DNA of 57,453 nt from Methanosphaera stadtmanae. GTDB taxonomy: Archaea > Methanobacteriota > Methanobacteria > Methanobacteriales > Methanobacteriaceae. The DNA lies in assembly GCA_015062825.1 (NCBI GenBank), contig SUTR01000010.1:1-57453 (forward strand), given 5' to 3'. Within the stretch, counting starts at the first letter, position 1. Every line of letters begins with the position of its first letter. The notes under the pieces were generated by a model. The model saw only the letters and a list, made by a program, of their open reading frames with translations, was not told the DNA's origin and searched no databases. Shown piece after piece: positions 1 through 57,453 of this stretch. The position numbers were made by a program, and so were the translations under genes.

Positions 1-49
1 TTTATCAATACTTATTTTTAGCAAGATAATCAAAGAGTTGAATTAAACA

Positions 50-1285
50 ATGAAAACATATAATACCATAATTATTGGTGGAGGAGCAAGTGGAATACTT
101 GCAGGAATATATCTTGATGACAGCAATAGTATCTTATTAGAACAGAATGAAAAATTAGGCAAAAAAATGTTAATTACCGGCGGTGGTCGTTGCAACCTAA
201 CAAATAATAGTCCATTTAAGGATTATATAAAAAATTACTATAATAAGGGAAACTATTATAGGCCTGCATTTAATGTCTTTTTCAATAAGGATATAATTAA
301 ATTATTAGAAGATAATGGATGTCCAACCAAAATTGAAGAAGACAATAGAGTATTTCCATCAAGTGATAAATCAGAAAGTGTTGTAAACTGTTTAACAAAT
401 TTACTTAAGAAATCAAATACCGAATATAAGTTGAACGCTAAAGTAAAAAGCATTATAAAAAAAGATGACAAATTTCTTATTGAATATAACAATACATCCA
501 TAAAGAGTAAAAATGTAATACTTTCAACAGGTGGATTGACCTATCCACAGACCGGTTCAGATTCTTCAGGATACAATATGGCAATAAATCTTGGACATAC
601 GAAAACAGATTTTATGGGAGGATTATCACCTATAAGCATTAAAGAAACATGGATTAGGAAACTTCAAGCAATAACATTAAATGTAAAGATAGAAATTAAA
701 GCAAATAAGAAATCAATTGTAAAATGTGAAGGTTCCATAATATTTACCCATAATGGCCTTAGTGGATTTCCAATACTTGATAATAGTATGAATATACAAA
801 GACATTTAAATAAAAATGAAAAGGTAGTTATTAATTTGGATTTAACAGAGAAGTTTTCCTATGAAGAACTTGATAATAAATTACAAAAGGATTTTGTCGA
901 ATACTCTAATCAGGGACTTAAAAGATACCTACACCAATATCTTCCAAAGAATATGACCAACATATTCTTAGAACATTTAGACATTAATCCAGACACTAAA
1001 TTAAATCAGGTTACCAAAAAGGATAGATTGAAAATCCGTGACAATCTAAAAAGGCTACAATTAACTGTGGATAAAGTTCTCCAAAAAGAGGCTATGGTGA
1101 CAAATAGTGGAATTTTACAAAAGGAAATCGACCCCAATACCTGTCAGTCAAAGATTGTTAATAATCTTTACATTATAGGAGAACTGATTGAAGGCTGTGG
1201 AATCTGTGGAGGTTATAATCTTCAAAAGGCTTTTTCTACAGGAGTACTAGCTGCAAAAAGCATTAAAGGAGATGAAATAGTTTGA
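50..1285 (+). CDS. HI0933/YhiN-family FAD-dependent oxidoreductase
   Basis: A 411-residue soluble flavoprotein. The N-terminus carries a Rossmann FAD-binding motif GGGASG (about residues 10-15), followed by KKMLITGGGRCNLTN (about 38-52), which is diagnostic of the HI0933/YhiN/BaiN-like family. The C-terminus ends with GCGICGGYNLQ, the second FAD contact of this family, so both ends are intact and the length is normal. The substrate is unknown for most members; some bacterial relatives reduce enone bile acids, but nothing here supports that role. The ATG at 50 has no strong ribosome-binding site. The stop overlaps the TTG start of the next gene by 4 bases, which suggests translational coupling. 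Confidence 0.85.
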   Translation: MKTYNTIIIGGGASGILAGIYLDDSNSILLEQNEKLGKKMLITGGGRCNLTNNSPFKDYIKNYYNKGNYYRPAFNVFFNKDIIKLLEDNGCPTKIEEDNRVFPSSDKSESVVNCLTNLLKKSNTEYKLNAKVKSIIKKDDKFLIEYNNTSIKSKNVILSTGGLTYPQTGSDSSGYNMAINLGHTKTDFMGGLSPISIKETWIRKLQAITLNVKIEIKANKKSIVKCEGSIIFTHNGLSGFPILDNSMNIQRHLNKNEKVVINLDLTEKFSYEELDNKLQKDFVEYSNQGLKRYLHQYLPKNMTNIFLEHLDINPDTKLNQVTKKDRLKIRDNLKRLQLTVDKVLQKEAMVTNSGILQKEIDPNTCQSKIVNNLYIIGELIEGCGICGGYNLQKAFSTGVLAAKSIKGDEIV

Positions 1286-1827
1286 TATTACTTAGTTATG
1301 ATAGAAGACAATATCAGAATGATATGATAAATCATATCAAATTACTGGATAATGTTGTAGAAATAGGATGCCATGTAGGAATATCCACTAAAATAATCTC
1401 ACGATTAAATCAAGATGGAATTGTTTATGCCTTTGATAACAGCCCCGAAAGTAATGAAGCCATGAATAATCTGGGCCTTGATTATAGAAACATAAAGTTC
1501 TTTAACAAGGATGTTAGGGATGAAAAGGTATTATATGAATTTGTAGAAAAATATGGTCAAATAGACGTATTATGTATAGATTTAGGTGGTGGATATCATC
1601 CAGACACAGTTTTTAAAGTATTTTTCATATGGTCTTCTGTTTTAAAACCAAGAGTAACAATGATACGAAACAGGGGCTTGATAGATTTTATAAATTCAGC
1701 AACAACATTTGAAAATATACAGTCAAAGAATGGTTACCTTGAAAGTTCATACAAAGATATCTTGCCATCATCATTGAAAGAATTACAATTATGGTCTAAA
1801 AAAAATAAAAAATTAAAAAATCAATAA
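1282..1827 (+). CDS. class I SAM-dependent methyltransferase-like protein
   Basis: 181 residues with a Rossmann methyltransferase core. Motif I reads VVEIGCHVG (about 26-34), then an acidic strand end VYAFDNS (motif II) and IDVLCIDLGGG (motif IV region). No substrate-specific domain is visible and I cannot name the target. The start is a TTG overlapping the preceding flavoprotein stop, so the two are probably one transcript. The tail is Lys/Asn-rich. A methanogen-specific methyltransferase is the safest description; loss of catalytic activity cannot be excluded from sequence alone. Confidence 0.65.
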   Translation: MILLSYDRRQYQNDMINHIKLLDNVVEIGCHVGISTKIISRLNQDGIVYAFDNSPESNEAMNNLGLDYRNIKFFNKDVRDEKVLYEFVEKYGQIDVLCIDLGGGYHPDTVFKVFFIWSSVLKPRVTMIRNRGLIDFINSATTFENIQSKNGYLESSYKDILPSSLKELQLWSKKNKKLKNQ

Positions 1828-1911
1828 TCATTTTAAAGAGAAAAAATAAACATTGTATTAATTACATAAGATGTAGTATATATTCAAATCAAAAAAAAAT
1901 AGAAGAGGATT

Positions 1912-2706
1912 ATGATGATAGGAAAAAAAATCAGAATAGAAAGGATTATCAACCGTAAAACAGGAAAATGCGTAATCGCACCAATGGACCATGGAATATC
2001 CGGCGGACCATTACCAGGACTAATAAACATGACAAAGACTATTGATTCAGTGGCAAGTGGAGGAGCTAATGCAGTATTAATGCATAAAGGAATGGTACTT
2101 AATGGACACCGTGGCTACGGATCCGATATAGGATTGATATTACATTTATCCGCAAGTACTGACCTTAGTGTAGATCCATTCCATAAAGTACAAGTAACAA
2201 GTGTGGAAAAAGCACTGAAACTTGGTGCAGATGCAGTTAGTGTACATGTAAACATAGGATCCGAAAAAGAACCAGAAATGCTACAAACAACTGGTAGAAT
2301 AGCAGAAGAATGTGATGAATGGGGTATGCCACTTCTTGCTATGATGTACCCACGTGGTCCAAAGATAGATAATGAACATGACCCTGAAGTTGTAAAATTA
2401 GCAGCACGTGCAGGTGCAGAATTAGGTGCCGACATCGTTAAGACAAACTACACCGGAGACCCTGATACATTTAAAGAAGTAGTTGACGGATGTCCAGTTC
2501 CAGTAATCATAGCTGGCGGACCTAAAATAGAAACAGAAAAACAATTGTTTGAAATGGTATACGATGCTATACAAGTAGGTGGAGCAGGAGTAGCATTTGG
2601 AAGAAACATATTCCAAGCAAAAGATCCTGCAAAAATGACTAAAGCTTTAGTAGGAGTTGTACACGAAAATCTTACTCCTGAAGAAGCTCTTGAAATATTA
2701 AAATAA
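1912..2706 (+). CDS. aroA': 2-amino-3,7-dideoxy-D-threo-hept-6-ulosonate synthase
   Basis: A 264-residue class I aldolase-like TIM barrel of the MJ0400 family. In methanogens that lack DAHP synthase it condenses 6-deoxy-5-ketofructose phosphate with L-aspartate semialdehyde, the first step of archaeal aromatic amino acid synthesis. The motif [10 protein letters not shown] (about 23-32) and the Schiff-base lysine in DIVKTNY (about K177) are present. An AGAGGAT ribosome-binding site lies just ahead of tandem ATG codons at 1912 and 1915. The next gene starts 19 bases downstream and encodes the next enzyme of the pathway, which makes the call firm. Confidence 0.93.
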
Positions 2707-2725
2707 ATAAAAGAAGGTTATTATC

Positions 2726-3805
2726 ATGAAATTTGCATGGGTAAGACCAAATGGTACATGGAACGATAGAAAAGAAGCCATAGTAAGTGCATTGGAATCA
2801 GGATTTGAGTATATAATAGATTTTGATAATGCTGAAACAATTAAAGAACTAGGAAATGCAAAAATTGTATCAGACAAAGAAGATTCAGATATAATACTTC
2901 TTGGTTATGATAAAAAAATCACATCAACTGATGTTAAAAAAGCATTAGGACAAGAAAAAGAAGTAGCAGCATATGTTGAGATTAATAACAAGGAAGATGA
3001 ATTGTTAGTATCCGAACTTGGAACTATTGCAGATTATGTAATTCTTAAAGGAAAAAATTGGAAAGTCATTCCACTAGAGAACATTATTGCAAGCTTACAA
3101 AATCGTACTTCTAAGATTATGGTTGATGTAACCAGTTATGAAGAAGCAAAACTTGCACTTGAAACTATGGAACATGGATCAGATGGAGTTCTTATCTCAT
3201 CAAATGATGGAAATGAAATACGAAAACTTGGTAAATTAATAGAAGAATCCTCAAGTGAAGAATATAGCCTTAAAGAAGCAACTGTTACAAAAGTTGAATC
3301 AGTTGGTTTAGGTGACCGTGCATGTGTCGATACATGTTCAATAATGGAGGTAGGTGAAGGAATGCTAGTTGGTTCCTTTTCCTCAGGACTATTCCTCATA
3401 CATAGTGAAAGTCTGGAAAGTGAATACGTGGCAAGCCGTCCATTTAGAGTAAATGCAGGACCTGTTCATGCATATGTAATGACTCCTGGAAACAAGACCA
3501 GATACCTGTCTGAAATCCAAGCAGGAGATGAAGTGATTACAATAAATAATAAGGGCCAGACAAAGACTGCCATTGTAGGTAGGGTGAAGATTGAAAGAAG
3601 ACCATTGCTTCTCATAGAAGCAGAATATGAAGGACAAAAGATAAAGACCCTTGTTCAGAATGCTGAAACCATTCGATTGGTTGATGATAAAGGAAATCCT
3701 GTATCTGTTGTTGACATTAACGTTGGCGATAAGGTACTTGCATACTTTACTACAGGTGCCAGACACTTTGGAATGGCTATAGAAGAACAAATACTGGAAA
3801 AATAA
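2726..3805 (+). CDS. aroB': 3-dehydroquinate synthase II
   Basis: 359 residues, full length for the archaeal MJ1249 family. It catalyses NAD-dependent oxidative deamination and cyclisation of the product of the preceding enzyme to 3-dehydroquinate, replacing bacterial AroB. The conserved start KFAWVRPNGTWNDRKE and the C-terminal block with SRPFRVNAGPVHAY (about 232-245) are typical. A GAAGG ribosome-binding site precedes the ATG. It is co-transcribed with the aldolase-like gene and followed by a hairpin plus T-run terminator, so the pair is a complete two-gene operon. Cytosolic. Confidence 0.93.
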   Translation: MKFAWVRPNGTWNDRKEAIVSALESGFEYIIDFDNAETIKELGNAKIVSDKEDSDIILLGYDKKITSTDVKKALGQEKEVAAYVEINNKEDELLVSELGTIADYVILKGKNWKVIPLENIIASLQNRTSKIMVDVTSYEEAKLALETMEHGSDGVLISSNDGNEIRKLGKLIEESSSEEYSLKEATVTKVESVGLGDRACVDTCSIMEVGEGMLVGSFSSGLFLIHSESLESEYVASRPFRVNAGPVHAYVMTPGNKTRYLSEIQAGDEVITINNKGQTKTAIVGRVKIERRPLLLIEAEYEGQKIKTLVQNAETIRLVDDKGNPVSVVDINVGDKVLAYFTTGARHFGMAIEEQILEK

Positions 3806-3825
3806 TTAATCTCAACACCATTTTT

Positions 3826-3857
3826 GATTGATGAACATCAATCTTTAATACTTTTTT
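3826..3857 (+). terminator. hairpin plus T-run after aroB'
   Basis: GATTGAT (3826-3832) is the exact inverse of ATCAATC (3837-3843), with a four-base loop, followed by T-rich DNA that includes a run of seven Ts. It lies 20 bases after the 3-dehydroquinate synthase stop. Confidence 0.6.
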
Positions 3858-3897
3858 TAAACAGATATTATTCATATAATAATTGGGGAATAATAAT

Positions 3898-4458
3898 ATG
3901 CGTGCATTTTTAGCAATTGAAATTGAAGATTATATTAAAGATAACATTGATAAGACACAACAAGAATTAAAGGATATTAATGCTGCAAGAATAAACTATG
4001 TAAAAAGTGAGAACATACACCTGACTCTTAAATTCTTTGGAGATATAGATGAAGATAAACAAGAACAGATTAGTAAGATAGTAAGAGAATGCATAGATGA
4101 TTATTCACAGTATACTTTAAAACTGGTTGATATTGGAGCATTTAGAAACATACATAATCCAAGAGTAATATGGGCCGGAGTTAAAGATAAAGAAAATAGA
4201 ACTGTTTCATTAATTAAACAATTGGATGAGAAATTTTCAAAGATAGGATTTAAGAAAGAAAAAAATTATACACCTCATATTACTATTGGCCGCGTTAAGT
4301 CCTTGAATGATAAGAATATGTTAACTGATTTTCTAAAAGAACACCATAAGACCTACTTTGGAAAAATGCAGGTAAAAAGCATATGTCTTAAGTCAAGCAT
4401 ATTAACCCCTGAAGGTCCAATATATAATACAGAAGAAAAATTTATACTAAGGGAGTAG
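3898..4458 (+). CDS. thpR: RNA 2',3'-cyclic phosphodiesterase (2'-5' RNA ligase family)
   Basis: 186 residues of the 2H phosphoesterase superfamily. Both signature motifs are intact: HLTLKF (H41) and HITIGR (H127), the two HxTx catalytic elements. The family opens 2',3'-cyclic phosphate ends of RNA; older annotations call it 2'-5' RNA ligase. I chose the ATG at 3898 over an in-frame TTG at 3883, because the TTG overlaps the GGGG ribosome-binding site and the family begins with MRAFLA(I/V). The downstream ubiX start follows within six bases, so these genes are probably co-transcribed. Confidence 0.88.
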   Translation: MRAFLAIEIEDYIKDNIDKTQQELKDINAARINYVKSENIHLTLKFFGDIDEDKQEQISKIVRECIDDYSQYTLKLVDIGAFRNIHNPRVIWAGVKDKENRTVSLIKQLDEKFSKIGFKKEKNYTPHITIGRVKSLNDKNMLTDFLKEHHKTYFGKMQVKSICLKSSILTPEGPIYNTEEKFILRE

Positions 4459-4463
4459 ATTAT

Positions 4464-5018
4464 ATGAAGATTGTAGTTGCGATAACAGGAGCAAGTGGAG
4501 TAATATATGCAATTAGATTACTTGAAGAACTCAAAAAAGCAGGTATTGAAACACATCTAGTAATATCAGAGATTGCTGAGGAAATAATCAGTCATGAAAC
4601 AGATTATAGTGTTGAATATGTCAACAATCTTGCTGACTATACCTATGATGAACATGATTTGACTGCAAAGATAAACAGTGGATCATTCTACTTTGATACG
4701 GCAATAATCATCCCCTGCAGCATGAAATCATTATCTTCCATAAGCAACGGTTATGCAGACAACACCATAAGCAGAGTTGCCGATGTAACCCTCAAGGAAA
4801 GAAGAAGATTAATAATAGTGCCACGAGAAACTCCACTGCGTACGGTACACCTTGAAAATATGACAAGAATTAGTAGAGAAGGTGGAATAATCCTTCCTGC
4901 AATGCCTGCATTTTATCATAATCCACAAAGTATTGATGATCAGATAAATTTTGTTATAGGAAAAATATTTGACATACTACAAATCAATAACAATCTATTT
5001 ACTAAATGGAAACAATAA
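4464..5018 (+). CDS. ubiX: UbiX-family flavin prenyltransferase
   Basis: 184 residues. The N-terminal AITGASGVIYAIRLLE is the FMN-binding start of UbiX, and PRETPLRTVHLENM (about 114-127) with the downstream PAMPAFYHNP block contains the conserved Arg/Glu dimethylallyl-phosphate-handling residues. The family joins a dimethylallyl group to FMN to make prenylated FMN, the cofactor of UbiD decarboxylases; no ubiD is in the window. The gene follows thpR by five bases, and cbiT begins 41 bases after its stop. Length is normal. Confidence 0.9.
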   Translation: MKIVVAITGASGVIYAIRLLEELKKAGIETHLVISEIAEEIISHETDYSVEYVNNLADYTYDEHDLTAKINSGSFYFDTAIIIPCSMKSLSSISNGYADNTISRVADVTLKERRRLIIVPRETPLRTVHLENMTRISREGGIILPAMPAFYHNPQSIDDQINFVIGKIFDILQINNNLFTKWKQ

Positions 5019-5059
5019 CTTATAATATATATGAATATATTTTTTTGAGGCGAATTAAT

Positions 5060-5635
5060 ATGTATTTTGAAATCACCCCTGACGAAGATTTTATAAAAAC
5101 AGATGGCGTACCAGGACCTACAAAACATGAAATACGTGCATTAGTAATTAGTAAAACATGTTTAACTGATGAAGATGTTGTTGTTGATGTAGGTTGTGGA
5201 ACTGGTGGATTAACCCTTGAATTTGCAAAAAGAGCTAAAAAAGTATACAGTATTGACATAAATCCCGATGCAATCCAAACAACCCGTGCAAACCTTGAAA
5301 AATTTGGAGTAGCCAATAAAGTTGAATTAATAGAAGAGGAAGGCCTTCAAGCATTAGATCATATTGAAGACTTTACAAAATTAATGATTGGCGGCAGTGG
5401 AGGAAATCTTCAAAATATTATTGAAGCAGGATACTTAAAGCTACCTGTTGGTGGAAGAATCATTATTACCTCCATTGTACTTGAGACTGCAACAGAAAGT
5501 GTGGAAATGCTTAAAGCATTAGGTGCAAATCCAGAAGTTGTTACACTTAACGTTTCAAAAGGTACTGTATTAGATAGAGGAGTAATGATGAAAGCATTAA
5601 ATCCTATAACAATAGTTAGTGCTAGAAAAGAATAA
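5060..5635 (+). CDS. cbiT: cobalt-precorrin C15-methyltransferase (decarboxylating), CbiT
   Basis: 191 residues, matching archaeal stand-alone CbiT. It methylates C15 and decarboxylates the C12 acetate of a cobalt-precorrin in anaerobic cobamide (B12, factor III) synthesis, which methanogens need for methyl transfer. The N-terminal KTDGVPGPTKHEIRAL is characteristic, and VVDVGCGTGGLTLEFA (about 38-53) is SAM motif I. The ATG at 5060 sits just after a TGAGGCG ribosome-binding site. A longer reading from 5006 would overlap ubiX and adds no family-like residues. A clear terminator follows. Confidence 0.9.
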   Translation: MYFEITPDEDFIKTDGVPGPTKHEIRALVISKTCLTDEDVVVDVGCGTGGLTLEFAKRAKKVYSIDINPDAIQTTRANLEKFGVANKVELIEEEGLQALDHIEDFTKLMIGGSGGNLQNIIEAGYLKLPVGGRIIITSIVLETATESVEMLKALGANPEVVTLNVSKGTVLDRGVMMKALNPITIVSARKE

Positions 5636-5661
5636 CTCCTAACCATATTTTTTAAAAAAAA

Positions 5662-5706
5662 ATTGCATATATTTAGGTATATGCAATCGAATTTCTCTTT
5701 TTTTAT
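5662..5706 (+). terminator. hairpin plus T-run after cbiT
   Basis: A ten-base stem: ATTGCATATA at 5662-5671 pairs with TATATGCAAT at 5678-5687 around a six-base loop. A T-rich tail with eight consecutive Ts follows. It separates the 3.9-5.6 kb genes from the CCA transferase gene. Confidence 0.65.
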
Positions 5707-5779
5707 ACAAAATTAGTAAATAAATTATTTACTAAATTACAACCAAAAGAATATAATTTATAATTAATTAATTGAAGAG

Positions 5780-7159
5780 GTGATTTTTATATACGATGAA
5801 ATATTAAAATCCATTAAATTATCTGATAATCAACGAAATAATCTATTAGAATTTAGTAACAACTTAATGAAGATAATCCTGGACTATGCAAAATCTAGGG
5901 ACATAGATGTAGAATGCAAACTTGTGGGATCTCTTGCAAAAAAAACCAGCCTTATAAACAAGGCAGATATTGATATTTTCATGTCATTTCCATTAAGTTA
6001 TGACGAAGAATTGCTTAAAGAATATGGACTGATGCTTGGAGAATACTGTATTGAAAAAGCAGGTGGAATAGCAGAAAAAAGATATGCATCACATCCCTAT
6101 ATGACAGGCATAATCAATGATGAAGAGATTGATTTTGTACCATGCTATAGAATAAAAGATTCAAGTCAACTAAAATCAGCAGTAGACCGGACAATACTAC
6201 ATACAGATTATGTTACATCACATCTGACAGACAAGGAAGCTGATGAAGTATTATTACTTAAGAAATTCATGAGCAGCGTAAATACTTATGGTGCAAACTA
6301 TAAGGTAAGTGGATTTTCAGGATATTTATGTGAACTATTAATATTAGAATATCATAGTTTTAAAAATGTTATAGAAGCAGCAAGTACAAAATGGCATGAC
6401 AAATTCATAATAGATTTAGAAGATTATGGAACATCACACAAATTCAACACATCCTTGATTGCAATAGATCCTGTAGATAAGAATAGAAATGTAGCAGCAG
6501 CATTGAGCACCCAAAAATTCTTTGAATTCATAACTGCTGCCAGAAACTTCATTGAAAATCCAAGCAAAGAATATTTCAACAACCCACAAGTTAACATAGA
6601 GAAGGATGAGTTAAAAGAGGAATTTATCAAGAGAAATACGACAACAGTAGTATTATCATTTGACGTACCTTCATTGCCAACTGATGTTATCTATCCTCAG
6701 GTTAATAAAACCATGACCTCAATTATAAACTATTCAAATCATTACCATTTCAATATAATTGATGGAAAATATTATATAGATTCAGAAAATACTGCGCATA
6801 TTCTTCTAGAATATGAAATAGGACAATTACCAAATATTGAAGTACATAAGGGACCTTTAATACAGGACAGTAAGAATTCAATGAAATTTAAGCAAAAATA
6901 TCCCCATGCATATGTGGATAATAAACGCTGGGCAAGCATAAATCAAAGAATGTATACAAATGTTTATGATATGATAAGAAATATTTTAAAAGAAGAAAAC
7001 ATTAATCAGATTAAACTTGGAAAAGATGTTAAAGAAGAAATATTGAATAAGTTTAGCTTGGTGGATATTTGTGACTATGTTGACTGTATGCAAAATGAGG
7101 AATATGAAGAAATCTATGAATATTTAAATCCAAACTATAGAATATATAGAAAGGATTAA
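5780..7159 (+). CDS. cca: archaeal (class I) CCA-adding tRNA nucleotidyltransferase
   Basis: 459 residues, full length for the class I archaeal enzyme, which adds the CCA end to tRNA using CTP and ATP without a nucleic acid template. The catalytic motif is visible as GSLAKKTSLINKADIDIF, with G50-S51 and the metal-binding D63 and D65. The central domain and the tyrosine-rich tail also look normal. The start is odd: the only standard start, GTG at 5780, overlaps the strong GAGGTGAT ribosome-binding site. Initiation may use an in-frame ATT (5783) or ATA (5789) instead. The gene ends exactly where the convergent priS ends. Confidence 0.92.
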   Translation: MIFIYDEILKSIKLSDNQRNNLLEFSNNLMKIILDYAKSRDIDVECKLVGSLAKKTSLINKADIDIFMSFPLSYDEELLKEYGLMLGEYCIEKAGGIAEKRYASHPYMTGIINDEEIDFVPCYRIKDSSQLKSAVDRTILHTDYVTSHLTDKEADEVLLLKKFMSSVNTYGANYKVSGFSGYLCELLILEYHSFKNVIEAASTKWHDKFIIDLEDYGTSHKFNTSLIAIDPVDKNRNVAAALSTQKFFEFITAARNFIENPSKEYFNNPQVNIEKDELKEEFIKRNTTTVVLSFDVPSLPTDVIYPQVNKTMTSIINYSNHYHFNIIDGKYYIDSENTAHILLEYEIGQLPNIEVHKGPLIQDSKNSMKFKQKYPHAYVDNKRWASINQRMYTNVYDMIRNILKEENINQIKLGKDVKEEILNKFSLVDICDYVDCMQNEEYEEIYEYLNPNYRIYRKD

Positions 7160-8134
7160 CTAATCTTTTCTTTCATATACAAATTTTGGTACCGCATCAT
7201 CAAATGGATCAAATGTTTCAATGTTCTTTATCAATGTTGACTTCATACTCACCTTTGAATGAAGTGTAGAAGGCAATCTTAGAATACGTTTTAAATCAAT
7301 GGATACCTTTGTATCAGTAATGTTCATATTTACTCGTGCAACTGCCTCAATTACCTTCTTATAACGTATTGGACCAATATTTGCCCTGAATAATCCCCAT
7401 TGATCTTCTTTGAGTAAATGTCTATTTTTTAAAACATCATTCAATAGTTTTTTATTAACATTATCCAGTTTAGAATCTTTTGTCAAATGCAATAATGTAT
7501 ATTTAGACCATTTGGTAAAATTATTAGGATATCCATAGTGTATGATAAAGTGTTGTAGATTAGTATATCCCATGTCATTGAGAAATTCAGGCATTTTTGC
7601 ACCAATGACATATTGAACGATTTGTCCTCGCATATCACTTGAAGAGTCTGTTACAGAATCATCAAGTACACGTACATGATAGCCCCTTCCTGAATATACC
7701 ATGTTAATATCCCTTAATCCCAAATCATCATTTAAAACGTCTTTTATCATCAATACTATTTCTTTTGCTTGATTTAGACATTTATCACATACCTGTCCTT
7801 CATCACAGTCACAGGTTCTAATAGGTATGTCCTTTGCATCCACATCAAATACCAATTCTGACTTGTTCCATCCCTGACGTTTTTCAGGTTTATCATAATA
7901 TGCTACAGAACAATATGCTGCAAAGGGCTGTTTTACCTTCATAAAACGTTTTAATCTTAAAGCATCAGGAAATGTTTTATACCTGTCATTAGGTCCTTGA
8001 CCATAATGATCAAATCCAAATTCCCTACTGGTTAAAGAATCAGTGATAAAATCAGGAACATCCTTCACATCCCATTCTTCTTTATAAAAGATTTTCCGTT
8101 CAAATTTTGATGCTGGCTTTAATTCAATTTCCAT
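7160..8134 (-). CDS. priS: DNA primase small (catalytic) subunit
   Basis: 324 residues of the archaeo-eukaryotic primase fold, which makes RNA/DNA primers for replication. The catalytic acidic pair lies in VFDVDAKD (D97, D99), and [12 protein letters not shown] (about 148-159) carries the conserved nucleotide-binding His. Four cysteines at about 108, 110, 116 and 119 form the zinc knuckle within the primase domain. It lies 67 bases downstream of priL on the same strand, so the two subunits are probably one operon. Its TAG stop directly abuts the convergent cca stop. Confidence 0.95.
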
Positions 8135-8201
8135 AGTTACACAGGCCTTTTAATTTAAAGAATATTAATCTTAATCCATAAATGTTTTTGATTTGTATTA
8201 A

Positions 8202-9536
8202 TTATTTGTTATTGTTTTCTTCACGTTCCAATAATCTTCGTTTACGATTATAATATGTTAATGGATTTCCTATCTTTTTACAATCCTTGTTTGGTGTGCA
8301 TAATGTTGACATATGAAGTTTTATCTTTTCACAACTCATAGGAGTATACCATTGAGTTTGTCCTTCATTTTCCAGTTTTAATTCAGAATGCATACCAAAT
8401 CCTAATTTGGAATTGATATTTATCTTTTCCTGTGGTTGATCCTTAAATAATGGAGGACTACATGATGCTGCTGCTTCATATATTAATGGTATTACCTCAT
8501 TATGTGTAATTTCAAGTGTTGGATCCACTTGAGATATTTTTATTGGTTCATCCAATCCAAATATTCCAGGATATAATCTGGAATATGCTATAAATGGAGT
8601 TAAGAACAATACTATTGCATCATTACGACTACCACTTTTTATTCCCTTCATACATTTCCTTACACATGGAGGAAATGCTTCCATATTATATGGAATTGGC
8701 TGATTATCATTTTGGAAGTTAGAACCTTTTGATGAAAATCGTTTTTCCTGAACATCATCCTCCACATCCCTAATCTTCTCAGCCAATGTGATTAATAATG
8801 GATTAGGTTCAACCATTTTTGTTTTTTCCTCTACTGTCCTAATATATTCCTTTGTATGTAACATGACTAGGCTTATAAGTAATGTTGCCTTAAGTTCAAC
8901 ACCACCGGTTACCTGATACATAGCCATAGGATCCCGATTATTTATTAAATCACCATATTCTCCTATGAAATCTTCAAATTCTATAATTACCCTACCATCA
9001 GCCAATAACAAGTTGTTTAAATCCAATTGTCCTAATTCCAACACTTCTTTTATCTGAGTCCATTTTAGATTGTTTGTATCTACCAGCTGATTTAATGCAT
9101 TTCTTAAAAAGTTTGACTGAACATCTGTTGGTTCTGCCTTAATTTTTTCAAGCCTTTGACTAATCAATTCCTTTTCTGAATCAATAAGTTGTTTCACCTC
9201 ATGACTTTGACTACCATAGACTATCGCTAATGCCTGACACAGCAGATAAAATGATACAACATCATACTCATATATGTCCGGATTGAATAGGTATTCATAT
9301 TTCTTTTCATTAAAATCTTCTAATTTCTTATATAAATACCATTCAAAACGTTTTAATGCAAGTTTCAATAAGGTATCCGGTATCTGAGCATCTATTCCCA
9401 ATTGCTGTGAGGGAGTATGAGTAATAATATTTACAAGGTCATCATCTTTCTTATCCAAGTATTCAATATTACCAAGTTTTCTAACAATTTCTTTAGCATC
9501 ATTACTAAATGGATTAATAAAGGAAGTTTTCATCAT
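8202..9536 (-). CDS. priL: DNA primase large subunit (Fe-S)
   Basis: 444 residues. The N-terminal helical region is followed by a C-terminal 4Fe-4S domain with cysteines in PPCVRKCMKG (C291), CSPPLF, MSCEKIK (C402) and TLCTPNKDC (C413, C419), the arrangement expected of PriL. The protein partners with PriS, binds template and initiating nucleotide, and regulates primer length. It is the first gene of the priL-priS pair. The start is at tandem ATG codons (9536 and 9533) with no good ribosome-binding site and an AT-rich TATA-like tract close by, so the message may have little or no leader. Confidence 0.93.
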   Translation of the reverse strand: MMKTSFINPFSNDAKEIVRKLGNIEYLDKKDDDLVNIITHTPSQQLGIDAQIPDTLLKLALKRFEWYLYKKLEDFNEKKYEYLFNPDIYEYDVVSFYLLCQALAIVYGSQSHEVKQLIDSEKELISQRLEKIKAEPTDVQSNFLRNALNQLVDTNNLKWTQIKEVLELGQLDLNNLLLADGRVIIEFEDFIGEYGDLINNRDPMAMYQVTGGVELKATLLISLVMLHTKEYIRTVEEKTKMVEPNPLLITLAEKIRDVEDDVQEKRFSSKGSNFQNDNQPIPYNMEAFPPCVRKCMKGIKSGSRNDAIVLFLTPFIAYSRLYPGIFGLDEPIKISQVDPTLEITHNEVIPLIYEAAASCSPPLFKDQPQEKININSKLGFGMHSELKLENEGQTQWYTPMSCEKIKLHMSTLCTPNKDCKKIGNPLTYYNRKRRLLEREENNNK

Positions 9537-9569
9537 ATGAATATATATCTATATTATTCTTGTAGATAA

Positions 9570-9748
9570 TATTTTAGAATAATTATTAGAAAATCACCAA
9601 GAAAAATAGAAACATGAACTAGTTAAAGTAAATTTCAATGTGGGTAAAGTCATTAAAATTGTACTTCTAGTTGCCTTACAAGTTAAGAACCGCTTACATG
9701 AAAAAAATAAGATGTATGTGGAGATTTAATGCTCCACAACATTTTTTT
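9570..9748 (+). ncRNA. candidate structured RNA, unknown family
   Basis: No protein gene fits here. A long imperfect hairpin is visible: AACTAG (9617-9622) pairs with CTAGTT (9667-9672), then AAGTA (9626-9630) with TACTT (9662-9666) after a three-base bulge. The stem continues through AATTT and AATG against CATT and AAATT, closing a TGGGTAAAGT loop. A second hairpin, TGTGGAG (9717-9723) with CTCCACA (9732-9738), precedes seven Ts, as in a plus-strand terminator. A TATA-like tract at 9541-9555 would place a start near 9570. The strand is inferred from the terminator; the 5' end is a guess. It could instead be a degenerate mobile-element end. Confidence 0.3.
9717..9748 (+). terminator. hairpin plus T7, plus strand
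   Basis: Perfect seven-base stem TGTGGAG / CTCCACA with an eight-base loop, then ACA and seven Ts. No plus-strand protein gene precedes it, so it implies a plus-strand transcript made from the priL-arsR gap. Confidence 0.5.
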
Positions 9749-9879
9749 GGAAATCATATTGTTTTTAGTTAATTTAATCTATCAACCAAATATTTTTTTT
9801 CTTTTAACCAATATAAATCGGAGTTCATACTAATATCGTCAAGGAATTTGTTACAGATATTTTATCGTTTAAATGAGCA

Positions 9880-10194
9880 TCATTCATCACAGTCACATAT
9901 CCCATCATCACAATTCTTGTTATATGTGTCTTTTAAAAAGTTTATGTATTCGTCTATAATTTCTTTGTTGATTGAATAATGATTCCATGTTCCTTTTTTT
10001 GTTACTTTAACTAGTCCTGATTCCGTTAGTTGTTTCATGTGGTGTGATAGTGTTGGTTGTGTTATATCAAAGTGTTCTAATAGGTGACATGCACATAATT
10101 CATTTTCAGATAATAATTTTACTATTTCTACCCTGTTTTTATCGCTTAGTGCCTTGCTGACTGAAATAATATCTTCTGTTTTTATAATAATCAC
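9880..10194 (-). CDS. arsR: ArsR/SmtB-family metal(loid)-responsive repressor
   Basis: 104-residue winged-helix repressor. The recognition-helix region contains ELCACHLLEHF, whose C34-x-C36 pair corresponds to the As(III)/Sb(III)-sensing site of classical ArsR (CVC in plasmid R773). DITQPTLSHHMKQL is the HTH core and TWNHYSIN the wing. The C-terminus adds another cysteine cluster (CDDGICDC), a possible extra metal ligand. It lies downstream of the acr3 efflux gene on the same strand, 45 bases from its stop, consistent with an autoregulated arsenite-resistance operon. The cytosolic repressor would release DNA on binding metalloid. Confidence 0.88.
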   Translation of the reverse strand: MIIIKTEDIISVSKALSDKNRVEIVKLLSENELCACHLLEHFDITQPTLSHHMKQLTESGLVKVTKKGTWNHYSINKEIIDEYINFLKDTYNKNCDDGICDCDE

Positions 10195-10239
10195 CCACCT
10201 TTTTTAAATATTTAATTAAACATGATAAGTTTATAGAAA

Positions 10240-11280
10240 TTAATTTCCATTGTACCATTCTTTGGTATTATTTATGATTTTTACTAATGTTAACATTAAT
10301 GGTACTTCTATTAATACCCCAACTGTTGTTGCTAGTGCTACTGGACTTCCTATTCCATAGAGTGCAATTGCTATTGCTACTGCTAGTTCAAAGAAATTGC
10401 TTGCTCCAACCATTGATCCTGGTGCTGCGATATTTTGAGGTATTTTCAGGAGTTTTGCTGATAGATATCCTACACCAAATACTAGAAATATTTGTAGGGT
10501 AAACGGTATTGCTATTAGTATTATGTCTTGAGGATTTGTCAGTATGAGGTTTCCCTGGAATGAAAATATGAATATCAGTGTTAGCAATAACCCTATTGTT
10601 GTAATATTGTTGAATTTAGGAATAAAATTGTTTTCCAGATACTTTTTTCCCTTGTTTTTTGTCATATAATGTCTTGTTATTATACTGGCTATAAATGGTA
10701 TCACTACAAATAGCACTACGGATAATATTAAGGTGTTATATGGTATGCTGATGTTTGATATTCCCAAGAGATATGTCACTATTGGTACATATGCAAATAG
10801 TATTATTATGTCATTGGTTGCTACTTGTACAAGTGTATATGCAGGATTACCATTTGTCAGTTCACTCCATACAAATACCATTGCAGTACATGGCGCTGTT
10901 CCCAGAAGCACTGCACCTATGAGGTACTGTGTAGATAGTTCAGGAGTCATTATTGTCTGATATAATACTGTGAAAAACAATAGCGATATGATGTACATAC
11001 TGAATGGTTGTAATAACCAGTTTACACACCATGTAAGTACTATTGCTCGTATATTATCCTTTACTTTTTTAATTGAATTGAAATCTATTTTAAGCATCAT
11101 TGGATAAATCATTATCCATATCAATATTGCCATTGGTATTGATATTTGTGCATATTCAAATTTGTTTAGAAATTCTGGTATGAAAGGTAAGAATTGACTA
11201 ACCAATATACCTATTATCATACATATTATTACCCATATCGTCAGGTATTTGTCAAAAAAGCTTATTTTAGCATTTGTCAT
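10240..11280 (-). CDS. acr3: ACR3-family arsenite efflux permease
   Basis: 346 residues and about ten membrane spans, normal for Acr3 of the bile/arsenite/riboflavin transporter superfamily. GTAPCTAMVFVWS contains the conserved cysteine essential in Acr3 transporters, and GASNFFELAVAIAIALYG the conserved second signature. It exports As(III), possibly Sb(III), using the proton gradient. I chose the ATG at 11280 because an AGGAG site lies immediately upstream; a longer in-frame ATG at 11316 would place that ribosome-binding site inside the gene. It is the first gene of an acr3-arsR operon; operator-like repeats lie about 180-220 bases upstream. Confidence 0.92.
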   Translation of the reverse strand: MTNAKISFFDKYLTIWVIICMIIGILVSQFLPFIPEFLNKFEYAQISIPMAILIWIMIYPMMLKIDFNSIKKVKDNIRAIVLTWCVNWLLQPFSMYIISLLFFTVLYQTIMTPELSTQYLIGAVLLGTAPCTAMVFVWSELTNGNPAYTLVQVATNDIIILFAYVPIVTYLLGISNISIPYNTLILSVVLFVVIPFIASIITRHYMTKNKGKKYLENNFIPKFNNITTIGLLLTLIFIFSFQGNLILTNPQDIILIAIPFTLQIFLVFGVGYLSAKLLKIPQNIAAPGSMVGASNFFELAVAIAIALYGIGSPVALATTVGVLIEVPLMLTLVKIINNTKEWYNGN

Positions 11281-11931
11281 TAATACTCCTCCATTATCAA
11301 AGTATTTATTCTTCATTCAGTATTCTTTTGGTTTTTTGTAGTAGATTCTGAATTTTATAGATAGAAATCAGCATATAAATTATTATTTACATGAGCATAT
11401 CCCTGCTTGTGTTGAAACATTGCAGTTTATTCATTTTTTAAATATTTATTGATAATAATCTATATTGATTTTTATCTATATTGATATTAATCTATATAGA
11501 TGTTTATTAATATAATAATATATAAAGTTACTTAAAAAATATTATAAAAATTAAAACAACTAGAGAAGTGACCAAAATTATCACAGAACTTATTTTTAAC
11601 CACAACACATTAAATTCTTTTATTTTAGTTTAATAACCCAAAATATTTCTTATTTTAATCATTTTGAACTTTTAATTTTTTTTTCAAAAATTATTTATAT
11701 TGTATTTAATTTGTTATTTTGTATTATTTTTAACGGTTATTCAAGCTCTATTTTTTTAAAATTTTTATAATAATTATTTATATTAGAATACAGATATTAT
11801 TAATTAGTTATAATTAAAATAAAGAGTATATAATTAGTCATACCTAAATTCATAGTTATTTATATAATATTTTAGAGTATGGGATATGGTTATGTTGTTT
11901 TTATTTGATTATGGCTGTTTTAAGTTAATAT
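11281..11931. other. gene-free AT-rich region between acr3 and the insertion sequence
   Basis: No reading frame here looks like a protein. On the minus strand it contains the acr3 leader with a TATA-like AATTTATATGC near 11370-11385 and three phased 12-bp repeats (11458-11501, listed separately). The rest is low-complexity A/T. The left end of the insertion sequence probably lies near 11875. Confidence 0.5.
11458..11501. promoter_or_regulatory. three phased 12-bp operator-like repeats upstream of acr3-arsR
   Basis: ATCTATATTGAT occurs at 11458-11469 and again at 11474-11485. The perfect palindrome ATCTATATAGAT follows at 11490-11501. The copies start exactly 16 bases apart. Dyad elements of this size are typical operators for ArsR-type winged-helix dimers, and the only regulator nearby is the arsR of the adjacent operon. 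That ArsR binds here is inference; the repeats themselves are direct observation. The distance to the acr3 start (about 180-220 bases) is long, so there may be a distal promoter or a leader. Confidence 0.5.
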
Positions 11932-13506
11932 TTGATAGTGATTAAATTGTGTTCTAATAAGTTTGATGAAAGTTTGAGGAAATTTGTTGAAAGAAAGTAT
12001 ATTGAAGATATTGATGAGGATCATCTTGTATTTTTTGTGATGTTCTTTGTGGAGAAGTATTGTCAGTCAATTTATGGGAGTTTAGAGTCTAAAGAACTAG
12101 GTAGGCCTCGTTTACCAGCTAAAAATATGTTGTGTTTAATTATTTACGGGCATATGATTAAAATGTTGTCACCTGTTAAGATTGCAGAGTTTACTAAGAC
12201 TGATTCGGTATTTAAGTTGATTATGGAGGGAATTAGTGTTTCTCGCAGTAGTGTAATTCGTTATAGGGATTATTATCTTGATTATTATCCTGAAATTTTA
12301 TCAAAACTCTTTTATTTGGATGGGATTATAATTTAACTGAATTTGATCGTGGTGCAATTGATGGAACTAAAGTAAAATCTTGTAATTCATCATTTAATTA
12401 TATTACTAAGAAAGATTTGAGAAGATTATTAATAATACTTAAAAATAAACAATATGGTGAAAAAGAAGTAAAAAAGCTTAAAAATCCTGCACAAAGATTC
12501 TATTATAATACCAATATGACTATTGAGCAGAAAATAACTTTTCTGGAATATGCTAAAGTTCAAATGAAAGAATATGGTAAAAAGAAGATACCCTTATATG
12601 ATCCTGATGCAAGATGGATGTTAAATAAGAAAAATAGAGAAGAAATATCATATAACATTCAAACATGCGTTGATACAGAGTCCCAACTAATAATGAGTGT
12701 TCATAATTCTCAAAATGCAAATGATTGCTTTGAATTACCTCCAACACTTCAAAAAGCGATTGAAAATAGTCCTGTTAAACCAGAAGAAGTGTTAGCTGAT
12801 GCAGGATACAATAGTGAAATAACATTTGTATTCCTAAAAAAAGAAGATATTGAAGGATACATTTATAATTCAACACAATCACGTATAGATAAAGGAAAAC
12901 GAAGAACTAACCCCTTCAGTTTAGACAATGTTGAAATAAATTACGAAGATAATTATATTCAATGTTTCATGGGCCATCCATTATTCAATAAGTACACATA
13001 CACAGTTATTGATAAAAATAAAGAAGAACTGGGCTTACCAGCCGATACAAAAAGAATTTATGTAAATACAGAAGCATGTAAAGAGTGTTCTTTAAGACAA
13101 GAGTGTTTATCAGAAAAACAAAACCATAAAACATACACAATCTATGGTTCACCCGAAAAAAGAGAAATGATTGTAAAAATGAAAACAGAAGAAGCACAAA
13201 AGATTTATTCACAACGAGCACCCACCGTTGAATCACCATTTGGGACATTTAAACAATATTACCACATTGATGTAATGTTCTACAGAGGACGAGAAAAAAT
13301 CGAAAATATCTTTAATCTCTATGCAACAGCATATAACCTCAATAAAATTTACAAAAAACTCATAAACAAACTAATAACAGAAAATAATGAATACATATAC
13401 TTTGTTAAAGAAAAAATAAATAAATACAACTAATTAAAGAAATTTAAACTAATTTATAGAATTAAATGTAAAACCCCAAACTGCACACAATAACCCACGC
13501 ACACTC
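11875..13506 (+). mobile_element. IS1182-type insertion sequence with frameshifted transposase
   Basis: The element contains a DDE transposase in two frames (separate entry). Possible imperfect ends are GAGTATG at 11875 and, in inverse orientation, GAGTGTGCGTGGGTTATTG ending at 13506; beyond the first bases the match needs gaps. No convincing target duplication was found, so these borders are tentative. The flanking gene-free, decayed DNA on both sides fits an insertion-prone region. Confidence 0.4.
11932..13433 (+). pseudogene. IS1182-family DDE transposase, broken by one frameshift
   Basis: The N-terminal piece (11932-12336, TTG start) ends prematurely after a LFYLDG segment. The rest continues in another frame, from about 12320 through FDRGAIDGTKVKS to 13433. 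The three catalytic acidic residues are recognisable: D in AIDGTKV, D in LADAGYNS and E in PTVESPFG. Between them lies a cysteine cluster (CKECSLRQEC) often seen in IS1182 transposases. The C-terminal YNLNKIY helix is intact. The single frameshift near 12305-12320 is at no obvious slippery sequence, so decay is more likely than programmed frameshifting. The element has probably lost activity unless a complete copy acts in trans. Confidence 0.8.
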
Positions 13507-13758
13507 AAGAAAAGTAGAATAATTTTATATATTAGATTTTACATAGTAGATAATTACACGAACAAATTTAACTTAAAACATTGATGGATCTTTCCTCAAG
13601 TTCCATCATTTTAAGAGTTTAAATATCAATACAATCATAAAATCCAATAAAACAACTCATTTTTTATATAAATTATTATAATAATAACTCTCAATAGGTT
13701 ATATGTTTAATGGAGTTTATATATTTTGAATAATAAAAAAAGAAGTTTATAACTAATT
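13434..13758. other. gene-free stretch after the insertion sequence
   Basis: It contains the probable right end of the insertion sequence (to about 13506), a hairpin at 13582-13608, and a TATA-like GTTTATATATTTT at 13715-13727, about 40 bases before the next reading frame. Nothing else was seen. Confidence 0.45.
13582..13612 (+). terminator. hairpin with short T tract
   Basis: TGATGGA (13582-13588) pairs with TCCATCA (13602-13608); inside, CTT pairs with AAG around a TCCTC loop after one T-T mismatch. Four Ts follow. It may terminate transcription leaving the insertion sequence. Confidence 0.35.
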
Positions 13759-14178
13759 TTGGTCAGTTCTCAGGTAGGATTACAAAACTCCTTTACCAAG
13801 CAAATAACTGTGGGAATTGTAAAAAAAGTTACCTCCAAATACGTGACATTGGAAAACAATGATAAAGAAGAGATTACATTGAAACTTTCCAATATCGACA
13901 TATTATCTGATAAAGAGTTATACGAATGGAAGAGGAATAATCTTAAACTGGAACATCATAACTTATCAGTACTGCTTCCCTCAAAATGTGATGAAAAGTA
14001 TTTAATCAAAATGTTCAGTAATATCGAACCGGTTGTGGATGTTGAAATCGTTGACGTGGAAGATGAAGACAAAAACAGCAATCTGAGAAAATATACCTTC
14101 CATTACACGTTGTTTAATGAAAGTGATGAAAGCTATGTTGAAGAATATATCAGCTGTATTGGAGCAACTATTGTCTAA
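13759..14178 (+). pseudogene. uncharacterised gene, probably frameshifted near its 3' end
   Basis: An open frame of 139 codons starting with TTG about 30 bases after a TATA-like tract. I do not recognise the family. The second half (VVDVEIVDVEDED, then KYTFHYTLFNESD) has an alternating beta pattern that weakly recalls a ferredoxin-like anticodon-binding domain, but this is speculation. After EEYIS (about 14150) the frame ends as CIGATIV. The neighbouring frame continues as AVLEQLLSKDDFLENDT, a more natural helix, suggesting a one- or two-base frameshift. It lies between a broken transposase and other decayed genes, so a pseudogene is most likely. Confidence 0.35.
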
Positions 14179-14513
14179 AGATGACTTCTTAGAGAATGAT
14201 ACTCTTCAGGGATTAAGTATTAATATTATAACCATGAATACATTTCTTTTATGGAGTTACTACTTCTACCATGTACTTTTCCTTTGGATATGTCGTACTG
14301 TCTATAGGCAAAGATAAGTCAATGTTTCCATCATATACATAACTTACACTTTTTCCATCAGTTAACGTTCGGTTAGTACAACTGCATCATCTGTCATATA
14401 GAACATGTTTATATTTATTGTTGTGAATGTTTTTGAAACGTTTCATGTTTTTGTTATTTAACTTCTTTCAGTATAGAATATGGATTATCACTCTTCCTGT
14501 TTTGCTTATCATT
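14179..14513. other. decayed DNA between pseudogenes
   Basis: No intact gene. The minus strand at 14249-14442 holds an adhesin-like fragment (separate entry). The plus strand at 14179-14230 probably holds the frameshifted tail of the preceding gene. Nothing else was seen. Confidence 0.5.
14249..14442 (-). pseudogene. C-terminal fragment of an adhesin-like (Ig-like repeat) protein
   Basis: Minus-strand translation gives KTFTTININMFYMTDDAVV in one frame. After a one-base shift near 14365 it continues as LTDGKSVSYVYDGNIDL in another, ending VEVVTP and a stop at 14249. The alternation DGKSVSYVYDG...STTYPKEKYMVEV is that of the beta-sandwich repeats of methanogen adhesin-like proteins, two intact examples of which are encoded a few kilobases away. 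An in-frame stop also lies just upstream (14443-14445). It is therefore a relic of a much larger surface protein gene. Confidence 0.5.
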
Positions 14514-15597
14514 TCAATTCCTTTTTCTCAGCTTCCTATAGTTTACTGCAAACAGTGCTGAGAGTATTATTATAATCACAGAGTAGATTGCACTTATTAT
14601 ATCGGTAAATACCATGCTCCTGAATAGATAAACTAAAAATATTATTCCCAAAGGTACAAAACACCATTGCACAATATAAATAATATCGATATGACTGCTT
14701 AATATTGAAAATATTTTGTTAATATAATCAGGCAATATCTTTGATAAACAGTAGCATAATCCTATGTTTCCATGTGCATATAATAGACAGAATAGAGCAT
14801 CCACCGTTGTCATGAAGTAATAGTTATGTGTACTGCTTAAAAAACCACCATCAAATTGTGTTGACCATACAAAGTATATCATTGATACTATGATAAATAT
14901 TGGCCAGTACCGGAAGAATTCTGATTTATCCTTTGCTCTGATAAAATAATGACCCCAGACAATTCCGGCTATTGGAAATATGAACCAATTGAATAATGGA
15001 AATACTGTGAAACCACCAGCAGTACCAATAAAATTACCAAAGAACAAATCAATATGTCCACGCCAAAATCCGTGAATCTTAATAAACTTCCAATAATGGA
15101 CATTAAAACTGCAATAATTACTAAAGCCTTATCTGAAAGTTCAAATTTCTTCAATATCCCCATTAGTATAAATGCTAAACCTGCAAATGCCAGTATGTCT
15201 ACACAGAATAAAAGTAATCCTCCTGCTGTTGGAAAAATATCCCACATGCCTAAAAGATAACCTGAAACCATGCAAGGCAAGAAGAATTCGAATATGTTTA
15301 CAAGAATTCCCAGAAGAAAGAGTTTTATTCCCCTTTTAATCATGTAATCCCATTGACTATGTCTTGAATAAACAACACCCACACCCATACAAAACATGAA
15401 AAATAGGTGCAGCACAAGGCTTACCCAAGATGTTACTGATTATAAATGTATAACCTGGAGTAATTGAATTGTTGAAGGCCGTGACAACCATTACCGAATG
15501 AAGAAAAAACATGAAAAATAATCGACAATGCCTTTGCAATATCCAATTCAAGTTGTCTACCAGTATTAACTTTTTCATTGGAAAATAAATTTGACAT
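14514..15597 (-). pseudogene. polytopic membrane acyltransferase-like gene with three homopolymer frameshifts
   Basis: Read across frames it gives one protein of about 360 residues. It starts at ATG 15597 with MSNLFSNEKVNTGRQLELDI and has about ten hydrophobic helices, ending RKLRKRN at 14514. RQLELDIAKALSIIFHVFLH resembles the start of DUF1624/heparan-glucosaminide N-acetyltransferase-like membrane proteins, which acylate glycans from inside the membrane; that assignment is tentative. Frame breaks coincide with A runs on the plus strand: 15504-15509 (one too many), 15399-15403 (one too many) and 15065-15068 (one too few). No other break was seen. It is either decaying, phase-variable, or affected by sequencing error. 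Confidence 0.6.
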
Positions 15598-16396
15598 AAA
15601 TAAAGATAATTTTTTTAATGTATAAATACTTTCCCATATTCAAAGAAATAATGAATATTTTCATAATTTTTTAATATGATTTTTGTTTTTTTTAAATTTT
15701 AGTAATACTTATCCTTATTTTTTATGTTTTGGTAATTTTTATGATTTCTCAGCTATTTATATCTGCTTTCTAGTCTTTTCGTTTTTCATGTGTTTTTTGT
15801 GAGAATCCACCTGCTTGTATTTTTTTGTTTTCATTATTCAATATACCTCAAAAGAGCCTCTAATATTTCACCCATTGAAAACTATAATCCTAGCCAAATT
15901 ACATCTTGAATATTTTCAATCAAAACATGAAATCAATAAATATAATCACACAATCCCTAAAAAAAAATTCTAATGAATTATTAAGATAGAAGTTATGATA
16001 ATATTCACAATAACCCCCTTATTAATATAATATAAACAAAAAAAATAGGAATCTATTCAAAAAATGACATGATTGAAGACTTATTAAAAAATAATAGATT
16101 TTTTATAAAATAACATTTATTAATAAGAATAAATATATAGATAATTAGTTTAAACAGTTTCAGTTAAAATTATAAAAAATATTAAATGTATGATAATTCT
16201 ACTCAATTGATAGATAATTCAACAGTTAATATTTATTAATCCCTATATACAAAAACCCAATGAGTATCAATAGGCAATTAATATAATTCAACTGTTTAAG
16301 TTAATGTTCAATCTTTCGATTGGACTTGATTAAATGTAAATATTTATAATGAAATAAAGTTGCATTTAATTATAAAAAAAACTAACTACGATCAAT
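15598..16396. other. 800-base AT-rich gene-free region
   Basis: No credible gene. Two tiny adjacent minus-strand frames (13 codons starting at about 15878 and 21 codons starting at 15834, the latter reading IQAGGFSQKTHEKRKD) may be relics of a lost gene. The right part holds the promoter area of the adhesin-like gene at 16397. Related A/T-rich words around AACAGTT/AACTGTT occur at about 16153, 16218 and 16290, but I cannot assign them a role. Confidence 0.4.
16341..16350 (+). promoter_or_regulatory. candidate TATA box for the adhesin-like gene
   Basis: TATTTATAAT about 47-56 bases before the ATG at 16397, in a T/A-rich context. A start about 25 bases downstream would leave a short leader. 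Confidence 0.35.
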
Positions 16397-17938
16397 ATGA
16401 CTTTGAATATTAAAAAAGCATTATTATTACTATTAATCTTTTTTGTTGGAATTAGTGTTGTAAGCGCATCTGAAGATTTCGATGACAATACAATAGAACC
16501 AACCTATGATTCACAACAAATAATTGAAAGTAATAATTATGAACCTGTTGAAGAAACAGGTACCAATGAAAATAATGACAATGATGAAGACACTACACCA
16601 ATAACCGTAACAAATACCAATTATGATTCAGTAATGTCTTCTTTATCATCATATGATACAATTACATTTGATGATACATTTAGCGGAAAAACAATGAATA
16701 TAAATGCTCCAGTAACAATCACAGCAACAAGTACTGCAAAATTTGTAAACAGTCAAATATCAATTACATCAAATGGAGTAACAATTTCTAACTTAAATAT
16801 AGCAAATACGGATGTTGCAGGTTCTGTAATTACAGCTACAGATGTGAATAACATAATATTAGATTTAAACAACATAACAACCACCAATACAAACAATTAC
16901 CAAAAAGCTATAGGAATAACATTCAACAATGTTAACAATTCAAACATTACAAATAGCAACATCACCGTTAGCGGATATCCTCAAAACCTTGGATGGGATA
17001 ATAGTACGGGAGTATGGTTAAGTGAAAGCCAAGTAACAGGAATATCTATGTCACAAGTAAATTATATAAACGTCACAAATAACTATTTAATAGTATCTAA
17101 TTCTACCGAACCAATCAATGATAACACCACCATCGAAGCAATTACATTAAAAACCGATTCAAACAATGTGAATATTACCGACAATACCATAGAAATTAAC
17201 GGATCAAACTATGTCTATGCAATTTCATTAAGTGATGTTGTAAACTATGCCAACATTTCAAACAATGAAATAATAATGTTCAGTAACAATTATCTCAATG
17301 GTATACAATTAGATAAAACAAAATATTCCATTGTATATAACAATACCATTTTAGGCTCAACAATCCTTGAAAGTACATACGTCCCAAGTTTTGAACGAGT
17401 AGCTTATGGAATCGTTGTTACAACATCAAGTTTCCCACCAATATATGGAGAATCAACAAACAATACCATCAGAGCAAATTACATAGATTTAAATGCTACT
17501 ATTGTATATGCAATAGAGTTATACTTAGCTAATGACACCATAATTGATAACAACGAAATAACTGCTACAGGAAATATTACTATTGGAATCGGATTATATA
17601 ATTCCAGTAATAATCGCATAAAAGAGAATATTATCGATTTAGAAGCACATAATAAAACCATAAGTCCACAATTCTACGAACAAATTCCTAAAACAAGCTG
17701 TGGTATTATAATTGTTGGAAACTCTTCATCAACAAATAATAATGTAACGGATAATGCTATAATGGTAAGTGATGACCAATATAGAACAGATACTTTATAT
17801 TGTGTTATTGTTAGAGCCACAGGAAATAAAGTAACTGAAAATGAATTAGAAACCACATATGATGGAATAACCCCAGTTTTAACTGGAAATAATGCAGTAG
17901 ATTATGATAGCGGGAATACTGTTAATAGTAACTTATAA
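16397..17938 (+). CDS. secreted adhesin-like protein, parallel beta-helix
   Basis: 513 residues, Asn/Thr/Ile-rich. A cleavable Sec signal is clear: KK, then LLLLLIFFVGISVV and a SAS cleavage-type site at about 24-26. After an acidic linker (about 30-60) come roughly fifteen short repeats such as NNVNITDNTIEINGSN and NNSNITNSNITVSG, typical of right-handed parallel beta-helix (pectin-lyase-like, PbH1) domains. No C-terminal membrane span, pseudomurein-binding repeat or Ig-like module is present, so it may be shed or held by partners. Many NxT/NxS sequons would allow N-glycosylation. It is followed by a second, larger family member in the same direction. It lacks a strong ribosome-binding site. 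Confidence 0.8.
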   Translation: MTLNIKKALLLLLIFFVGISVVSASEDFDDNTIEPTYDSQQIIESNNYEPVEETGTNENNDNDEDTTPITVTNTNYDSVMSSLSSYDTITFDDTFSGKTMNINAPVTITATSTAKFVNSQISITSNGVTISNLNIANTDVAGSVITATDVNNIILDLNNITTTNTNNYQKAIGITFNNVNNSNITNSNITVSGYPQNLGWDNSTGVWLSESQVTGISMSQVNYINVTNNYLIVSNSTEPINDNTTIEAITLKTDSNNVNITDNTIEINGSNYVYAISLSDVVNYANISNNEIIMFSNNYLNGIQLDKTKYSIVYNNTILGSTILESTYVPSFERVAYGIVVTTSSFPPIYGESTNNTIRANYIDLNATIVYAIELYLANDTIIDNNEITATGNITIGIGLYNSSNNRIKENIIDLEAHNKTISPQFYEQIPKTSCGIIIVGNSSSTNNNVTDNAIMVSDDQYRTDTLYCVIVRATGNKVTENELETTYDGITPVLTGNNAVDYDSGNTVNSNL

Positions 17939-18047
17939 TTATTTTTAGATATGATGGATTTTATAGATAATTTTTATAACATCAAATAGTTACTATTCAA
18001 AAATCCCTCTTAATTTTTTAAACAAGATATTTAATAAGAGGAGTATT

Positions 18048-21000
18048 ATGAAACAAAAAAATATTATTGTTTTATTAATTTTTACAATCTTATTCTTGAG
18101 TTTATCAGCAATATCCGCTTCAAATATTACGGATAATTCTTTTGATAATTCAGATGGCGAACAAATCACGAGTAATTTCACAATAATGAAAAACGAAGAT
18201 TTGAAAAATGAGAATATTAAAAAAGATATTAATTCAAATTATATCCAATTAACTAGTAATAATTTCTATGAATATGTTACTGATGGAAAATTTAATGATA
18301 AAGTATCTGATGGAGATACTGTTGATTTTCAAGGTAAATTTGATAGTGGTAGATTTGATTTAACTATAGACAAACCAGTAAATATAACTTCAACAACAAA
18401 TGATTCCTATATAAATATACATTCTATAAAGTTAGACGATTACACAGAATCTGGTGGGGCGTTTAAACTAGTTTCTGGATCTTCCGGAACCAACATTACT
18501 GGATTAAATTTCGAAAACACACGAATCAGCATTAGAAATGTTAGTGATATCAACATCAATAACTGCAGTGTAATTGCTGACACCATTGTTGGTAGAGGAG
18601 TTGGAATGTTCTCAGTTGGTGGAGATTCAAATAATGTCAACATCACCAATTGTTACTTTGAAAAAATAGGTGGTCAACACAGTAGTGTAGTGTTCTCTGG
18701 AGCTACAAATGTTATATTTGAAAATAACACAATAGTAGGTACCGGTTCAGTTGGAAACTTATTATATTTAACTACATATAATTCAAATTCCAATTATGAT
18801 AAATACAGCAATCAGAACTTCACCATCAGAAACAATTATATAGATGGTAATAAAGCTGCTGTACAGGAAATATGTTATGCAGCTGCTCTAGAAGGAAATA
18901 ATCTATTAATAGAAAACAATACCATAGAATATGGTGGAAAATGTCTGATTCCTCAATGGGGTGGTGGAAACCAGAACAATATAACTGTAATTAACAATAC
19001 TATCCCTTATGGTACATGTTATCTTAGTTTCCCAAACCAAACAATTATAGGAAATGTGATAAATAATTTACAATCAAACAATAATGCATTATACAACAAC
19101 ACAATCAAAAACATTACGACACTTGGAAACCTAACACTTGAAGATAATAAGATAGAAACTGTCACAATTAACGGATCTAACGTACTAATCAACAATAACA
19201 ACATAACCACAACAAATAATTACACAATAAATATTTACAATACTTCTTCAAATATAACAATCACAAATAACAAACTAGCCAGTGCAAAATTTAGAGGTAT
19301 TGAAACTATCAATGGAAGTGCTGAAATAATAGAAAACAATATCGAAGGAAACATGATTATCAATATCAATAATGATAATTATAAAGATTATTTCTATGAA
19401 TATGCCAACAAAAGAAGAACAATTGTAAGATTATATCCTTTAAGTATACTACAAGAAAATGATATATTAATATACAACATGACCGATACCATAACAACTC
19501 TCTACAACCATGTTTATAATGAGGATGACAACATCATACCATTAATATTCATAAATTCTTCATTTAATGTGAAAGCACTAAACTTAGATAATTGCACATT
19601 AATAAATTGTACTGGTTATGGAGTAAGTTCAGCATTATCATTGTCCAATGGTACGGTTATTAACTCATCATTTATTAATTCACAATTTTCTACCTGTGAA
19701 AATAGTACAATTATTAATTCAACATTTCTTGGATTGAATGCACCAACAGGTACGGAGTTAGATCAAACGAAAAATAGCGATTTCATAGATACAATTAGAA
19801 TAATGAATTATGTTTTAACTGATGAAAATACTTATGTGATGACAAGTACATCACTAGTTAACAGTTGTATTGATTCATCTACGGGTTTATTAAATGATTC
19901 AGTAATTGAAGGAGATATAATTTATGTTAGAGATTATGAAAACAATAATCTGAACATTATTGTAGACAGACCAGTAAATCTAATAGGTGGTAGATTCATT
20001 GGAGTTATCAATGCCAACATAACGTTCATCGAAGGATCAGAAGGAACGAATATAACTAACATAACATTCAATGGTACAGTAAATGTCAACACTACAGACA
20101 TTAATTTCTTGGATGGAAACACATTCAACGGTGAAGTAAACAATCCATACATACCAGAAATAAATATTCCAGTAACAATAAGTATGGATTATCCTAATAA
20201 AGTAGAAAACCATGTGTCAACACCAGTAATGATTAATGTAACAACAGTTGATGGAACACCTGTAAGTAATGGATATGTAGAAGTATATGCAGATGGAATA
20301 CTGCAAAACAAAGAAAACTTAACTGATGGAACAATAAACACCAACATATCCCTTGACAGAGTTTTAAACACCACCATAAAAGTATGGTACTATCCAGAAG
20401 ATAATACTTACTTACAAAACAACACAGTATTTGACATCACATCAATAAAATCAAATGTAACACTTTCATTAGAAAACAACACTGTCAGAGTTAATGAAAA
20501 CGAAACAGTTACTGTCCTGGTAAAAGCAGACAATAACATTACAGTAAATGATGGAAATGTAACATTCATCATCAGAAGCTGGAAATTCATCGTTCCGGTT
20601 GAAGATGGAATGGCAAAACTTAACCTTATCGTCAACCAGTCATGGTACGAAAGACCAACATTAAGACTAATCTATTCAGGTTCTGATCTGTTTGAATACC
20701 AGTCTACTTCATCACTACCTATGGACATACTGGAAGCACTGCCAATAACTCTCAAGGTAGACACTACCGAGTTTACTGCGGGAACTGCTACCAACATACA
20801 GGCAAGCATATACAAAGGAAACGACACATACACAAAAATCAACAAGGGAAAAATAACATTCAAGGTAAACGGCAAGACACTTAAAGACTCAAACGGTAAG
20901 GTAATCTATGCAAAAGTAACAAACGGTACTGCAACAATAGAAAACTATGAAATACCAGCATCTTGGAACAACAGCACAGTAATTGAAGCAGTCTACTCAG

Positions 21001-21365
21001 GTTCAACCCAACAGGAATCTCTCAAAAGTGAAAAGACAAACCTTACAATAGCTCCAACAACACCGACAATGACTGTGGATAACATCACAACAAGCCCTGC
21101 TCAAACAATAAAAATTACAGCACAAATAACACAATCAGACAACCCAATAAACACAGGTAAAATAGTATTCAAAATCAACGGTAAAATATTGAAAGACGAT
21201 AACGGCAAAGTGATATACGCTAAAGTAGTAAACGGCGTAGCCACAATCAATTATACATTACCAGAAACATTAAAAGTAAACACGTATGAAATAAAGGCAG
21301 TGTTCATGGCAACAGGTTATGAAAAACTAGAATCAACAAGTACATTGACAATTACAAAAGATTAA
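18048..21365 (+). CDS. large secreted adhesin-like protein: beta-helix plus Ig-like repeats
   Basis: 1105 residues. It has a signal peptide (KQKN then IIVLLIFTILFLSLSAISAS), a beta-helix region to about residue 690 rich in NNTI/NITNN repeats, and Ig-like beta-sandwich modules (about 700-1105). The last two modules share a duplicated core: ITFKVNGKTLKDSNGKVIYA and IVFKINGKILKDDNGKVIYA, about 100 residues apart. No C-terminal anchor is seen; the protein ends STLTITKD. An AGAGGAG ribosome-binding site precedes the ATG. Such proteins are abundant in Methanosphaera and Methanobrevibacter and are thought to mediate contact with gut partners. A terminator follows. Confidence 0.85.
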   Translation: MKQKNIIVLLIFTILFLSLSAISASNITDNSFDNSDGEQITSNFTIMKNEDLKNENIKKDINSNYIQLTSNNFYEYVTDGKFNDKVSDGDTVDFQGKFDSGRFDLTIDKPVNITSTTNDSYINIHSIKLDDYTESGGAFKLVSGSSGTNITGLNFENTRISIRNVSDININNCSVIADTIVGRGVGMFSVGGDSNNVNITNCYFEKIGGQHSSVVFSGATNVIFENNTIVGTGSVGNLLYLTTYNSNSNYDKYSNQNFTIRNNYIDGNKAAVQEICYAAALEGNNLLIENNTIEYGGKCLIPQWGGGNQNNITVINNTIPYGTCYLSFPNQTIIGNVINNLQSNNNALYNNTIKNITTLGNLTLEDNKIETVTINGSNVLINNNNITTTNNYTINIYNTSSNITITNNKLASAKFRGIETINGSAEIIENNIEGNMIININNDNYKDYFYEYANKRRTIVRLYPLSILQENDILIYNMTDTITTLYNHVYNEDDNIIPLIFINSSFNVKALNLDNCTLINCTGYGVSSALSLSNGTVINSSFINSQFSTCENSTIINSTFLGLNAPTGTELDQTKNSDFIDTIRIMNYVLTDENTYVMTSTSLVNSCIDSSTGLLNDSVIEGDIIYVRDYENNNLNIIVDRPVNLIGGRFIGVINANITFIEGSEGTNITNITFNGTVNVNTTDINFLDGNTFNGEVNNPYIPEINIPVTISMDYPNKVENHVSTPVMINVTTVDGTPVSNGYVEVYADGILQNKENLTDGTINTNISLDRVLNTTIKVWYYPEDNTYLQNNTVFDITSIKSNVTLSLENNTVRVNENETVTVLVKADNNITVNDGNVTFIIRSWKFIVPVEDGMAKLNLIVNQSWYERPTLRLIYSGSDLFEYQSTSSLPMDILEALPITLKVDTTEFTAGTATNIQASIYKGNDTYTKINKGKITFKVNGKTLKDSNGKVIYAKVTNGTATIENYEIPASWNNSTVIEAVYSGSTQQESLKSEKTNLTIAPTTPTMTVDNITTSPAQTIKITAQITQSDNPINTGKIVFKINGKILKDDNGKVIYAKVVNGVATINYTLPETLKVNTYEIKAVFMATGYEKLESTSTLTITKD

Positions 21366-21776
21366 AACGCGACAACATGATGCTGTCCTATAAAAAGAAA
21401 AAAAAGGGGATTTTCCCTTTAAAATCTTTTTATTTTAAATATAACCACCAACTATATCTTTTCTATTTAATGATGCTATTTTTGTTATGATTTCGCAATA
21501 GAAGTTAAATTCATAAACTATCAGTCACTTGTAAAAGTTTTAAACAAATTTATTAAATGATGCAAAATATAAAAAGCTTGTTGCTTTAGAAAATATAACA
21601 TCTTAACCTTTTAAACATAACCTGTTAATCTAATGAGAATTACCTTAACAAAAAAATCCACCTATATTTGGACTACCGCAATTAATTATTAAATGTATTA
21701 ATAAACTATTATTATGATAAGAATTTTTAAACTAATTGAAAAGTATTATTTGATACTTCTCTAAATATTCATAGCT
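21366..21776. other. gene-free region with terminator
   Basis: It contains the hairpin plus T-run at 21403-21436. The remainder is AT-rich and holds only the presumed promoter of the BASS transporter gene; no RNA or reading frame was recognised. Confidence 0.5.
21403..21436 (+). terminator. terminator after the large adhesin-like gene
   Basis: AAAGGG (21403-21408) pairs with CCCTTT (21415-21420) around a six-base loop. AAAATC and then TTTTTATTTT follow. Confidence 0.6.
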
Positions 21777-22658
21777 TTGACAGTAGTTAATCAGAATATA
21801 TTCGCTTGGGTATTGGATTCTTTTTATGGAGTAAGTGTTATTAATATACTGTTAAGTATAATCTTGTTTGCTATGGGAACAACTGTGAAAGTGGATAATT
21901 TCGTGGAAGTTTTTAGAAAACCTAAAGAAATATTGATAGGATTAGTGACGCAATACACCATAATGCCGATATTGGCATTGGTGTTGGCAAAACTTTTTAA
22001 CTTGGACATGGCGTTGACAGTCGGACTGGTATTGGTTGGAACAGTTCCCGGAGGAACAGCATCTGATGTTATCACATTCCTGGCTAAAGGAGACCTGGCA
22101 TTATCCGTATCATTGACGACATTTTCAACATTGATATCTCCTCTTGTAACTCCAATGATTACATTTCTATTAATAGGTGGAAGTATTCAGTTTAATACAG
22201 CCAATATGCTAATTTCCATCATTCAGATAGTAATTATTCCCCTAGTACTGGGAGTACTGCTTAACTACAAATTCCCAAAGTTTACTGAGAAATTAAAGGG
22301 ATATTTACCTGCAACATCCTCATTGATTATTTGTCTAATAGTAGGTGGAGTTCTTAGTGCCAATATGAATTCAATAATTACTGCATCATGGATAATTATG
22401 TTGGTAATCATAGTACAATACTGTCTTGGAATACTGTTGGGAATTATAATCGGATACCAGGCAGGACTAAAATGGAAACAAGTAATTACAATAGCAATAG
22501 AATTATCCTTCCAAAATTCAGGATTATCAACCAGTCTTGCAAAAACACACTTTTCCCACTATCCAATGGCTACGGTTCCCGGAGCATTATACTCCATCTG
22601 GCAAAACATTGCAGGAGCCATACTGGCATACATCTTCAAAAAATATGTAAAAGACTGA
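21777..22658 (+). CDS. bile acid:sodium symporter (BASS)-family transporter
   Basis: 293 residues, almost wholly hydrophobic with nine or ten spans. ILFAMGTTVKVDNF (about 31-44) and VGLVLVGTVPGGTASDVIT (about 81-99), followed by GDLALSVSLTTFSTL, are signature stretches of SBF/BASS proteins. Members move bile acids, pyruvate or other organic anions with sodium; the substrate cannot be told from sequence. In a gut methanogen a bile acid is possible but unproven. The start is a TTG, with no better in-frame codon at the same position relative to the first span. It stands alone between intergenic regions of more than 400 bases. Confidence 0.82.
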   Translation: MTVVNQNIFAWVLDSFYGVSVINILLSIILFAMGTTVKVDNFVEVFRKPKEILIGLVTQYTIMPILALVLAKLFNLDMALTVGLVLVGTVPGGTASDVITFLAKGDLALSVSLTTFSTLISPLVTPMITFLLIGGSIQFNTANMLISIIQIVIIPLVLGVLLNYKFPKFTEKLKGYLPATSSLIICLIVGGVLSANMNSIITASWIIMLVIIVQYCLGILLGIIIGYQAGLKWKQVITIAIELSFQNSGLSTSLAKTHFSHYPMATVPGALYSIWQNIAGAILAYIFKKYVKD

Positions 22659-23154
22659 ATACATATTTTTTATCCCTTATTTTTTTATTGATTTTTAGAA
22701 AATTCGATTGCCTCAAATAGTATGACTAACTGTAAACAAGGTAATCTGATTAAACATGAAGATATTCATCAGATAGTTTTCTTGTTCTCTTAAGCATTCG
22801 GATACAAAAATCCCAATAATGTAAATAATAAAGTATATCAAATAAAGAACGTTCAAAACATTCTTCGGACAACAAAAACACAAAGATAAAAAAAACCAAC
22901 AAACAGACAGCAGGATAATAGAAAAATATGAAAAAGCAATTATACAAAATCAAAAATCCTTCACGAAATCCATAATTTGGCGGCAATGTAATTTCTTAGA
23001 AAGAATAATAAATGATGAAAAATATATATATTATATTATTATCTTGGTAATACATTTCTTAAAGAGATTATACATAAATAAGAAGAAATACCATACAAGA
23101 AAATAAATTTTATTATCATCATTTTAACCGATAAAATTGGGAGGATTAATTAAT
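22659..23154. other. gene-free region upstream of metG
   Basis: The plus strand has an AATATATATA tract at 23021-23030 that could be a distal metG promoter, and GGGAGG just before the metG ATG. A 78-codon minus-strand frame with a TTG start (22750-22986) is not convincing as a gene. Its tail, DILYYLHYWDFCIRMLKRTR, could be a relic of a lost gene. Confidence 0.4.
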
Positions 23155-25179
23155 ATGGAGAAATTATTTATTTCATGCGCCCTGCCTTATGCAAATGGTC
23201 CCTGTCACTTAGGACATCTACGTTCAACATATATTCCTGCAGATATCTATGCAAGATATAATCGTATGAATAATGTTGATACCGTTATGGTATGTGCTAC
23301 TGATGAACATGGTACTCCAATTGCAGTTAGAGCAGAACAAGAGAATAAAAGTCCTAAGGATATTACAGATGTATATCATGAATTAATTGGTAATGATCTT
23401 AAAAGTTGTAACATATCATTAGATAGCTTTAGAAGAACTACTGATAAGAAACATTATGAATTTGCACAGGAATTCTTTTTAGAATTATATAATAAGGGAT
23501 ATATTTATAAAAAGGATATTGAACAGTTATATTGTGAAGAATGTCAACGTAGTCTTCCCGATAGATATGTTGAAGGTCTTTGTCCATACTGTGAAAGTGA
23601 AGCAAGAGGAGACCAATGTGAAGTTTGTGGACATCATCTTAATCCTATAGAGTTAAAAGAACCACAATGTTTAATATGTAATGGAACACCAGTTGTACAA
23701 GAGTCACAACAGTACTACTTCAAGTTACACGAATTCCAGGACCAGTTAGGTGATTGGATAAACAATAATGAACATTTACCTAAGAATGTTAAGAATTTCG
23801 CTAAAGAATGGGTGAATGAAGGACTTGAAGACTGGGTTATGAGTCGTGACATGAAATGGGGAGTTCCTATACCTCTTGAAGATGCAGAAGGTAAAGTATT
23901 ATATGTTTGGGGAGAAGCATTTATAGGTTATCAATCATCTGCTGCTACATGGGCTGAAGAACATGGCCTTGACTGGAAACAGTACTGGGATGATAAGACC
24001 GTTCACTTTATCGGTAAGGATATCATATACCATCATACTATATTTTGGCCTAGCATGTTAATGGGTAGAGAATGGAATTTACCATATTCTGTTGTTGGTG
24101 GAGGATACCTATCACTTGAAGGACGTAAAATGTCAACCAGCAAAGGATGGGTTATCTGGGTAAAAGACTTCCTTGATAAATTCGACAGCGACCTTTTAAG
24201 ATATTATATGGTTATAAATGCACCTCTTGATAAGGATACTGACTTTTCATGGGATGATTTCCAGAGAAGAATAAATAATGAATTAACTGATATTCTTGGT
24301 AACTTTGTACATAGAACATTTACATTTACCCATAAATTCTTTGATGGAAAGATACCTGAAAAAGGACAATTTGATGATATGGATATGGAATTCTTAAAAA
24401 TTATTGAAGAACTTCCAGATAAAGTAGCCAATGATATTGATACATTCAAATTCCGTGATGGCCTACAGGAAATTATGACAACATGCAAATATGCAAATAA
24501 ATACTTTAATGATAAGAAACCATGGAAAGCTGTTAAAGAAGATATCAATAGTGCTAAAAACTGTTTATATTTATCAAACCAGTTGGTACATACACTTGCA
24601 ATAGTTTTAAATCCATATTTACCTGAAGCTACACAGAAAATTAGAGACATATTGAATATGCCTGTAGAAGACGTTGAAGGATTTATGAAATTTGAAAACA
24701 GAAGCCCACTTGTAGAATGGAATGAATCCAAAAAACTATTAGATGAAGGTTATGAGATTAAAAAAGCAAAACCATTATTTAAGAAGATTGAAGATAAAAC
24801 CATTCAAGAACAGAAAGATAAATTATATGCTACATTAAAAGATGAAGAAGAAGAGGATGATAACATGAGTGATAAGATTAGTATTGATGAATTTGCAAAA
24901 GTAGATTTAATGGTAGGTCAAATTAAAGAAGCTGAAAAAATAGAAGGTTCTAAAAAATTACTTAAAGTACAAGTAGATTTAGGAGAAGAAATAAGACAGG
25001 TTGTAGCTGGTCTTGCAGAAAGATATGAACCAGAAGAATTAGTTGATAGAAAAGTAATTGTTGTTGCAAATCTTCAACCTGCAAAACTATTTGGTGTAGA
25101 ATCAAATGGTATGCTCCTTGCAACAGACAGCATGGAATTATTAACTACTGAAGGTAATGTTGGTGAACATATAAGATAG
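23155..25179 (+). CDS. metG: methionyl-tRNA synthetase with C-terminal tRNA-binding domain
   Basis: 674 residues. The class I catalytic core has HLGH (H18-H21) and the KMSTS loop in GRKMSTSKG (about 324-332). Cysteine pairs CEEC, CPYC, CEVC and CLIC (about 126-180) form the two zinc knuckles of archaeal MetRS. A flexible acidic linker leads to an EMAPII/Trbp111-type tRNA-binding domain from about residue 572 (IDEFAKVDLMVGQIKEAEKI). I chose ATG 23155 because GGGAGGATT precedes it; the upstream TTG at 23137 overlaps that site. An internal ATG at 24865 lies after AGAGGATGATAAC, exactly at the domain border. Downstream genes follow closely. Confidence 0.95.
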   Translation: MEKLFISCALPYANGPCHLGHLRSTYIPADIYARYNRMNNVDTVMVCATDEHGTPIAVRAEQENKSPKDITDVYHELIGNDLKSCNISLDSFRRTTDKKHYEFAQEFFLELYNKGYIYKKDIEQLYCEECQRSLPDRYVEGLCPYCESEARGDQCEVCGHHLNPIELKEPQCLICNGTPVVQESQQYYFKLHEFQDQLGDWINNNEHLPKNVKNFAKEWVNEGLEDWVMSRDMKWGVPIPLEDAEGKVLYVWGEAFIGYQSSAATWAEEHGLDWKQYWDDKTVHFIGKDIIYHHTIFWPSMLMGREWNLPYSVVGGGYLSLEGRKMSTSKGWVIWVKDFLDKFDSDLLRYYMVINAPLDKDTDFSWDDFQRRINNELTDILGNFVHRTFTFTHKFFDGKIPEKGQFDDMDMEFLKIIEELPDKVANDIDTFKFRDGLQEIMTTCKYANKYFNDKKPWKAVKEDINSAKNCLYLSNQLVHTLAIVLNPYLPEATQKIRDILNMPVEDVEGFMKFENRSPLVEWNESKKLLDEGYEIKKAKPLFKKIEDKTIQEQKDKLYATLKDEEEEDDNMSDKISIDEFAKVDLMVGQIKEAEKIEGSKKLLKVQVDLGEEIRQVVAGLAERYEPEELVDRKVIVVANLQPAKLFGVESNGMLLATDSMELLTTEGNVGEHIR

Positions 25180-25228
25180 TACCCTAATTAGATTATACGA
25201 ATATTCCCATATAACAAGGTGAAAAGTA

Positions 25229-26839
25229 ATGAGTGAACTTCTAGTTACACAGACTGAAAAGTTTCTTAAGGATATACAGCGAAAACCTATTATTGCTGAA
25301 AGTATCGAAAGTTTTGATGATTTTATCGAAATTTATGATTACCTATATACAAATCTTAGAAAACTACAGAATCTAAGAAATAAAATGGAAATAAGAGGTT
25401 TTACATCACCTTATGGTGCTTTAAAAAGATTTAGTAGAGGAAATAATTTAAATAATCCTGAAATTATTCCTGATGATGTACATGATCAATCACGCCATGC
25501 ACAATACTTCAGAATAAAAGCATCCAATAAGAAAAATATCCTTGACCAAGTAAAATCTGCTATTGCATCACATAAAATTGCAATAGGCCACCTAGAAGAA
25601 TACGCTACATTAACCTGTGTTGAATGTCAACAGGAATACAGAAAGAACAACCTTGAAGATATACTTGAATATGATGAAGACTATAATGTAATAGAACATA
25701 AATGTGAATGTGGAAATACCAAATTCCAATTTACATCCAATCTTAGCGGTATTTGTAGATTAGAACTAATCAAATATTTACCATTAGGTGGAGAATACCT
25801 ACTTAGAAGATCACAGCTTACCAAGTATAGTCTGGAAGCATATCGTGAAATTACTAAGATTATGAAACAAGAAAAACGTGGCCTTGTAAAAAGTGTTACT
25901 GTAATTGCCAAAGTAAAGGATGAAAAAACAGGCAAATGGATTAGTAAAAAAGCAAATATTGATTATGCTGATGAACATAATTATGAAACTGAACTTAGGA
26001 AAAGATATGGTTCCAAGGTTAGAATTGAATTATTACAATTCAACCATAAGAAACCATCCCTCATAAATGACAAGTATGTTCAGAATGCTCTTGCAATATC
26101 ATATCTTCAATATTCTGAGAATATCATTAATAAACAAATTGAGGATATTATTCCATTGCATATGCATAATTTAGATAAGGTTAATAAATATAATTTAATT
26201 GTTAAAGAAGCAAGAAATGATGCTGGTCGTTTAGCTCGTGAAGCTCAGGAGCGAATTGAATTAGAAGAGGAACTTACCTTTATTAAGCTTAAACAAGCAA
26301 AATTAATAGATAATTCCCATGAACTTGATGATGAATTAAAAGAGGATCTCGAACGAGAAAATGAGATTAGAAGACATTACTATATGGATACTGCAAAAAC
26401 CATAATACTCTGGGACATCTTCAAATATTACCTTACAACATCCGAAAACAGACGTAACAATTATTCAGGACCATTTCCTAATCTAAGACCTTCATTAGAC
26501 TCTAATCAAATAAAAGTTTTTGAAACAGAATTTCCTAAAGATATAGTGAATTTGTTACAGGACAATGGTGAAAATATTGATTGTATTGACAATATGAAGG
26601 AGACTGTACAATATAAATTAGAATTGGAAAATAAACGTAAAAAATTACATCTTAAATCAAAACATGCGGCCTGTGGAGCTGTTGCATTAAATAGTAAATC
26701 AAGCTTATCCTTAAAACGATCGGCAGAATTATTATATGTTAAACAAGAGGAAGCTACAAAGACAAAAGCAGATCTTGAACGAATTGAAAAACCTACTAGT
26801 AAAAAGGCTAAAAAATTCCTTGAATTACTAAATAAATAA
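25229..26839 (+). CDS. DUF530-like methanogen protein
   Basis: 536 residues, soluble and largely helical. A Cys4 motif (CVECQQEY then CECGNTKF, about residues 132-173) looks like a small zinc ribbon, and the middle (about 325-390) is a charged helical, coiled-coil-like region. The overall pattern, length and position after metG match my memory of the DUF530 family conserved in Methanobacteria and Methanococci, of unknown function. It starts at an ATG after AAGGTGAAAAGTA, 50 bases downstream of metG. A gene for an HTH protein follows by 12 bases. The operon with metG suggests a translation- or nucleic-acid-related role, but that is inference. Confidence 0.6.
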   Translation: MSELLVTQTEKFLKDIQRKPIIAESIESFDDFIEIYDYLYTNLRKLQNLRNKMEIRGFTSPYGALKRFSRGNNLNNPEIIPDDVHDQSRHAQYFRIKASNKKNILDQVKSAIASHKIAIGHLEEYATLTCVECQQEYRKNNLEDILEYDEDYNVIEHKCECGNTKFQFTSNLSGICRLELIKYLPLGGEYLLRRSQLTKYSLEAYREITKIMKQEKRGLVKSVTVIAKVKDEKTGKWISKKANIDYADEHNYETELRKRYGSKVRIELLQFNHKKPSLINDKYVQNALAISYLQYSENIINKQIEDIIPLHMHNLDKVNKYNLIVKEARNDAGRLAREAQERIELEEELTFIKLKQAKLIDNSHELDDELKEDLERENEIRRHYYMDTAKTIILWDIFKYYLTTSENRRNNYSGPFPNLRPSLDSNQIKVFETEFPKDIVNLLQDNGENIDCIDNMKETVQYKLELENKRKKLHLKSKHAACGAVALNSKSSLSLKRSAELLYVKQEEATKTKADLERIEKPTSKKAKKFLELLNK

Positions 26840-26851
26840 TGGAGGAATTAT

Positions 26852-27334
26852 ATGAGTTCTAAAATACATGTGGATAAACCCTTATCATCAAAGTATATTC
26901 TGGAATTACTTGATGAAAATCCTGACTTAGAAGTTATTGAATGTCCTCAAAGTCTCTATCAACGAACATCTGATACTTATATAGATGCACTGAATGAATT
27001 GGATATTGAAATAATAGTTAATGAAAACAGAGGACGACCTAAAAAATATGATTCAAAACTAATCAAAAAAATCAATGAAATGATAAATTCAGGAATTTAT
27101 CCAAAGGCTGTGGCTAAGAAGTTACAGCTTGACCTGAAAACTGTGTATTATCTTAAGGATAAAAAATTAAAACAAGGTCCTAAATCAAAATATTCAGAGG
27201 ATACACGTCAAGAAATTATTAAATTAAAGCAAAATGGCACTTCTGTTAAGAATATTTCATCTAAGCTTAATATTCCTGTTAGAACCATTTACCATATTTT
27301 AAAAACAGAAAAAACTTTAAACAAAGGAGTGTAG
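26852..27334 (+). CDS. small protein with two helix-turn-helix motifs and an AT-hook-like segment
   Basis: 160 residues. An N-terminal domain of about 65 residues is followed by ENRGRPKKYD, an AT-hook-like GRPKK sequence. Two consecutive resolvase/homeodomain-like HTH units follow: INEMINSGIYPKAVAKKLQL (about 73-92) and IKLKQNGTSVKNISSKLNI (about 128-146). The double HTH arrangement recalls transposase or recombinase DNA-binding domains without a catalytic domain. A GGAGG ribosome-binding site precedes the ATG. It is tightly placed between the DUF530-like gene and the sugar-phosphate transferase, so it is probably co-transcribed with metG. DNA binding is likely; its target is unknown. Confidence 0.6.
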   Translation: MSSKIHVDKPLSSKYILELLDENPDLEVIECPQSLYQRTSDTYIDALNELDIEIIVNENRGRPKKYDSKLIKKINEMINSGIYPKAVAKKLQLDLKTVYYLKDKKLKQGPKSKYSEDTRQEIIKLKQNGTSVKNISSKLNIPVRTIYHILKTEKTLNKGV

Positions 27335-27338
27335 AAAA

Positions 27339-28295
27339 GTGAATAATTCTACTTATCTTCTTTTTACTTCAGGTATATGTGGTTTAATTGCATTTATAAT
27401 TACATTTGCTATTATGCCACGACTTATTAAAAAATTGAAGAATGCAGATATTGTAGGGCGTGATATTCATAAAATATCAAAACCAGAAGTTGCAGAAATG
27501 GGTGGTATTGGAATACTATTTGGTTTTGCAATTGCAATAATGCTTGGAGTTTATCTTTATCCTGAATGGCAAAGCCAGCTGACCATTAGTTTAATTGTAA
27601 TATTACTAACAGGTATTATTGGTATGGTTGATGATTTAATAATGCTATCATCAAAGGAGAAACTAATACTACTATGGATTGCAGGTCTTCCTATTATGTG
27701 GGTTACACCTCCTAATGTTAGTATTTTTTATATGCTAAGCATTCCTATAGCAGTGACTATTGCCTCTAATTTAACAAATATGTTAGCAGGCCTTAATGGT
27801 ATTGAAACGGGTCTTGGCGTTATTGCACTAACATCTCTCACATTATCCTGTATTATAATGAACAAGTATGATGTTGCAATAATTTCATTTTCAATGTTAG
27901 GTGCTTTACTTGCATTTTTATTCTACAACAGATATCCTGCCAATGTATTTCCAGGTGATGTTGGTACTCTTATAATTGGTGCTTCCATTGCAATTATTGC
28001 TTTTATTGGAAGGGTGAAGATTATTGCATTTATTGTGCTTATTCCAAATATCATTGATGGTCTTTTAAAGTTTAGAAGTGCTGGCGTAATGGAACGTCAA
28101 AACTTTAAACCTACTGAGGTTAAAGAAGATGGAATACTTGTTGCTCCACAAGGTGGTTTTAATTCATTGATTCGTTCAATTCTCAAGAAACCTATGAAGG
28201 AACATCAGGTTGTTTATATAATTTGGTCTATTGGTATTATATTTGGATTAATAGGTATAGCCATAGCATATTTTGCTAGAGGTTCCATCATATAA
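27339..28295 (+). CDS. GPT/MraY-type polyprenyl-phosphate sugar-1-phosphate transferase
   Basis: 318 residues with about ten membrane spans. AEMGGIGILFGF, GMVDDLIMLSSKEK (the Asp pair), NMLAGLNGIETGLG and FPGDVGTLIIG are the cytoplasmic motifs of the family. The NMLAGLNGIE form is closer to eukaryotic/archaeal GlcNAc-1-phosphate:dolichyl-phosphate transferases (GPT, AglH) than to bacterial MraY. It would load a sugar-1-phosphate onto the lipid carrier that starts N-glycan or pseudomurein precursor synthesis. The start is GTG, four bases after the preceding stop. Its last 27 bases and its terminator are part of a perfect 52-bp tandem duplication. Confidence 0.85.
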   Translation: MNNSTYLLFTSGICGLIAFIITFAIMPRLIKKLKNADIVGRDIHKISKPEVAEMGGIGILFGFAIAIMLGVYLYPEWQSQLTISLIVILLTGIIGMVDDLIMLSSKEKLILLWIAGLPIMWVTPPNVSIFYMLSIPIAVTIASNLTNMLAGLNGIETGLGVIALTSLTLSCIIMNKYDVAIISFSMLGALLAFLFYNRYPANVFPGDVGTLIIGASIAIIAFIGRVKIIAFIVLIPNIIDGLLKFRSAGVMERQNFKPTEVKEDGILVAPQGGFNSLIRSILKKPMKEHQVVYIIWSIGIIFGLIGIAIAYFARGSII

Positions 28296-28372
28296 TGCCC
28301 TTTCCTAACCTTTTTTTTAATATTTTGCTAGAGGTTCCATCATATAATGCCCTTTCCTAACCTTTTTTTTAA
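28269..28372. repeat. perfect 52-bp tandem duplication over a gene end and terminator
   Basis: Bases 28269-28320 are repeated exactly at 28321-28372. The unit holds the last nine codons of the transferase gene, its stop, and a terminal run of eight Ts, so the second copy repeats the coding tail and T-run outside the gene. Identity is complete, implying a recent event. Confidence 0.9.
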
Positions 28373-28413
28373 ATTTTATCACATTTCCTTTTTTTTGATT
28401 ACTCAGATTACTT

Positions 28414-28887
28414 TTATTTCCATATTACATCTTCTGTTTCTATCTTGTAATTGTTTGATAATGCAGGATTATAAAAAGTGTCACTTTGTTGTTGTTTGAA
28501 TGTTTCTGTTATGCTTTTTCTGATGTAATAGTTTATCCTTGAGCCTACTATGTATTTTTCATCATTGCTTAACTGACTGTGAGTATGTGCTATGGTTTGT
28601 ATTTTTAATGTATCATTACCATCCAATAGAGTAATGTTTATTATTTCTATATTTGTAGGTCTGAGTAATCTTGGATATTCCTGTTGATAATAATTAAATG
28701 TATCATTATAGTACATTGAATATGCATTTTTATCTATTGCTTCCTGTGAGCCTATTTTTGCTGCGGACAATATGGTATTTTTTTCTTGTTGATCTATTAT
28801 GATTGTTGATAGAGATATCATGAAAACAATAATAACGATTAGCAGTAAGATATATTCTGCTGAAATTTGTCCTTCATTATTCATCAT
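28414..28887 (-). CDS. type IV pilin-like protein with class III signal peptide
   Basis: 157 residues. The N-terminus reads MMNNEGQISAEYILLLIVII, a class III signal of archaeal pilins (Q-x-S-x-E followed by a hydrophobic helix), normally cut just before the Gln by the EppA peptidase. The helix runs to about residue 26. The rest is a polar, probably extracellular domain with Tyr/Asn-rich strands. A second pilin-like gene lies 37 bases upstream on the same strand, so the pair is probably one transcript and could form minor pilins or a pseudopilin complex. No pilus ATPase or peptidase is in the window. Confidence 0.8.
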   Translation of the reverse strand: MMNNEGQISAEYILLLIVIIVFMISLSTIIIDQQEKNTILSAAKIGSQEAIDKNAYSMYYNDTFNYYQQEYPRLLRPTNIEIINITLLDGNDTLKIQTIAHTHSQLSNDEKYIVGSRINYYIRKSITETFKQQQSDTFYNPALSNNYKIETEDVIWK

Positions 28888-28924
28888 ATTATTTTAAGAT
28901 TAATTAAGATTATTGTTTGAATAT

Positions 28925-29344
28925 TTAATTATATTGATAAATGTATACTTTGTTATTATTATTAACAAATTGGTATGTATTGCCTGGAGTTAATATAATT
29001 TTTTTTCCGTTATTGAATGACAACACTTCAAAATTATATTTGTCCATAGTAATCTGATTATGTGAATTCAAGAAGATTCCACTTTCATTCAGATATAAGA
29101 TGTAACTTTCATCATTTATTTTTTCGGGTAATGTATAAGTTTGACTATAACCTTCACCATTTACATAAACATTATCAATTATTTGACTAACATGTATCGT
29201 AATTAATCTTGCCTCCTTTCTATTTTGTGTTTGGTCAATTAAACCAAACTCATTTAGTGAAAATGTAACCATCATTGAAAAGATTACAATAAGAACCATA
29301 AATGTTACAATTAATTCCAATGAAACTGTACCTTTGTTATTCAT
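28925..29344 (-). CDS. type IV pilin-like protein, variant class III signal
   Basis: 139 residues. MNNKGTVSLELIVTFMVLIV has the same layout as the neighbouring pilin-like protein, except that the usual Gln after the cleavage position is Thr (G-T-V-S-L-E). The Glu of the helix start (position 5 of the mature protein) is kept, which is important for assembly. The remaining 110 residues form a hydrophilic domain with several beta-strand-like stretches (SYILYLNESGIF, FEVLSFNNGKKI). It is upstream of the second pilin-like gene in a minus-strand pair. Whether EppA cuts the Thr variant cannot be judged here. Confidence 0.7.
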   Translation of the reverse strand: MNNKGTVSLELIVTFMVLIVIFSMMVTFSLNEFGLIDQTQNRKEARLITIHVSQIIDNVYVNGEGYSQTYTLPEKINDESYILYLNESGIFLNSHNQITMDKYNFEVLSFNNGKKIILTPGNTYQFVNNNNKVYIYQYN

Positions 29345-29466
29345 ATATTATATTTTAATGTAAATAATATATATAATTAATAATAACAATTATTAAATAC
29401 TACAAAAAATATAATAAAATTATAAAAATTGTTATACAATGTTTAATATAGTGGAGCAGGATAACT

Positions 29467-29991
29467 ATGAAAAAAAGAAACAAGGAAGTACTAATAAAAT
29501 TCAACAAAACAAATGAACTAAATACAATGATGTGTACATTTGAAAAAGAAATGAACGAAATAGACGACAATTATTATCTAAAAGAATCAGAAAACCCATA
29601 CATATACTTTTTAGAACATTCAAATCCTAAAGAACTAGTAAAAAAAGTAAAAATAAACAATGAATTAAATCAGATAATAGAGGCAATACCAGTAGTTTGT
29701 GTTATGAGCAACTCAAATTATGTTGTATCAACAATTCTCAACAAACTACGACATAAAATAACATACACAGACACATTCAATATAACATGCCACATAAATT
29801 CCTATTTTTTAGATAATAAGCAAGAACTAGAACAACAAATCACACAAACAATAAAGGAGTTTACAAAGATACCAGAAAATAAGGAAAATCCCCAATGGGA
29901 CATAAATATCTACATTATAGGAGACATCACAGGAATAAGTATTAAACATGCCAAAAACAGAAAAAAACATGATATGTATAACAATTTTTAA
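29467..29991 (+). CDS. small THUMP-domain-like protein
   Basis: 174 residues, basic. The second half reads VVCVMSNSNYVVSTILNKLR ... ELEQQITQTIKEFTKIPENK ... PQWDINIYIIGDITGISI. This order of strand, helix and strand, with a paired hydrophobic end, fits a THUMP RNA-binding domain as in Tan1-type tRNA acetylation partners and 4-thiouridine synthases. No catalytic domain follows, as in Tan1. The assignment rests on pattern, so it is moderate. The gene is alone on the plus strand between minus-strand pilin-like and MnmC-like genes, after a GGAGCAGG ribosome-binding site region. Confidence 0.5.
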   Translation: MKKRNKEVLIKFNKTNELNTMMCTFEKEMNEIDDNYYLKESENPYIYFLEHSNPKELVKKVKINNELNQIIEAIPVVCVMSNSNYVVSTILNKLRHKITYTDTFNITCHINSYFLDNKQELEQQITQTIKEFTKIPENKENPQWDINIYIIGDITGISIKHAKNRKKHDMYNNF

Positions 29992-30018
29992 AACAAAACA
30001 AATAATTGATTAACCATA

Positions 30019-31224
30019 TCAATTATTTGACAATACATTTTTTAAGTTATCCTCTAATTGAAGAACTTGATCTCTACTGGACAATCCATAATCAATATCC
30101 AATATTTCAAGAATTCTATCATCATTAATAGAATCAAAGCCCATATCCTTAACATAATTATTTAACTTATTACGTAAAGCTTCATCTTCAATTGTTTCCG
30201 GATCTACACCCAAATATCGTGGAAGTTTACTTGATGATGGAAATACGCTGACACCCCTTATTTTCTGACGGGTACCCTGACGTCTATTGATAATAGTATC
30301 AAAATCAGCATCCAAATCAGGATCAATAAATGGAATACCAACATCACTTAAGGCTATAACCTTTTCATCACTTACGGATAATGGAGTTTCAATCAATTGA
30401 ATATTCTTTGATGCAATAGTACCACCACTTCTATGAAAACGTGGTCCCTCACCTACATAGAATCCTGCATGAATTAATGCACTGCGAACAGGACTTGCAG
30501 CCGTATATGTCAATATCAACGCATCAGAAGTTAAATACTGATAAAGATGCTTGAAGAAATCAACCGAATATAATTCAGGACTTTTAGATGGACTGTATGG
30601 ATCTAAAAAGACGGCATCATATTCTCCTTCTGCACGATTTTTAATAAATTCTCTTGCATCACATACATTAATATTAATGTGAATATTTGATGGAATATGA
30701 CTTACTACCTTTGTAAATTTCAGATACTCATTTTCAATTAAATAAGATTCAACAGCTTTTTTAATATAACTATAAGAATTTGTTACATCCGGAATAAATA
30801 AAGAAGTTGTTAATGTTTCAACTGAAGATTCAATCATGTCAATAACTATTTCAACATCTTCATCCTTCATATAATTCAATAATGCCGCTACATTATAACC
30901 AATGCCACTACAAATATCAAGTACTCGAATTGTATCTTTATATTTTGAAACTTCCAATAGGCCAGATGGTTTAACAAATTTTTCATATGACTCGGTTATT
31001 GCACCATAACGACTATGTAATGTTTCTGATTCCTGATTATCCCGTTTATCTGATGTTAAGGTATAAGAACCATCATCTGTACGTACTAAATATCCTGCGA
31101 TTTCATCACTATACAATTCCCGTGCATCCTTATGTCCATCTTGTTCTAATTGAAAAATCTCATCGATGAGATTCTTATTTTCTTGCATTAATTCAAGTCT
31201 TGAATGAGTATCTGTGTTATCCAT
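30019..31224 (-). CDS. MnmC/MnmD-like tRNA wobble-uridine methyltransferase
   Basis: 401 residues. The central Rossmann fold has RVLDICSGIGYNVAALL (about 99-115), an acidic DMIESS loop, and EYDAVFLDPYSPSKSPELYS (about 210-229), the DPYSPxxxPELW-like active-site loop characteristic of the COG4121/MnmC methyltransferase domain. TYTAASPVRSALIHAGF and the following GxGPxFHRSGGTIAS stretch are also typical. The family methylates 5-aminomethyl-uridine at tRNA position 34. The FAD oxidase domain of bacterial MnmC is absent. The C-terminal 120 residues (from about 285) are an extension with no clear match. Cytosolic. Confidence 0.75.
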   Translation of the reverse strand: MDNTDTHSRLELMQENKNLIDEIFQLEQDGHKDARELYSDEIAGYLVRTDDGSYTLTSDKRDNQESETLHSRYGAITESYEKFVKPSGLLEVSKYKDTIRVLDICSGIGYNVAALLNYMKDEDVEIVIDMIESSVETLTTSLFIPDVTNSYSYIKKAVESYLIENEYLKFTKVVSHIPSNIHININVCDAREFIKNRAEGEYDAVFLDPYSPSKSPELYSVDFFKHLYQYLTSDALILTYTAASPVRSALIHAGFYVGEGPRFHRSGGTIASKNIQLIETPLSVSDEKVIALSDVGIPFIDPDLDADFDTIINRRQGTRQKIRGVSVFPSSSKLPRYLGVDPETIEDEALRNKLNNYVKDMGFDSINDDRILEILDIDYGLSSRDQVLQLEDNLKNVLSNN

Positions 31225-31392
31225 ATGTTCACCAATAAAAGCTTAATGAATATAATAATCAATATATATATCAGAAGATAGTAATAAAAATATTGAAAAA
31301 TAAGTGATAAAAAATATTAAAAAAAATATAAGAAAAAATAAATAATAAATTATTTTAAATATTATTTTAAATAAAAATAACTATAAGGTGAT

Positions 31393-32037
31393 ATGATGAA
31401 TAAAAGAAATATAACAATCATAATAGCAGTAGTTATTATAGCAGGATTAATATGTATTGCAGTCCCTGCATATCAATCATATCAAAATGATGTATTAGCA
31501 CAAAATTTTAATAAAAATTTACAAAATGCAAGTGCTATTGAAGCAAATATTATCAGTTCAACTGATAAATTTAAAAATCAAAATAGTACTGATGTAGATG
31601 AGTTAATAAGTACACTAAACGATATGACATCAAAATATTCTGAAGAATTAAATGTTCTGAATAAAACTGCAGAAGACACAAACAATGACACCATGAAACA
31701 ATATGCAACATTACAAACAAAACGTGTTGAATTAACATCAAAAAATATTAATTCATCAATAAAACTTTATAATGCTATCGCCCAATATTATAAAGGAGAA
31801 AAAACTGCATCTGATGCACAAACTGCTGTAAATGATGCACAAAAAGAGGCAACTGACTCAGCAAATGAATTAAATTCAGTAATTACTGACATTAACACAT
31901 TACTCAAACAAAATCCTGATTTAAATCAGAGCCTTCAGGGATTAAAATTAGAAAAATCATTTTATGGTGAAACAACGGCACAAAACCAAACAGAAAATTT
32001 AACAAATAGTTCAACACAATTGAACTCAACCCCCTAA
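31393..32037 (+). CDS. membrane-anchored coiled-coil protein of unknown function
   Basis: 214 residues. One N-terminal hydrophobic segment (NITIIIAVVIIAGLICIAV, about 6-24) is either an anchor or an uncleaved signal. The rest (about 35-195) is hydrophilic, rich in Ala, Asn, Thr and Lys, and predicted helical with heptad-like spacing. The last 20 residues are Gln/Asn/Thr-rich. No domain is recognised. GGTGAT lies just before tandem ATG codons at 31393 and 31396. A T-run ends the transcript at about 32040. It probably faces the pseudoperiplasm on the outer side of the membrane. Confidence 0.6.
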   Translation: MMNKRNITIIIAVVIIAGLICIAVPAYQSYQNDVLAQNFNKNLQNASAIEANIISSTDKFKNQNSTDVDELISTLNDMTSKYSEELNVLNKTAEDTNNDTMKQYATLQTKRVELTSKNINSSIKLYNAIAQYYKGEKTASDAQTAVNDAQKEATDSANELNSVITDINTLLKQNPDLNQSLQGLKLEKSFYGETTAQNQTENLTNSSTQLNSTP

Positions 32038-32039
32038 AA

Positions 32040-32047
32040 CCTTTTTT
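32040..32047 (+). terminator. T-run terminator
   Basis: CC followed by seven Ts, immediately after the stop of the coiled-coil gene. Archaeal RNA polymerase can stop at such runs without a hairpin. Confidence 0.4.
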
Positions 32048-32168
32048 TAATAAAAAAAAATATTTAACCAAAAAATAAATACTAAAAAATTTATAAATAT
32101 ATACATATAGTAAAAAGCTAGATTAACAATAGATTTTTAAAAAGTTAAATAAAAGGATGTTTAATAAT

Positions 32169-33122
32169 ATGGAAACCTTTAACATGTATGTTAAAACTCT
32201 AGTCATCAACGAACAAAATAAAATATTACTTCTTAAACGAAAAACAATGGACGGAAAACCTAGATGGGATTTACCAGGAGTTCCTTTAACTGAAGATGAA
32301 AGTTTTGATGAAGCTGTAACAAACAATATACAAAAACAAATAGGATACTACTTATATCCTGGAAGAATTCTAGGTGTAAATGATTATGTAACAAGAAATG
32401 AAAAGGAAATCCATGTAATAATGGAAACTGAAATACTGAATGGTGAATTATTACTAGACAGTAACTATGACGAATATACTTGGATACCTGTAAGCAGAAT
32501 AACCGAATATCCATTAGCTCCTTGGTTCAAAAATTACATGAATAAGAATAAAAGTCCATTTACCGATGTAGATGATGAAATAGATAGAATCAATCAAAGA
32601 GAAAATCAACGCAGAGAACTCATCCAAGAAGACATCACTTATGAAAAACCTCGTAGAAGAAGAAGATTTACTGAATCAGAACCATCTTCTACCCATGAAA
32701 ATCCAGTGAAAAATTCATTTGGAATCCTTAAAGATACAATTATAAGAACATTCCATCCAAAACAAGCAAAAGTCACAAGGACCCAACCAAAAGAAAACAT
32801 TATATATGAAAGAAATGAGGCTGTTGATGACAATCCAGTAGAAGACAGTCAGGAAGATATTATCATACAAACCAATGATGACGATATAGTACCAGATCAT
32901 GTTATAAAATCACAAAAAATTAAAAAACCAGAGATAAGAAAAATAAGAGAAACCAACAGACCCTATGTTAGAAAATCCAAGGAATCCACAGAAAGACTCA
33001 GCTTTGATAGTCAGAGATTAAATCGTTCCAACTGGAGAGAAAAATTAAATAATTTAAATAAGACAGATGCTAACAAAGAAAAGAAACAAGCACCCAGACC
33101 TAAACCAAGACAGCGAAAATAA
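32169..33122 (+). CDS. degenerate Nudix-fold protein with basic disordered tail
   Basis: 317 residues. The first 125 match a Nudix fold: YVKTLVINEQNKILLLKRK, PRWDLPG, then the Nudix-box position. The box reads VPLTEDESFDEAVTNNIQKQIG in two parts: one Glu (EDES) is kept, but the REUxEE core is NNIQKQ, so the metal-binding glutamates are missing and hydrolysis is unlikely. From about residue 145 the protein is Arg/Lys/Glu-rich and low in hydrophobics (YEKPRRRRRF, KSQKIKKPEIRKI), probably disordered and nucleic-acid or polyanion binding. I prefer ATG 32169 over 32157 because AAAGGATG gives proper spacing only to the former. Confidence 0.65.
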   Translation: METFNMYVKTLVINEQNKILLLKRKTMDGKPRWDLPGVPLTEDESFDEAVTNNIQKQIGYYLYPGRILGVNDYVTRNEKEIHVIMETEILNGELLLDSNYDEYTWIPVSRITEYPLAPWFKNYMNKNKSPFTDVDDEIDRINQRENQRRELIQEDITYEKPRRRRRFTESEPSSTHENPVKNSFGILKDTIIRTFHPKQAKVTRTQPKENIIYERNEAVDDNPVEDSQEDIIIQTNDDDIVPDHVIKSQKIKKPEIRKIRETNRPYVRKSKESTERLSFDSQRLNRSNWREKLNNLNKTDANKEKKQAPRPKPRQRK

Positions 33123-33155
33123 ATTAATATTTTCACCACCAAAAACATCCTTTTT

Positions 33156-33821
33156 TTAAAGATGAATATTGAAATAGTTCAATATATAATTTAACACCCT
33201 GACAATTATTTCAACACCAACATAACCTATTGAATAGAAATATAATATGGATGCAAATGTTAAGGCATATCCTATTAGAAGTAGATAACTATCCTTTTCC
33301 AAACAACTAACAGACAATACCAGAATAGATACAGCCGGTACAAAATCTGTTAACGGAATAGGAAGTGGCAGAAATAATAACAATGCCAAAATAATAATTA
33401 ATATGGAATTAATTTTATTTATAAACGTTTTATCAGTAAGACTTCCTCTAGGCTTAGCTATTTTTTCAATATAACCTAATGCCTTTTCTAATATTTCAAA
33501 GAACTTTTTTATTGTACTATTTGATAATTCATAACCGGATACCATCTTAGGCAAATATAATTTACGATTAAACAATACTGACAGTTCAAGTAATATTATA
33601 AGTATTCCAAAAGGAGTACTGCTTCCAGGAATAGATGCTGGAAGAAGAAATGGTGCAATAAGTATTATAACCAATATATGAATACCATCATCTAATAGTA
33701 AGTCAACCAACTGATTTATACTCATATTCTTGTCAGCGATTTTTTCTTCTATGGTTCTGACTTTATGAGAGGTTAATAGCTTACTATTTTTAGTAGTTAA
33801 TTCTGACAACAAAAACACCAT
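33156..33821 (-). CDS. ExoD-family membrane protein
   Basis: 221 residues with four or five spans. The pattern of an N-terminal charged helix, then ILIAPFLLPASIPGSSTPFGI (about 55-75), a central basic loop, then ALLLFLPLPIPLTDFVPAVSI, matches the exopolysaccharide synthesis ExoD family, whose biochemical role remains unclear. It follows the PfkB-type kinase gene on the same strand, though about 110 bases separate them. The convergent degenerate Nudix gene ends 33 bases away. Confidence 0.75.
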   Translation of the reverse strand: MVFLLSELTTKNSKLLTSHKVRTIEEKIADKNMSINQLVDLLLDDGIHILVIILIAPFLLPASIPGSSTPFGILIILLELSVLFNRKLYLPKMVSGYELSNSTIKKFFEILEKALGYIEKIAKPRGSLTDKTFINKINSILIIILALLLFLPLPIPLTDFVPAVSILVLSVSCLEKDSYLLLIGYALTFASILYFYSIGYVGVEIIVRVLNYILNYFNIHL

Positions 33822-33929
33822 TATTATTTATAAAATAATATTTAGTTAAAAACATTAATAAATTTTGTAGTTAGAACAAAAATAAGATTGAAAAATAAAA
33901 AAAATGAAAAATAAGAAATGAATAGGAGA

Positions 33930-34877
33930 TTAGTTGATAATTTGTTCAGAATTCAATATTTTATCAATGTCAATATCATCTATTGAAGGTATTGCTTCTG
34001 TTGCACCTGTTTTTGTTGTAGATTGAGCAGCAATATAACTTGCAATTATACCAGATTCTTCAAGTGTATAACCTTTTGTTATAGCATATAAAAAACCGGC
34101 ATTATATGCATCTCCTGCTCCTGTAGTGTCAATAGTATTTACTTCAAATATTCCAATGTTATACTCTTCTTTTTGTCTTTTAATAAATGAACCCTTAGTT
34201 GAACGTTTAACTACTAAAATATCCACAAGTGGAGCTATTTGTTTTACTGCCTGTTCAAAATCATCCAATCCTGTTGTGATTAATAGTTCTGTTTCATTTA
34301 TTAAAAGGATATCCGTGTATTTTATCAGTTTATCCATGAATGACTGTCCTTTGTTTACATACAACATTCCCGGATCAAAGGAGATTGTCACTTTAGATGA
34401 TAATTCTTTCAATAATTCAAATTGGGTATTGATTGATGGATCATCAGGATTTAATCCTACAAATGATGTTAAATGTAGAATTTTAGTATTTCTTATGTAT
34501 TCACGATCAATTTCTTCATTTGAAATCTTATCATTGACCTTTGGTGTTACATATAGTTTACGGTTTCCATCTGCATCTATAAAACCTAACACCTCACCTG
34601 TTTCACCTTCAGAATCTATGATTAGATGATCTGTATCCACATTGTTTTTTTCAAGATAATCCTTCATCATCTGTCCATTGGGATCATTTCCAATTTTTCC
34701 AATGTAACCTGTGTTTAACCCCAATTTACTTGCACCAATAATAGTATTGGATGCTGATCCTCCACATGACTTTTTTTCTTCAAATATGAATGTTTCGCCA
34801 TCTATTGGTGCAAAATCATTTATTTTACAGAGCCTGTCAACGTTTAAAGCTCCCCATCCTATCAAATCAAATGTCAT
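33930..34877 (-). CDS. PfkB-family sugar or nucleoside kinase
   Basis: 315 residues, normal for the ribokinase family. FEEKKSCGGSASNTIIGASK (about 32-51) is the first PfkB signature, and DTTGAGDAYNAGFLYA (about 243-258) the second, with the catalytic Asp in GAGD and the anion hole. ATP-dependent phosphorylation of a sugar, nucleoside or related hydroxyl is expected; the substrate cannot be read from sequence. An AGGTAAT site precedes the ATG. It lies 14 bases after ftr, in the run COG4030-ftr-pfkB. Confidence 0.85.
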   Translation of the reverse strand: MTFDLIGWGALNVDRLCKINDFAPIDGETFIFEEKKSCGGSASNTIIGASKLGLNTGYIGKIGNDPNGQMMKDYLEKNNVDTDHLIIDSEGETGEVLGFIDADGNRKLYVTPKVNDKISNEEIDREYIRNTKILHLTSFVGLNPDDPSINTQFELLKELSSKVTISFDPGMLYVNKGQSFMDKLIKYTDILLINETELLITTGLDDFEQAVKQIAPLVDILVVKRSTKGSFIKRQKEEYNIGIFEVNTIDTTGAGDAYNAGFLYAITKGYTLEESGIIASYIAAQSTTKTGATEAIPSIDDIDIDKILNSEQIIN

Positions 34878-34891
34878 ATAATTACCTGTTA

Positions 34892-35776
34892 TTATTCAAG
34901 CATTTCTTTTAAATAAAGTTTGTATTTTCCAAGATTTCCACCATAGTTTCCAGCAGATACTTTGATTACACCATCAACACCATTCAATGCATTAATTCCC
35001 TCGATTAATGATTTTTTAGCATCTTCTAATGTCAATGCATTTATAACTATCTCTGGTATGAAATTTACTCCATCTTCTACTTTTGATTCGTCTCCTATTT
35101 TTTCCTTAAGTGATGGACAATATGGATGATTTGTTGTAGGGCCAATTTCAGGATAGTTAGTTTCAACTTTTGAACCTGCTGAACATATGTCAAATGGAGT
35201 GCATATACCATCGACTTTTGCAAGTGCCTCTAATGATTTATATCCTGCTTCTAATACTGCCTGTTTAGTACTGCAATAATACCAGAAATTTACACCCATA
35301 ATTCCTTCCATACATCCAAGTTTTTGTTCTATATAAAAGTCAGGTACACATATTGGTACTCTTATCATACATCTACCATCAAAGTCTTCTGTCCATTCAT
35401 ATCCATCACCACAATGTCCTACATGTTCTGTAGTATCTATATAATCAAATGGATCAATAGATGCATCAAATATTTTAACAAATGGTTTAACTAGAATGTC
35501 CTGTCTTATTCTGAAAGACAATTCCTTATCAAATTTATCCAAATCCTTTGTATTGTACCAAAATTGGATTATTACACCAGGTCTGCCATCAGGTGTTTCA
35601 TCTTTGTTTAGGAATTTTTCAACCCCTGATTCTGTTCTTCCAATAACTGTACCCGGCGTTGCTGTAGCATCATATGCAATTTTTTCTATTGTCTTATCAT
35701 CTTCAGCTGTTACAATCATTCTTACACATGTACCAGTAAATGCTTCTGCATAGGTATCTTCTATTTCAAAATCCAT
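34892..35776 (-). CDS. ftr: formylmethanofuran:tetrahydromethanopterin formyltransferase
   Basis: 294 residues, close to the usual 297. This cytosolic enzyme passes the formyl group from formylmethanofuran to H4MPT, the second step of methanogenesis from CO2. [20 protein letters not shown] (about 5-24) and [19 protein letters not shown] (about 37-55) are unmistakable Ftr sequence, as is [15 protein letters not shown]. The acidic composition is normal. Its presence is notable because Methanosphaera stadtmanae grows on methanol plus H2 and does not reduce CO2 to methane; Ftr there is thought to serve C1 metabolism. It sits nine bases after the COG4030 gene. Confidence 0.96.
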
Positions 35777-35784
35777 ATTATCAT

Positions 35785-36804
35785 CTATCCTAATTCTCCA
35801 ATATTCTTTCCACGAACTTTATTACGTGTAATTTTTGATTTATTATTTAATTCTTCAATATTATCCTCAGTTATAATGTCTATTGATGCTTTTGTCAACA
35901 GTAACTCTTGTATAATATCAGTATCTATTGATGTGTTAAGTAATGCTTCAAGTGAATTTTCATTATATTCATGTATAAAATCATACACTCCACTTGTTGA
36001 TTTATCATTGAATATATCTGCAATGACTGCCAATATTAAGTTATTTTCAGATGCTATGCTTATTGCTGCTGATTTTATTGAATGAATATTTCCATTAAAG
36101 GAAATACTTATTCCATTATTATCTTTAGCATATTCTAATGCTTCTTTATCCGTTATACTATCTCCACTATACATTAGATTTTCTGCTTTATAATTATTTT
36201 TTTCTATGATGTCCAGTATTGCTTCGCGTTTTCCTATTCCACCTATTGGTTTTACAGAATCAACCAATGCATTTATCTTCATCTTGGATATGACATTGTT
36301 AAAAAGATGATCTATGTTTTCAAAGCTATTGTCAAGTAGTATATTGTCATGCATATCCAATAGTTTTTCCTGCTCCATGGATTCTAATTCATATTTGTCA
36401 AGTTTTAATATAGTAGAATATGTATTGTCATATACAAAACCTGTTTTATCAGATAATGCTTTAATATATTGATTATAACTTGTACTTACTATGTAAAATG
36501 GCATTATCTTTTGAATATATTTTATCATTTTATATGCTCCAGAGACCATATGGATATTATCCTGTGAAAATTCTATCAAATCATTTTCTGTTAAGTCATA
36601 TGCCTTAAAGAAAGGCAATATGAATTTGAGAGTACTTCCTGCAAAATGTTCTCCTTTATTACGTTCAGCAAGTATATCATCATAATTACTTAATATGCTG
36701 AAAAATTCTCCACCATTTGGTATGAAATAGTTGGAAATTTCATATGCATTATCATTAATGGATAATGGACCTTCACAATCAGTTACATAAAATTTTTTAT
36801 TCAT
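35785..36804 (-). CDS. HAD-like archaeal protein (COG4030 type)
   Basis: 339 residues. The N-terminus [19 protein letters not shown] resembles the HAD nucleophile loop (D in DCEGP). [17 protein letters not shown] (about 206-222) is the acidic motif IV, with GISISFNG following. The insert between them (about 60-190) is large and helical, as in the methanogen COG4030 family once predicted to be phosphoglycolate phosphatases. The actual substrate is unknown. It heads the minus-strand run with ftr, pfkB and exoD. The last 50 residues are charged and probably flexible. Confidence 0.65.
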
Positions 36805-36910
36805 TACTTAACTCCTTAAAAATATATTTCAAGAATATTTTTCAATATAATTATCTATATTAAAAGAAACATAAATAATAATAGATTAACTAAATATAAT
36901 AGGATAAATT

Positions 36911-37336
36911 ATGAACTCATTAAATAAAATAATCAAGGTTGTTTTAATTGCAATATTAATCATTGCAGTTTTATCCGTCATTTACTTAGTTGTTATTCAT
37001 AATCCTGGACAGGATTACTCTGAATTTTATATATTAGACAATAATCATAACACTTCTAATTATCCCAATAATTTGACTGTTGGCCAATCAGGAGAACTTA
37101 TTGTTGGTATACAAAATCAGGAACATGAATCAACAAATTATACTGTAGAAATAAAGAAAGATGGACAATTACTCGATAAATTTAATAAAACATTAACAAA
37201 TCATGAGTGTGCAGAGACTCCTTTTTATTTTAAAGCAGATAAAAGTGGAGAAGAACAGGAAATAGAATTCACATTATATAAAAATAACATTACTAACCCG
37301 TATCGAACTTTATCATTTAAATATAATGTAAACTAG
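36911..37336 (+). CDS. DUF1616-like membrane-anchored protein
   Basis: 141 residues. One N-terminal span (VVLIAILIIAVLSVIYLVVI, about 9-28) is followed by an outward domain with EFYILDNNHNTSNYPNNLTV and ELIVGIQNQEHESTNYTVEI, the hallmark of the DUF1616 C-terminal domain (FTEFYILG...YP.NLTVGE, VIVGI.N.E...NYTV). The domain resembles a single Ig-like fold with sequons for N-glycosylation. It is the last gene before the glycan locus and could take part in cell-surface assembly, but no role is known. Confidence 0.7.
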   Translation: MNSLNKIIKVVLIAILIIAVLSVIYLVVIHNPGQDYSEFYILDNNHNTSNYPNNLTVGQSGELIVGIQNQEHESTNYTVEIKKDGQLLDKFNKTLTNHECAETPFYFKADKSGEEQEIEFTLYKNNITNPYRTLSFKYNVN

Positions 37337-37412
37337 TGAAAAGATAAAATAAGATAAAAAACAAAAAATAAACTTAGTGTATCTCTTAAATAGAATGTGA
37401 GGAATAAAATTT

Positions 37413-38360
37413 ATGAAAAATAAACAATGTGTTGTTACTGGAGGAGCAGGATTTATCGGTTCACACATTACCGAACAATTATTAGAAGAAGGAGCATCCA
37501 AAGTTACTATAGTTGACAATATGTCAACAGGAAAAATTGAAAATTTAAAAGATTTAGACCATGACAGAATAGAATTAGTATGTGCAGATATTACAGAAAG
37601 CAATTTAAATCATATCTTTGAAGGACATGACTATGTATTTCATGAAGCTGCCCTAATAAGCGTACCTGAAAGTATTGAAAAACCTGAAGAAACCAACAAG
37701 GTCAATATTGAAGGATCATTTAATGTTTTAAAAGCAGCTAAAGAATCAAATATCAAAAAAGTAGTTTCTGCTTCATCTGCTGCAGTATATGGAGAAACAG
37801 AAGTTTTACCTAATAGTGAAGACTTACCATTACAACCACTTAGTCCATATGCAGTATCCAAATCAACTTTAGAATTATATTCATATACCTTTACAAATAC
37901 ATATAATCTTCCAGCCGCATGTCTTAGATATTTTAATGTATTTGGTCCAAGACAAAATATGAACTCAGCATATAGCGGAGTAATACCAAAATTTATCAAT
38001 GCACTTTTAAACGACCAAAGACCTATAATATTTGGTGATGGAGAGCAAACAAGAGATTTTATTTATGCCAAAAATATTGCAAAGGCCAATATTGAAATTG
38101 CAAAAAGTGATGTTGTAGGTACATATAACGTTGCTCATGGAAAAAGAACCAGCATCAATGATTTACTACAACAAATATGTGACATTATGGACTGTGACTT
38201 CAATCCAGAATATAAGCCTAGACAACCAGGAGACATAAAACATTCTGTTGCTGATGTTACAAAAGCCGTTAATGATTTTGGATTTGAAAGTGAAAATGAT
38301 TTTACAAGTGAATTAAAGGAAACTGTAGACTTTTTTGTAAATGAATTTGAAAACAACTAA
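37413..38360 (+). CDS. NAD-dependent UDP-sugar 4-epimerase (extended SDR)
   Basis: 315 residues. The N-terminal GGAGFIGSH motif (about 10-18) binds NAD. SASSAAVYGE (about 121-130) and YAVSK (Tyr-x3-Lys, about 149-153) are the catalytic elements, and RYFNVFGPRQNM with RDFIYAKNIAKAN are typical of GalE/WbpP-type enzymes. The WbpP-like features allow UDP-GlcNAc/GalNAc or UDP-Glc/Gal; sequence does not decide which. UDP-galactose made here would feed the UDP-galactopyranose mutase two genes downstream. TGAGGAA precedes the ATG. It begins a plus-strand run ending at 43130. Confidence 0.85.
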   Translation: MKNKQCVVTGGAGFIGSHITEQLLEEGASKVTIVDNMSTGKIENLKDLDHDRIELVCADITESNLNHIFEGHDYVFHEAALISVPESIEKPEETNKVNIEGSFNVLKAAKESNIKKVVSASSAAVYGETEVLPNSEDLPLQPLSPYAVSKSTLELYSYTFTNTYNLPAACLRYFNVFGPRQNMNSAYSGVIPKFINALLNDQRPIIFGDGEQTRDFIYAKNIAKANIEIAKSDVVGTYNVAHGKRTSINDLLQQICDIMDCDFNPEYKPRQPGDIKHSVADVTKAVNDFGFESENDFTSELKETVDFFVNEFENN

Positions 38361-38406
38361 TTTTCTTTCTTTTTTAACTTTATTAAATACTATTCGAGGA
38401 TAAACA

Positions 38407-39708
38407 ATGATTTCAAGAATGAAAGCTATACTAAAAAACAATGACTATAAGAAAATCCTCGAAAATATGCTTTCATTAACGGGACTGCAATTTGCAAGTT
38501 ACATTTTACCCCTTATCACATTACCCTACCTTACATGGATTTTAGGACCTGAATTATTTGGACTTACACAGTATGCCATTAGTCTAATTACATATTTTCA
38601 ACTCTTAACAGACTATGGATTTAATCTATCAGCCACTAGAGAGCTTGCAATTATAAAAGAAGACAATAGCAAGGTATCCCGAATATTTAATTCAGTGATG
38701 ACCATCAAGATATTACTAACAGTTTTAAGTTTCCTAATACTGTTTATAATAGTATCATTTATTCCAAAGTTCAGTGCAGATGCCAATGTATATTACCTGA
38801 CATTTGGAATGGTTATAGGATATATGCTATTTCCAACCTGGCTATTCCAAGGTTTGGAGTATATGAAATACACCAGCATACTCAACATAATTGGAAAAAT
38901 ATTATTCACAGTATTGATATTTGTATTTATCCATAACAAGGCAGATTATATTCTTGTTCCATTGATAAATTCATTAGGTTTAATTATTGTAGGAATTCTT
39001 GGATTGTATATAGCTATTACAAGATTTGATATAAAATTAGAGCGTCCAAGAAAAGAAGATTTGATACATCACCTAAAGGAAGGATGGCATGTCTTTGTAT
39101 CCACGATTGCTATGAGCATGTATACTACTACTAATACGTTTCTTTTAGGATTACTAACCAACAATACACTTGTAGGTTATTATAGCATTGCCGAAAAGAT
39201 TATATTAGCAGTAAATGGATTGATAAATCCAATATCCCAAGCATTATATCCATTTATCAGCAGACGTGTAAACGATAATAAGAAGGGTAGCATAATATTT
39301 ATCAGAAAGATTTCAAGAATAATGGCAGTTGTAGGATTAGTATTAAGTATTGGACTATTCATATTTGCAAAACCATTAATCATATTGGTATTTGGAAGTA
39401 CATATGCCTCATCAGTACCAATACTGCAAATATTATCTATTATACCACTTGCCGTTTCATTAAGTACAATATTTGGAATACAAACCATGCTTACCTTTAA
39501 TTATAAAAAGGCATTTACTAAAATTGTACTTATAGGAGGAATACTAGATATTATACTAGGAATAATACTTATATTATTATTAAATGAAATAGGAATATCA
39601 ATATCATTTGCAATAACAGAAATATTTATTACAGTTGCAATGTTTATATTTTTACAACAAAAGGGAATAAAGATTATTGGAAAAATTGAAGAAAATGAAA
39701 TAACATGA
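38407..39708 (+). CDS. Wzx-like polysaccharide flippase
   Basis: 433 residues with about twelve spans. The N-terminal part ENMLSLTGLQFASYILPLIT ... LPYLTWILGPELFGLTQYA is characteristic of the RfbX/Wzx branch of the MOP superfamily, which moves lipid-linked oligosaccharides across the membrane. A GAGGAT site precedes the ATG and the next gene starts 15 bases after the stop. A second, only distantly similar flippase is encoded at 40965, suggesting two lipid-linked products or a redundant system. Confidence 0.88.
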   Translation: MISRMKAILKNNDYKKILENMLSLTGLQFASYILPLITLPYLTWILGPELFGLTQYAISLITYFQLLTDYGFNLSATRELAIIKEDNSKVSRIFNSVMTIKILLTVLSFLILFIIVSFIPKFSADANVYYLTFGMVIGYMLFPTWLFQGLEYMKYTSILNIIGKILFTVLIFVFIHNKADYILVPLINSLGLIIVGILGLYIAITRFDIKLERPRKEDLIHHLKEGWHVFVSTIAMSMYTTTNTFLLGLLTNNTLVGYYSIAEKIILAVNGLINPISQALYPFISRRVNDNKKGSIIFIRKISRIMAVVGLVLSIGLFIFAKPLIILVFGSTYASSVPILQILSIIPLAVSLSTIFGIQTMLTFNYKKAFTKIVLIGGILDIILGIILILLLNEIGISISFAITEIFITVAMFIFLQQKGIKIIGKIEENEIT

Positions 39709-39723
39709 AAAGAGGTGAATTGA

Positions 39724-40890
39724 TTGTCATATGATTTTATTATTGTAGGAGCAGGAATTGGAGGAATAACAATTGCAGAACAATTAGCCAATATCCTCAA
39801 CAAGAAAGTCTTAATAATAGAAAAAAGAAATCATATTGGTGGAAACTGCTATGATTACTATAATGAAGATGGAATATTAGTTCATAAATATGGTCCACAC
39901 ATCTTCCATACAAACAATAGACGTGTTTACAATTACCTCTCATTATATACAAGTTGGATAATCTATAATCATAAAGTACTAGGCAAGATTGAAAATACCC
40001 TTGCACCAATACCATTTAACCTGATAAGTATTGATAAATGTATGCCACAAGATGCAGATAAAATTAAAAAAGCATTATTAGATGAATATGCAGTAAATGA
40101 TAGCATAAAAATATTGGATATGAAAAAATCATCAAGAAGGGAAATTAAACAATTAGCCGATTATGTTTATGAAAATGTATTCCTACATTACACAGAAAAA
40201 TTCTGGAATCTTAAACCAGAAGAGTTAGATCCATCAGTAACAGGAAGAGTTCCTGTAAATGTATCCTATGATTGTAGATATTTTCAGGACATGTATCAGG
40301 GAATTCCCAGCGAAGGATATACTGTAATGTTTAATAATATGATATCCAACCATAATATAAACATTCTATTGGAGAAAGATTATAAAGACATTTTAACCGT
40401 TGACTATGAAAATAAAAGAGTGTTATTCTATGATGAAGAATTTGATGGTGAAATCATATTTACAGGCATGATAGATGAATTCTTTGACTATAAGTATGGA
40501 CACCTGCCATATAGATCACTGATATTTGTAGATGAAACTATTGATGAGACCAAGTTTCAGGAGAATTCTACCATAAACTATCCGAATGATTATCATTTTA
40601 CTAGAATAACAGAATATAAATATTTAACAAGACAGGTACATGATAAAACAACCATCCAATTTGAATATCCAATCAAATACGACCCTAATGCTGATGAAGG
40701 AAATATCCCATATTATCCAATACCACAAGCCAAAAATGAAGAATTATATGAGAAATACAAAGCATATTCTGAAGAATTTGAAAATGTGACATTTCTTGGA
40801 AGATTAGCTGAATACCAATATATGAATATGGACAAAGTAGTTGAAAAAGCATTAGATTTAGTGGATAAATTTATAGATAAATCAAAATAA
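39724..40890 (+). CDS. glf: UDP-galactopyranose mutase
   Basis: 388 residues, normal length. FIIVGAGIGGITIAEQLA (about 4-21) binds FAD, then IEKRNHIGGNCYDYYNEDG and VHKYGPHIFHTNNRRVYNYL are diagnostic Glf sequence. The conserved arginines occur in FTRITEYKYL and the C-terminal FLGRLAEYQYMNMDKV. The flavoenzyme interconverts UDP-galactopyranose and UDP-galactofuranose, so the locus probably makes a galactofuranose-containing glycan. The start is TTG after AGAGGTGA. It is encoded between two flippase genes. Confidence 0.95.
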   Translation: MSYDFIIVGAGIGGITIAEQLANILNKKVLIIEKRNHIGGNCYDYYNEDGILVHKYGPHIFHTNNRRVYNYLSLYTSWIIYNHKVLGKIENTLAPIPFNLISIDKCMPQDADKIKKALLDEYAVNDSIKILDMKKSSRREIKQLADYVYENVFLHYTEKFWNLKPEELDPSVTGRVPVNVSYDCRYFQDMYQGIPSEGYTVMFNNMISNHNINILLEKDYKDILTVDYENKRVLFYDEEFDGEIIFTGMIDEFFDYKYGHLPYRSLIFVDETIDETKFQENSTINYPNDYHFTRITEYKYLTRQVHDKTTIQFEYPIKYDPNADEGNIPYYPIPQAKNEELYEKYKAYSEEFENVTFLGRLAEYQYMNMDKVVEKALDLVDKFIDKSK

Positions 40891-40964
40891 CACAGAAGAT
40901 AACATATCTTTTATTAATTAAAGAATTTTTAGAAATCCTAGATTAATTTATCATAAGTGATTAT

Positions 40965-42410
40965 ATGAGTACTGTTAAAACTTTAGTAAAAAATACCAGT
41001 GTATTGTTTCTTTCACAGATGATTAGTTATGTTTTAGCATTTTTTTATACATTATATTCTGCCAGATACTTGGGAACCACTAATTTTGGAATAATATCCT
41101 TTGCAACAGCTATTTCAGGATTATTTTCCATATTTACAGATTTAGGATTATCAACGTTGACTATTCGTGAAGTTGCTAAAGATAAATCAAAAACATACTC
41201 CTATCTTGGAAATCATGGAAGTATGAAGCTAATATTATCTATTGTAACTATGCTTCTGCTTGTAATATTTGTTAATATAGGTACATTTGATGACATTACA
41301 AAGTATGTAGTATATCTTATAGGATCATCTGTTATAATAAATGCTTTTAGCGGAGTATTTACCTCAATGTTTAGAGCATATGAACAGATGGAATATCAGT
41401 CTATTGCAGAAATCATCAATGCAAGCACCATGTTTATAGGAATTCTCATATGTGTTTTTACACAACAGTCTGTAATAATGGTATCATTAGTATATGTCAT
41501 TGCATCCCTAGCCGTACTGCTATATAACTTTGCCATGTGTACAAAAAATTATGGATTAATACACTTCCAGTTTAATACCAAATTATGGAAGTACCTTATA
41601 ATAAATGCATATCCCCTAGCAATTACTAGCATATTTGCATTGATTTCATTTAAAATGAATACAATCATCCTAAATATGTTAGTCAGTCCTGCATCCGTAG
41701 GAGAATACACAGCAGCATTCAATCTTATGCAAGCATTAATATTCATACCAACAGTATATTCAACAGCAATACTTCCAATATTTGCAAAATTCTATGTAAA
41801 CAGTAAAGAAATGCTTGATTATTCATATAAGAAATCATTGAAATATTTGACAATACTAAGCATGCCTATTGTTATAGGTACAACGGTCCTATCAGATAAG
41901 ATTATCCTATTCATATATGGAGCTGCCTATTCTAATGCAATAGAAGTATTGGCACTTATCATATGGGCACTTCCAGCAATATTCCTAAGTTATGTGCTGG
42001 GAACAAGCATTGCATCAATCAACAAGCAACATGAAACACTTAAGGCAACATTTATCATAATGATTCTTAGTTTAGTGGGTAACTTAATCTTTATACATTT
42101 CTTTGGTGCAATGGGTGCTGCATTAGTAACTGTAATGAATGAGGTAAGTATGGTAATCTTCTACATATACATAATGCACAAGGCAGGTTACTCCGTTCCT
42201 ATAAAAAGCATTCTAATCAAACCATTTATTGCAAGTCTTGTAATGGGTGCTGTCATATACATATTTAATCTTGACTTGTTTATTAGCATAGGATTAGGTA
42301 TTGTAGTATATGCCATAATGGTACTTGTACTTAGAATAATTGATAATGATGACTGGAATATCTTTAAAGAATTAATTCCAAATAAAATCTTAGAGAAACT
42401 TAACTTATGA
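40965..42410 (+). CDS. oligosaccharide flippase (MOP superfamily)
   Basis: 481 residues and about fourteen spans, longer than the first flippase. VKNTSVLFLSQMISYVLAFF, then YSARYLGTTNFGIISFATAI and FTDLGLSTLTIREVAKDKS are typical of the archaeal/bacterial polysaccharide-transport family. AAGTGAT precedes the ATG and the next gene follows within 15 bases. Product: a lipid-linked oligosaccharide moved to the outer face. Which of the two flippases serves the phosphonate-modified glycan cannot be decided. Confidence 0.88.
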   Translation: MSTVKTLVKNTSVLFLSQMISYVLAFFYTLYSARYLGTTNFGIISFATAISGLFSIFTDLGLSTLTIREVAKDKSKTYSYLGNHGSMKLILSIVTMLLLVIFVNIGTFDDITKYVVYLIGSSVIINAFSGVFTSMFRAYEQMEYQSIAEIINASTMFIGILICVFTQQSVIMVSLVYVIASLAVLLYNFAMCTKNYGLIHFQFNTKLWKYLIINAYPLAITSIFALISFKMNTIILNMLVSPASVGEYTAAFNLMQALIFIPTVYSTAILPIFAKFYVNSKEMLDYSYKKSLKYLTILSMPIVIGTTVLSDKIILFIYGAAYSNAIEVLALIIWALPAIFLSYVLGTSIASINKQHETLKATFIIMILSLVGNLIFIHFFGAMGAALVTVMNEVSMVIFYIYIMHKAGYSVPIKSILIKPFIASLVMGAVIYIFNLDLFISIGLGIVVYAIMVLVLRIIDNDDWNIFKELIPNKILEKLNL

Positions 42411-42425
42411 GTATGGATGATTAAT

Positions 42426-43130
42426 ATGATGAGTATAATATGTGTATATAATAATAAAGAGATATTGGATGAGTATTTAGTTAAGAGTTTATCCAAACAG
42501 GATGTTGAATATGAATTGATTCTTGTTGACAATAGAAAGAATGAATTTAGTAGTGCAGCCAGTGCCCTTAACTATGGTGCTCAAAAAGCTCATGGTGATT
42601 ATTATGTATTTGCTCATCAGGACATTAATTTCACAAAAGATGATTGGCTAAAAAGTACTGAAGAGGAGATTAATAATCTTTCAAATGTAGGTATAGTTGG
42701 TGTTGCTGGAAAAATTAATGACAGTTTAGTATATAGCAATATCAAACAAGGATTAGATCCTGTTGATGTCAGTCCATATAAACTAGATTGGACAAAAGCT
42801 GCAAGTACACTTGATGAATGCATACTCATAATACCAAAAGAGGTATTTGAAGACCATCCCTTTGATGAAGAAAATTGTGATAACTGGCATTTATATGGTG
42901 TGGACTATGTTTTATCAATTAAAAAGAAAGGACTAGAGGCTTATCTTATTCCCACCATGTTAGAACACCGCTCTAAAGGTGCATCAATGTCAGAAGGTTA
43001 TTATATTACATTATCAAAGTTACAAAAAAAGCATTTTAGTACTGGTTTAATACGTACCTGTATGGGTGATTGGTTTACCTTTATTCCAGTTAAAATTCAA
43101 AGATGGATAAAAAAATATAAAATGTATTGA
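42426..43130 (+). CDS. GT2-like glycosyltransferase
   Basis: About 234 residues. SIICVYNNKEILDEYLVKSL, ELILVDNRKNEFSSAASALN and GDYYVFAHQDINFTKDDWL give a GT-A fold, with AHQD in the place of the DxD metal site. The later DNWHLYGVDYVLSIKKKGLEAYLI and LEHRSKGAS suggest the Glyco_tranf_2_5-type branch (StrF-like). No membrane span is present, so it acts at the inner face. I prefer ATG 42426, because GGATGATT gives normal spacing to it; the upstream ATG at 42417 lies within that site. Its stop meets the convergent msvR-like gene after two bases. Confidence 0.75.
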   Translation: MMSIICVYNNKEILDEYLVKSLSKQDVEYELILVDNRKNEFSSAASALNYGAQKAHGDYYVFAHQDINFTKDDWLKSTEEEINNLSNVGIVGVAGKINDSLVYSNIKQGLDPVDVSPYKLDWTKAASTLDECILIIPKEVFEDHPFDEENCDNWHLYGVDYVLSIKKKGLEAYLIPTMLEHRSKGASMSEGYYITLSKLQKKHFSTGLIRTCMGDWFTFIPVKIQRWIKKYKMY

Positions 43131-43132
43131 CC

Positions 43133-43870
43133 TTATAAGTCAACAATAAATGTACATGAATCGTCAAATTTAGAGATACATTCTACTTCTTCTATGAAAA
43201 TCTCTTTTCCATAATATATCTCTAAAATTCCTTTCAATATTCCCTTTGTCATATTACATGTAGGTAAATTATATTGAATGTTAAAACATTCTTTACAATC
43301 ATTATTTTTAAATATTAATGGTTCAACACTAGAAACCTTTAATTCTCCAAGACCTAATTGTTCGAATTTTTCCTTGATTTGTTCAAGTAATTCTTCCAGT
43401 GTTTCATATTTAAATTCTTCATGTAATGATTTGCCTATAATTTGACCTGTTGCTACTTCTAAAGGTTCCAATTGTAATCCATGCAACAACAATGTTGACT
43501 TAAATTGTCTGAATACTTCAAAATATAATTTTTCTTTATTGTTTATTTCATCAGTAATTTCTGGAGATTTATAAATTATCTTATCTGGATATATTTCTCC
43601 AATATAATCTGATACGACATAAAATAGTTTGCTTCTTCTATCCAAAGGATGTGATTTGTAATTTATTATTCCTTCATCAATTAGATTTTTTAAGTGAACA
43701 GAAATTGTTGATTTTGATTTACCTGTCTTACTAACTATTTCTGCTTCACTGACTTGACCATCTAATATGTTTAAGATTTGTATTTTTATAGGACTATCAA
43801 CAATCTTAATACCCTTATTTGTAGAATAAATTTTAATCTTTATGTCGTTATAATTGGTTATAGGCATCAT
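43133..43870 (-). CDS. msvR: MsvR-like redox-responsive transcription regulator
   Basis: 245 residues from tandem ATG codons at 43870/43867. A longer open frame to 44077 encodes only low-complexity hydrophobic sequence and is not the real N-terminus. Domains: ArsR-like winged helix (about 20-90; SEAEIVSKTGKSKSTISVHL is the recognition region) and a C-terminal V4R domain (about 110-245). Cysteines at 192, 195, 205, 231 and 239 are placed as in MsvR, the methanogen-specific regulator whose V4R cysteines respond to redox state. It lies tail-to-tail with the glycosyltransferase gene. No ribosome-binding site is visible and a TATA box lies 30 bases upstream, suggesting a leaderless message. Confidence 0.75.
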   Translation of the reverse strand: MMPITNYNDIKIKIYSTNKGIKIVDSPIKIQILNILDGQVSEAEIVSKTGKSKSTISVHLKNLIDEGIINYKSHPLDRRSKLFYVVSDYIGEIYPDKIIYKSPEITDEINNKEKLYFEVFRQFKSTLLLHGLQLEPLEVATGQIIGKSLHEEFKYETLEELLEQIKEKFEQLGLGELKVSSVEPLIFKNNDCKECFNIQYNLPTCNMTKGILKGILEIYYGKEIFIEEVECISKFDDSCTFIVDL

Positions 43871-43891
43871 AATTATTTGTATGTTAAAAAT

Positions 43892-43907
43892 CAAATATAA
43901 ATATTTT
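43892..43907 (-). promoter_or_regulatory. TATA box of the msvR-like gene
   Basis: On the minus strand AAAATATTTATATTTG, about 30 bases before the ATG at 43870. That spacing predicts transcription starting at or a few bases before the start codon. Confidence 0.45.
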
Positions 43908-43968
43908 CTAGATAAAATATTAAAAGAGTGATTATTCATTTTAAAAAATAGGATAAATTCATTAATGA

Positions 43969-43984
43969 TACTTAAGAATACGAA
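43969..43984. promoter_or_regulatory. possible MsvR-box-like dyad
   Basis: On the minus strand TTCGTA-TTCT-TAAGTA. The published MsvR site, as I recall it, is TTCGTA-N4-TACGAA, so one half matches fully and the other at four of six positions. It lies about 100 bases before the msvR-like start, upstream of its TATA box. MsvR is known to regulate itself in Methanothermobacter; binding here is inference. Confidence 0.35.
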
Positions 43985-44428
43985 CAAATTTATATTATTA
44001 TAGTGTATTAAATAATATGGAAAATTATTATATTTAAAAAATTTATAATTAATTAAAATAAATAATATAAAAAGCATTTAATTAATATTAGTTAATTTAA
44101 TTTTATAAATAAAATTATTATAGAAATCTAAGTTGTTTATGGAATTAATATTGTATTTTAAAGATATTAAATTATAATTAGATTTATTTAAACTTGAATA
44201 ATTTTCTTAAAATATTAAAAAATAAGAATTAATAGAGCATAATATATAAAGAGAAAGAAAATAAAGAATAATCTTAATTAAAGCATTTGTAAAAGGCTTT
44301 TATTTGGTTATTTTTTCTAAAAATATTGAAAAAATATAAATAATATTTGTACAAAAATGATTAAAGATTAATTAGAATAATTTAATTAAGAAATTTTAAT
44401 ATTCAAAAGAAAATAAGAAAAAAATAAA

Positions 44429-45559
44429 TTAGTAACATTTTAACAATATTTCTTTAACTTGTTGTTGAGTAAAAACTACAGGATTATTATCCATCCGTCC
44501 ACCAGTAAACGTAAGTTTAATTATATCATCAATATCATCCAATTTAATTCCAAATTCAGATAATTTAAGTACCTGAATATTCCCTGATACATTTTCAATC
44601 CATACATCAATTTCATCAACAGAATCCACACCCCAAGCATCCAAGAACAAATCCAAATTTTGAATATAATCCATATTTTGTTTAAGTACCTCAGATAATG
44701 TTAAACTTACAGCTAATCCATGAGGTATTCCATAAAGCAATGTTAAAGGATAACTTATGGAATGACAAGCAGTTGTTCTAGTATTGGAAAATGCCAAACC
44801 TGCAAAAAATGCTCCCATATACACTTTCTTTCTATATTCAAGGTTGTTTAAATCATCCAAAACCAATGGAAGATACTTTACAATAAGGGATATTGCATCT
44901 GTTGACAATACCTGAACAATACTATTTGTTGAGACAGACCAATAGGCCTCACATGCATGGGATAATGCATCCAATGCAGTAGATAACGTTAATTTTTTAG
45001 GCAATGAAAGTGTTAGTTCTGGTACAAGCCATGACTCTGTAGGATATAAGTAATCTGCATCGACTGAATATTTCTTAGTATTGTCGAAGTCCCATACTGT
45101 TGCCCATTTAGTACAGTCAGATCCTGTTCCGGCAGTTGTTGATGAAGCAATTATAGGAATATAATCAGTATTTTCTAAGTATTTCTTTGAAGTTATTAAG
45201 TCGACTACCTCTTCAACAGATATAACCCCATTGTCACTAAATGAATATAATGCAGAGATTACCTTTGCAAAATCTATAGTAGTTCCTCCACCAATTGCAA
45301 TTATTAATTCAGGCCTTTTTATAATTCTTTTAAAGTAATCAGAGATTAAATGAGTATCCAAACTTTTTAAGCTTTCATCAAAAATCACTAAACTTTCATC
45401 AAATCCCTTCAAGATTTCATCAAGATTATTACTTTCTATTAAGCGTTTACTTCCAATGAAAACCACATTGCTTTTTGTTGAAAATTCATCCAATCTATTT
45501 TTCAATTCATCAACATCATATTCATAGAATGTTATTGGAACATTAAATACCCAATCCAT
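44429..45559 (-). CDS. iron-type alcohol dehydrogenase, probable phosphonoacetaldehyde reductase
   Basis: 376 residues of the Fe-ADH family. AIGGGTTIDFAKVISA (about 88-103) binds NAD(P). The metal ligands lie in STALDALSHACEAYWS and FSNTRTTACHSISYPL and in PHGLAVSL. It resembles PhpC-type reductases that turn phosphonoacetaldehyde into 2-hydroxyethylphosphonate. It is the last gene of the four-gene phosphonate operon, 16 bases after the phosphonopyruvate decarboxylase gene. No 2-aminoethylphosphonate transaminase is encoded nearby. The family assignment is firm; the substrate is inferred from the operon. Confidence 0.8.
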   Translation of the reverse strand: MDWVFNVPITFYEYDVDELKNRLDEFSTKSNVVFIGSKRLIESNNLDEILKGFDESLVIFDESLKSLDTHLISDYFKRIIKRPELIIAIGGGTTIDFAKVISALYSFSDNGVISVEEVVDLITSKKYLENTDYIPIIASSTTAGTGSDCTKWATVWDFDNTKKYSVDADYLYPTESWLVPELTLSLPKKLTLSTALDALSHACEAYWSVSTNSIVQVLSTDAISLIVKYLPLVLDDLNNLEYRKKVYMGAFFAGLAFSNTRTTACHSISYPLTLLYGIPHGLAVSLTLSEVLKQNMDYIQNLDLFLDAWGVDSVDEIDVWIENVSGNIQVLKLSEFGIKLDDIDDIIKLTFTGGRMDNNPVVFTQQQVKEILLKCY

Positions 45560-45575
45560 ATGTTTTCCTCCATAA

Positions 45576-46706
45576 TTATTCTTTTAACTTGTTCATAAAA
45601 CTATTTTTATTCTCTATTGGTGTTGTAGTGGGCCTTCCAAGATCAGATCTAGAACCAATACTTACATTGACAATTAACAAAACAGGACCCTCTTTTTCTT
45701 TGAATGTTTGGAATGTGTCATTTAATTCATCCCTAGAGGATACAGTATACACTTTCTTGTATCCACAGTTTAATGCAATATTTCCTATATCAATATCTCC
45801 CATTATTGTAGGAAGTCCACCTACTGTCTCATGTGCCTGATTATTAAAGAGAATATGATAATAGTTTTCTGGTGATTTAGAACCTATTAATGCAACTGAA
45901 CCCATATGCATAAGGACTGCCCCATCCCCATCAAAGCAAAAGATTTTCTTATTTTTCTTATTTAAAGCTATTGATAATGCTATCATAGAAGAATGTCCCA
46001 TGGACCCAACTGTTAGAAAATCATTGCTATGGCCCTGATTTTTTTCTTCTCTATACTCAAATAGTTCACGTGATGCTTTACCTGTAGTTGAAACAACTAT
46101 ATCATCCAAGGATAAATTATCAACTATTGTTTTTATTGCATCTTCACGTGATAACTGATTATTGTTGGATTTATTTGTTTTGAATGATTCAAATGCTCCC
46201 TTGGATACTACAAATGCTACACTTTTACCCTTCTTTAATTTTTTAGAAAAATCATTTGCAAACAATTCTTTAAGTTCATCCATAGTTGAATCTTTAGTAA
46301 GTATTTCATAATCAATATCCAACAATTCAAGCAAATCTGTCGTAATTGCACCCTGTTTTACATGTTGTGGTTCATCCTTAAAGCCAGGTTGTCCTCTCCA
46401 ACCTATAACATATACAACTGGAATATTATATACATTTGGATCAGTTAAAGAAGTTATAGGATTTACTGCATTACCTAATCCAGAATTTTGCATATAAACT
46501 AGCCCATATTTACCTGTTGATAAATGAAATCCACTAGCTAGTGCAACGGCATTTCCTTCATTTGCCGCAATAATATGCTTATCACTTATGCCATATTTAT
46601 CTTCTATAAAATCACAAAATGCCTTTAATTGTGAATCAGGCACTCCCGTATAAAAAGAAACATCATTTTCTTTCAATAATTCTTCAAATTCAACAACATT
46701 TATCAT
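45576..46706 (-). CDS. ppd: phosphonopyruvate decarboxylase
   Basis: 376 residues, the usual length. FYTGVPDSQLKAFCDF (about 18-33), then HIIAANEGNAVALASG with the cofactor-activating Glu (E50), and the TPP motif FDGDGAVLMHMG running to HILFNN (about 250-283) are all present. NNQAHETVGG is strongly characteristic of Ppd and related sulfopyruvate decarboxylases; in those the two halves are usually separate subunits, which favours Ppd here. TPP- and Mg-dependent decarboxylation of phosphonopyruvate makes phosphonoacetaldehyde and pulls the unfavourable PepM reaction forward. It lies between pepM and the reductase gene. Confidence 0.93.
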   Translation of the reverse strand: MINVVEFEELLKENDVSFYTGVPDSQLKAFCDFIEDKYGISDKHIIAANEGNAVALASGFHLSTGKYGLVYMQNSGLGNAVNPITSLTDPNVYNIPVVYVIGWRGQPGFKDEPQHVKQGAITTDLLELLDIDYEILTKDSTMDELKELFANDFSKKLKKGKSVAFVVSKGAFESFKTNKSNNNQLSREDAIKTIVDNLSLDDIVVSTTGKASRELFEYREEKNQGHSNDFLTVGSMGHSSMIALSIALNKKNKKIFCFDGDGAVLMHMGSVALIGSKSPENYYHILFNNQAHETVGGLPTIMGDIDIGNIALNCGYKKVYTVSSRDELNDTFQTFKEKEGPVLLIVNVSIGSRSDLGRPTTTPIENKNSFMNKLKE

Positions 46707-46725
46707 AATATCACTACTTTAAATT

Positions 46726-48024
46726 TTATTTATCCGGTATTAATGTCAATATCTCCTTAATAGGCAAGCAGGCTTCATCTGCTTCATAACATCGATTATT
46801 TTTAAGAATTGTTTTGGCCGTTTGCATCATTGCAGGGTATGCGCTGCGTATTAGATGATTTGCATATATTACTATGTTTACTCCTCGTCTTGCAAATTCA
46901 TCTTCATAAACCTTGTTAAATGATGTAGGCACTACTACCAATGGCACATTTGGATATTCTTTTGTGAATTTTTCACAAAATTCAAAGATTTCATCAGGTT
47001 CCTTTTGTCGACTGTGAATCATTATACCATCAGCTCCTGCATTTACATATGCATATGCACGAGTTAATGCATCTTCCATTCCCTTATTTAATATTAAGGA
47101 TTCTATTCTTGCAATAATCATGAAGTCTTTTGTGGTCAATGCTTTTTTAGCTTGAGATATTTTTTGACTGAAATGTTCAATAGTATCCTGTGTTTGTTCA
47201 ACTTCTGTTCCGAACAATGAATTCTTCTTCAGTCCTATCTTATCTTCTATTATTACAGCAGAAACCCCTATTCTTTCAAGTGTTTTTACATTGAATACGA
47301 AATGTTCAATTTCACCACCAGTATCTCCATCCAATATGATAGGTTTTGTTGTTACTTCCATAATCTCATCTATCGTACGAAGACGACTGGTCATATCAAC
47401 AAGTTCAATATCTGGTTTTCCCTTAGCGGTACTGTCGGTTAGACTGGACAGCCACATTGCATCAAATGATTCAATTTCATTATCCTTGACTACCTTTGCA
47501 TTCTCCACCACAAGTGCACTTAATCCATTATGTGCTTCCATTGTCTTAACTATAGGTTTGAGATTTAATAATTTTTTAAGTTTATTTCTTCTTACTTCAG
47601 GCATGGAACTGGCCGACTTTACTGTTTCATTTAATTTATCTACACTTACGCCCTGTGTATATGGGATTTCAATTAGTTGTCCACCCCATTGCTTGAGTGT
47701 TTCTATAACATTTAAACGAATATTTTTTAAATCATTGCTTGTCCAGTCATCTCCATGTACAACATAATCAGGCTTTAGTTTTAGAAGGTTATCTGTATAG
47801 TCTAGTGTGTCTTGTGATATTACTTCTTTTACTCCACTAATATTTTCAATTATAAATGATCTTTCATCAAAGTCAAGGACGGGCAAGCGTTTATATGTAG
47901 CTATAACTTCATCTGTTAAAATACCAACTGTTAAATCGCCGTATTGACTTGCCTGTTTAATCAGGTTAATATGTCCGTGATGAAGAATATCCGCACTTAT
48001 TGCAGTGTATACTTTTTTAGTCAT
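46726..48024 (-). CDS. pepM: fused cytidylyltransferase-phosphoenolpyruvate mutase
   Basis: 432 residues with two domains. Residues 1-130 are a HxGH-type nucleotidyltransferase: HHGH at 15-18 and TQGVS (about 123-127), the counterpart of RTxGIST. Residues 150-432 are PEP mutase: LDGDTGG (231-237), the diagnostic E260-D261-K262-x5-N268-S269, and IMIHSRQKEPDEI. PepM converts PEP to phosphonopyruvate, forming the C-P bond that starts nearly all phosphonate pathways. The N-terminal domain could make a CMP-phosphonate from the end product. It starts two bases after the upstream pntC-like gene ends and is followed by ppd. Confidence 0.95.
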   Translation of the reverse strand: MTKKVYTAISADILHHGHINLIKQASQYGDLTVGILTDEVIATYKRLPVLDFDERSFIIENISGVKEVISQDTLDYTDNLLKLKPDYVVHGDDWTSNDLKNIRLNVIETLKQWGGQLIEIPYTQGVSVDKLNETVKSASSMPEVRRNKLKKLLNLKPIVKTMEAHNGLSALVVENAKVVKDNEIESFDAMWLSSLTDSTAKGKPDIELVDMTSRLRTIDEIMEVTTKPIILDGDTGGEIEHFVFNVKTLERIGVSAVIIEDKIGLKKNSLFGTEVEQTQDTIEHFSQKISQAKKALTTKDFMIIARIESLILNKGMEDALTRAYAYVNAGADGIMIHSRQKEPDEIFEFCEKFTKEYPNVPLVVVPTSFNKVYEDEFARRGVNIVIYANHLIRSAYPAMMQTAKTILKNNRCYEADEACLPIKEILTLIPDK

Positions 48025-48026
48025 GA

Positions 48027-48740
48027 TTATTCACCAAATTTATCTTGATATCTTCTTAAATCTTCTTTTGTATCTATTTCCGAACAGTAATATCCTTGAA
48101 TATCCATTGCATCAATACTTACTTTATCATATAGTAATTCATTCAATGCTTCTTCCGCATAAACATTAGTATTACCTTCATCACAGTATTCTCTGATTTT
48201 TTTCTTCCAAACTATCCAGTCTTTGTTTAATAATTTATATAATGGTTGACATGCAAGTGCATCATCACCAAAATAATCTACACTTACCTGTTTGACCTGT
48301 CCATCAACTACTTTTGCTTTAAAGTCTTTTTGAGGAATATCTGTTTGGCTATCCACAACCATGGAAGATTTGTTGGATTTGATTAACTTTGTTACTACTT
48401 CTTCATCAAATACCAAATCACCATGCAATAATAGAAGATCATCTGTTATATCATCTTCAATATAATCCAATGACTTAATATAATTGGTTGAATCATATAC
48501 TGGATTGTCAACAAATGTAAAGTTTATATCTGGAAAATTGTTTAGAGCATAATCCTTAAGAACATTTTTTAAATATCCTGTTGTTATTATAAATTCATCT
48601 ATATTAAAATTCTTAAGAGTATTTATTGTTTTTGAAAATATTGTTTGATTATTATTAATATTTATCATTGATTTAGGCACATTTTCTGTTAATTCTTCTA
48701 AACGAGAACCCATACCTGAATTTAAAATAATTGCCTTCAT
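48027..48740 (-). CDS. PntC/LicC-like nucleotidyltransferase
   Basis: 237 residues. MKAIILNSGMGSRLEELTEN (1-20) is the nucleotide-binding loop of NTP_transferase enzymes, with K22-like PKSMI following. LLLHGDLVFDEE has the metal-binding Asp, and YCSEIDTKEDLRRYQ closes the fold. Small stand-alone members next to PEP mutase genes include PntC, which makes CMP-2-aminoethylphosphonate; LicC (CTP:phosphocholine) is a close relative. Here it probably activates 2-hydroxyethylphosphonate. I chose ATG 48740 because the upstream GTG (48752) lies within the GAGTGAT ribosome-binding site. It is the first gene of the phosphonate operon. Confidence 0.75.
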   Translation of the reverse strand: MKAIILNSGMGSRLEELTENVPKSMININNNQTIFSKTINTLKNFNIDEFIITTGYLKNVLKDYALNNFPDINFTFVDNPVYDSTNYIKSLDYIEDDITDDLLLLHGDLVFDEEVVTKLIKSNKSSMVVDSQTDIPQKDFKAKVVDGQVKQVSVDYFGDDALACQPLYKLLNKDWIVWKKKIREYCDEGNTNVYAEEALNELLYDKVSIDAMDIQGYYCSEIDTKEDLRRYQDKFGE

Positions 48741-48790
48741 GTTATCACTCACAATAAAATATTAGTATCATATTCATTCTTGAAAAATAT

Positions 48791-48804
48791 TATTATATAT
48801 AGAT
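48791..48804 (-). promoter_or_regulatory. candidate TATA box of the phosphonate operon
   Basis: On the minus strand ATCTATATATAATA, about 50-64 bases before the ATG at 48740, giving a leader of roughly 30 bases with a GAGTGAT ribosome-binding site. Confidence 0.4.
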
Positions 48805-48961
48805 TATTTATTTAAAAAGTAATATTTTTAATTTAGGATATTATTATAGAACTATTTCAGATTAACTTCTTAAGATTTTCTTAAAAATAAAAAAATATTA
48901 TTAACTTACAAAATACAAATAGAATAATAATAGTTAACCGGACTAAGGTGAAGGTGTGCTT

Positions 48962-49987
48962 ATGGTTTTCATATTATCCAAATTATATCAAATATTGCCT
49001 GAAAGAGTAAAAAATCATAAAATAGTAATTGAATCTGTTCAACGTTTTAATAATAATAATAAATTTAAAGAAATTGAAACACATTATATGATGCTGGATT
49101 TAATTTTTAATAGTTGTGAAATTAAAGCAACTGGAACCATGAGAGATAAACAATTATTAATAACGGAATTGTTAAAATTATTTGATTACATTTGTAAAAA
49201 AAATAACATAGAGTACTGGATGGACTATGGAACATTGCTTGGAGCAACTAGACATAAAGGATTTGTACCATGGGATGATGATTTAGATTTAAGTATGATG
49301 AAAGAAGATTACAATAGATTTATAGAAATATTTCCAAAAGAAATTGAAGAAATTGATGAATTAAAAGATAAGATAGTCATATCCAAACTAACAAAACCCC
49401 ATGAAAATTATCCTGAAGGATCAAATGAAATTGATTTGATGAATCATGGCATGTTCAATCTCTTCTTCCAATTTGCATACAAAAAACCATTTGTACACTT
49501 TGATATAATTCCTAAAGAATATATTCTAGATGAAGGCTTAACCCCGACGCGTAATGATATGCAGACAAAGTTACAGGTAGAATTACGTGATAAGATTGCA
49601 TCAGGTGACTGGACATTTGATGAAGGAATGGAAATTCAAAGACAAAAGATGAAGTTTACATATGAAAAGACAGAACATATATCTGATTCCATAGATGGAC
49701 TTCATAATAATATCCACAATAGAATATTTGAGACAAAGACAGTATTTCCTCTTGAGACAAAGATTTTTGAAGGAGTGGAGCTTCCATGTCCATATGATAG
49801 TAACACATATCTTTCATTGATATATGGACCAGAATATATGCATATTCCTAGAATTACTCATGACCATATTACAACAGATTTCATTAAGGGCCAATATGAT
49901 GACAATCAAAAAGCAATTGATGAAGGATTCAAAGATGCTATCAACTTGGTTAAAAGTGTAAATGAAAGATTAAAAATAGAGGAATAA
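48962..49987 (+). CDS. LicD-family phosphotransferase
   Basis: 341 residues. NNIEYWMDYGTLLGATRHKG (about 81-100) and FVPWDDDLDLSM (about 101-112) are the defining LicD motif, whose acidic residues bind metal. LicD proteins transfer phosphocholine or similar headgroups from CDP/CMP donors to surface glycans. It diverges from the phosphonate operon, so the natural reading is transfer of a phosphonate headgroup from its CMP form to a glycan or lipid. No signal peptide or clear membrane span is seen, so it acts on the inner face. AAGGTGAAG precedes the start; GTG 48956 is an alternative to ATG 48962. Confidence 0.88.
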   Translation: MVFILSKLYQILPERVKNHKIVIESVQRFNNNNKFKEIETHYMMLDLIFNSCEIKATGTMRDKQLLITELLKLFDYICKKNNIEYWMDYGTLLGATRHKGFVPWDDDLDLSMMKEDYNRFIEIFPKEIEEIDELKDKIVISKLTKPHENYPEGSNEIDLMNHGMFNLFFQFAYKKPFVHFDIIPKEYILDEGLTPTRNDMQTKLQVELRDKIASGDWTFDEGMEIQRQKMKFTYEKTEHISDSIDGLHNNIHNRIFETKTVFPLETKIFEGVELPCPYDSNTYLSLIYGPEYMHIPRITHDHITTDFIKGQYDDNQKAIDEGFKDAINLVKSVNERLKIEE

Positions 49988-50170
49988 CCAAAAAATTAAC
50001 CTTCAATGAAATGATAAATGTGTATTTGAAACTATTTATCATTAAACTTTATTTTATAAGTATTTTTACTAATTTAAGATAATTAAAACAGAGATTAGAT
50101 ATGATTCATCTACTTTTAAATTAATTGTTCTTAAAAAATTTAAATAAAACAAAAAAGAAATATAAATTTA

Positions 50171-50180
50171 GTATATAAAT
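50171..50180 (+). promoter_or_regulatory. candidate TATA box of the 50.2-56.8 kb gene run
   Basis: GTATATAAAT about 45 bases before the ATG at 50224, with an AAGGAG ribosome-binding site between. Confidence 0.4.
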
Positions 50181-50223
50181 GTAGACTTATTTTAATTTAA
50201 TTGTCTAATAAGGAGATTTAATA

Positions 50224-51219
50224 ATGGATATTGAAAGTGCATATGAAGGAGAAACAATACTTGTTACAGGTGGAGCTGGTTGTGTAGGAAGTAACCTTAC
50301 AAAAAAACTTGCCCAGTTCAATCCTAAGAAAATAATTATTCTTGATGACTTATCATCAGCTTATACATGGAACATTCCAAAAGATGATTGTATAGAATTC
50401 ATCAAGGGAGACATATGTGATGATCAAGTACTCAAATGGGTTTTCAAAAGCAAACCAGATTATGTATTCCACTTAGCAGCCCATTTTGCAAACCAGAACT
50501 CTGTAGATAAACCAGAAAAAGACTTGAAAACTAATGGATTAGGAATATTAAAAGTATTAGAATATGCTCAATTAACAGGAGTGAAAAGATTTGTATACTC
50601 AAGCAGTGGATGTGGAGTATATGGATTAGATTCTAAAATGCCATTTGAAGAACATGATATTAGTATTAGTTTACACACACCATACCAAGTAACAAAATTA
50701 CTGGGAGAATTATATACTAATTACTATTATAATCTATATGATCTTCCAATAAGCAATGCAAGATTTTTCAATGTATTTGGTCCGGGTGAAGTACCGGGTA
50801 AATATAGAAACGTTATTCCAAACTTCATGTACTGGGCAATGAATAAACAGGCATTACCAATAACCGGTGATGGAACAGAAACCAGAGACTGGACTTATGT
50901 TGATGATATCATCCAAGGATTAACACGTCTAGGTGTAGTTGAAGGTGCTATAGGTGAATCCATAAATCTTGGTTCTGGTAAAGATCATAGAGTAATTGAT
51001 ATGGCAAATAAGGTAAATGAGCTTTGTGATAATGAATCAGGAATAGAGTATAAAGAAAGAAGAGATTGGGATGCAAAAAACAAGCTCTTGTCATCAATAG
51101 ATAAGGCAAAAAGAATATTAAAATACAAGCCAGAACATAGTTTTGATGAAGGATTGGAAAATACGCATCAATGGTTTGTAGACAATTGGGACAATATACA
51201 AAAAAGTGCTGAATTCTAG
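50224..51219 (+). CDS. NAD-dependent sugar epimerase/dehydratase (extended SDR)
   Basis: 331 residues. LVTGGAGCVGSNLTKKL (about 14-30) binds NAD, with Cys where Phe/Tyr is usual. VYSSSGCGVYG and YQVTK (Tyr-x3-Lys, about 158-162) are the active-site elements, and RFFNVFGPGEVPGKYRNVIP is typical of nucleotide-sugar epimerases and dehydratases. The exact sugar is not determined. It is the first of six plus-strand genes that end at 56805 and appear to build one glycan. AAGGAG precedes the ATG. Confidence 0.82.
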   Translation: MDIESAYEGETILVTGGAGCVGSNLTKKLAQFNPKKIIILDDLSSAYTWNIPKDDCIEFIKGDICDDQVLKWVFKSKPDYVFHLAAHFANQNSVDKPEKDLKTNGLGILKVLEYAQLTGVKRFVYSSSGCGVYGLDSKMPFEEHDISISLHTPYQVTKLLGELYTNYYYNLYDLPISNARFFNVFGPGEVPGKYRNVIPNFMYWAMNKQALPITGDGTETRDWTYVDDIIQGLTRLGVVEGAIGESINLGSGKDHRVIDMANKVNELCDNESGIEYKERRDWDAKNKLLSSIDKAKRILKYKPEHSFDEGLENTHQWFVDNWDNIQKSAEF

Positions 51220-51282
51220 AAATGAATATAACACATAGAAAATAGCATAAAATAGAAAAAAAACATTAAATGGTGATTTATA

Positions 51283-52509
51283 ATGAAAATATTAGTAGTA
51301 CAGGAATCAGATTGGATTAAAAGAAATCCTCATCAACAACACCATTTAATGGAATTGCTAGGATTAAAAGGCCATCAGATACATGTTATTGATTATGAAA
51401 TTGACTGGCAGCAAGAAGAAGACCCAAACCATAGATTCAAATCTCCAAGAAAAGTATTTAAAGAATATAAGAAAGTGTATAATACAAAAAACATAACGGT
51501 TATCAGACCTACACTAATAAGATTACCTGTACTGAATTACTTTTCAGTTATACATTACCATAGAAAAGAAATAAAAAGAGAAATAGATGAATTTAAGCCT
51601 GACATAATAATAGGATTTGGAATAATAAATGCCAATATTGCTGCACGCATAGCTAAAAAAGAAAATATTCCATTTGTATATTACTTCATAGATGTATTAT
51701 ATGAATTAATTCCAGAGGCAGCTTTCAGATCTCTTGGAAAAAAAATAACCAGAGACAGTATAAAAAAATCATCATATGTAATGACCATTAATCGTAAACT
51801 ACATGAAAATGCAATAGAACTTGGTGCAGATCCTAAAAGAATGAAAATTATAGGTGCCGGAATCAATCTAAAACAGTTCAACTTTGAAAAACATAATGGA
51901 TTTAAAATACGTAACCATTACAATATTGAACCTAGAGATACAGTATTGTTCTTCATGGGATTCTTATATGAATTTGCAGGATTAAAGGAACTTGCAACAT
52001 ATCTAGGCGAACATAAGGTTAAATATCCAAATATAAAGATGTTAATAACCGGTGATGGAGATGCATATGATGAACTTAAGGAAATCCGAGAAAAATATGA
52101 CCTATATGACCAGCTAATATTAACCGGAAGACAAAAATACACATTAATGCCTGACTTAATAGGTGCAAGTGATGTGTGCATACTGCCAGCATATAAAGAT
52201 GAAATAATCATGCAGAACATAGTTCCAATTAAACTATATGAATATATGGCTATGAAAAAGCCAGTTATTGCAACAAGACTACCAGGATTAGTTGCAGAAT
52301 TTGGAGAAAACCATGGACTAATCTATATTGACAAACCAGAAGAAGTTATAGATGTATTAAAAACTAAACTAAACACCAAACAGAACATTAATAAAGTTGG
52401 ATGGGCAGGATATAATTTTGTAAAAGATAATGACTGGCGAAAATTAACAATAACGTTTGAAAGAGTACTTGAAGATCTTATATTAGATTACCTTTTAAAA
52501 GATATTTAA
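51283..52509 (+). CDS. GT4 glycosyltransferase
   Basis: 408 residues, GT-B fold. The N-terminal MKILVVQESDWIKRNPHQQH is the acceptor-domain start. The second half has MKIIGAGINLKQFNFEK, KMLITGDGDAYDEL and the nucleotide-sugar motif IVPIKLYEYMAMKKPVIATR, with the Glu pair of retaining GT4 enzymes. Donor and acceptor are unknown. AAATGGTGATTTATA precedes the ATG. It lies between the SDR gene and another GT4 gene in the same run. Confidence 0.85.
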   Translation: MKILVVQESDWIKRNPHQQHHLMELLGLKGHQIHVIDYEIDWQQEEDPNHRFKSPRKVFKEYKKVYNTKNITVIRPTLIRLPVLNYFSVIHYHRKEIKREIDEFKPDIIIGFGIINANIAARIAKKENIPFVYYFIDVLYELIPEAAFRSLGKKITRDSIKKSSYVMTINRKLHENAIELGADPKRMKIIGAGINLKQFNFEKHNGFKIRNHYNIEPRDTVLFFMGFLYEFAGLKELATYLGEHKVKYPNIKMLITGDGDAYDELKEIREKYDLYDQLILTGRQKYTLMPDLIGASDVCILPAYKDEIIMQNIVPIKLYEYMAMKKPVIATRLPGLVAEFGENHGLIYIDKPEEVIDVLKTKLNTKQNINKVGWAGYNFVKDNDWRKLTITFERVLEDLILDYLLKDI

Positions 52510-52539
52510 ACTCCTTATTTATATTTTTAAGTGATATCC

Positions 52540-53679
52540 ATGAATATATTACAAGTGATACCTTATTTTGCATTTGCTCGTGGAGGAGATGTGAATGTAT
52601 GCTATAACCTAACAAAACAACTGATAAAACAGGGACATAATGTTACAATTCTCACAACCACATTTGACTATGACAAAGAAGATACGGACAATATAGAAAA
52701 TCTAAAAATGATTCCTATAGAATACAAGTTTAACTTAAGCCTTTTCATTTATTCTCCAAAGATGAAAAAATGGCTAAAGGAACATATAACTGAATATGAC
52801 ATCATACATTTACATGAACTTAGATCATACCAAAACAACATCATCATAAACCTTGCAAAGAAACATAACATACCCTACATACTACAGCCCCATGCATCCA
52901 CTCCAAAGGACGTGAATAAACAATTATTCAAGGAAGTATATGATTTCTTTTATGGAAATAAAATAATGCAAAATGCCACAACAACAATTGCAGTATCTAA
53001 TGAAGAGGCATATTATGATAAAAAGATGAAAGCCAAGGATGTTCAAGTAGTCTATAATGGTATGAACTTAGACGAATTTAAAAAAGAAGTACCTCCTGGA
53101 ATCTTTAAGAGAAAATATAACATAGAATCCAAATATCTATTATATCTTGGAAGATTAGATAAACTTAAAGGCATTAACTATATTATTGAAGCTTTTTCAT
53201 TGCTTCCTGATAAATATGATGAATATAAACTGGTAATTGCCGGACGTATCAATTCATACAAGGAAGAACTGGATAAGATAATTGAGAGAAAAAATCTACA
53301 AGATAGAATAATATTTACAGATTACCTAACAGAAGAGGATAAGCTTTATGCATACAATGATGCAGAAATGTTTATAAATCCCGTTAAATATATGGGAGGA
53401 GTATCAATAACCGTATTTGAATCCATATTATCAAATACCCCGGTAATTGTAACACCAGAATCAGGTGAGGTTATAGAAAAAATAGATGCAGGACTAATAG
53501 TTGAATATGCCAATGTAGAACAATTAAAAGATGCTATAATAAGAACTTTTGAAGATGAAGACCTAATTAAAAGACAATTGAAGAATGGACAGGATTATAT
53601 CTATAACAATCTTAGTTGGAAAACAGTTACTGATAAAATAATAGCTATTTATGAGAATGCATTAAATGGAGATAAATGA
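52540..53679 (+). CDS. GT4 glycosyltransferase
   Basis: About 379 residues. MNILQVIPYFAFARGGDVNV opens the GT-B fold with a glycine-rich loop. NGMNLDEF, YLGRLDKLKGINYIIEAF and GVSITVFESILSNTPVIVTP are the donor-binding blocks of family 4. The GTG at 52531 forms part of the AAGTGAT ribosome-binding site, so I start at ATG 52540. It lies 30 bases after the previous gene. The next gene starts just after this stop, which implies coupled translation. Confidence 0.85.
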   Translation: MNILQVIPYFAFARGGDVNVCYNLTKQLIKQGHNVTILTTTFDYDKEDTDNIENLKMIPIEYKFNLSLFIYSPKMKKWLKEHITEYDIIHLHELRSYQNNIIINLAKKHNIPYILQPHASTPKDVNKQLFKEVYDFFYGNKIMQNATTTIAVSNEEAYYDKKMKAKDVQVVYNGMNLDEFKKEVPPGIFKRKYNIESKYLLYLGRLDKLKGINYIIEAFSLLPDKYDEYKLVIAGRINSYKEELDKIIERKNLQDRIIFTDYLTEEDKLYAYNDAEMFINPVKYMGGVSITVFESILSNTPVIVTPESGEVIEKIDAGLIVEYANVEQLKDAIIRTFEDEDLIKRQLKNGQDYIYNNLSWKTVTDKIIAIYENALNGDK

Positions 53680-53680
53680 T

Positions 53681-54856
53681 ATGAAAAAAATATTAGTCAT
53701 ATGCCATGACATCCCATCCATGACAGTAGGGGCAACACTACCCATATATCATCTGATAAAAAATCTCTCCAATAACTATGAATTAAGTTTAATATGCTTT
53801 GATTCAAACAAATACAGTATACAAGAATTAGAACCATACTTAAAAAACATACATAGTATCAAAATACCACAATACCTATCCATAAAAGACCAATTATTAT
53901 ACACTCTAAAGAATATGATAACCCTTGACAACATACATACCAGAAGCTTCTTGAATTACTATTACCATAAGGATATGAGCAATTTAATAAAGACGAATGT
54001 TGAAGATTATGATATTCTAATAACAGATATGCCCATGGCCTTTTATACCAGAAACATTGAACACAATAAGATAATCTATGCATTTGATGCAGTTGGTGAC
54101 TATAACTATAAGATGTATGAAAAAGCCGCCACATTACCCTCCAAGATTTACTGGTATTTAAATTATTTTAAGATAAACAGATATGAAAAGGCATATGATA
54201 AATTTGATTCATGTATTGTAGTAAACGATAAGGATAAAAAGTTACTCCAAAGGAAATTAAATGTAGAAATTACTGTGGTGGCCAATGGCGTAGACACCAA
54301 TTATTTTAAAAACCAAAATAAAGATGAGACTAAGAAGCTAGTTTTCCTAGGTGATATGAGTACTCCTCCAAATAATGATGCCGTCAAATATTTTGTTGAA
54401 GAGATATATCCATTAATTCTTAAAAGACATGACATTAAACTATACATTGTTGGAAGAAATCCTTCAAATTACATTAAATCATTATCAAATGACAATATCA
54501 TAGTAACAGGAGAAGTGGAAGATGTACGGGATTATCTGGGTCTTAATTCTATTTTCGTTACACCTATGATTTCAGGTACAGGCATTAAAAATAAGATTTT
54601 GGAAGCTATGAGTATGGAGTTGGCCGTTGTATCAACAAGCACGGGTATAAGTGGAATTGATGCAGTAAAAAATAAAGAATACTTATTGGCCGATAATCCA
54701 ATGACATTTGCAGAAAATGTTTGTGAACTGATAGAAGATGACAATCTACAAAGCACTATTGGTGAAAACTCTAGAAAAATGGTAATAGATAAGTATTCTT
54801 GGATAAAAGCAAGCAAAAAAATTGATGAAATCATTAAAACAATCATAAATGATTGA
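53681..54856 (+). CDS. GT4-like glycosyltransferase
   Basis: 391 residues. The start KKILVICHDIPSMTVGATLP and the C-terminal half with VANGVDTNYFKNQ, VFLGDMSTPPNNDAVKYF and FVTPMISGTGIKNKILEAMS match the Glyco_trans_1_4 branch of GT-B enzymes. Substrate unknown. The ATG at 53681 overlaps the previous stop region by design: GGAGAT inside the previous gene is the ribosome-binding site. An alternative ATG at 53666 would place that site within the gene. Confidence 0.82.
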   Translation: MKKILVICHDIPSMTVGATLPIYHLIKNLSNNYELSLICFDSNKYSIQELEPYLKNIHSIKIPQYLSIKDQLLYTLKNMITLDNIHTRSFLNYYYHKDMSNLIKTNVEDYDILITDMPMAFYTRNIEHNKIIYAFDAVGDYNYKMYEKAATLPSKIYWYLNYFKINRYEKAYDKFDSCIVVNDKDKKLLQRKLNVEITVVANGVDTNYFKNQNKDETKKLVFLGDMSTPPNNDAVKYFVEEIYPLILKRHDIKLYIVGRNPSNYIKSLSNDNIIVTGEVEDVRDYLGLNSIFVTPMISGTGIKNKILEAMSMELAVVSTSTGISGIDAVKNKEYLLADNPMTFAENVCELIEDDNLQSTIGENSRKMVIDKYSWIKASKKIDEIIKTIIND

Positions 54857-54935
54857 AAATTAAAATAATATATAATTAAATAATATTAAAAACATAATAT
54901 ATACAGTGATAAATAATTTATGGGAATGAAGTGTC

Positions 54936-55625
54936 TTGAAAACGAAAATTTCAGTTGTAATTCCTGCTTTAAATGAAGAAGGAATAGTTGGAAAAACTAT
55001 TAAAAGTATCCCTGTAAATGAAATTAAAAATGCAGGATATGATTTAGAGATAATAGTAGTAAATAATGATTCTACAGATAACACTGCTCAAGAAGCAGAG
55101 GAAGCGGGAGCTACAGTATTTTTAGAAAAAAATAGAGGATATGGTAATGCATATAAACGTGGATTTAAGGAAGCTACAGGCGATATTATCATAATGGGTG
55201 ATGCTGATGGAACATATCCTTTGGAACAATCCATGGATTTTATAAATTATATTGTAGAAGATGGATGTGATTTTGTAATAGGATCCCGTTTTAATGGAAC
55301 AATAGAAAAGGGAGCAATGCCTGCATTACACCAGTATATTGGAAATCCAATGCTTACAAGAATGTTAAATGTACTATTTCATTCACATTACTCTGATACC
55401 CATTGTGGTATGAGAGCATTTACCAGAGAAGCTTTGGATAAAATGGAATTAAAAGCTCCTGGAATGGAATTTGCTATTGAAATGGTTATTGAAGCATCCG
55501 AGAAGAATTTAAATATAAAGGAAGTTCCAATCCATTATAGAAAACGTGGTGGAGGAGAAGCAAAGCTTAGTTCATTTGATGATGGATACAGGCACATTAA
55601 ATACATGTTACAGAGAAGATTTTAA
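54936..55625 (+). CDS. GT2 glycosyltransferase, DPM1-like
   Basis: 229 residues. [20 protein letters not shown] (about 4-23), [18 protein letters not shown] and [18 protein letters not shown] (DxD) are the GT-A motifs of dolichyl-phosphate mannose/glucose synthase-like enzymes. [15 protein letters not shown] and [19 protein letters not shown] are typical of this branch. No C-terminal membrane spans are present, so it is soluble or loosely attached. It likely loads a sugar onto the polyprenyl phosphate carrier used by the locus. The start is TTG after a GAAGTG stretch. Confidence 0.85.
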
Positions 55626-55650
55626 GAAAAAAAAATAGGAGATAGTTTTA

Positions 55651-56805
55651 ATGAAAATAGCATTTATATATGATACTGCATTTCCATGGGTAACTGGAGG
55701 AGCTGAACGTAGAATATATGAAATAGGCTCACGTCTTGCTAAAAGAGGACATGATGTTCATGTATTTTCATTAGGCTATTGGATGCTTGATGATAAGTAC
55801 AAATATCAAGAAAGCATACGTTATGAAGGAATTACCTATCATAGTGTAGGAAAGCCTGTTGATTTATATACCGATGACAATTCTCGTTCAATAAGAGAAG
55901 CATTATACTTTGCAAGAAAAGTATTCACTAAAGCAAACCTTGAAGATTTTGACATTGTAGACTGTCAAGGATTTCCATATTTCTCCTGTTTTTCAAGTAA
56001 ATTCAAGACCATGAGAAACAAACCAGAACTGGTAATAACATTACATGAAGTCTGGAATGACTATTGGTATGAATATCTGGGTAAAAAAGGATTCTTTGGA
56101 AAAATAGTGGAAAAAGGAATATTTCACCTAACAGATAACTTCATCTGTGTATCAGAACTTACAAAAAATAACTTATTAAAAAACCACAAGCCATCAAATA
56201 TCGAAATTATAGCCAATGGTGTGAATATTCGTGACATAACATATATTGATCCAAGTGATAAATTCTCAGACATTATATTTGCAGGACGACTAATACCTGA
56301 GAAGCATGTAGAATTGTTAATCAAAGCTATGAGAATAGTTGTTGATAAACATCCATTTGCAAAATGCTACATCATCGGAGAAGGTCCTGCAGAATATGAC
56401 CTGAAAAAGAGTGTTAAGGCACACAAGCTAGAATCAAACATAATCTTTGAAGGCTTTTATGAAGACCAAAATGAACTATACAGTGTAATGAAAAGTTCAT
56501 CAGTATTTGTATTACCCTCAGAACGTGAAGGATTCGGAATAGTGGTAATTGAAGCCAATGCATGTGGACTTCCAGTAATAACATTAAATAGTCCTATGAA
56601 TGCAGCCAAAGACCTAGTAACACATGACAATGGATTTGTAGTAAATTACAATCCCCAAAATCTTGCCCAATTAATAGAATATTATATTGGTGATGGATTA
56701 AACAGACAAGTAAGAGCAAATTGCAGAAATTATGCAAAGAATTTTGACTGGGAAAGCATAACCAGCAAAACAGAAGACTACTACTATAAAATTCTAAAAT
56801 ATTAA
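55651..56805 (+). CDS. GT4 glycosyltransferase
   Basis: 384 residues. FPWVTGGAERRIYEIGSRLA (about 12-31) is a classical GT4 start. NGVNIRDI, DIIFAGRLIPEKHVELLIKA and PSEREGFGIVVIEANACGLP form the donor site with the E-x7-E pair. It is the last gene of the glycan run and ends near a run of eight Ts at 56834-56841. Retaining transfer from a nucleotide sugar at the inner face of the membrane is expected. Confidence 0.88.
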   Translation: MKIAFIYDTAFPWVTGGAERRIYEIGSRLAKRGHDVHVFSLGYWMLDDKYKYQESIRYEGITYHSVGKPVDLYTDDNSRSIREALYFARKVFTKANLEDFDIVDCQGFPYFSCFSSKFKTMRNKPELVITLHEVWNDYWYEYLGKKGFFGKIVEKGIFHLTDNFICVSELTKNNLLKNHKPSNIEIIANGVNIRDITYIDPSDKFSDIIFAGRLIPEKHVELLIKAMRIVVDKHPFAKCYIIGEGPAEYDLKKSVKAHKLESNIIFEGFYEDQNELYSVMKSSSVFVLPSEREGFGIVVIEANACGLPVITLNSPMNAAKDLVTHDNGFVVNYNPQNLAQLIEYYIGDGLNRQVRANCRNYAKNFDWESITSKTEDYYYKILKY

Positions 56806-57019
56806 AGGATTATGACCTCCAAACACCATAACTTATTTTTTTTAAGTAAATTTTAGATTAATAGACCCCTTCAGACCAACAGAACAATTACAATAGCAGT
56901 AAACATGCAAGTCAACAACACTATTACAGCATGATACAAAAGCCATGAAAGATATATCATAACACTCCAACAAACACAGACCATTAAACTACTAACTAAC
57001 CACAAACAACTAAAAAACA

Positions 57020-57103
57020 AGAACATACACACTAACAATCAAAACAGGAAACAACTACTACAACGGACTAACCAAATACGTGAAACTAACCATAACCAAC
57101 TAA
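57020..57103 (+). pseudogene. decayed C-terminal end of an adhesin-like protein
   Basis: The plus strand reads RTYTLTIKTGNNYYNGLTKY followed by VKLTITN and a stop. This is a typical last beta-sandwich strand pair of methanogen adhesin-like proteins, similar in style to the STLTITKD end of the intact gene near 21.4 kb. A stop lies two codons upstream in frame (57011-57013) and no longer open frame joins it, so most of the gene is degraded. Confidence 0.45.
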
Positions 57104-57171
57104 CACATTAACCCCCATACAAATACTTTTTAAAATTAACTTAGAAAATATGATAAAAAAAGTAAACACGA

Positions 57172-57214
57172 TAGTCCGTTTCAAAAAAACAGATAAAAAA
57201 ATATAAACGGACTA
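57172..57214. repeat. perfect 10-bp inverted repeat
   Basis: TAGTCCGTTT (57172-57181) and AAACGGACTA (57205-57214) are exact inverses around a 23-base A-rich spacer. The same ACGGACTA word occurs in the adhesin relic at 57063-57070. The role is unclear; it is not followed closely by a T-run on either strand. Confidence 0.5.
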
Positions 57215-57325
57215 AAAAAGTATAGTAAAGAAAAACATATAAACAAATAAAAAAAAAGACGAAATATAAAAAAGATAAAAAATCAACTATAATATAAAAT
57301 AAATAACTAAAATCATTTAAAATAA

Positions 57326-57453
57326 TTAAACAAAGCAATATATTTTCCTCCCATTATTTATTATAAACTTAGTAAAATCATCATCACTAACAACAAGATC
57401 CTTATAATCCAATTCAATTTTCTTATCAACATTAGCAAAAAACAATACCACAA
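57326..57453 (-). CDS. 3' end of an unidentified gene running off the window
   Basis: A minus-strand frame stays open from the window edge to a TAA at 57326-57328. The last residues read VVLFFANVDKKIELDYKDLV, then VSDDDFTKFIINNGRKIYCF and V. Charged and hydrophobic residues are distributed as in a real folded protein, and the other two frames close early. No family is recognised from 41 residues. Confidence 0.5.
   Translation of the reverse strand, partial: VVLFFANVDKKIELDYKDLVVSDDDFTKFIINNGRKIYCFV

Follow-up and report, generated by a model that had tools for sequence, protein, structure and literature searches.

Four adjacent genes on the minus strand of a Methanosphaera stadtmanae contig, running from 48752 to 44429, very probably form, on comparative evidence, one operon that makes CMP-activated 2-hydroxyethylphosphonate (HEP). 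They lie in a window of 57,453 nucleotides, the whole stretch of DNA that was analysed, which corresponds to contig C96 in a genome of 2.61 Mb that is 99.9% complete. The operon's first gene (P0004, 48027..48752, minus strand) encodes a nucleotidyltransferase of the LicC/PntC fold, a candidate CTP:HEP cytidylyltransferase. It is followed by P0003 (46726..48024, minus strand), in which an N-terminal Fom1-like cytidylyltransferase (CyTase) domain (about 47614-48024, minus strand; 1e-45 to 5x3d) is fused to a C-terminal PEP mutase (PepM). The third gene (P0002, 45576..46706, minus strand) encodes the phosphonopyruvate decarboxylase Ppd/AepY (TIGR03297, 474.7 bits, cut-off 312.5), and 16 bases separate its stop from the start of P0001 (44429..45559, minus strand), a group III Fe-dependent alcohol dehydrogenase (ADH) of 376 aa and a candidate phosphonoacetaldehyde reductase. 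The two preceding intergenic gaps, P0004/P0003 and P0003/P0002, are 2 and 19 bases. The PEP mutase of P0003 scores above its curated cut-off (TIGR02320, 426.6 bits vs 319.55), and the EDKxxxxxNS motif that defines this enzyme (PMC6697681) can be read in the translation as EDKIGLKKNS.

In the pathway that we propose, PepM would convert PEP to phosphonopyruvate, which Ppd would decarboxylate to phosphonoacetaldehyde. The Fe-dependent ADH would then use NAD(P)H to reduce phosphonoacetaldehyde to HEP, pocket residue Arg355 holding the phosphonate, and P0004, the Fom1-like domain of P0003, or both would combine HEP with CTP to give CMP-HEP. A LicD-type or other transferase might finally set HEP on a surface polymer, the acceptor being a guess. 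Gene order, protein families, conservation and the splits by clade and residue are direct results of computation, and we infer every enzymatic step, the roles of Arg355 and of His110 in P0004, and the polymer attachment from sequence and model comparisons. The earlier note had placed the branch point at HEP rather than 2-aminoethylphosphonate (AEP). Gene context, phylogeny, the residues of the pocket and the cytidylyltransferases encoded alongside give good support to the predicted reduction of phosphonoacetaldehyde in place of its transamination.

That the gene after ppd encodes an Fe-dependent ADH, as the earlier note had recognized, is confirmed by matches to PF00465 (1e-21) and PF25137 (3e-33) and by the presence of all four metal ligands, D197, H201, H266 and H280; these domains and the D-H-H-H ligand set make P0001 a group III enzyme. 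The accompanying description of the enzyme as PhpC-like is supported as far as the Fe-ADH family and not in the strict sense, the best curated family being PsrA (TIGR03405), to which P0001 scores 237.1 bits, under the cut-off of 423.7. PDB and NCBIfam scores alone were rejected as a substrate call for P0001, placing the protein in the Fe-ADHs generally and no more precisely. Fe-ADHs are a broad family, and strong E-values of P0001 to methanol, lactaldehyde and other dehydrogenases could be taken to indicate that it acts on another aldehyde and that its proximity to ppd is incidental. We think this very unlikely, because the linkage is conserved over two domains of life and because the enzyme belongs to a clade of its own with invariant pocket residues that include an arginine. 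Phosphonate-linked Fe-ADHs (n=43, PsrA included) are separated from 23 others by a 100/99 branch, and the clade signature is found in 43/43 of them and in at most 1/23 of the other Fe-ADHs. All members of the P0001 group, which are 21-74% identical to P0001, have W207, T262, Y270, T273, R355 and N358. Outside the group these residues are missing or nearly so, and W207, T262, Y270 and R355 occur in none of the 23 other Fe-ADHs.

Alignment of P0001 with Escherichia coli FucO gives a structural context for these residues. R355 corresponds to Cys362, T262 to Leu259, S165 to Val164 and Y270 to His267, in the numbering of the K-12 protein, which is one lower than that of the PDB entries. In FucO these positions either belong to the lining of the substrate pocket or keep the catalytic water in place (PMC10324492), so that S165, T262, Y270 and R355 are distinctive residues of the clade at such positions, and an arginine at position 355 would suit an anionic phosphonate. 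From context, clade and pocket residues together, we propose that P0001 is a phosphonoacetaldehyde reductase. Its clade includes PsrA proteins encoded next to PhnY/PhnA or PhnX, enzymes that handle the same aldehyde; PsrA and P0001 have the same pocket signature and fall on the same side of the tree, although the score of P0001 is under the PsrA cut-off. The two PsrA loci examined look catabolic, unlike the window cassette. The position of PsrA, as the nearest curated family, beside phosphonate transporters and either PhnY/PhnA or PhnX would also be in keeping with an ADH that runs in reverse in a locus that degrades HEP. Such a role is extremely improbable for P0001, whose gene comes after those for PepM and Ppd in a compact operon and has neither a phosphonate transporter gene nor a hydrolase gene among its neighbours.

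An enzyme for the transamination branch was looked for in the locus and in the genome. In agreement with the earlier note, Pfam scans of the ORFs of the glycan locus (36.9 to 56.8 kb) found no aminotransferase, and the whole-genome check that it had suggested gave no TRANSAMINASE for AEP above the TIGR03301 (PhnW/AepZ) cut-off of 360.8 bits, the best score being 185 bits. The genome does have class V aminotransferases, among them this one distant PhnW/AepZ relative, and a general aminotransferase encoded elsewhere might aminate phosphonoacetaldehyde to AEP, leaving the ADH another purpose or the removal of surplus aldehyde. We regard AEP as a very unlikely product. The 185-bit gene, on contig C2, is far under the cut-off and is present at full length in 19/20 genomes of the genus, regardless of PepM, which is found in 4/20; given this distribution it is probably a housekeeping gene. 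Furthermore, AEP-type loci keep the transaminase beside Ppd, the window nucleotidyltransferase is without the amine-facing Glu of PntC, and the ADH never substitutes alongside Glu-type nucleotidyltransferases among the matches listed.

The separation of the two branches is apparent from a wider comparison of Ppd loci. At least 80 Ppd loci from named genomes were considered; they are the nearest relatives and therefore a biased sample. Among the matches listed, 64 loci outside Methanosphaera have a PepM within 6 kb of Ppd, and of these 28/64 contain an Fe-ADH, 16/64 a class V transaminase, 0/64 both and 20/64 neither. A check of one class V transaminase from these loci showed a genuine AEP transaminase, at 468 bits against a cut-off of 360.8. 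A nucleotidyltransferase scoring >80 bits to P0004 accompanies 25/28 of the ADH loci and 0/16 of the transaminase loci among the matches listed. The earlier note had expected the hydroxyethyl headgroup to be the less common one; the 28 ADH-type against 16 transaminase-type loci among the matches listed, in a biased sample of near relatives, do not support this.

A single branch (100/97) of the PepM tree sets the ADH-type proteins apart from all others, which indicates one old divergence of the whole pathway and not many independent events. Because of this one deep split, Fisher p-values for ADH versus transaminase loci overstate the case and are of descriptive use only. A few rows of the trees are likewise not independent: loci with a P0004-type nucleotidyltransferase in which no ADH could be seen received the ADH-type label on their nucleotidyltransferase score in the NTPT and PepM trees, and the truncated locus L081 was given it manually in the PepM tree. 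The genes and residues may thus covary through shared descent of a single type of pathway, and its product would be HEP by analogy with Fom1 and PsrA.

The two cytidylyltransferases provide residue-level evidence for the same branch. P0004 matches 6pd1 and 1jyk in PDB sequence searches, and its model (pLDDT 92.6) has LicC 1jyk and PntC 6pd2 among its three best folds. In Tde-PntC, Glu196 and Glu104 are in a position to bind the AEP amine, and the LicC equivalents are Asp192 and Asp105 (PMC6697681). Among the CYTIDYLYLTRANSFERASES substrate residues, the Glu104/Asp105 position is taken by His110 in P0004 and the LicC Asp192 position by Glu200; P0004 has the fold of AEP-specific PntC and not its amine-facing Glu104. 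Residues 110 and 199 of P0004 belong to the headgroup pocket. Among the matches listed, position 110 is His in 30/30 readable ADH-type proteins and Glu in 16/16 of the transaminase type, and position 199 is Ala in 31/31 of the former vs Trp in 16/16 of the latter. P0004 is probably a member of a HEP-specific class of LicC-fold nucleotidyltransferase. Fom1 (5x3d) makes CMP-HEP (PMC6697681), and its CyTase domain shares 50% identity with that of P0003. Identity to Fom1 is 42-66% for CyTase domains of ADH-type loci and 31-40% for those of transaminase-type loci, and the ADH-class residues S10, K45, L74, N79 and D93 are common to Fom1 and the P0003 domain, which thus belongs with the Fom1 type by closeness and by class residues. 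That a single step should have two nucleotidyltransferases counts against the HEP interpretation.

The cassette is recurrent. PepM, Ppd and ADH genes occur in identical order in three other Methanosphaera genomes and in a second copy in this genome (contigs C96 and C92), and all four genes occur in identical order in four genomes from other genera of the family. There are nine further copies of the PepM-Ppd-ADH block, with the nucleotidyltransferase in front in 8/9, and the named record Methanosphaera sp. rholeuAM6 bears a matching block. Repetition of the same order across genomes indicates that the arrangement is not due to chance. In 151 genomes of the order, complete P0001-type ADHs are each about 1-2 kb from a PepM; of the incomplete ones, a piece in G057 ends the PepM contig and a piece in G069 is on a contig other than that of PepM. 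A further P0001-type ADH, decayed and carrying five stops (G113:C3:31003-31614), in a genome with no PepM over the cut-off, is a probable relic of a lost cassette. The second copy in the present genome (L016:8559-12213, contig C92) encodes PepM, Ppd and ADH proteins that are 85, 76 and 72% identical to those of the window; no nucleotidyltransferase adjoins it, and a LicD gene of another type is found just upstream.

Comparison with relatives suggests how the cassette came to its present position. It is flanked on one side by P0005 (48956..49987, plus strand), a LicD-family transferase (PF04991, 1.8e-34) that is divergent from the operon and is a candidate transferase only, and on the far side by an MsvR-family regulator (43133..44077, minus strand; NF053755, 223.9 bits, cut-off 220). 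The MsvR ORF at 43133-44077 is overlong at its start, the family match beginning at residue 84 and most orthologues being about 245 aa, which would suit a start near 43870, probably the true one. MsvR belongs to a conserved locus: in five other Methanosphaera genomes (L140-L144), which lack the cassette at this site, MsvR and LicD are adjacent or have one short unmatched ORF between them, the two being roughly 200-650 bases apart. Two of these five genomes bear the cassette elsewhere and three are without PepM, and their P0005 orthologues, in the same place, are 63-65% identical to the window protein. It is most likely that the cassette (44429-48752) was inserted into a locus that is more widely conserved in the genus. 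A search for an insertion scar, in the form of flanking repeats or a composition difference, gave nothing clear.

The destination of the activated HEP is a separate question. HEP attachment to a surface polymer is plausible. Its assignment to the glycan of the window in particular is unproven and weak, since the same locus and LicD exist without the cassette in relatives, and comparison of the locus across the five relatives tied no dedicated transferase to the window cassette. LicD is present in 19/20 Methanosphaera genomes, most of them without PepM, where it must use some other activated headgroup, and LicD without PepM occurs in 90/151 genomes of the order. Co-occurrence with LicD was accordingly rejected as evidence for attachment, LicD being widespread without PepM and present at the cassette-free site. 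The Methanosphaera cassettes occupy different genomic places, two of them (L016 and L019) adjoining different LicD genes, and related bacterial loci adjoin a LicD or CDP-glycerol transferase gene. These varied places and the lack of a fixed transferase would also suit production of HEP for a soluble product, such as an antibiotic-like or storage phosphonate; the Fom1-Fom2-FomC route ends in the antibiotic fosfomycin, and the same idea has been proposed for a Methanocorpusculum cluster (PMC10035134). A soluble product is nonetheless unlikely, as no further tailoring enzyme accompanies the cassette copies, and CMP activation together with the LicD or CDP-glycerol transferases of many related loci fits polymer tailoring (PMC6697681). 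In a broader form of the surface-polymer reading, gut bacteria and methanogens would share a recurrent module for HEP tailoring that has a His-type LicC-fold CTP:HEP cytidylyltransferase of its own and that, in Methanosphaera, would decorate an already existing surface polymer of the archaeon; we give this broader proposal an even chance of being right.

HEP esters are known on actinomycete phosphonoglycans. The fosfomycin and phosphinothricin pathways provide known cases in which a reductase forms HEP, through Fom1-Fom2-FomC and PhpC (PMC6697681, PMC5125639). Like the proposed pathway of the cassette, that branch has a CyTase-PepM fusion, Ppd and an Fe-dependent phosphonoacetaldehyde reductase leading to HEP and CMP-HEP; in contrast to it, the cassette has no downstream antibiotic genes, has an extra LicC-fold nucleotidyltransferase and is in or near glycan loci. 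The AEP-type system of PntC with AepX, AepY and AepZ shares with the cassette the PepM-CyTase fusion, Ppd, the LicC-fold nucleotidyltransferase and a nearby LicD (PMC6697681), whereas in the cassette the ADH replaces the AEP transaminase and His replaces the amine-facing Glu. A plasmid of Segatella copri DSM 18205 has, according to the NCBI annotation, the same gene set (aepX, aepY and phosphonoacetaldehyde reductase) in a polysaccharide locus; it differs from the cassette in being bacterial and in having Gln as the second metal ligand of the ADH, and its aepX, at 2,010 bases, matches in length the fused NTPT-CyTase-PepM proteins of other loci.

Archaeal phosphonate clusters have been reported as a four-gene cluster in Methanobrevibacter millerae ZA-10 and as PepM-Ppd-adh1 in Methanocorpusculum vombati (PMC4987999, PMC10035134). 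Modification of a wall polysaccharide, with the product unnamed, was suggested for the former (PMC4987999, PMC10035134) and an antibiotic for the latter (PMC10035134), and the ADH of one archaeal cluster was named a likely phosphonoacetaldehyde reductase (PMC4987999, PMC10035134). We found no report of a Methanosphaera phosphonate cluster in the literature searched. Archaeal PepM-Ppd clusters are thus already known; what is new is the Methanosphaera cassette and a sharper sequence rule, by which HEP and AEP tailoring loci can be told apart from the pocket-Arg Fe-ADH, the His-type nucleotidyltransferase and the Fom1-class CyTase residues. If correct, our model would bring hydroxyethylphosphonate into methanogen surface chemistry, where phosphonates have so far been genomic suggestions in the literature searched, and would mean a phosphonate-decorated archaeal envelope.

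Methanobrevibacter and gut bacteria also have a third kind of PepM and Ppd locus, which contains neither an Fe-ADH nor an AEP transaminase (L087:2959-9971, L048, L100, L094, L099, L066, L098, L027 and L044). In L087, a 391-aa Rossmann protein with a Sacchrp_dh_NADP domain is encoded directly before Ppd; its model (pLDDT 77.8) has malate/lactate dehydrogenases as best folds, at a TM of about 0.5. Genes for a DUF6564 protein and an NAD epimerase precede the Rossmann protein, and a LicD follows Ppd. Loci of this third kind possibly represent another use of phosphonoacetaldehyde or phosphonopyruvate.
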